Virus record (IMG/VR): IMGVR_UViG_3300022602_000303
Coordinates: 1 to 29,816 of that record
DNA from: a virus
Strand: one strand, 5' to 3'
Length of the DNA stretch: 29,816 nucleotides
Shown piece after piece: positions 1 to 29,816 of the stretch. The notes below the pieces were generated by a model. That model was given only the letters and a program-made list of their open reading frames with translations. It had not been told where the DNA came from and did no database searches. The position numbers were made by a program, and so were the translations under genes. How positions within the stretch are numbered: the stretch's first letter is position 1; each line of letters starts with the position of its first letter.

Positions 1-3000
1 TTGCAAGACGTTGAATGTTAATATAGAATCATTGTTAAATTCAACAGTACTAATTGTTGCGCCAAGTGAGACTGGATCCAAACCTTTAGTCGATGTTACA
101 TCTACGAACGCATAAGTTGTTACATTATAAAATTCATAAGTGCCTGCACCTTGTGTAATAAAATTCTGAATTGCGCCAGTGAAATCAACAACAGTAATTT
201 GATAAGAGCTATTCACAAAATTAATTGCGCCAATATAACTACCTGTAGGTACGCCTGAGCCAACTATCAACTGTCCTATTGCAAGATTTGAATTGCTAGT
301 TACAAAAAATACGTTAGATCCAGGTGCGCCGCCTGACAAGAATGATTTAGAAGTTACTAATACGTTAACAGATGTTAGTCCGGTATTGTAAATGTTGAAT
401 ACAAATGAATATCTAGTTCCGCCAACAGTTGCATAACCTACACCGTTAGTTTCTTTAGGAATAGATAGCAACGGTATTGATGTAGATGATATGTTGTAAA
501 TGGAATTAGAAGCAGGTCCTGTCGGTGGGAATAAAAGTCTAGTAATTACAGATTCAACTATTTGTCCATTATTCCATGCAGAATTACCAAATCTGTCTGT
601 TCCAGACAATGTCATGCCTGCGCTAACACCTTTAGTAGATGTTACATTTAAAATAATTCCACTACTATTAACGTCATCATAGATAGCAGTGACTTGCGGA
701 GTTGTTGCATAAGAAATTTTATAAACAACGCCTGTGTTAGTTGCATGACCTACCGCACTAATATAAATGTTGCTACTATCAAATATAATGTTAGATCCAA
801 AATTTTCACTAGAAATATTTGGACTCAATATAGAATCAACAAACTGATAAATGTTATTTGCATCTTTTCGATACAATGTAATAATACCGTTATTAGTTAT
901 GCCAGTAGAATACGGTGTTTGTGTTGGAGTCAAGTCTCCGATAGGAATGTAAAAAATTTCATTCCAGAAACCACTTAGCTGACTAGGAGTAGTTCCCATT
1001 GGAACTGCAAACAACGCTTTATAATACGCATTATTGTATGATACAATATCTCCAAGAACATAAGATACGATTGCAGAATATGTTCCTTTAAAGTACGTAC
1101 TACTATTGCTAACTGTAGGAGATCCAGTTGCCATCCATGTGCCGTCTGGGCTAAATGCAATAACTGATACTGGAGTCAGTGAACTAGACACCGTGACATT
1201 ATTAACAGGTGGTTGAAGAATTTGGCGTTGTGTCCAAGGTATTGCTGGAGAAATTTTATCATATATAGCAAACTTAGTAGTGCCAATTGATACAGCCGCT
1301 TCAGTTCCAATCTTATTGATTGCAACAACATTGCCAAAGTTTAATAAACTTTGAGGAGTCGATGCGTTAAGTGTAGTGGCTGAATATACAGGATTATAAA
1401 TCCAACTTGCCCACGATCCATTGCCGGCATCATCTGTCCAGACAAAATTGCCTGATTGCAATTTTTGTGGAAGAATTTGATCGATAGTATCAATAGATGC
1501 AGTACGTTGTGATACTAGTGCATACACAACTAAATTCTGTTGTTGAGTAAACGGATTAGGAACTTTAACACCTGGTGCTGAAATCGTGAATGAATTTAAA
1601 TTTACACTTGTTATTTGATAGAATCCATCAAGAACGTCTACTTGTGCAAGTCCTACATAAGATCCTACTGGCAAATCAATACTGTCTTGAGTGGTAACTG
1701 TTATTACATCTTTAGCAGAAGTAACATTAGTTACACGAATTTTTACGTCAGTGAATCTATACACATTCCAACTTGTTGGACCGTCGAATGAGCACCAGAA
1801 GTAAGATCCTTCAGTTACTTGAGAAATATCTATCTGTACTGTGCCGGTTCCTGTGCCGTTGCCGGTAGCTACAAATGTAGATCCAACTGTATTTTTACTT
1901 GCACCAATGCTTGTAAAATCTGTTGTGCCTGTTGTTATAATTTTATAGCCAATGCCCACAACTATTTCAGTCGCTGGTTGGCTAACTAAGTCAGCAAGGC
2001 TTCCAATACTAGAAAATACATCTGAAGAATTTACATAGCCTGCATCTCTTAAATATTGATTTGTCTCAGATAACACAGGGAACGGTTTCGAACTGTATCC
2101 TTTAGGTGCTACATATAAATCAGATGGTACTTGTTGAATAATAAAAGGGTTGATTGTCTTATCTATCTTACCAACAAGTACAGTTCCTTGAGGATTATTT
2201 AAAAATTGTCCTTGATTTAAAGTAAACTCTACATCTTCGAATGCGTTTGATGCTCCGTATTGTCCTACACGGATAGCCCATTCTTCGTAGAAGGTTAAAC
2301 TTTCTTTGTTTTCACTATTCAATACACCAAACAAATGATTCAATACATTTTGTGTTCCTTTTTCACGAATCATTCCTTGATAGAATTTAAATTCGCTAAC
2401 TGGATCTTGAATAATATTTTCTAAATATTGACGCTTTTGATATCCAATCAAATGCTGTGCCATAGTCTGTTGGGCAGTATTAAAACTATCAACATCTAAG
2501 CTATAAAAATCTACAAACTGTGTTGCAATATTTGTCCAGTTAGGTAAAATTTGTGGAGTAGGTTTTGAAGGAAGTTTGACCCAGCTTGTATTTGTAAAGA
2601 CTGGAGCACCTGCAATAAAGTCATTTGCACTATAATAGTAGCTTTGGAAACTTACTACATCTCCTACATTGTAATCTTGCCAAGGTTGCCAAGCATTGAT
2701 ATTAGCAGAATCAAAAACAAATCCTGGAATGTCTAGTCCGCCGTACCATCCATTGGTTACATATCCGGATATCTTTAAACGTTCTCTTCTATAACCACTT
2801 GTAGGATTATAGATAAGGTCATTGAATATTGTATTGTTGTCGATTATAATTACATGTTCGTTTTGTACTAGATAAAAACTAGCACCATAGATTCCATCAT
2901 TAGTTTTTGAAGTGTATGTAACTGAATTACCTACACGATAGCTATCAAGTGTGGATACTTCAAATGGAGTACCATCGACTTTAAAGATTTCATAAGGATT

Positions 3001-6000
3001 GAAACTGTTTGTTATACTATCGACTACAGTTAGATTTGTAATAAAGTTAATTGCATTAGCACTTGGGCTAAGACTTATTACACTACTACCAACATTGCTT
3101 AGTCCTGGTAATAAATTCCACTTGGTAAAATCAAATTCATCAGTCGCTGGTAAATTATACAGCGCACTATAGTAATCGCCATCGTATCTTACAATCGAGC
3201 TGTAGCTATATTTCTGGTTTGGTTGCCAATCACTCCACTTGTCTTGTCCTGTAGACCAATTTTGTGTTGTCCAGAATAAGAATTCCTTGGCACTAGTTTC
3301 CCAGTTTGATACAGTATGATAATTGTTATTATAACTATCAAATACAAAACCTTGAGATTTTAAATATTCTCCATAGCCTAGCAAGAAATCAACTACTTCC
3401 TGGGCAGTTGCAAACAATGTACCGTATGGTACATTTATCGCTTCGGTTGTATCCCATGCAGTTCTTAATGATGCACTTGTACCACCTTGCATTGGTAGCG
3501 ATGGTAATGCTGTAAAATATGTTGCATCAAATGTAGGTCCTGATGTAACATTTGAAGTTGCACGATAATATATACCGTTGTTTAATACCACGGTTCCTGG
3601 TGTGTATTGTTGAGCAGATGCCCAGTTAACATAACTTTCAGAAATTCCGCCTACATTAATTGTAGTACCGGTACTGGTATATTGATAATATTTGAAGTAT
3701 GGTTGTGTAATACTGTAACCTTTAACTTCAAATCCTGTAGATACCTTCGTGATAATAACGCCACTGTATGTTAACTTTTCAACAGAGCTAGATTTATTTA
3801 AAAATACTTTATAGTTTTCAGCAGGAATAAAAACATTACCTGTGCTATTAGGAGTCTTAGATTCTAATAATAAATTAAATTGATCTTGATTTGTAAACGC
3901 ACCAACTCTATAACTTAATTGTATATCAATAGATTTTAAATCAGATTCATAAAAATTGTAAGCGGCAACATCGTTACTAAAGATATAATTAAAAATTAAA
4001 TCTACAATATAGTTTACTAAGCCAGCAGTTTGTACTCGTGTACTACTAGAATAAACACTTGGCAATACTACATCAGCTGGTCTAATACGTAATCCAGTAT
4101 CTGCATAAATTAACTGTCCTGCAACGTTTCTAACAACACGGCTTCTGTCTAATAAAGTGCCAAATGCATACGCAGGTTTTAACAATATTGCAGTAGCAAT
4201 AACACTAAATGAATAATAACTACTACGGCGCCATGCATTTTCAACTGGGCTTATGTCACCAAATACAAAATTGTTATTAATGCTAGGCTGTACAGAACCT
4301 GTAGCTAATCCAGAATCCAATGGGCTTATCAAGTTTCCAGATTCATCTACTGGTAGATGATTTAACAAGAATGGACGAATGAAATTAGCGTTCACTACTG
4401 CTGGCATGCCTGGCTCACGGATGACACCGTTTGCAAGGTCAGTCCACATAGGAATATTATCGCTAGTATATGGAGCAGGGCCATACAAGTCAGTCCACCA
4501 ACTTGGTTCAATACTAAATCCTAACATCTCCCAAGGAGTTAAGTTCGGACGGTCTGTATCTAATAACCAACGGTATACACCTCTCCAGTAACCTGGTAGT
4601 GCTGTCCCGTCTGGTGCTGTGTTAAGTGAAAAGTTAAATGTAAAACTATTAGTTCTATCATAATTCAATGGAGTAGTTAGATCTTTTCCAACTAAGCCAA
4701 CCCAGTTATAAAAATTAGGACTTAATACACTATTAAATTCGGACACAGAGTAATCAGTCTTACGAGCATAACTAGGAATAATTTCTTTAATATCAAAAAT
4801 ATCAGTGTCGTATTTTACTTTTATATTATTAAAAATTCGTTTTTCTAATTCTAAAATTAAGTCATCTCTATAATCGTTATAAGCCGCAATGATACTACCA
4901 TCGTGCCCTTGAATAACGTTTACCGGATTTACTAAAGAAGTATCTAGGTATAATTGAGGAACAAAAGACGGCCACATTCCTAACTTAGTAGGAGTTGCTG
5001 GAACAAAACTTCCGTCTGTGCTTTCATATTCATAGATAGTAATAGAATCGTTATTTGCTAACGCTACACTAGAATTGATTATTACAAATCCTTGTGGGCT
5101 AAATGTATAGTCTCGACCATACACCATTTGAACGCCGTTATGATATACACCGACTGCTTTATTGCTTAGTACATCTAATGAAAATACAGCAGACAACGGA
5201 TAATTTTTAATTCTATAATCTACAACTGTAAGAGTTGCTACCGTAGCAGGGCCGTACGGCACCATGTCACTAAGATAATATGGAGCAACTTTTGGCTTAC
5301 TAGCATTAATTTGTTGAAGAATTATATCTACTAATTTTACAGGATCTCCATGCACACCTAAATTGCTAGCAGTAGTTAAGAATAATCTTTTAAAATTGTT
5401 ATAATCGTTTCTGCTTTGTTCTAATGCTTTTATAATGTTGTTAGATTCAGATGTTAAATGATAAACTGCAAGACTTAATGGACCACTATGTTGTACAAAT
5501 TTAGTTCCGTATGGAGTTACATTTCCCGAATCTCTCAAAGCGGTAGAATCAGGATCTATATTTTCCATGATAGTGTTCAAATGGTCTGCAACTTCTCCTA
5601 AGGTAAAGCTACCTATCACATCGTTAAGCGGATTGTTTTGCAAGTTAAGCGGTATTTCATAAAACCCGTTGCTATTAACTGGTTGAGCGGTAAACGCTTT
5701 AATTGTCAATATATCTGTCAATTGAATAGATGTGTCTAGTACTACTTGATAATACGTAGTCGTTTTTACTACAGAGTAAGAATCACTGTCTAAGAAAATA
5801 CCATTTACATAAATTTTGATTGTTAAATCTGAAAGATTATTAATATCATCAAAAATATCAATATTAAAATTATTTGTTAATCCTGAATTGTCATATATTC
5901 TAACAGCCGCTTGCACAACTGGCGTTATACATTTTTGCCAACCGTTAACATAAACTGTGTTTTTATTATAGTCTAAGCTAGACAAATATCCAATATCGAT

Positions 6001-7896
6001 ATTCTGTGTTTCAAGTATTGCAGATTTTTTATATGAAAAAGTATCAGTTACTAGATTAAAATTAAAAACGATATCTCCAATATTGTTTACATTAAGATAT
6101 GTTAATGGAAATCCTAAAACAGTATCGTTGAATCCAGCTGAAGCATTTGGTAAACTTCCTGGATAAGAGAATATAGCAGTACCTTTAAAAGTAGTACCCA
6201 CATAAACAGATGAATCACCAAAGCTAGTACCTGTATTGTCTACAACATCAAACATTGGAGGTTGGTTAACTTTAGTTTTTAATTGGCCTTGATTCCACTT
6301 AGATCCATCATACCAATACATTGTTCCTTGGTTAGTAATACCTTGCTTAACCAACACAACTTGATTTAAAAATGGTTCGGCATATTCTACTAAGTGAAGT
6401 TGCTTGCTACCAGAAGTTAAATGTTTTACATCAACATATTGTACTTGAAATATTTTGTTTTGTACTAACGGATCTGTTTCGTTAGTGAATAGCACTAACA
6501 TACCTGGAGTTAGTTGAACACCATCTACGTTATAACCTGAACTACCTTCGATGGTCAAAAACGCATCTACAGTAAAATCATCCACTAAATCAATATCTAA
6601 ATTAGATACCGTACCTAAATTAAATAATTTTAAATCAGCTTGAAATTCAATAATAGGTCTTTTAGCTCTAACAGTTTGATCCAACGATGCAACAGCATTA
6701 TTATAAGTTGCGCTGGCATTAATTACATCCTTATGGAACCAACGATTGTATCGAGACCAAGGATTTCTATCTTGGCTTGCTCTGTTTATAACAATGTAAT
6801 CTACTTGACCAGCAAAGCCAGCCGCAGTATCAAATGGTTCTGCATCAAATGGTACACTTTCAAACTCTATTTCGGTATTTGTAGTATAAGAGCTAATAAT
6901 TTCTAAAGACGATGCAGGTACTAATTTAATAGCAGTGCCTACGCCTTCAACGTAATATTCGCCAACAGCATATTTAGACGGAGTTACATTTCCGGCAAAC
7001 GTTAATTTCATGCCGTTACTAAGAGCAGTGCCACCTGGCAATGTATATTTTGATTTTCCTAAGATTTCTGCTTCAACACTAATACTTGTATCATCTAAAG
7101 AAGAATAAATTTGAATCATGCCGCCTAAGTTAACGTCATTTTCACTTTGATAATACAAAATTTCTGGAGCATCTATAGGAATAGTAAATGTAATAGAACC
7201 AGATTCAACTCCGTAGTTGTCTACAGCATTAAGAAATACATAACGATCATTTACGCCAGTGCTTCTTGCTGTTTTGATACTAAATGGATTACCTGGACTA
7301 TTGATTGAAAAGGTATATGTTTGTCCTTTATACAATTTTAAAACAGGATTTGGAGTGAATCCATTAGGAGTAAACACGTATTGATTGTTCGATCCTTCTT
7401 GTTGTAGTTCTACAGAATAGGTACTGATAATTGCTTGCTTATCACCATATACTGTAATTGTATCAGGACCATATGGTAGCCAATAGTAATTTTGAAAGTT
7501 AATGAACTTATCCCATTCGATATGCGGATCCCAGCTATAAAATTCTTGGCTGTTTAAACGAGCATGGTTACTAGTGTTGCCACCAAATACTCCAATCTGA
7601 TTAGTGTAATCAAGATAATCTTTAAAAAATGTTACATTTCCTAAAGTGTCAGTTATAGTTAATGCCGGTTCTAATTGATAATTTTGTCTAGTTTGATCGG
7701 CGGCTGGAACACAAATGTCTGTTCCTACGCTAGCCTTTGCGTTTTTACGACCAATATATCCGCTAGTTTTAGTTAATGTACCTGGTTGATAAAGTTGATC
7801 AACAGTACTTTGCAAGAACTTTTTGTTTGCGTTTGTTTGATAGATTTTTGGTAACAGATTGACGCTAAATCCGTTGTTGGTTGTTTTACCAGCCAT
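1..7896 (-). CDS. Giant modular virion structural protein (C-terminus outside window)
   Basis: An open frame without stops runs from ATG at 7896 to the left edge (2632 codons, incomplete). It follows gp6 by a one-base TAATG overlap and has a GGGAG ribosome site nine bases upstream, so it belongs to the baseplate operon. The N-terminus (NLLPKIYQTNANKKFLQST) resembles large structural proteins I recall from T4-like phages of aquatic bacteria. Visible modules are: a cupredoxin-like fold at about residues 176-263; four W..W..Y..GDVV..YYY carbohydrate-binding-like modules near residues 1422, 1552, 1734 and 2265; a glycine/threonine motif (GTTDFTSIGASKNTVGSTF) near 1980-2018, which is common in phage tail proteins; and FG-GAP/propeller-like repeats after about 2170. 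It takes the place of T4 gene 7/8-10 products, so a peripheral baseplate or fibre-attachment role is inferred. Exact homology to gp7 is not shown. Confidence 0.85.
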   Translation of the reverse strand, partial: MAGKTTNNGFSVNLLPKIYQTNANKKFLQSTVDQLYQPGTLTKTSGYIGRKNAKASVGTDICVPAADQTRQNYQLEPALTITDTLGNVTFFKDYLDYTNQIGVFGGNTSNHARLNSQEFYSWDPHIEWDKFINFQNYYWLPYGPDTITVYGDKQAIISTYSVELQQEGSNNQYVFTPNGFTPNPVLKLYKGQTYTFSINSPGNPFSIKTARSTGVNDRYVFLNAVDNYGVESGSITFTIPIDAPEILYYQSENDVNLGGMIQIYSSLDDTSISVEAEILGKSKYTLPGGTALSNGMKLTFAGNVTPSKYAVGEYYVEGVGTAIKLVPASSLEIISSYTTNTEIEFESVPFDAEPFDTAAGFAGQVDYIVINRASQDRNPWSRYNRWFHKDVINASATYNNAVASLDQTVRAKRPIIEFQADLKLFNLGTVSNLDIDLVDDFTVDAFLTIEGSSGYNVDGVQLTPGMLVLFTNETDPLVQNKIFQVQYVDVKHLTSGSKQLHLVEYAEPFLNQVVLVKQGITNQGTMYWYDGSKWNQGQLKTKVNQPPMFDVVDNTGTSFGDSSVYVGTTFKGTAIFSYPGSLPNASAGFNDTVLGFPLTYLNVNNIGDIVFNFNLVTDTFSYKKSAILETQNIDIGYLSSLDYNKNTVYVNGWQKCITPVVQAAVRIYDNSGLTNNFNIDIFDDINNLSDLTIKIYVNGIFLDSDSYSVVKTTTYYQVVLDTSIQLTDILTIKAFTAQPVNSNGFYEIPLNLQNNPLNDVIGSFTLGEVADHLNTIMENIDPDSTALRDSGNVTPYGTKFVQHSGPLSLAVYHLTSESNNIIKALEQSRNDYNNFKRLFLTTASNLGVHGDPVKLVDIILQQINASKPKVAPYYLSDMVPYGPATVATLTVVDYRIKNYPLSAVFSLDVLSNKAVGVYHNGVQMVYGRDYTFSPQGFVIINSSVALANNDSITIYEYESTDGSFVPATPTKLGMWPSFVPQLYLDTSLVNPVNVIQGHDGSIIAAYNDYRDDLILELEKRIFNNIKVKYDTDIFDIKEIIPSYARKTDYSVSEFNSVLSPNFYNWVGLVGKDLTTPLNYDRTNSFTFNFSLNTAPDGTALPGYWRGVYRWLLDTDRPNLTPWEMLGFSIEPSWWTDLYGPAPYTSDNIPMWTDLANGVIREPGMPAVVNANFIRPFLLNHLPVDESGNLISPLDSGLATGSVQPSINNNFVFGDISPVENAWRRSSYYSFSVIATAILLKPAYAFGTLLDRSRVVRNVAGQLIYADTGLRIRPADVVLPSVYSSSTRVQTAGLVNYIVDLIFNYIFSNDVAAYNFYESDLKSIDIQLSYRVGAFTNQDQFNLLLESKTPNSTGNVFIPAENYKVFLNKSSSVEKLTYSGVIITKVSTGFEVKGYSITQPYFKYYQYTSTGTTINVGGISESYVNWASAQQYTPGTVVLNNGIYYRATSNVTSGPTFDATYFTALPSLPMQGGTSASLRTAWDTTEAINVPYGTLFATAQEVVDFLLGYGEYLKSQGFVFDSYNNNYHTVSNWETSAKEFLFWTTQNWSTGQDKWSDWQPNQKYSYSSIVRYDGDYYSALYNLPATDEFDFTKWNLLPGLSNVGSSVISLSPSANAINFITNLTVVDSITNSFNPYEIFKVDGTPFEVSTLDSYRVGNSVTYTSKTNDGIYGASFYLVQNEHVIIIDNNTIFNDLIYNPTSGYRRERLKISGYVTNGWYGGLDIPGFVFDSANINAWQPWQDYNVGDVVSFQSYYYSANDFIAGAPVFTNTSWVKLPSKPTPQILPNWTNIATQFVDFYSLDVDSFNTAQQTMAQHLIGYQKRQYLENIIQDPVSEFKFYQGMIREKGTQNVLNHLFGVLNSENKESLTFYEEWAIRVGQYGASNAFEDVEFTLNQGQFLNNPQGTVLVGKIDKTINPFIIQQVPSDLYVAPKGYSSKPFPVLSETNQYLRDAGYVNSSDVFSSIGSLADLVSQPATEIVVGIGYKIITTGTTDFTSIGASKNTVGSTFVATGNGTGTGTVQIDISQVTEGSYFWCSFDGPTSWNVYRFTDVKIRVTNVTSAKDVITVTTQDSIDLPVGSYVGLAQVDVLDGFYQITSVNLNSFTISAPGVKVPNPFTQQQNLVVYALVSQRTASIDTIDQILPQKLQSGNFVWTDDAGNGSWASWIYNPVYSATTLNASTPQSLLNFGNVVAINKIGTEAAVSIGTTKFAIYDKISPAIPWTQRQILQPPVNNVTVSSSLTPVSVIAFSPDGTWMATGSPTVSNSSTYFKGTYSAIVSYVLGDIVSYNNAYYKALFAVPMGTTPSQLSGFWNEIFYIPIGDLTPTQTPYSTGITNNGIITLYRKDANNIYQFVDSILSPNISSENFGSNIIFDSSNIYISAVGHATNTGVVYKISYATTPQVTAIYDDVNSSGIILNVTSTKGVSAGMTLSGTDRFGNSAWNNGQIVESVITRLLFPPTGPASNSIYNISSTSIPLLSIPKETNGVGYATVGGTRYSFVFNIYNTGLTSVNVLVTSKSFLSGGAPGSNVFFVTSNSNLAIGQLIVGSGVPTGSYIGAINFVNSSYQITVVDFTGAIQNFITQGAGTYEFYNVTTYAFVDVTSTKGLDPVSLGATISTVEFNNDSILTFNVLQ

Positions 7897-10800
7897 TAAC
7901 TATTACTCCCGAATGCTGTGCTGTTTACAGTTTGTGTGCTTGAAAGATTATTAATCGATGTCGATGTTACAGTTTTTAAATTACTACTTGTAAATGCATC
8001 AACAATAACAATGTTACTAGTAGTTGCACAACTAATTAAAATTTGATTACTTGGACATGTTATTTCAAATAAATTTCCAAAGAATAATCCTGGTTTAGTT
8101 GGAACTATTGCAAAGTTAATAACGTCAGGAGATAACTGATTAATAACATAAGTGCTTAATTCACTAAAATAGAATGTGTCGCCAAAATTCCAGTTGTCTA
8201 AACTGAAGAATGTATTGATAGCTGTTAAAATTCTTGCCTGAACATCTGCATTGGAAACAGAGCTGTTAGGATTAATCATAACATTAAATGTGGCTTGCAG
8301 ATTAGTATCTGCTTGAGATCCGAACAATAATTTATAACTCACAGGATGATAAACAATTTCATCTGAGATTGATTTAATTAAATTTAAATTGCTAGACAAT
8401 AAAGAATTTAGCTGGTCAGAACTTGGAGGTAACGGTTCTGTTCCACCTGAAGATACCCATTGTCTAAATGCAGTATCGTAATCTTTAGTCAATACATAGA
8501 TATCTACAATATTACTTGATCCAGGATCAATTCTGCTGTCATAATCTGCACTATGCACATATTGGAATTTTAATCCGCCACGGCCAAGGTACACTTGATA
8601 ATCTAATGATGGTACAAATTTATTAACTGCTGATAAACTTAATTTAAAGACACTAGCAGTATCTATAAAATAAAAATATGTTCCGTCAGAATAATTGCCA
8701 AGTGATCCTACACTAGTTTGACTTGGTAAAATTATAACTGGACCAGTTAATGGGTTGTTACTAATGTATTGATAATCTTCTTGACCTGATGATATAGTAT
8801 AGAGTTGTTCAACAATATATTTACTAGTAACATTAGTTGCTGGATTAACAATATCTAAAAATAACTGTGGATTATCTACAATACCACTGCCAGATGAATC
8901 AGCAAAAGTTATAACAATTTTTGTTGGATCGATATATCCGTCGGCGCCTACATATTCAGATGTAATTTGCCAAGTTAAATCCTGAGTGAACGGAATCAAT
9001 TGATCCGGTTGAGTATTAACACTAAGAACTTTAATCGTATCTAATACAATAGACGATGTAGTTGAGTCATAAATTTTTGTATTAGAATCAAAATAGAATG
9101 TTAATTCGCTGTCGCTTTCAAATACATAACGTAGTTTTCTTGTAGAAATAGTGTACTGAATTGTGTCAGATGTAAAGATTAGCATCCAACTTGAATCTAA
9201 TTGTAAGTTTGTAGAATCTCCTTGATTCGCCAAATCAAATGCTTCTACGATATTAAGGTTGTTTGCAAATATAATTTGCCAAGATTCCGAAATTGCATCA
9301 TATCGTAGACCAAAATTTTCATTAGATTGAATAAGATCAATCATAGTAGTAATTACCGACGAGCCTATTGACGTATTAAATGCTGGAATAATCTGAGTGG
9401 CAATCGCAGTTGATGGGATTACTTTGTTTAAAATGATTGTGCCAAAGCCTGTAGCAGATACAGTACCAGTATTACTATTACCAGTGCCGTCACCATATAC
9501 AGACACAACTTGTGCCCAGATATAACTTGCAGAATTTGGAACGGTTGCCGTGCCTACTGCTAGTTTATTAGTAAGTGTATTAAAATAGTAGCCTGTTGGA
9601 GCAACAAACTTAACTAATGCTCCTGGGGTTACATATTTTAGATCAGTTTGTGTTGCCGAGCCAACTTTAAAAGGAGTTGCTTCGCCTGGAACACTTAAGA
9701 ATCCACTTACTGTATTGCTATCTTTAGTTACACTAACCCATGCAACGTTTAAGCTAACGCTTAGATAGTCTAAAAAATTATTGTAATAAAAATTTCTTAA
9801 ATCAGGAGTTTGTAAAATATCATAAACTGTATTTGTAATTACTCCTTCAATATCTAATTCAGTAACGTAGGTAAAGTTAACAGAATCTGTGTAAACTTCT
9901 TGATACAAAATACCATCGTCGGCAAATAAATTAGTACTACTGTATTTTCCAGTAGGATCAACTAAATCAAAATAACGACTAATACCGCTACTGGATCTGT
10001 TAATTGCTTTTACTTTCAACACTTGAAGACTAGCAGTTAATGGACTAATATTATAATCCTCACCGGTAATCATTCTGTTTTGAGTATAATAAGTTTGAGG
10101 TGCGTTTGTTTTAACACTAGTGTTTGATTCAGTAGGAGTACTGTTAGTAACGCTAGTGGCAAGACTTAAACTTACTGTCAGTGTTTCAATTTGATTGCTT
10201 GCACTAGTATACGGAATGTTAAAAAGAATATTAACCATATCACTAGGATTGATTGTATATGTTAATCCGTTACTAACACGATAATACAATAAGAAATTGC
10301 CTTGTGGCAATTGACCAAATGTACCGTCAGAGAAATTTAAACTAATGGCATCATTAGCTCGAGTAATTACACTATAAATTGTTTGCAATGTACTATTCAA
10401 ACTATTATAGATAATGTTGTTACCTGATGTTGAAGGAACTTGTGTCCATAGTGTATCTTCTAATCCTGTTTGTTGGCTTAGAGCGTATAACCATACGTCT
10501 TCATTATTAATACCTTGGGTACCAATATCAATTTGTTGATTACTTGTAGGAGTTGTAACTGAGAACGTTGCAGTATTCAGTGTACCTTGTGTAAAATTAA
10601 AAAAGAAGCCAGTGCCTGGACTGCTTGCGCCGTGGCCATCATCACTGTATACACACGCAATACTATTTGCTACCTTAGGAGGTTCTTCGTAAACAAACGT
10701 TTGATTCTTAAAAGTAGTACTAGTAATTTCAAAATTCATGCTACGGCCGGCTACGGTTTTTGTAAAAGCATAAACAGGAACGTTTGTATTTGAAGCATTA

Positions 10801-11366
10801 AATCTGTATTGTGCAGTTGGTACTCCGTAGATTGTCGCAGAATCTACAGGGTTTCCAAATTGTTGAGTAGCAGGCAATGCCGCATTAATTACACTGATAA
10901 ACTGATTGTACCAATTACTATTACTCGGATCGTTCCAAGTAATAAACTGTCCTGACAAGTTTCTGCCATTGCTATCTATAACATTTTCAGTAGTACTAAT
11001 TGCATTAAATTTTAGTAGTCCAGATGCCGCAGTATTACGTTGGGCATTATAACTAATCATACGTGCTAGACGTAACACACTGTCACGGCGGCTTGCTAGT
11101 TCTAAGAAGTTCTCACGAGCATTTAAATCAACACGGAACGCTATGCTTTGGCCCACATAAGCAATAAGGTCGATTAGGGCAAGGTATTCGCTAGACTCGA
11201 TATAATCGTTGAAATCTTCAGGGAAATTAGTACGAATGTACTCAATCATTGTACGGCGTAAGTTGTCAAAGTCGTAACTTTGGAAGTCTGCGTTCTTAAA
11301 TGATTGATATATTTTTTGCCAGTCTTCGCTAACTAGCAGATTATTTTGACGGTCCGTTGAGCTCAT
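7896..11366 (-). CDS. 6: Baseplate wedge protein gp6
   Basis: This is the T4 gp6-type wedge subunit (1156 residues), which forms the ring that joins baseplate wedges around the hub. The first 130 residues carry the family pattern: a short helical start (DWQKIYQSFKNADFQSYDF), then the run YLALIDLIAYVGQSIAFRVD, followed by an R-rich segment about which the J-like domain is built. A second J-type segment near the C-terminus (around residues 1000-1110) includes NPNSSVSNADVQARI and FYFSELSTYVI. It is far longer than T4 gp6 (660 residues), with the extra length in beta-rich middle sequence. The start at 11366 has AGGG seven bases upstream and a late promoter box at 11384-11391. The stop overlaps the giant gene's ATG by one base. 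The family call is firm; the function of the expansion is unknown. Confidence 0.93.
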   Translation of the reverse strand: MSSTDRQNNLLVSEDWQKIYQSFKNADFQSYDFDNLRRTMIEYIRTNFPEDFNDYIESSEYLALIDLIAYVGQSIAFRVDLNARENFLELASRRDSVLRLARMISYNAQRNTAASGLLKFNAISTTENVIDSNGRNLSGQFITWNDPSNSNWYNQFISVINAALPATQQFGNPVDSATIYGVPTAQYRFNASNTNVPVYAFTKTVAGRSMNFEITSTTFKNQTFVYEEPPKVANSIACVYSDDGHGASSPGTGFFFNFTQGTLNTATFSVTTPTSNQQIDIGTQGINNEDVWLYALSQQTGLEDTLWTQVPSTSGNNIIYNSLNSTLQTIYSVITRANDAISLNFSDGTFGQLPQGNFLLYYRVSNGLTYTINPSDMVNILFNIPYTSASNQIETLTVSLSLATSVTNSTPTESNTSVKTNAPQTYYTQNRMITGEDYNISPLTASLQVLKVKAINRSSSGISRYFDLVDPTGKYSSTNLFADDGILYQEVYTDSVNFTYVTELDIEGVITNTVYDILQTPDLRNFYYNNFLDYLSVSLNVAWVSVTKDSNTVSGFLSVPGEATPFKVGSATQTDLKYVTPGALVKFVAPTGYYFNTLTNKLAVGTATVPNSASYIWAQVVSVYGDGTGNSNTGTVSATGFGTIILNKVIPSTAIATQIIPAFNTSIGSSVITTMIDLIQSNENFGLRYDAISESWQIIFANNLNIVEAFDLANQGDSTNLQLDSSWMLIFTSDTIQYTISTRKLRYVFESDSELTFYFDSNTKIYDSTTSSIVLDTIKVLSVNTQPDQLIPFTQDLTWQITSEYVGADGYIDPTKIVITFADSSGSGIVDNPQLFLDIVNPATNVTSKYIVEQLYTISSGQEDYQYISNNPLTGPVIILPSQTSVGSLGNYSDGTYFYFIDTASVFKLSLSAVNKFVPSLDYQVYLGRGGLKFQYVHSADYDSRIDPGSSNIVDIYVLTKDYDTAFRQWVSSGGTEPLPPSSDQLNSLLSSNLNLIKSISDEIVYHPVSYKLLFGSQADTNLQATFNVMINPNSSVSNADVQARILTAINTFFSLDNWNFGDTFYFSELSTYVINQLSPDVINFAIVPTKPGLFFGNLFEITCPSNQILISCATTSNIVIVDAFTSSNLKTVTSTSINNLSSTQTVNSTAFGSNS

Positions 11367-11383
11367 ATTTTATCCCTATATGG

Positions 11384-11413
11384 TATTTATTGGATTTAAT
11401 TATGTGCGTAGTT
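11384..11413 (-). promoter_or_regulatory. Late promoter with conserved upstream block (gp6)
   Basis: On the minus strand the sequence reads AACTACGCACATAAT, seven bases, then AATAAATA, about 18 bases before the gp6 start. AATAAATA is one base from the T4 late consensus TATAAATA recognised by gp55-type sigma factors. The same 15-base block with the same 7-base spacing precedes the late box upstream of the gp48-like gene (16989-17018). The promoter lies in the gap after gp25, so gp6 and the giant gene can be transcribed separately from the upstream operon. Confidence 0.6.
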
Positions 11414-11415
11414 AA

Positions 11416-11847
11416 TTATGCTAGTCCGTTAGCTTGGTCAAATTTCAATTGAAGCGATTCTTGCAAATTATACAAGAAATATTTTAAATCGCATTGTATC
11501 TGAATACCCGTATCGTACGGAGTAATTAGTATATTTGATGCTTGAATTCGAGGATCGCTATTAAAAATCTCATTAACATTCTGCATTATCAAGTCTTGTA
11601 CTTGCGGTGTTAACGGTTCGAACAGCATATCCCATATAATCGTACCAAAATTAGGTTGCATCAAACGCTCACCCTTACGAATGTAAAAGTGATTAAGCAA
11701 ATCCTGTTTGATTAATTCAAAATCATACAAGGTAAAATTCTGTGTTCCGGTACTTACGGTGCTAAAACCTCTATAAGTCTGGGTAGCATTGGAAGTTTGA
11801 ACATTTGAGTTAGTTGTTACTGGAACTGATGAATATAAAGTTGCCAT
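11416..11847 (-). CDS. 25: Baseplate wedge protein gp25
   Basis: A 143-residue protein of the gp25/phage-lysozyme-like wedge family. In contractile tails this protein sits in the inner wedge core with gp6 and gp53 and nucleates the sheath. The diagnostic stretch is residues 45-80: a helix (DFELIKQDLLNHFYIRKGER) followed by LMQPNFGTIIWDMLFEPL. This is the family's R-x-G-E-R...P-x-F-G-T pattern and carries the invariant EPR-like region. The N-terminal 40 residues are Ser/Thr-rich and look flexible. The start at 11847 has AGGA eight bases upstream. The gene follows gp5 after 11 bases, so it is in the same operon. Confidence 0.95.
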   Translation of the reverse strand: MATLYSSVPVTTNSNVQTSNATQTYRGFSTVSTGTQNFTLYDFELIKQDLLNHFYIRKGERLMQPNFGTIIWDMLFEPLTPQVQDLIMQNVNEIFNSDPRIQASNILITPYDTGIQIQCDLKYFLYNLQESLQLKFDQANGLA

Positions 11848-11858
11848 GATTATTGTCC

Positions 11859-13310
11859 TTATGAGTTTGCTGGTGGTGGGTTACGTGCAAACGTATCAAT
11901 CGATGTAGAGTATTTCTTAAATGCCGCTGGTTCAGATGGTGTCGCTGGAGTTTCAACTGCCATTGTATTATCAGGAGTAACGCTAGCAGGATCAAGATTT
12001 TCATGTCCTGCCCAAGGTTCTGTTTGTGGAACTCTAACTGGTTTTAATGCAGGGTCTGCTTTAGTAGCCTTTTTAGAGTTTAGATGTACATCTGGAGAGC
12101 CGTCTAATGCAATAGTACCGCCTGATAATATATGTGCATCAGCACCAGCAGTAATCTTACTGTCGGTACCCGATGTAGAATTCCAAGCAGAACCTGCTTG
12201 TTGATTAATATTAGTTCCAGCAGTAATATTAACATTCTCACCTGCTGAGAAATTTATATCACGATCTGCTGAGAAATTTATATCATTTCCTGTATGCACA
12301 CTGATGCTGTCTTCTGAGTAGATATCAATTTTTCCATTACTGGTCAATTCTATCCAAGCAGTTCCTCGACTGTTTGTAATATAAATTAAGTCTTCAGTAT
12401 TATGCAATAAAATCTGATGCCCAGTACGTGTTCTAATTCTAAATAATTCGTTATGAGGACGAGTTACATCGCCGCCTGTTTCATTTTCTTCTACTGCGGC
12501 ATAGTCAGGTGGACCGTCACCAGGTGCTTGTTTTCTTAAAAACTTATCATCACCGTCATCCATAACAAACGTTGTGCCGCCTAAACGACTTACTGGTGCG
12601 CCTGTTACTAAGTGTTCTGCTTTACCATAATTACCAGTCTGAGCGCCATCTTGTTTATCTAACGGTCCTGGTGTACTAATACCAAACACCATACTAGGTG
12701 CTTCACGTCTTGCGCTACTTGTTGTAATGCCCCTTGTATCATCTAGTAATAATCCTTGAGCATCTAAAACTTTAGTAAATGGATGTGTTGGTTTTTGTAA
12801 GGTAGTAGAGTCTGCAGGACTTGAATTGCTTGCATCTTTTTTATTATATTCTGCAACAGGAACTCGAGTGGCAGTATCTCCTGTGCTAGTTGTATATGCA
12901 CCTTCAACTACTGCTTCTGTTGCGGCAAGTCCTGGTGTCATAAAATCCATATTTTCATCAGGTACACAGCCAATCCAATAACCACGCTTAGGATCACCGT
13001 CGATAAAAATCACAATAACAGTATTACCTGGATCAGGTGGTATCATCCACATACCATAACTTTTTTGTGTATTGTTATAGTCAGTGCCTTGTCCGTTGTA
13101 AATTACATTAGTTTGTCCATAAAACGGACTCATATATTTTACTTGATGTAATTGACCTTCAGAACTTGAGCCACCGACAGGTCGTAAGATTTCTACTTCT
13201 AGTATTCCCATGTTAGTAGGATCTACTAGACTAACAACTTTAGCAAGGAAAGGACCGGGTTTAGGGTCAGGTTGTGCTATCGTACTTTGCGTTGAATCAT
13301 ATTCTGACAT
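11859..13310 (-). CDS. 5: Baseplate spike/hub protein gp5 without lysozyme domain
   Basis: The central membrane-piercing spike subunit. Residues of about 20-125 form the OB-fold (PFLAKVVSLVDPTNMGILEVE, YMSPFYG, MWMIPPDPGNTVIVIFIDGD, YWIGCVPDE). The C-terminal part is a triple-stranded beta-helix in about ten octads (DSISVHTG, NDINFSAD, RDINFSAG, ENVNITAG, TNINQQAG and so on), as in T4 gp5 and VgrG. Between them, where T4 gp5 has a lysozyme, there is a linker and a GGTTFVMDDGDDKF segment with no lysozyme catalytic pattern. A longer frame begins at 13325, but I chose ATG 13310: it overlaps the previous stop as TAATG and has GGAG seven bases upstream. The protein has 483 residues. Peptidoglycan digestion must come from another gene, if it happens at all. 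Confidence 0.92.
   Translation of the reverse strand: MSEYDSTQSTIAQPDPKPGPFLAKVVSLVDPTNMGILEVEILRPVGGSSSEGQLHQVKYMSPFYGQTNVIYNGQGTDYNNTQKSYGMWMIPPDPGNTVIVIFIDGDPKRGYWIGCVPDENMDFMTPGLAATEAVVEGAYTTSTGDTATRVPVAEYNKKDASNSSPADSTTLQKPTHPFTKVLDAQGLLLDDTRGITTSSARREAPSMVFGISTPGPLDKQDGAQTGNYGKAEHLVTGAPVSRLGGTTFVMDDGDDKFLRKQAPGDGPPDYAAVEENETGGDVTRPHNELFRIRTRTGHQILLHNTEDLIYITNSRGTAWIELTSNGKIDIYSEDSISVHTGNDINFSADRDINFSAGENVNITAGTNINQQAGSAWNSTSGTDSKITAGADAHILSGGTIALDGSPDVHLNSKKATKADPALKPVRVPQTEPWAGHENLDPASVTPDNTMAVETPATPSEPAAFKKYSTSIDTFARNPPPANS
12242..12285 (-). repeat. 24-base tandem duplication in gp5 beta-helix
   Basis: A 20-base identical segment (CTGCTGAGAAATTTATATCA on the plus strand) occurs at 12242-12261 and 12266-12285, a period of 24 bases or eight residues. 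It encodes the consecutive octads NDINFSAD and RDINFSAG. Near-identity at DNA level suggests a recent one-octad duplication that lengthens the spike helix by one step. Confidence 0.8.
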
Positions 13311-15643
13311 TAACCTTCTCCCCATCCATTATTGCCAACTGGTGCGCCTTTTGCATCAACTGGTCCAGTGTCTGTTGACGTTGCAGTTGGTGCAGATGCA
13401 TTTGAATTGTTCGGTGCGGCAGGCTGTGAAGCAGGTGTAAGAATACCATGCGTTGAACCTGTACCGTTTCCTTCTTGTAATGGACGTCTTTGTAATTGTA
13501 ATTTTTGTTTAAATTCATTCTTGCTAAATGTACTTTCAATCCTTCTCACCATGTACAGTCCGCTGAACATTGCAACAGGTGCGCTAGAGTTTTTACCAAA
13601 ATCATAAAGCCCTGTGCTTTGATTAATGTCCACTGGAGTTCTAAAATTTACTAAAATATCTACTTCTCCGCTTTGATGATTAATAGATCCATCTGCATTG
13701 AGATTAGAATATTGTGTAGGTTGTGCTGTATAGTTGCCTGTACCACTTTGCATAATAAAATACGGATCACCTATGATTTCTAAATCCAGTTTAATCATGT
13801 CCTGGCCTTTAGTTATACTATCATTAAATGCACGGGCCGCACGAGTTGCTTCAGTTTCATTACCACCGCCACCTAACTTATCAGATCCAAATAGACTTTT
13901 TGTAAATGAAATTGCTGTAGGAGTAGTGCCTGGAGTTTTTGAAGGCTGTTGTCCTACTGGTAAAGAATTACCAGATGTATCTTTTTCAGTTGCTCCTTCT
14001 GATCCTTTATTTTGTACGTCTTGCGTTTTCTTTCCTGCATCAGGCGACATTAAATTTTTAAAGTTGGCATGATATGCTATTTCAAATTTTATCACATCAA
14101 CGTTTTTACCAGTGTAGATATAATTGTATTGCTTTACTGCTTGTTTTTTAAGCTGTTCGTATCCAGGCGGTTTACTATTAGGAGCAACTTGTCCTGAACT
14201 TGCATGTACTTGATATTCGCATACACGATATACTAATAGTTTAGGTTTAGTTCCGGTTGCCGCATTTACTGGACCGTTGTTATACATTTGTACATCAATG
14301 TTCCACCATCCTTTATATCCTTCAGGAGTAATATTTGCAGGATCTAACGATTGTGTAATATAAGTGCTTTGCATAATCACTTGGCTAATTGCATTTAAGA
14401 TATCAGTATCTTGCCTAAACTTGAAATCACTAAACTGCGGATTAACTGGAGATTTAGAACGATGATTAATCTTGTTAGTTGCATCGTAAACATCCGTATC
14501 TTTACTCATAGGAGCATCACCTTTGCGGGTTTCATCAAACCCCATAGATGCTCGACCAATGCCATTTAATGAAGCACTACTTTGTATCAAATCTCCATTA
14601 GGACCTTGTGCAACAGACAATTTAGTTAATATACTTTGATCCACTTCAGCGATAGGACTTACTGTTGGAGAATTCTGTGTCTGATTAGCTTGGTCAGTTG
14701 ATTTAGAAGTTCCGCCTTTGTTAGTTGCTAATTCTTTAGGAAATATAATTAAAACTTGATCTTGTTTTGCAATCTTGTTAGTTACTGCTACATCTTTTAA
14801 TTTTTGATTAATAACTGCTTGGAGACTTTTCTCGCCAGTTTGTAATACTTCTTGTACTGTGCGGCCTGCAATTGCCATATCACTTTTAAATTTAGTATGG
14901 GCATCTGACAATGCGTGATGGTTATATACCAAACCTTGACAATCATAAACTGAACCTTGTTCATTAACTTTCATTGTAAGGTTAGTAAAGTGAAAAGGAA
15001 TTTGTCTACCAGTAGTCGGAATAGACGCCATAGATCCGTTTTCTTTATTACCTCTAAAATCTATAGTTAATAAAAACGGAGCTTCATTCCAGTTACCGTG
15101 GTCATTCTTTTGAGCGGCAGTTTGCAAAGCAATTGGCAATAAGCCCATGCTGTAAGGTTCTATTATTTTAAAAGTTATATTACCAACAGCATTTGTATTT
15201 GCGCCAGCTTCCATACCAATTTGAGAATTTATTTTTAAATCATCTATGTAAAATTCAAATGCTCCATAAGGAGTTTTTACACGGTTTGTAGGATCAATAC
15301 TTGCAGACTTACAAATTAATGGAGCTCTCATGCCTTTACGATAAGTGTTATCAGGATCTTGACACCACTTGTCTGTAATCGATGCTATGCCAATTACATA
15401 ATCATAACTTGCATAATCAAATAATGGATTTGGTAACGGTAGTTTAACACCTTTTAGATGTACTCCGCCTACACTAGATAATAATCCAGAAATTGCGCCA
15501 GTTACAGAAGACAAGCCGCTTGCTAGACCGCTACTTACTGCGGAGATTGCGCCGCCTACTGCACTTTCGGCACTATTAACTAAACCACCAATTGAGTCGG
15601 CGGCTGAGTTAATTGTTGCTCCTGGATCGTCAAACAGTCCCAT
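13310..15643 (-). CDS. Large virion structural protein, probable baseplate hub
   Basis: A 777-residue protein between gp53 and gp5. The first 60 residues are Ala/Gly/Ser-rich and weakly hydrophobic (repeated SVGG, SGLASGLSS). They are followed by a more ordered region with DYVIGIASITDKWCQDPDN, then YGAFEFYIDDLKI and FKIIEPYSMGLLPIALQTAA. The C-terminal third has GQDMIKLDLEIIGDPYFI and PVAMFSGLYMVRRIESTFS, which look like beta-rich hub or tube-type folds. Its place beside the spike gene is that of the hub (T4 gp27), and T4-like phages of aquatic bacteria carry similar large proteins here. The hub role is inferred from position; direct similarity to gp27 is not visible. ATG 15643 follows the gp53 stop by one base with AGGA upstream. 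The stop overlaps the gp5 ATG. Confidence 0.7.
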   Translation of the reverse strand: MGLFDDPGATINSAADSIGGLVNSAESAVGGAISAVSSGLASGLSSVTGAISGLLSSVGGVHLKGVKLPLPNPLFDYASYDYVIGIASITDKWCQDPDNTYRKGMRAPLICKSASIDPTNRVKTPYGAFEFYIDDLKINSQIGMEAGANTNAVGNITFKIIEPYSMGLLPIALQTAAQKNDHGNWNEAPFLLTIDFRGNKENGSMASIPTTGRQIPFHFTNLTMKVNEQGSVYDCQGLVYNHHALSDAHTKFKSDMAIAGRTVQEVLQTGEKSLQAVINQKLKDVAVTNKIAKQDQVLIIFPKELATNKGGTSKSTDQANQTQNSPTVSPIAEVDQSILTKLSVAQGPNGDLIQSSASLNGIGRASMGFDETRKGDAPMSKDTDVYDATNKINHRSKSPVNPQFSDFKFRQDTDILNAISQVIMQSTYITQSLDPANITPEGYKGWWNIDVQMYNNGPVNAATGTKPKLLVYRVCEYQVHASSGQVAPNSKPPGYEQLKKQAVKQYNYIYTGKNVDVIKFEIAYHANFKNLMSPDAGKKTQDVQNKGSEGATEKDTSGNSLPVGQQPSKTPGTTPTAISFTKSLFGSDKLGGGGNETEATRAARAFNDSITKGQDMIKLDLEIIGDPYFIMQSGTGNYTAQPTQYSNLNADGSINHQSGEVDILVNFRTPVDINQSTGLYDFGKNSSAPVAMFSGLYMVRRIESTFSKNEFKQKLQLQRRPLQEGNGTGSTHGILTPASQPAAPNNSNASAPTATSTDTGPVDAKGAPVGNNGWGEG

Positions 15644-15644
15644 A

Positions 15645-15953
15645 TTATAATCCTAACACTTGAGTCAAGCTACTATTCTTACAAATATAAATCTGTGTTC
15701 CTGGAGCAAAATCTAAAATAGGATCCTGTAGTACATCCATATTTCGTTGTGTAAACACCCACCACAAATTTGCATTGCCATATAAATCGTATGCTAACAA
15801 ATCTGGACGGTAAGCATATTGTATTTCTATAGTGTAAAGAAAATCGCTTACTTCTGAAGGTACTGGTCTTATAGATAAAAGATCTAAATAATTATTTGTC
15901 ACTGGTGTTGTATACCAAGGACTAGTGTTTGCATAATTAGTTGATGAAGACAT
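15645..15953 (-). CDS. 53: Baseplate wedge protein gp53 (short form)
   Basis: A 102-residue gp53-type wedge protein with a LysM-like fold, which clamps gp6 and gp25 in the wedge. The family pattern is clear: SPWYTTPVTNNYLDLLSIRP, then PVSEVSDFLYTIEIQYAYRPDLLAYDLYGN reduced to the hallmark LYGNANLWWVFTQRNMDV and PILDFAPGTQIYI. T4 gp53 is 196 residues, so this version keeps mainly the core. A longer frame starts at 16025 inside the upstream gene, but its extra 24 residues are not family-like. ATG 15953 lies just after the upstream stop (TAAAATG) and fits the conserved N-terminus. A weak GGA is upstream, so translation is probably coupled to the preceding gene. Confidence 0.9.
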   Translation of the reverse strand: MSSSTNYANTSPWYTTPVTNNYLDLLSIRPVPSEVSDFLYTIEIQYAYRPDLLAYDLYGNANLWWVFTQRNMDVLQDPILDFAPGTQIYICKNSSLTQVLGL

Positions 15954-15954
15954 T

Positions 15955-16965
15955 TTAGATATATCCAAAAGAATTGTTAAGGTATCCGCCTGATACAAAT
16001 CTATCAAGACTAAAGTTCTTAGCACTATTTCGACTGTAAACAGGTTGTAGTGTTACACTAAAACTGCTTTTAGTAGGCACATGGCTTACGCCGCCGCTTG
16101 TAGAACCGCCTAGTCCTAAACTACCAGCAAGTCCTGCGACTGCTCCAACTCCGCCAGCTATGCTACTTATGCCTCCTGCTATACCTGACAATGCGCCTCC
16201 CGGATCTCCCAATCCACCAATAGTGTTTGCTAATCCTCCAACGCTGTCGCTGATACCTTGTATTGCTCCTGCGGCACTACCTACTACGTTAACACCAATG
16301 TAATCACATTGTGAATTTAAGCCAACGTTAAAACTTGTAACAACTACTGGAACATTTTTAAAAACGTAGTTACCATAACCGTTAAGCATAACGATAGGCG
16401 GTGGATTACCGGCCTTTGGATCAGATCCGCTGAACATTTTGGTAAGACTTCTTAAATAATGCACCGCGGCAATCCAATACAAACCTTGCGTAGCATCTTC
16501 AACGTTCATTGGAGCAGTGATTGTTATGCTACCTGGATCACTACTTTGAAATGCTTGAAAGTTAAAGTTGGTATGAGTTGTAGGGATTGCACTATACTTG
16601 GCGGCGCTTTGTATTGCAATCTCTGGAGTATATGGAAATATGAGACCGCCTGCATCTTTCAAAGGTTTAAGAACAGGACTACTTTTAAATGCGGTCCAAT
16701 TTGCAAGACTCAAACGAACACGCCAATCATTTGCGGCGGCATCACCACCGAAACTACTTACTGCGCCTACTAAATCACCAATCGCTTCACCAGCTTCAGG
16801 CAAATTAACCGATCTAAGTGCGCTCATTACTCCGCCCGGATCGCTGTTATACCCGGTGCTTAATGCACTAGCAAGGTTGCTAGCAACGTTTACGCCCTGG
16901 GTAGCGGCTCCGATTAGATTTTGTGATGCGCCTGCGGTTTGGATAAAACTATCGCCTAAAGCCAT
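15955..16965 (-). CDS. 48: Baseplate tail-tube cap protein, gp48/gp54-like
   Basis: A 336-residue protein that starts the late operon. Its core (NDWRVRLSLANWTAFKSSPV, IFPYTPEIAIQSAAKYS, HYLRSLTKMFSG, PPPIVMLNGYGNYVF) matches the pattern annotated as base-plate tail-tube cap (gp48) in T4-like phages of aquatic hosts. In T4, gp48 and gp54 connect the hub to the first tube ring. Only one such gene is seen here, so gp54 could equally be the better label. A glycine/alanine-rich insert of roughly 70 residues (about 225-295: repeated GGL, AGG) interrupts the C-terminal half. ATG 16965 has AAGGAG eight bases upstream and a late box at 16989-16996. Confidence 0.75.
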   Translation of the reverse strand: MALGDSFIQTAGASQNLIGAATQGVNVASNLASALSTGYNSDPGGVMSALRSVNLPEAGEAIGDLVGAVSSFGGDAAANDWRVRLSLANWTAFKSSPVLKPLKDAGGLIFPYTPEIAIQSAAKYSAIPTTHTNFNFQAFQSSDPGSITITAPMNVEDATQGLYWIAAVHYLRSLTKMFSGSDPKAGNPPPIVMLNGYGNYVFKNVPVVVTSFNVGLNSQCDYIGVNVVGSAAGAIQGISDSVGGLANTIGGLGDPGGALSGIAGGISSIAGGVGAVAGLAGSLGLGGSTSGGVSHVPTKSSFSVTLQPVYSRNSAKNFSLDRFVSGGYLNNSFGYI

Positions 16966-16988
16966 ATAAAATACTCCTTTTGATGTAT

Positions 16989-17018
16989 TATTTATTTGAC
17001 TTTATTATGTGCGTAGTT
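16989..17018 (-). promoter_or_regulatory. Late promoter with conserved upstream block (baseplate operon)
   Basis: On the minus strand AACTACGCACATAAT is followed after seven bases by AATAAATA (16996-16989), about 23 bases before the ATG of the gp48-like gene. Block, spacing and box match the copy at 11384-11413, with a handful of differences in between. The upstream block overlaps the spacer of the divergent gp55 promoter on the other strand. Confidence 0.65.
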
Positions 17019-17024
17019 TATAAT
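16996..17024 (+). promoter_or_regulatory. Sigma70-type early promoter for gp55-gp47-gp46
   Basis: TTGACT at 16996-17001, a 17-base spacer, and perfect TATAAT at 17019-17024. The expected start of transcription, near 17031, gives a leader of about 16 bases that still includes the AGAGGA ribosome site at 17033-17038. This is the best host-type promoter in the window and fits early or middle expression of the plus-strand genes. Confidence 0.8.
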
Positions 17025-17046
17025 AACTTATTAGAGGACTCTTAGG

Positions 17047-17880
17047 ATGACAGCAAAAGTAAATTACCTAAATAACAAGGATATGTTATTAGAGATACAC
17101 AGATCGAAAAGCTCATATTGTGTGTTTACAGACCCAGAATATCACCAATATGACTTAATTGTTTCAGGTATTGATAAAATCAATATTAGAACTATTGCAG
17201 AAGCCAAGCGTAATAAGGCAAAACGCCTGGGTCAACAGGACTTTGAAAGACGTAAAAAAGCAGGTGAAAAGATTAAACTTGCAGATTGCGAAGTAGATTA
17301 TAAAAAAATTGGTAAAACAGATGTTGTGTTTAGAGTAATGACTTTTGATCATATACCTTTAAATGGAACCCGTAAAAAGAATCCTAAAAGCCTTGCTGAT
17401 CATAGAGACAAAGTAAACTTTCCTCCATTTCAACATTTTAAATTTAACGATAAAGATGAACTAGAATGTGTTGGAAAAAGTCATTGGAAAGGTGATTTAG
17501 TCAAAGGACACTTTGATAAAGATGCTGGACAAATTACCAATACACTTGCCCGCATGATGATTAAACTATGCGAACGATATGCTACACGGGGCAACGTTCG
17601 TGGCTATACTTACAATGACGAAATGAAAGGTATGGCTATTTTACAGTTAACACAAATCGGATTACAATTCGATGAAAGCAAATCTGATAACCCGTTTGCT
17701 TATTTTACTGCGGCTGTTACTAACAGTTTCGTTCGTGTTATCAATACTGAAAAACGCAATCAAAATATAAGAGATGATATTTTAGAAATGAATGGAATGA
17801 ATCCATCCTTTACTAGAACCGGCGCCGGCGAACATGCGGCCGCATTGAAACGTCATAATGAGGATACAGCTAGTGAGTAA
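17047..17880 (+). CDS. 55: Late-transcription sigma factor gp55
   Basis: A 277-residue homolog of T4 gp55, the small sigma factor that directs host RNA polymerase to TATAAATA late promoters together with the sliding clamp and gp33. The recognisable part is the C-terminal half: ARMMIKLCERYATRGNVRGY, then DEMKGMAILQLTQIGLQFDE and NPFAYFTAAVTNSFVRVINT, followed by EKRNQNIRDDILEMNG. These correspond to the sigma region-2-like helices. The N-terminal 140 residues are basic and longer than in T4 gp55 (185 residues in total). AGAGGA lies eight bases upstream of the ATG. The end overlaps the gp47 start. Late boxes seen before several structural genes here are its likely targets. Confidence 0.9.
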   Translation: MTAKVNYLNNKDMLLEIHRSKSSYCVFTDPEYHQYDLIVSGIDKINIRTIAEAKRNKAKRLGQQDFERRKKAGEKIKLADCEVDYKKIGKTDVVFRVMTFDHIPLNGTRKKNPKSLADHRDKVNFPPFQHFKFNDKDELECVGKSHWKGDLVKGHFDKDAGQITNTLARMMIKLCERYATRGNVRGYTYNDEMKGMAILQLTQIGLQFDESKSDNPFAYFTAAVTNSFVRVINTEKRNQNIRDDILEMNGMNPSFTRTGAGEHAAALKRHNEDTASE

Positions 17881-18886
17881 TTTGTTTAAAAAAGTCGCTT
17901 GTTTTACTGACATCCATTTTGGATTGAAGTCTAATAGTAATGTGCATAATCAAGATTGCGAAGATTTTGTAGACTGGTATATTGCAAAAGCAAAGGAGGA
18001 AGGTTGTGATACAGGTATCTTTATGGGCGATTGGCATCATAACCGCAATAGCCTTAACATTACTACAATGGATTATAGCCTTAGGGCCTTGGAGAAGTTG
18101 GGGCAAGCGTTTGATAACTTCTATTTCTTTCCTGGTAATCATGATTTGTATTATAAAGACAAACGGGATATACACTCCGTGGAGTTTGGAAAGTATATAC
18201 CTGGTATCACTGTCGTACATGAGCCTACTACTATTGGAAATGTCACGCTCTGCCCTTGGCTGGTGGGAGAAGAATGGAAAGCCATAAGCAAGCAAGGTGG
18301 CAAATATATATTTGGTCACTTTGAATTGCCTAGCTTCTTTATGAATGCAATGGTGCAAATGCCAGATCATGGAGAGATTCAACTTAGCAGTTTTAAAAAA
18401 TATGAACTAGGCTTTAGCGGACATTTTCATAAACGTCAGCAACAAAAGAATATGGTTTATATTGGTAACGCATTTCCGCACAACTATGCAGATGCATGGG
18501 ACGATGAACGTGGTATGATGATTTTAGAATGGGACGGTGAGCCAGTGTATCATAGCTGGCCTAATCAGCCTACATTCCGTACAGTTAAACTAAGTCAGCT
18601 TATCGATGAAGCAGACACTATTATCAAACCCAAACAGCATTTACGTGTTACATTGGATATTGATATTACTTTTGAAGAAGCAAGTTTTATTAAAGAAAAG
18701 TTTATTGCAGATTACGATATCCGCGAACTTACTTTAATTGCTGAAAAGAAAGATATTGAAATGAATACTAACATTGATATACAAAACTTTGAAAGCGTAG
18801 ATCAAATTGTTAGCAGTCAAATTATCAGCATCGATAGCGACACATATGACAAGAACACACTTCTTGCGATTTATAATACTCTATGA
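17873..18886 (+). CDS. 47: Recombination nuclease subunit gp47 (Mre11/SbcD type)
   Basis: Calcineurin-like phosphoesterase subunit that pairs with gp46 to resect DNA ends for phage recombination and host DNA breakdown. The metal-binding motifs appear in order: DIHFG, GDWHHNR, FPGNHDLYY, FGHFELP and SGHFHKRQ. Motif II reads GDWHH where many Mre11 proteins have GDLxD, which is usual for T4-type versions. An ATG at 17858 gives five more residues, but GTG 17873 is a better start. It has GAGGA at 17860-17864 eight bases upstream and puts residue 1 just before the conserved FKKVACFTDIHFG. The start overlaps the gp55 stop by eight bases, and the gp46 ATG overlaps this stop as ATGA. Both suggest translational coupling. 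Confidence 0.92.
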   Translation: MSNLFKKVACFTDIHFGLKSNSNVHNQDCEDFVDWYIAKAKEEGCDTGIFMGDWHHNRNSLNITTMDYSLRALEKLGQAFDNFYFFPGNHDLYYKDKRDIHSVEFGKYIPGITVVHEPTTIGNVTLCPWLVGEEWKAISKQGGKYIFGHFELPSFFMNAMVQMPDHGEIQLSSFKKYELGFSGHFHKRQQQKNMVYIGNAFPHNYADAWDDERGMMILEWDGEPVYHSWPNQPTFRTVKLSQLIDEADTIIKPKQHLRVTLDIDITFEEASFIKEKFIADYDIRELTLIAEKKDIEMNTNIDIQNFESVDQIVSSQIISIDSDTYDKNTLLAIYNTL

Positions 18887-20661
18887 TAAAAATAAAAGAA
18901 CTTACAGTTAAAAACTTCATGAGCGTGGGCAATCAAACCCAGGCAGTAAATTTTAACAAAGAAAACTTAACACTTGTATTAGGTGAAAACTTAGACCAAG
19001 GCGGGGACGACAGCGGAAGTCGAAACGGTACAGGTAAGACTACGATTGTCAATGCATTAACCTTTGCATTGTTTGGTACTGCGCTTACTAACATTAAGAA
19101 AGATAATCTTATCAACAAGATTAACAACAAGAATATGTTAGTTACACTAGCGTTTGAAAAAGATGGCATCGACTATCGTATCGAACGTGGACGAAAGCCA
19201 ACCGTACTACAGTTCTTTGTCAACGACCAAGCTCAGGAAACTGAGGAAACTGATGATGCTCAAGGAGATATGCGTGAGACGCAAAAGGACTTAGATGAAA
19301 TTATCGGTATGAGTCACGATATGTTCAAACACATTGTAGCGTTGAACACATACACTGAGCCGTTTTTAAGTATGCGGGCTAATGATCAACGTGTTATCAT
19401 CGAACAGTTGTTGGGCATTACTTTGTTAAGTGAGAAAGCAGAAACACTTAAAGAACAAATCCGTATATCCAAAGAACAAATTACACAAGAAACTGCTAAC
19501 ATTGAAGCAATAAAGAAAAGTAACGAAAATATTCAAAAGAGTATTGACGGTATTTTAACTAGACAAAGTGCATGGCGCAATCAACATGCTCAAGACTTGG
19601 AAAAACTAGGCAAGAGTATTGTAGAACTTGAAAGTGTAGATATTGAAGCAGAGCTTGCCAAGCATGCCGAGCTCAAAGAGTATGATGAGAAATCAGAGAA
19701 GCTGAAAAGCCTAAATAAAGAGCGGGCAACGCTCGAATCGGCGCTAGCGCAAGCGGAGCGAAGCGTAAAAAAGTACGCTAGCGAGCTTGCTAAGTTGCAG
19801 GATAAAAAGTGTCACGCTTGTGAACAAGAACTACATGATCACAAACATGAAGAAATGTCTGCTCAAGCTACCAAGCACGTTGAAGAAGCCGCTACTTACT
19901 ATGACATCGTCAATGCTGATATCATTAAAATCAATGGCGAACTAGAAAAGATAGGTGAAATCAATGGGCGTCCAAAGACTTACTACGATACATTGGAAGC
20001 GGCTTTAAAGCATCAGAACAATCTTAAAACTCTCGAGTCACAGTTAATGACCAAAGCAGTTGAGAACGATCCTTATCAAGAGCAAATCGACGAATTGACC
20101 AATACAGCCATGCAGGAAATCTCATGGGATCAGGTCAATCTGCTCACAACACTAAAGGATCATCAGGAGTTTCTGTTAAAATTGCTTACTAGCAAGGACA
20201 GTTTTATCCGTAAAAAGATTATCGATCAGAATTTAGCCTATTTAAACAACAGGTTAACGCACTATCTTGACAAGATGGGTCTACCACATACCGTGGCATT
20301 CCAGAATGATTTAACGGTTTTAATTACACAATTAGGGCAGGATCTAGACTTTGATAACTTGTCTAGAGGCGAAAGAAACCGACTTATTTTAGCATTAAGT
20401 TGGAGTTTCCGTGACGTTTGGGAAAGCCTATACCAACAGATTAATCTACTATTCATTGACGAATTAATAGATAATGGACTTGATGCGGCCGGTGTAGAAG
20501 GCGCATTGGGTGTACTTAAAAAGATGGCACGTGAACGCAAGAAGAACATATTCTTAATTTCGCACAAAGATGAACTAATCGGACGTGTGAACAACGTGCT
20601 TAGAGTGGTAAAAGAAAACGGTTTTACCAGCTATGCTAACGACTTGGAAGTAAATGAGTAA
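18883..20661 (+). CDS. 46: Recombination ATPase subunit gp46 (Rad50/SbcC type)
   Basis: A 592-residue SMC-like ATPase that forms the head of the gp46/gp47 end-resection complex. Walker A is GSRNGTGKTT at residues 45-54. Two long coiled-coil arms (about 180-300 and 330-440) flank a zinc hook CHAC at residues 310-313. The ABC signature NLSRGERNRL lies near 491-501, and Walker B LLFIDELIDNGLD near 520-532, followed by the SHKDEL switch region. All key residues are present, so it should be active. Length is close to T4 gp46 (560). A patch of higher-GC, palindrome-rich DNA lies in the first arm (19720-19783) without breaking the frame. The start overlaps the gp47 stop by four bases. Confidence 0.95.
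   Translation: MIKIKELTVKNFMSVGNQTQAVNFNKENLTLVLGENLDQGGDDSGSRNGTGKTTIVNALTFALFGTALTNIKKDNLINKINNKNMLVTLAFEKDGIDYRIERGRKPTVLQFFVNDQAQETEETDDAQGDMRETQKDLDEIIGMSHDMFKHIVALNTYTEPFLSMRANDQRVIIEQLLGITLLSEKAETLKEQIRISKEQITQETANIEAIKKSNENIQKSIDGILTRQSAWRNQHAQDLEKLGKSIVELESVDIEAELAKHAELKEYDEKSEKLKSLNKERATLESALAQAERSVKKYASELAKLQDKKCHACEQELHDHKHEEMSAQATKHVEEAATYYDIVNADIIKINGELEKIGEINGRPKTYYDTLEAALKHQNNLKTLESQLMTKAVENDPYQEQIDELTNTAMQEISWDQVNLLTTLKDHQEFLLKLLTSKDSFIRKKIIDQNLAYLNNRLTHYLDKMGLPHTVAFQNDLTVLITQLGQDLDFDNLSRGERNRLILALSWSFRDVWESLYQQINLLFIDELIDNGLDAAGVEGALGVLKKMARERKKNIFLISHKDELIGRVNNVLRVVKENGFTSYANDLEVNE
19720..19783. repeat. GC-rich palindrome cluster inside gp46
   Basis: GAGCG-GGCAA-CGCTC forms a hairpin at 19720-19734. 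The 8-base palindrome CGCTAGCG occurs twice, at 19742-19749 and 19776-19783, around AGCGGAGCGAAGCG. The patch is much richer in GC than the surrounding gene and encodes part of the coiled coil, so the reading frame is kept. Confidence 0.55.
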
Positions 20662-20923
20662 GCACGTTGAGCCAAGTCCGTATCAAAATGAAGAGAGCCA
20701 TGAACAACTCATGGCTGCTTTTCGCGAATATTTCAAGGCAAATCAAGATTGGCAAAGTAAAGGCACACGCAGGGCAGGGGAACAAATGCGCTATTGGCTC
20801 GCACAAATACGCATTATCGCCCGGGACCGCAGGGCACATGTACAGCAGTATCGTGTGCATTTAGACAAGGCAAAAGCAGAACGTAAGGCAAACCAAAAGG
20901 CAAGGGGTACTGGGGACAAATAA
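20654..20923 (+). CDS. Small basic protein of unknown function
   Basis: An 89-residue protein directly after gp46. Its ATG overlaps the gp46 end (eight bases shared), and GGA lies five bases upstream, so it is probably translated from the same mRNA. It is strongly basic and predicted mostly helical: residues 15-55 include HEQLMAAFREYF and QMRYWLAQIRIIARDRR, and the end is a Lys/Arg-rich tail (KAKAERKANQKARG). No catalytic motif is visible. A nucleic-acid or partner-binding role near the recombination genes would fit, but I do not recognise the family. Confidence 0.8.
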   Translation: MSKHVEPSPYQNEESHEQLMAAFREYFKANQDWQSKGTRRAGEQMRYWLAQIRIIARDRRAHVQQYRVHLDKAKAERKANQKARGTGDK

Positions 20924-20935
20924 ACTACATAGTTA

Positions 20936-21373
20936 ATGTCCTGGTATTACGAAAATCAAATCATTGAAGAATTGCCCGAAGATTGTGTTGGGTTTGTTTA
21001 TCTTATAACAAACACAGTCAACGGACGCAAATACATAGGCAAAAAACTAGCAAAATTTTCTAAAACCACATACAAAGTAGTTAAGTTAAAAAACGGCACT
21101 AAGAAAAAAAAGAAAATCCGTGGCAAAGTTGATAGCGATTGGCGGGACTATTATGGTTCTAGCGATGAGTTAATCAAGGATGTCACGCAGTTAGGTCAAG
21201 AAAACTTTCACCGAGAGATACTTTTTTATTGTAAATCTAAGGCTGAAACGTCATACATAGAGGCACGAGAACAATTTACACGCAGGGTATTGGAATCTGA
21301 CGATTATTATAACGGTCAGATATCTGTTCGTGTCCACGGCTCCCACATTAAAGGCAAGAAGTTAAACGGTTAA
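20936..21373 (+). CDS. GIY-YIG endonuclease, SegE-like
   Basis: A 145-residue protein with the GIY-YIG nuclease signature: FVYLITN (the GIY position, here VYL) at about residues 19-25 and GRKYIGKKL (YIG) at about 30-38. A conserved W-RDYYGSS segment follows, then a glutamate-containing helix (SYIEAREQFTRRVLE) in the family's catalytic position. These features match the SegE-type GIY-YIG proteins of T4-like phages, which are freestanding homing-type nucleases or their domesticated relatives. A lysine run (NGTKKKKKIRGK) between YIG and W probably contacts DNA. No good ribosome site precedes ATG 20936. The gene sits next to a long structured non-coding stretch, a common setting for mobile nucleases. 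Actual mobility is not shown. Confidence 0.82.
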   Translation: MSWYYENQIIEELPEDCVGFVYLITNTVNGRKYIGKKLAKFSKTTYKVVKLKNGTKKKKKIRGKVDSDWRDYYGSSDELIKDVTQLGQENFHREILFYCKSKAETSYIEAREQFTRRVLESDDYYNGQISVRVHGSHIKGKKLNG

Positions 21374-21379
21374 AAGCTC

Positions 21380-21514
21380 GCGCAGGCCAAGTTCATGCGC
21401 CCTAAACCTGGATCTCGGATCGCAGGGATGGAAAGTCTCCAGCCGTAGGAGTACTCAGCAACTATCCTTTACAGGACGTGGATCAGATATGCCTTCATAC
21501 AACTGGTTTTGCTG
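21380..21514. ncRNA. Candidate structured RNA
   Basis: This gene-free stretch folds, by eye, into consecutive helices. GCGCA (21380-84) pairs with TGCGC (21396-400). CCTGGATC (21407-14) pairs with GATC-G-CAGG (21418-26), with loop TCG and one bulged G. AGTCTCC (21434-40) pairs with GGAG-T-ACT (21448-55). CAGCAA (21456-61) pairs with TTGCTG (21509-14) and encloses TCCT-TTAC-AGGA (21465-76) and TATG-CCTT-CATA (21488-99). The back-to-back packing suggests a transcript with a defined fold, read on the plus strand behind the GIY-YIG gene. It has no tRNA T-loop pattern and no match I can name. Confidence 0.4.
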
Positions 21515-21533
21515 TTTAAAAGATTTTAAAAAA

Positions 21534-21814
21534 GGCTAAAAGAGGGGAAATTAGCCCCACGTATACACGCATGTTAGCGTATGTTTGTATACCGCCGTCA
21601 TATATAAGACTGCACGATTAGGTACCGGATGACCGCCTAAGCTGTAGAAATACTCTAGTGCAAACGCTAAGTGAACTGCTCAACTCAGATAATGTTCAAA
21701 ATACTTTGCCCGCAAGGGCGAAGTGTGACTACACAATCTAGATAATATTAATAACGCTTCGCGTTTAATTAAATTGTTAACTACTCCTTAATAGTTCGAG
21801 CGAAAGCGAAGAAC
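21534..21814. other. Hairpin-rich non-coding stretch
   Basis: No gene is visible. By-eye stems include GGCTAA/TTAGCC (21534-39 with 21551-56), which competes with GGGG/CCCC. GTATACA-c-GCAT pairs with ATGT-t-TGTATAC (21561-92). TTAGG..CGG pairs with CCG.CCTAA with an ATGA loop (21618-40). A perfect-looking 11-pair hairpin with a GCAA tetraloop lies at 21701-21726. AACGC-TTC-GCGTT spans 21753-65, and a GAAA-looped hairpin closed by GTTC/GAAC spans 21794-21814. The density of stable tetraloops is far above the coding DNA around it. Confidence 0.5.
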
Positions 21815-21837
21815 AGAAGAACGTTAGTTCTTCTTTT
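21815..21837 (+). terminator. Rho-independent terminator-like hairpin
   Basis: AGAAGAAC (21815-22), loop GTTA, GTTCTTCT (21827-34), then TTT. It is a perfect 8-pair stem but AT-rich and with a short U tract, so strength is uncertain. It would end plus-strand transcripts from the gp55 operon and structured region before the late gene at 21858. Confidence 0.5.
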
Positions 21838-21844
21838 AACACTA

Positions 21845-21852
21845 GATAAATA
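21845..21852 (+). promoter_or_regulatory. Late-type promoter box close to the start codon
   Basis: GATAAATA at 21845-21852, one base from the T4 late consensus, lies only five bases before the ATG at 21858. Transcription starting at the usual distance would give a leaderless or nearly leaderless mRNA. No Shine-Dalgarno sequence is present. Confidence 0.5.
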
Positions 21853-21857
21853 TCTTT

Positions 21858-23039
21858 ATGAAAGTTTATGAAATAATCTCAGAATCGCAAGTAGAAGAAG
21901 CAAGTCTAATGGCTTGGGGTTTAGGAAAACTTATGGGTGCAGGAGCAAAAGCTCTTAGTAAGCCTGAATTCCTAGATCGTGCCGGACAGCAAATTCTAGC
22001 AATTTCTAAACAGAAGGGAATTCCTTTCGCACAAGCCGCTGAAGAAGTATTCAAGAGTCCTGCTCAAGTGGCAAAAGATAATAAAGCAATTCAAAATCTA
22101 GTGGCCAAAACAGGAATGAGTCCTGAAAAAGCCGCTGAACGTCTAGGAGTTGATGCTCATCCATTTTATAGTGATATGAGTTTGAAAGCCAAAGCCATTA
22201 GTAAAGCAAAGACTTTAAGAGGTGGCGAAGTTTTAGCCAAAGGCGGAGAAGTAGCCGGCAAAGCAAAAGCAGTATTGGATCATGTGCCTACACTATTAAA
22301 CGCAATTGGTCTTGGTACGGTGTTTATTCCTCCATATTTGAAGTATAAAGAAAATATGGACAACGCTGAAGAGTATCTCAAGGCACGTGAATGGACACAA
22401 GAGCAATACAACCGCGTTGAGAATCAACAGATGAGTATTCTTATCGGTCAATGGGCCGCTGGATTACTTGTAAAAGGTATTGCAGGAAAACTTTTAAATA
22501 ATTCTGCAACTAGATTATTCCTTGGCAAGACTATTCCTGGACTAGCAGGAGGTGCCGCTGGCATTGCGGCCGTAACACAATGGCTACACAGTCCAGAAAA
22601 TGCAAAGTCATTAGCATCTGTAATGGCAAGTGATATTGTATCAGGTAATAATGAACTAGGGCTTGGTGTTGGTAGTATTGGCGCTGACGTTAAGAATATG
22701 TTGCCAGGTGGTAAGAGCCCAACAGCTCCTGATGCATCGACTAGCGGTGGGTCAGGCGGAGCACCAAGTGGTGCAACTGGCACAGGTAGTGCGTCAGATA
22801 TTGATGCAACTTCAAATAAACCTGCGGCAGGCACACAAACTACTACACCAGCAACTACACAATCGGCTAATGGAAAACAGATGTGGACTAATGATCCTAA
22901 CGCTGTAACAAATTATGATATATCTGGTTGGGTTGATTATCCAAATAGAGATGGATACATCATGGATCCTAAAAATCCTTCTAGAATATTACCAAAGCCA
23001 ACAGGTTGGACTCCTGGATATACTCCAGCAAATGATTAA
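21858..23039 (+). CDS. Probable internal head protein with capsid-targeting N-terminus
   Basis: A 393-residue protein I do not recognise by family. Its N-terminus MKVYEIISESQVEEA resembles the capsid-targeting sequence of T4 internal head proteins (MKTYQEFI-type). It contains ISE followed by S, fitting the prohead protease gp21 cleavage rule (Ile or Leu, any residue, Glu). Residues 15-140 are helical with repeats of Ala/Lys. A hydrophobic stretch (about 195-250: MSILIGQWAAGLLVKGIAG, LAGGAAGIAAV) could bury in a membrane or core. A Gly/Ser/Thr-rich linker (about 285-340) precedes a Trp/Pro-rich tail (SGWVDYPNRDGYIMDP). Packaging in the head and possible injection with DNA are inferred. Its stop overlaps that of the convergent gp26-associated frame at TTAA. 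Confidence 0.75.
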   Translation: MKVYEIISESQVEEASLMAWGLGKLMGAGAKALSKPEFLDRAGQQILAISKQKGIPFAQAAEEVFKSPAQVAKDNKAIQNLVAKTGMSPEKAAERLGVDAHPFYSDMSLKAKAISKAKTLRGGEVLAKGGEVAGKAKAVLDHVPTLLNAIGLGTVFIPPYLKYKENMDNAEEYLKAREWTQEQYNRVENQQMSILIGQWAAGLLVKGIAGKLLNNSATRLFLGKTIPGLAGGAAGIAAVTQWLHSPENAKSLASVMASDIVSGNNELGLGVGSIGADVKNMLPGGKSPTAPDASTSGGSGGAPSGATGTGSASDIDATSNKPAAGTQTTTPATTQSANGKQMWTNDPNAVTNYDISGWVDYPNRDGYIMDPKNPSRILPKPTGWTPGYTPAND

Positions 23040-23275
23040 AGCAAAGGCATCTGAGAAATTTTAGTAGCTTCTATGTTATCGTTGATAACTGAATAGATTG
23101 CTTCTCGGTCTTCATGACTATAGATGTACATTAGATCATTTACAGTAACGCCGCCTCGCATATACCAACTGATTCTAAATAAATCTTCTTTGAATCTTTT
23201 TACTTCTTGTTCCAGCCTAACTAATTTGTCTTGAATTTCAGGGACGGTTAAATTAATTAGGCTTTGCCGAAAAAA
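23036..23275 (-). CDS. Frameshift extension of gp26 (tail-assembly-chaperone-like)
   Basis: This frame overlaps the end of gp26. It is open from a TAA at 23278-23276 to its own stop at 23038-23036 and has no ATG, GTG or TTG before the conserved-looking part begins. It reads PEIQDKLVRLEQEVKRFKED, then LFRISWYMRGGVTVNDLMYI and YSHEDREAIYSVINDN. That is a compact helical protein whose WYMRGGVT motif I recall from small proteins beside gp26 in T4-like phages of aquatic bacteria. A -1 slip at T TTT TTC (23275-23269) would add 77 residues after Phe272 of gp26, giving a 349-residue fusion. The alternative is initiation at the rare ATT codon, for which there is no ribosome site. Coding character is convincing; the mode of expression is inferred. 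Confidence 0.75.
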   Translation of the reverse strand, partial: FFRQSLINLTVPEIQDKLVRLEQEVKRFKEDLFRISWYMRGGVTVNDLMYIYSHEDREAIYSVINDNIEATKISQMPLL

Positions 23276-24084
23276 TTACTTTGGTCTAATTCTAAAGTTA
23301 AGCTAGTTTCGGTTCCGCATGTATCACATTTTACTGGAAACTCTGGAGTCTTCCAACTATCTCTAGTCTTTTCAATATGATCTTTAATTGCATCATAAAC
23401 ACTCTTGTCGCAATTACTTAACCACTCGCTGATATACTCTGGTTCTGTTACAACAGTTGTATCAACTTGTACACTTTCAACACTAGCTTTATAAAGTTCG
23501 CTTTGTACTAAAGATAAATCTTTAAACAATTCATTAATTATTTTTTGTTGCTCGGCTTGATCATCAATTGTTTCAGTTTGCTTTAATTTTTGTTGCAATT
23601 TAAAATTCTTAAGATTAAACTCTGTACTTTCTTTGTAAGTTAGTGGTTTAGTCTTGATAACCATCTTGTCTAAATTGATTGTGTTGTCATACTTAAAGTT
23701 ACTGTAATGCTCAATGATTCTACTTAGATCTAAATCGTAATCGTTTTCAGTTCCGCATTCAGGACATTTATGTGTAACTGCCATTTCATTGCCAAATGTG
23801 GCAATTCGTATAGCGGCAAATATTGCACTAGTATCTAATACACTTACTTCCCATGCATCTTTAATTGCAGGACAGCAACTTTCAATGACTTTAACAGAGC
23901 TTTCTCCGGTCAACATAGCGTCTGGAGTTTTTAGAATAATCTCATCCATTCCAGTCATACCGTAGATAGGCATATTTGTAGCATCGCCTTGGAAGGATCC
24001 TAATTTTTGAAAAAGTCCTTGGCTAGGCAATCTAATGTAAATCTTAGGCTGTCTAAAGTATTGTTGTAAGGGATTTTGTGGCAT
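23257..24084 (-). CDS. 26: Baseplate hub/tail assembly protein gp26
   Basis: A 275-residue protein of the T4 gp26-type baseplate assembly family. The start NPLQQYFRQPKIYIRLPSQG and the run MPIYGMTGMDEIILKTPDAM are the family hallmarks. Two CxxC pairs (CPEC at residues 107-110; CDTC at 253-256) probably bind one zinc as a ribbon. Between them is a charged, helical stretch (about 150-200). In T4, gp26 helps build the hub around the tape measure. Here the gene is divergent from the tape measure, and its end carries a slippery heptamer leading into a second frame, as in tail-assembly chaperones of other phages. ATG 24084 has GGAG six bases upstream and a TATAAATA box at 24121-24114. Confidence 0.88.
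   Translation of the reverse strand: MPQNPLQQYFRQPKIYIRLPSQGLFQKLGSFQGDATNMPIYGMTGMDEIILKTPDAMLTGESSVKVIESCCPAIKDAWEVSVLDTSAIFAAIRIATFGNEMAVTHKCPECGTENDYDLDLSRIIEHYSNFKYDNTINLDKMVIKTKPLTYKESTEFNLKNFKLQQKLKQTETIDDQAEQQKIINELFKDLSLVQSELYKASVESVQVDTTVVTEPEYISEWLSNCDKSVYDAIKDHIEKTRDSWKTPEFPVKCDTCGTETSLTLELDQSNFFGKA
23269..23275 (-). promoter_or_regulatory. Putative -1 ribosomal frameshift site
   Basis: Minus-strand heptamer T TTT TTC in the gp26 zero frame (codons AAT TTT TTC GGC), four codons before the gp26 stop. It matches the X XXY YYZ slippery rule and shifts reading exactly into the downstream start-less frame. GGC-AAA-GCC just after it can form only a very small hairpin; a larger stimulatory structure was not evident. 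Confidence 0.7.
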
Positions 24085-24095
24085 GTTTATCTCCA

Positions 24096-24103
24096 GATAA
24101 ATA
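24096..24103 (+). promoter_or_regulatory. Late promoter box for tape-measure operon
   Basis: GATAAATA about 43 bases before the tape-measure ATG. It lies inside the leader of the divergent gp26 transcript, interleaved with that gene's own late box. Confidence 0.5.
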
Positions 24104-24113
24104 TTCTATGTAG

Positions 24114-24121
24114 TATTTATA
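24114..24121 (-). promoter_or_regulatory. Late promoter box for gp26
   Basis: Perfect TATAAATA on the minus strand, 29 bases before the gp26 ATG, with GGAG in the leader. It is the only exact match to the T4 late consensus noted in front of a gene in this window. Confidence 0.75.
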
Positions 24122-24145
24122 TACGCATATTTTCAGGAAAAAATA

Positions 24146-26548
24146 ATGGCAGATTCGAATCAATCCAGTGGCAATAGTGCTCCAGCCGATAAAGAAAAAC
24201 TTGGCTTTATAGCCAATGCCGCCGCACAATTTAACAATATTGTTAAAGAAGGTGCTCCGCTAGCATTAGGGTTTAATAAATTGTCCGGCGGTGTTGAAGG
24301 AACACGAACTGCATTAAACTTATTCCAGGGCGGATTGGATAAAGTATCTCCTGCGTTGGCTAAAATGGCCGGCGGATTAGGTGATGCTGTATTAAAGCAA
24401 AAAGAAAATATGGACAAGGCTAGCGAACAGCTAGGTATTGGATCTAATAACATTGGAAAGTTTGTACGCATGGCAGGAGAAGCTGGCGTAACTACTGAAC
24501 AATTTACAAATATTATTAAAAATTCTAGTAACGGCATGGCCGGCTTAGGCAGTAATGCACAACGTTCAGCAGAAATATTCAGTAAGGTATCTAAAGAAGT
24601 TTTAGAAAGCGATGTTGGTAAACAAATGCAAGAGATTGGCGTTAGTTCAGAAGAGCTAGCAAAGGTTACTGCATTACAATTGAATAATGGATTTAAAAAT
24701 AGAATACAAACAGAAGCAGATCAAAAAGCTCTAGCTGTTTCTGCACAAATGCTAGCAAAAGAAATCGATGCAACTAGTAAAGTAACTGGTCAAAGCAGAG
24801 AAGCTATCATGAATACTATTAAGGCTGAAGAAGACAGACCAGAATCCATAGTAGAAATGATCAACATGAGTAAAGAAGAAGCTGATCAGTATGAAAGAAC
24901 TTTACAAAAGATGGGAGGCATGGGTGCTGGTTTAGAAAATCTAACAACAGAACTAGTATCAGGTGGTGTAAGAACTGAAAAAGCTAGTGCTCAAATGACT
25001 GTGTTAGGTACAGCCGGTACGCAATACGAAGCGGCTGTCAATCAGATGCAACAAGCTAGAACAGGTGCTGAGAAGAAAGCCGCTGAAGAAGCGTTAGAAG
25101 TAGCCAAAGCAAAAATTAACGAACGTATGGCAAGTCAAGAGTACCGAGACTTTATAAGAAATGGTACTGCTGAACAACAAGCCGCCGCTAAAGAACTGAT
25201 TAAAGAAAATACTGGACTTAAAGCATCAGTAACAGCCGCTAGAGAAGCTAATGGCGACTTTGTGCAAGGCGCAAAGAATCAAGCTCTTCAAGCTAAAAAT
25301 ATGCAAGAAGGCAAGACTGATAAAGGTCAAGTCGATGACGGAGCAAAGACTGCTCAGGATTTAAACAAGATTAATATTCAAGCTACATTAGCCGCAGGCG
25401 GTATGGCTAAAGAATTTGAAAATGTTAATAAGAATCTTGCCAAGAGTCCAGAATTTATCAATGCATTTAACAAAGCATTAGATTATGCAGGCCGTAATGC
25501 AACTATGGCTGATGCACAGAAAAAAATACACGACGCTCCAGCTAATATCTATAAAGCCGGTAAGAGTGCATTAACTGGTGGAGAAGCTACTGAAAGACCT
25601 GTGGCCGGTGCAAATCCTACAGGAGTTAGTGAGACTGGCGACGTAGTAAAGCGTCCGACACACGGTGACGGAGGGATTATTAAAGGTCCAGAGCTAGCAG
25701 TTATCTCAGAAAAAGAACCTGAAGCAGTTATACCGTTATCTCAAATGAAAGAAGTTGTAGGTAATTTAACATCTACCGTAAGTTCGGCTACTGGAGCAAG
25801 TCCTAAAGGTGCAGGAGGTGACGAAGAAGCATTGATTGCCAAAGCTCAAGCCGCTCTTAAAATTATTAAAGAACACGGCGAAGGATCATTTGATACACAA
25901 ATAAAAATTACCGCAAGCGGACATTTACGTCTTCGTGAACAATTTGACGCCGACAACGACAGGATGCAATCTCTCGGTGACGAAAGTTCTAGAGAACGTA
26001 TTGCAGAACTAGTTAAGCAAGCAGAAGCATTAACAGCTAAAGATAAAGAAGTTTCAGTTAAACGTGTAGAAGCAGAAAAAATCAACGTTGTAGATCAAAC
26101 AACTAAAATAGCCAAAGTAAAATCAGATTCAGTAGACGACTTGATTAAAAAGGATATGGCTAACGTGCAAAATACAGCAAAAGCTGTAACTGCACCTATG
26201 ACAAGCATGTTAGGCGACATGTTTAATCCAAAAATTATCAATACAAACCCAAAAGATTTTAAAGAAGCACCTAAAACATCTGAATCAGTGCCTAAGAAAG
26301 CAGAAGAAGATCATAAAAAAGAAGCTGAAGCAAAGGCAAAAGCAGACGCAGAGCACAAAGAAAAAGCAAAAGCCGCAGATACTAATAAGGCACCAGCTAG
26401 TGCAACAGCTAAAGATGCTACCATGAACGACCTGAAAGACCAATTAGTACTGTTAAATAAGCATATGACCCAATTAATCACACATAGTGAGACTACTGCC
26501 GACGCTTCAAGCAAAGCCGCTAGAGCTAATCACGGTAGTAGAACCTAA
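24146..26548 (+). CDS. Tail tape-measure protein (gp29 equivalent)
   Basis: An 800-residue, Ala/Lys-rich, mostly helical protein. Residues of about 505-533 carry the tape-measure hallmark GDGGIIKGPELAVISEKEPE followed by AVIPL, seen near the processed or conserved end of many tape-measure proteins. Earlier parts are heptad-like helices with phage-tail style GG and NN turns (FNKLSGGVEGTR, LTTELVSGGVRTEKASAQM). The last 120 residues are highly charged (KKEAEAKAKADAEHKEKAKA) and end in a helix (MNDLKDQLVLLNKHMTQLI). At roughly 1.5 angstrom per residue, it would set a tail near 120 nm at most, a family rule of thumb. T4 gp29 is shorter (590). AGGA lies seven bases upstream; the portal gene follows after 12 bases. 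Confidence 0.82.
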   Translation: MADSNQSSGNSAPADKEKLGFIANAAAQFNNIVKEGAPLALGFNKLSGGVEGTRTALNLFQGGLDKVSPALAKMAGGLGDAVLKQKENMDKASEQLGIGSNNIGKFVRMAGEAGVTTEQFTNIIKNSSNGMAGLGSNAQRSAEIFSKVSKEVLESDVGKQMQEIGVSSEELAKVTALQLNNGFKNRIQTEADQKALAVSAQMLAKEIDATSKVTGQSREAIMNTIKAEEDRPESIVEMINMSKEEADQYERTLQKMGGMGAGLENLTTELVSGGVRTEKASAQMTVLGTAGTQYEAAVNQMQQARTGAEKKAAEEALEVAKAKINERMASQEYRDFIRNGTAEQQAAAKELIKENTGLKASVTAAREANGDFVQGAKNQALQAKNMQEGKTDKGQVDDGAKTAQDLNKINIQATLAAGGMAKEFENVNKNLAKSPEFINAFNKALDYAGRNATMADAQKKIHDAPANIYKAGKSALTGGEATERPVAGANPTGVSETGDVVKRPTHGDGGIIKGPELAVISEKEPEAVIPLSQMKEVVGNLTSTVSSATGASPKGAGGDEEALIAKAQAALKIIKEHGEGSFDTQIKITASGHLRLREQFDADNDRMQSLGDESSRERIAELVKQAEALTAKDKEVSVKRVEAEKINVVDQTTKIAKVKSDSVDDLIKKDMANVQNTAKAVTAPMTSMLGDMFNPKIINTNPKDFKEAPKTSESVPKKAEEDHKKEAEAKAKADAEHKEKAKAADTNKAPASATAKDATMNDLKDQLVLLNKHMTQLITHSETTADASSKAARANHGSRT

Positions 26549-26560
26549 GGATAACTGAAT

Positions 26561-28294
26561 ATGACGTGGAAAAAGTACTTCCAACCTGTAGATGTCGATG
26601 GACAAATGAGTACCATCAGTGGAATAAACAATGGTAATCGTCCGGGTCCAGCTAGAACTAACTATTCTAGTTACCTTCCTGACGTATACATGGGCAGTCC
26701 AAATCGTGTTGAACGTTATCAACAGTATGAAGTAATGGATTCAGATCCAGAAGTTAATGCCGCATTGGATATTCTTGCAGAGTTCTGCACACAAAAATTA
26801 AAAGATTCTAAAAGCCCATTTGCAGTTAAGTGGCGTCAGAAAGCTACAAACGTAGAAATTAAAGTACTTGGTGAGTATTTACAGCAATGGAATAAGTTAC
26901 AAGACTTTGATAAGCGTATATTCCGTATTGTTCGTAACTGTTTTAAGTATGGAGATGCATTTTTTATACGTGATCCTGAGAATCAAAAGTGGTCTTGGGT
27001 AGAAACAAATCAAATTATCAAAGTTATTGTTAACGAAAGTGAAGGTAGAAAGCCTGAACAGTTCATTATTAAAGACCTTGCACCTAATTTTGTTAGTTTA
27101 GTTGCTACACAAATTACTCCAAACATCAATCCACGACAAGGTGGCGGTGGTGGACCACAACCTGTAGGCGGTTATAATAGTCAACAAGGTGGCGGTGCCG
27201 CTAGAGGCGGTGCTAGTAGTGCAGGTAGTAGGTTTGGTTTACAGATGACTGAACATGCAATCAACGCAGAACACGTTGTACATTTAAGTTTAAGTGAAGG
27301 ATTAGACAACAATTATCCTTTTGGCAACAGTTTATTAGAGAATGTCTACAAAGTTTATAAACAAAAAGAACTTTTAGAAGACGCAATTTTAATTTATCGT
27401 ATAAGTCGTGCCCCAGAACGTCGTGTTTTCACAATTGACGTAGGTAATATGCCAAGTCACTTGGCTATGGCCTTTGTTGAACGTGTTAAAAACGAAATTC
27501 ACCAACGTCGTATTCCGTCACAAACAGGAGGCGGACAGAATGTTATAGACTCTGCATACAACCCTCTAAGCATTAACGAAGATTATTTCTTCCCTAAGAC
27601 AGCAGACGGCAAAGGATCGGACGTCAAAATGCTAGAAGGCGGTAAGAATATTGGCGAAATTGATGACTTGAAGTACTTTACTAACAAGTTATTCCGTGGA
27701 TTGCGTATTCCAAGTAGCTATTTGCCTACAGGTCAAGACGATTCACAAAGTAATTTCAACGATGGACGAGTGGGCACAGCTTATATCCAAGAGTTACGCT
27801 TTAACAAATACTGCGAACGCTTACAAAGTTTAATAACTCCTATATTTGATGAAGAGTTTAAACGTTTCATGTATAGTAAAGGCATGAACATTGATCCTAA
27901 TCTGTTTGAATTAAACTTTAATCCACCAATGAACTTTGCAAGTAGCCGTCAAGCGGCTATTGATGCAGAGCGTATTAATACATTTAATACTATTCAAGCA
28001 GTTCCATTTATGTCAAAACGTTTTGCATTAAAACGTTTCTTAGGGTTAACTGATGAAGAAGTTGCAGAAAACGAACGCTACTGGGCTGAAGAGAACGGTA
28101 AAGGTGAACCTACAACTACTGATGCCGCTGGAGAATTACGTAGTGCAGGCTTGTCTGCCGCTGGTATTGCAGGTGATGCAGACGCCGCAGGCGACATGAC
28201 AGCTCCTGAAGACATGTCAGCAGAAGGTGATGCCGGTGCACAACCAGGCGCCGCAGCCGCACCGCCGGCCGCTGGAGCCGCGCCCGCCGCATAA
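26561..28294 (+). CDS. 20: Portal vertex protein gp20
   Basis: The 577-residue portal, a dodecameric ring that starts prohead assembly and through which DNA is packaged. Family features include RVERYQQYEVMDSDPEVNAA and LDILAEFCTQ near residues 45-75; an RDPENQKWSWVETN segment; HVVHLSLSEGLDNNYPFGNS; YRISRAPERRVFTIDVGN; and LRIPSSYLPTGQDDSQSNF. Two additions to the T4 form (524 residues) stand out. One is a glycine/glutamine-rich loop at about 191-226 (QGGGGGPQPVGGYNSQQGGG). The other is a 50-residue Ala/Gly/Pro/Asp tail. The tail is GC-rich compared with the rest. AGGA lies nine bases upstream. The stop TAA is embedded in the late box of the next gene. Confidence 0.96.
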   Translation: MTWKKYFQPVDVDGQMSTISGINNGNRPGPARTNYSSYLPDVYMGSPNRVERYQQYEVMDSDPEVNAALDILAEFCTQKLKDSKSPFAVKWRQKATNVEIKVLGEYLQQWNKLQDFDKRIFRIVRNCFKYGDAFFIRDPENQKWSWVETNQIIKVIVNESEGRKPEQFIIKDLAPNFVSLVATQITPNINPRQGGGGGPQPVGGYNSQQGGGAARGGASSAGSRFGLQMTEHAINAEHVVHLSLSEGLDNNYPFGNSLLENVYKVYKQKELLEDAILIYRISRAPERRVFTIDVGNMPSHLAMAFVERVKNEIHQRRIPSQTGGGQNVIDSAYNPLSINEDYFFPKTADGKGSDVKMLEGGKNIGEIDDLKYFTNKLFRGLRIPSSYLPTGQDDSQSNFNDGRVGTAYIQELRFNKYCERLQSLITPIFDEEFKRFMYSKGMNIDPNLFELNFNPPMNFASSRQAAIDAERINTFNTIQAVPFMSKRFALKRFLGLTDEEVAENERYWAEENGKGEPTTTDAAGELRSAGLSAAGIAGDADAAGDMTAPEDMSAEGDAGAQPGAAAAPPAAGAAPAA

Positions 28295-28297
28295 ATA
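28290..28297 (+). promoter_or_regulatory. Late-type promoter box at the start of the 80-residue gene
   Basis: CATAAATA covers the portal stop codon and ends four bases before ATG 28302. With TC after it, the local pattern ATAAATATC-ATATG closely matches ATAAATATC-TTTATG at 21846-21860. No Shine-Dalgarno sequence precedes the ATG. Confidence 0.45.
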
Positions 28298-28301
28298 TCA
28301 T

Positions 28302-28544
28302 ATGATCTTAAGAGAATTATTTTATATAGACCCTGACACTAGACACATGGCGAATGACCTTCGCTATGAGCCACGTCGTGATGGAACAATGGTTCATAGG
28401 AGTGATACTCGTAAAACAAGATTAACTCTAAGACAAATTAACGAATTACGCAAGAGCACGGAAGCGCACATACTAGAGCAAGAAAGTGAATTAGAATTTA
28501 TTCACGCTATGTATATGGCACCTCCGGCCGCACCACCAGGATAA
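28302..28544 (+). CDS. Conserved small protein between portal and prohead core genes
   Basis: An 80-residue protein. The central pattern RSDTRKTRLTLRQINELRK with the following helix (ELEFIHAMY) is one I recall from small proteins encoded near gp20/gp21 in T4-like phages of aquatic bacteria; function is unknown. The sequence is charged and helical with a Pro/Ala-rich end (MAPPAAPPG), no membrane segment and no signal peptide. It takes the position and length of T4 gp67/gp68, but similarity to them is not visible. ATG 28302 starts the conserved MLRELF-like N-terminus (MILRELFYIDP). The longer frame upstream lies inside gp20 and is not expected to be used. A strong terminator follows. Confidence 0.82.
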   Translation: MILRELFYIDPDTRHMANDLRYEPRRDGTMVHRSDTRKTRLTLRQINELRKSTEAHILEQESELEFIHAMYMAPPAAPPG

Positions 28545-28551
28545 AAATAAG

Positions 28552-28577
28552 AAAAACAGTCAAAAGTGACTGTTTTT
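28552..28577 (+). terminator. Strong hairpin terminator, usable in both directions
   Basis: AAAAACAGTCA (28552-62), loop AAAG, TGACTGTTTTT (28567-77). It is a perfect 11-pair stem whose U run is part of the stem, eight bases after the 80-residue gene. It separates the tape measure-portal transcript from the prohead core genes. Confidence 0.9.
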
Positions 28578-28608
28578 CGCCTATATGTACACCATTCTTT
28601 AACAATAG

Positions 28609-28616
28609 TGTAAATA
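28609..28616 (+). promoter_or_regulatory. Late promoter box for prohead core gene
   Basis: TGTAAATA, one base from TATAAATA, lies 38 bases before the ATG at 28655, just after the terminator. The leader carries AGGAG eight bases before the ATG, so this unit (core protein, gp21) can be transcribed and translated on its own. Confidence 0.6.
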
Positions 28617-28654
28617 ATAGACAGCCTTGAATCATTTAAACAGGAGAATTAAAC

Positions 28655-29551
28655 ATGACTGACCGCGCTCAATTTGAAGCAATGCTTGAAGCTTTGATCA
28701 ACGAAGATCACGAACAAGCCAAAGAAATATTCCACAACATTGTTGTTGGAAAATCACGTGAAATTTACGAAGAATTATTAGCAGAAGACTTTGATGCTAA
28801 GACTGCTAACGAAGCAGCCAACAACATGCCTAATCAAGAAGAAGAGGAAAGTGTTGGTGACGACGATAAAGAAACCGATGACAGCGAAGATGATGACAGC
28901 GGTGAATTCGACGGCGAAGACGACGACAGCGAAGACGACGACAGCGAAGAAGAAGAGCCAGGCGAATTTGGCGACATTGAAGGCGACATTGAAGATGCAG
29001 AAGATGATGCTGATGCAATCGAAGGTGATGATGCTGACATGGAAGATCGCGTAATGGATCTAGAAGATGCATTAGAAGACCTAAAAGCAGAGTTTGAACA
29101 ACTATTGCAAGGCGAAGAACACGAAGAAGAAAACGAGCCAGGTATTCACGGTGACGGCATGCCAATGCATGACTTAGCTGGTGAAATGGGCATGGACGGT
29201 GGTGCAGAGCACGACCCAGAGCCAATGATGGAATACTATAAGAAAGTTTCTGTTACACACGGTGACAACGGTAAAAATACCAAGTCAATCGTAGCTGGTA
29301 AGAACGATATGGGCGGTACAACTGCTAACATCGCTAAAAACTTCAGCACAACAAGTGGCGGAACAGAAGGCGGACTAGCTAAACCATCAGCAGGTGATTT
29401 GACAAAAGGTATGAATGTTCATAACCGTGTACAATCTAATGCAGGCAAGACAGCGTTCAAGAAACAAGAACCAGGTCATGGTCCAGAAAAAGCAGGCAAA
29501 AAAGAATCTAATGTTGATAAGAAATCACTTATCGGCGGAAAGATTCGTTAA
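28655..29551 (+). CDS. Acidic prohead core/scaffold protein (gp67/gp68-like position)
   Basis: A 298-residue protein directly upstream of the prohead protease. The N-terminus (FEAMLEALINEDHEQAKEIF, then HNIVVGKSREIYEELLAEDF) is a helix pair like that at the start of T4-type prohead core proteins. Residues of about 60-150 are almost all Asp, Glu and Ser (EDDDSEDDDSEEEEPG), then comes a coiled segment (MDLEDALEDLKAEFEQLL). The last 100 residues are basic and Gly-rich (SLIGGKIR end). INE and LAE triplets could be gp21 cleavage sites. A scaffold that fills the prohead and is later cut fits the acidity and position; assignment to gp67 or gp68 is inferred. The Asp/Glu tract is a codon-level repeat of GAC, GAA and AGC. 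Confidence 0.75.
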   Translation: MTDRAQFEAMLEALINEDHEQAKEIFHNIVVGKSREIYEELLAEDFDAKTANEAANNMPNQEEEESVGDDDKETDDSEDDDSGEFDGEDDDSEDDDSEEEEPGEFGDIEGDIEDAEDDADAIEGDDADMEDRVMDLEDALEDLKAEFEQLLQGEEHEEENEPGIHGDGMPMHDLAGEMGMDGGAEHDPEPMMEYYKKVSVTHGDNGKNTKSIVAGKNDMGGTTANIAKNFSTTSGGTEGGLAKPSAGDLTKGMNVHNRVQSNAGKTAFKKQEPGHGPEKAGKKESNVDKKSLIGGKIR

Positions 29552-29563
29552 TAGGACAAGACA

Positions 29564-29816
29564 TTGAAAAATATGTTATACCTCCGAGAGAATCTCAGTT
29601 TCAACGAAGCAAAAATGATCGTTGAGTCTGATGACAAAGACGGGAAAAGTTTATACATGTCCGGGATTTGCATCCAGGGCGGTATACGCAACGCTAACCA
29701 GCGTGTTTACCCTGTGAATGAGATTGGCAAGGCTGTCAAAACCCTAAACGATCAGATTCAAAACGGTTATTCAGTTCTCGGAGAAGTGGATCATCCAGAT
29801 GATCTAAAAATTAACC
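29564..29816 (+). CDS. 21: Prohead protease gp21 (N-terminal part)
   Basis: The first 84 codons of the serine protease that matures T4-type proheads by cutting scaffold and internal proteins after (Leu/Ile)-x-Glu. YLRENLSFNEAKMIVES, then GKSLYMSGICIQGGIRNAN, RVYPVNEIG and GEVDHPDD match the family's N-terminal fold. The histidine in DHPDD falls where the family's catalytic histidine lies. I placed the start at TTG 29564, seven bases after AGGA (29553-56). The ATG at 29573 is in frame but 16 bases from that site. The gene runs off the right edge. Its substrates probably include the core protein just upstream and the internal protein at 21858. Confidence 0.92.
   Translation, partial: MKNMLYLRENLSFNEAKMIVESDDKDGKSLYMSGICIQGGIRNANQRVYPVNEIGKAVKTLNDQIQNGYSVLGEVDHPDDLKIN

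Follow-up and report, generated by a model that had tools for sequence, protein, structure and literature searches.

Frameshifting of the lambda type in tail-assembly chaperone genes is classical, lambda G/GT and P2 E/E′ being the familiar pairs. In T4 (Straboviridae), the short and long forms, gp26 and gp51, are two genes. Vladimirov, Gautam and Davidson (Virology 2022) reportedly identified the T4-like chaperones, in a paper whose title argues for a non-frameshift mechanism. A major review names T4 as the exception to the conservation of chaperone frameshifting among long-tailed phages (PMC5009743). In the summary given by the PRFect paper, the 2022 work describes some T4-like phages as having one gene for the short form and another for the long (PMC10885494), and the paper on phage Adele cites it as a source for poly-T slip signals in the chaperone genes of T4-like phages (PMC12846349). 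The relevant passages of the Adele paper report, for other phage families (Vandenendeviridae, Andersonviridae), a shift into the −1 frame at a conserved poly-T sequence (GTTTTT); that frame is usually annotated as a hypothetical gene of its own, and these passages do not mention a conserved downstream stem (PMC12846349).

Here we analyse a 29,816-base virus fragment (IMG/VR record IMGVR_UViG_3300022602_000303), hereafter the window, whose gp26 locus invites comparison with these systems. From comparative sequence analysis we consider it highly probable, at roughly 0.93, that programmed −1 ribosomal frameshifting produces a gp26-T fusion, and likely that gp26 and this fusion serve together as tail-assembly chaperones in the manner of lambda G/GT. 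A fraction of ribosomes would very probably slip one base back shortly before gene 26 ends and make the longer protein. The locus resembles lambda G/GT in its start-less downstream frame and small C-terminal domain, but it belongs to another protein family with no detected sequence link, it is marked by the heptamer T TTT TTC and a conserved downstream stem, and its gp26 is oriented divergently from the neighbouring possible tape measure instead of preceding it. Mechanisms of this kind are known, and the superfamily picture may in part be published already; searches of an open-access library found no paper on the jumbo-phage gp26 frameshift.

The short form of gp26 is encoded in the 0 frame on the minus strand at 24084-23257 (275 aa, stop TAA at 23259-23257), with a TGGAG at 24095-24091 upstream of its ATG (24084). 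The sequence TATAAATA, the T4 late promoter consensus, has its sole copy in the window at 24114-24121 on the same strand, about 30 nt upstream of this ATG; since about five copies would be expected by chance, the lone copy proves little. The gene ends in the codons AGT AAT TTT TTC GGC AAA GCC TAA, and the slippery heptamer that the first-pass annotation had read near its end, T TTT TTC, is indeed there, at 23275-23269 on the minus strand and with the sequence claimed. The same annotation placed a TAA closing the −1 frame one base upstream of the heptamer; the TAA is present, at 23278-23276, but abuts the heptamer directly. From the heptamer the −1 frame runs over 23275-23036 on the minus strand for 79 codons (FFRQSLINL...WYMRGGVT...MPLL) to a TAA at 23038-23036 that overlaps the stop of the convergent gene at 21858-23039. 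No ATG, GTG or TTG occurs in this frame before an ATG at residue 39, which encodes the M of WYM, in agreement with the earlier description of a start-less frame. The predicted frameshift product joins gp26 residues 1-272 to 77 further residues, 349 aa in all, and the −1-frame extension is all-helical in its AlphaFold2 model (mean pLDDT 90).

Family membership of gp26 is supported by both sequence and predicted structure. The window protein matches PF12322 (E 8.9e-16, 58.7 bits against a cut-off of 24.5) and, over residues 3-272, PHROG 150 (baseplate hub; E 4.3e-20), which places it in the same family as T4 gp26 and gp51, and a Foldseek search with its AlphaFold model hits T4-like baseplate hub assembly proteins (E 8e-23). 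A tblastn search finds gp26 in 64 phage records, which are all distant, the best reaching about 30% identity. Most are jumbo phages of the T4 superfamily, among them Atu_ph07, RaK2, 121Q, GAP32, CBB, PA5oct and SCTP-2, and IMG/VR holds 103 further gp26 loci. Wherever a locus has both parts, the extension is in frame −1 relative to gp26, and each junction, including those of RaK2 and the other named phages, has T TTT TTC or, in XacN1 and RAS14, T TTT TTT. Two CxxC pairs, at gp26 residues 107/110 and 253/256, are invariant in 40 relatives, a pattern from which a zinc site appears likely.

Comparison across relatives bears out the slip site and its phase. Among 70 non-redundant relatives, comprising jumbo T4-superfamily phages and IMG/VR contigs whose lineages are related, so that the counts are not independent trials, the heptamer is in phase in 70 of 70 (68 T TTT TTC and two T TTT TTT), and the preceding codon ends in T in every one. 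It is likewise present in 23 of 23 loci fetched with gp26 patterns that exclude the heptamer. Synonymous variation within gp26 is at its lowest in the two Phe codons of the heptamer, with TTT in 69/69 (100%) and TTC in 67/69 (97%), whereas synonymous codons elsewhere vary freely: the top-codon share at other conserved residues with a synonymous choice is 0.33-0.85, and gp26 Phe codons outside the heptamer comprise 550 TTT and 184 TTC. Because all 70 relatives keep it in phase and its synonymous sites vary least, the heptamer is more than a product of chance. Both versions, U_UUU_UUC and U_UUU_UUU, fall in the class H_HH.U_UU.Y measured as efficient in E. coli, with more than 0.10% frameshifting without stimulators (PMC4066793). 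A Shine-Dalgarno-like stimulator upstream of the heptamer was found in 3 of the 70 relatives only.

The two frames could also be joined by slippage of the polymerase, rather than the ribosome, at the T6 run, given that a homopolymer run is present and that T7-type motifs may cause polymerase slippage (PMC4066793). The run is, however, six T in most cases, its phase T TTT TTC is fixed while polymerase slippage would be indifferent to phase, and the downstream RNA carries a conserved stem with ribosome-like spacing, all of which make transcriptional slippage barely credible beside slippage of the ribosome.

Selection on the −1 frame can be followed from the heptamer onwards. The 0-frame codon that immediately follows the heptamer encodes V, A, G, E or D in 67 of 70 relatives, its sole constant base being the first G, whereas these 67 all have Arg (CGN) there in the −1 frame, with third bases spread over T (19), A (17), C (16) and G (15). 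A variable 0 frame over a conserved −1-frame Arg means that the −1 frame is constrained from exactly the heptamer on. Within the window’s clade, −1-frame variability by codon position is of the coding type (0.29, 0.16 and 0.49). Among the 70 lineages, the distance upstream of the heptamer at which the −1 frame closes is variable, being 0 nt in ten lineages including the window.

These data also bear on whether the extension could be a separate gene, begun by reinitiation or at a non-AUG start near the gp26 stop. T4 offers a precedent in 26′, which starts at an internal AUU and is annotated as a CDS in T4, and the window extension has ATT codons at residues 7 and 14. The alignment of gp26 3′ ends proposed by the first-pass annotation shows the heptamer kept in 70/70 and no conserved start codon; an ATG lies within the first 12 residues in 4/70 (Atu_ph07, Phosso, 121Q and locus L102), at no shared position, and although two of these overlap the gp26 stop, all four lineages keep the heptamer. 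Conversely, 33/70 have no standard start within the first 36 residues, and PA5oct has none at all; the FFR motif, which precedes every potential start, is conserved; and initiation downstream would place no demand on the heptamer’s synonymous codons, which are invariant. An independently started extension is therefore very improbable, and ribosomal frameshifting remains the preferred reading. A conserved non-AUG start for the extension was sought and rejected, the residue-7 Ile codon not being conserved across clades.

In programmed −1 frameshifting, a stimulatory RNA structure 5-9 nt downstream of the slip site is common but not obligatory. In the window, a 5-nt spacer (23268-23264, minus strand) separates the heptamer from a putative stimulatory stem of 14 bp (z = −3.5), with its 5′ arm AGCCTAATTAATTT at 23263-23250 and its 3′ arm AAATTAGTTAGGCT at 23227-23214, both on the minus strand. 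The DNA alignment of the window’s clade contains the complementary arms AGCCTAATT and AGTTAGGCT, and the clade consensus is a 10-bp stem (RNAalifold) with 98.4% of cells paired. Four pairs are changed on both sides, a number reached by 3 of 500 column shuffles, and 14 cells are changed on both sides, reached by 0 of 500; pairing collapses once the partners are slid. Codon choice within the arms is similarly constrained, with Ser5 encoded by AGC in 41/41 sequences, against 22% AGC among other Ser codons, and Arg21 by AGG in 36/36, against 4% AGG among other Arg codons. Two synonymous sites also covary (Fisher p = 0.0003, with related sequences treated as independent). Comparison thus documents the stem in the window’s clade. 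Different stems, of 8-15 bp and 3-6 nt downstream, occur in Atu_ph07, Phosso, the L096-L106 group, XacN1 and PA5oct, the distance being about 6 nt in the four named phages. The stem is not universal, as no convincing downstream stem was found in the enterobacterial jumbo phages RaK2, GAP32, Munch, Hallingskeid and BF, though these keep the heptamer.

The proposal that a frameshift joins gp26 to the start-less frame is strongly supported by an invariant in-phase heptamer, −1-frame constraint beginning at the heptamer, a covarying stem at 5-6 nt and the lack of a conserved start codon; that slippage happens, at whatever rate, and what role it serves are what we infer from this pattern. In the proposed mechanism, a ribosome at T TTT TTC would hold tRNA-Phe in both the P and A sites while the stem starting 5 nt downstream makes it pause, and a fraction of the paired tRNAs would slip back one base onto TTT TTT with pairing kept. 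The slipped ribosomes would read the −1 frame, bypass the gp26 stop that ends 12 nt past the heptamer and make the 349-aa fusion (gp26 residues 1-272 plus the 77-aa helical domain), the remainder making 275-aa gp26. As with lambda G and GT, the short form would coat the tape measure and the rarer long form would recruit tube subunits, a job that T4 presumably does with gp26 and gp51.

Homology to the T4 gp26/gp51 family, whose members the 2022 Virology paper reportedly treats as T4-like chaperones, lends weight to the tail-assembly-chaperone reading offered by the first-pass annotation, and we regard a chaperone role for gp26 and its fusion as likely. The sequence arrangement predicts short and long forms sharing an N-terminal domain, from a single gene in the jumbo phages. 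That annotation had also located the pair beside the tape measure. A divergent gene does adjoin gp26, at 24146-26548 on the plus strand, and encodes an 800-aa possible tape measure or other tail protein; its identity as tape measure is weak (PHROG 1535, E 0.0055), and the gene at the corresponding position in RaK2 carries an annotation of similarity to a tape measure. This neighbour gave no tblastn match in phage records. On the minus strand at 13310-15643, the window also encodes a 777-aa protein that matches a virion structural family (PHROG 11190, E 1e-27); a further match, to a viral zinc-binding domain (PF03728), falls below cut-off.

The frameshift could be real and gp26 and its fusion nonetheless serve the baseplate hub only, a difference of role that is compatible with the frameshift mechanism. 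The classical description of T4 gp26 and gp51 is as hub assembly chaperones (PMC3004832), and the tape-measure identity of the neighbour is, as noted, weak; however, short and long forms made from a conserved slip site are a hallmark of tail assembly chaperones (PMC5009743), and the 2022 Virology paper, in the citation given by PMC10885494, names T4-like chaperones as such in its title. We therefore consider a role confined to the hub unlikely and retain the tail-assembly-chaperone reading. The gp26 model had no match to a solved chaperone fold among the chains compared, and the text on phAPEC6 virion proteomics contains no baseplate-hub entry. For the extension, Pfam and PDB sequence searches gave nothing significant, its model found no BFVD match with E <0.001, and a PDB structure search returned middling Z only.

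The putative slip site is kept across most of the sampled T4 superfamily. We searched other T4-superfamily genomes with the PHROG 150 profile, and in S-PM2, HTVC008M and phiM12, gp26 is followed by a separate short match to the end of that profile. The gp26 junctions read TCT TTT TTC GCA TAA in S-PM2, AGT TTT TTT TAA in HTVC008M, AAT TTT TTT ACT in phiM12, and GAT TTT TTC GTA TAA in both KVP40 and ACP17, and all five phages have a −1 extension. Among 80 cyanophage-type IMG/VR loci found with S-PM2 gp26, 78 have T TTT TTC and two T TTT TTG, and the extension spans 61-68 residues in 77/80 and is short in 3/80; in these three, L188 and two others, the heptamer is kept and the −1 extension stops after 12-14 residues.

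The single-gene relatives found to lack an in-phase T6 site are the Ackermannviridae phage phiA8-29 and Bacillus phage SP-15, in which the poly-T is in another phase. The Aeromonas phage phiA8-29 (L144) has an extension-like −1 frame with no canonical heptamer (AGA CTT TTC ACT GTC TGA). In SP-15 (L145, KT624200), gp26 contains GAA TTT TTT CAC, with the gp51-like extension in frame +1 (or −2), and the direction of the shift thus appears to differ in this lineage. A +1 shift of the SP-15 type was checked for the window and does not apply.

The long form is encoded as a separate gene in T4 and in CP220, and the extension may be related to the C-terminal domain of T4 gp51. The cyanophage extension profile aligns with the gp51 C-terminus (pairwise hhalign, probability 96, E 3.4e-9), and the window fused product aligns with gp51 end to end (pairwise hhalign, E 3.6e-5, probability 71), its junction FF falling on the gp51 position VF/IF; the extension of the window’s clade alone gives a weak pairwise match (hhalign E 0.05). 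T4 has two gp26-family members, gp26 (short) and gp51 (long), whereas each jumbo phage tested has one, among them two IMG/VR records of the window’s clade (345 and 356 kb), and the end of T4 gp26, TTC TTT GAG, is not slippery. In a FastTree of the shared domain, T4-type gp26 and gp51 are sisters (0.75) next to KVP40 gp26 (0.87), which fits, at moderate support, a duplication inside Straboviridae from a frameshifting ancestor. We think it probable that the gp26 frameshift is ancestral in the T4 superfamily, with T4 and its near relatives as the exception, that a Straboviridae duplication after the KVP40 split froze the long form as gp51, and that clades rebuilt their stems at about the same distance while the heptamer stayed unchanged.

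These results bear on genome annotation. The joined gp26 gene is annotated in none of the phage records inspected, in which the extension is either absent or given a start at an internal or stop-overlapping codon. In loci L003, L004 and L109, the later portion of the extension is matched by PHROG 18291 (59 aa, of unknown function), which is probably an annotation artefact, an internal-start remnant of the extension. Many annotated genomes would thus carry a truncated or missing gene at the gp26 extension. For the superfamily as a whole, the data indicate that most sampled T4-superfamily lineages carry the frameshift, among them jumbo phages, cyanophages, a pelagiphage, and rhizobial and Vibrio T4-likes; T4 looks like a derived exception, and its gp51 like a frozen frameshift product.
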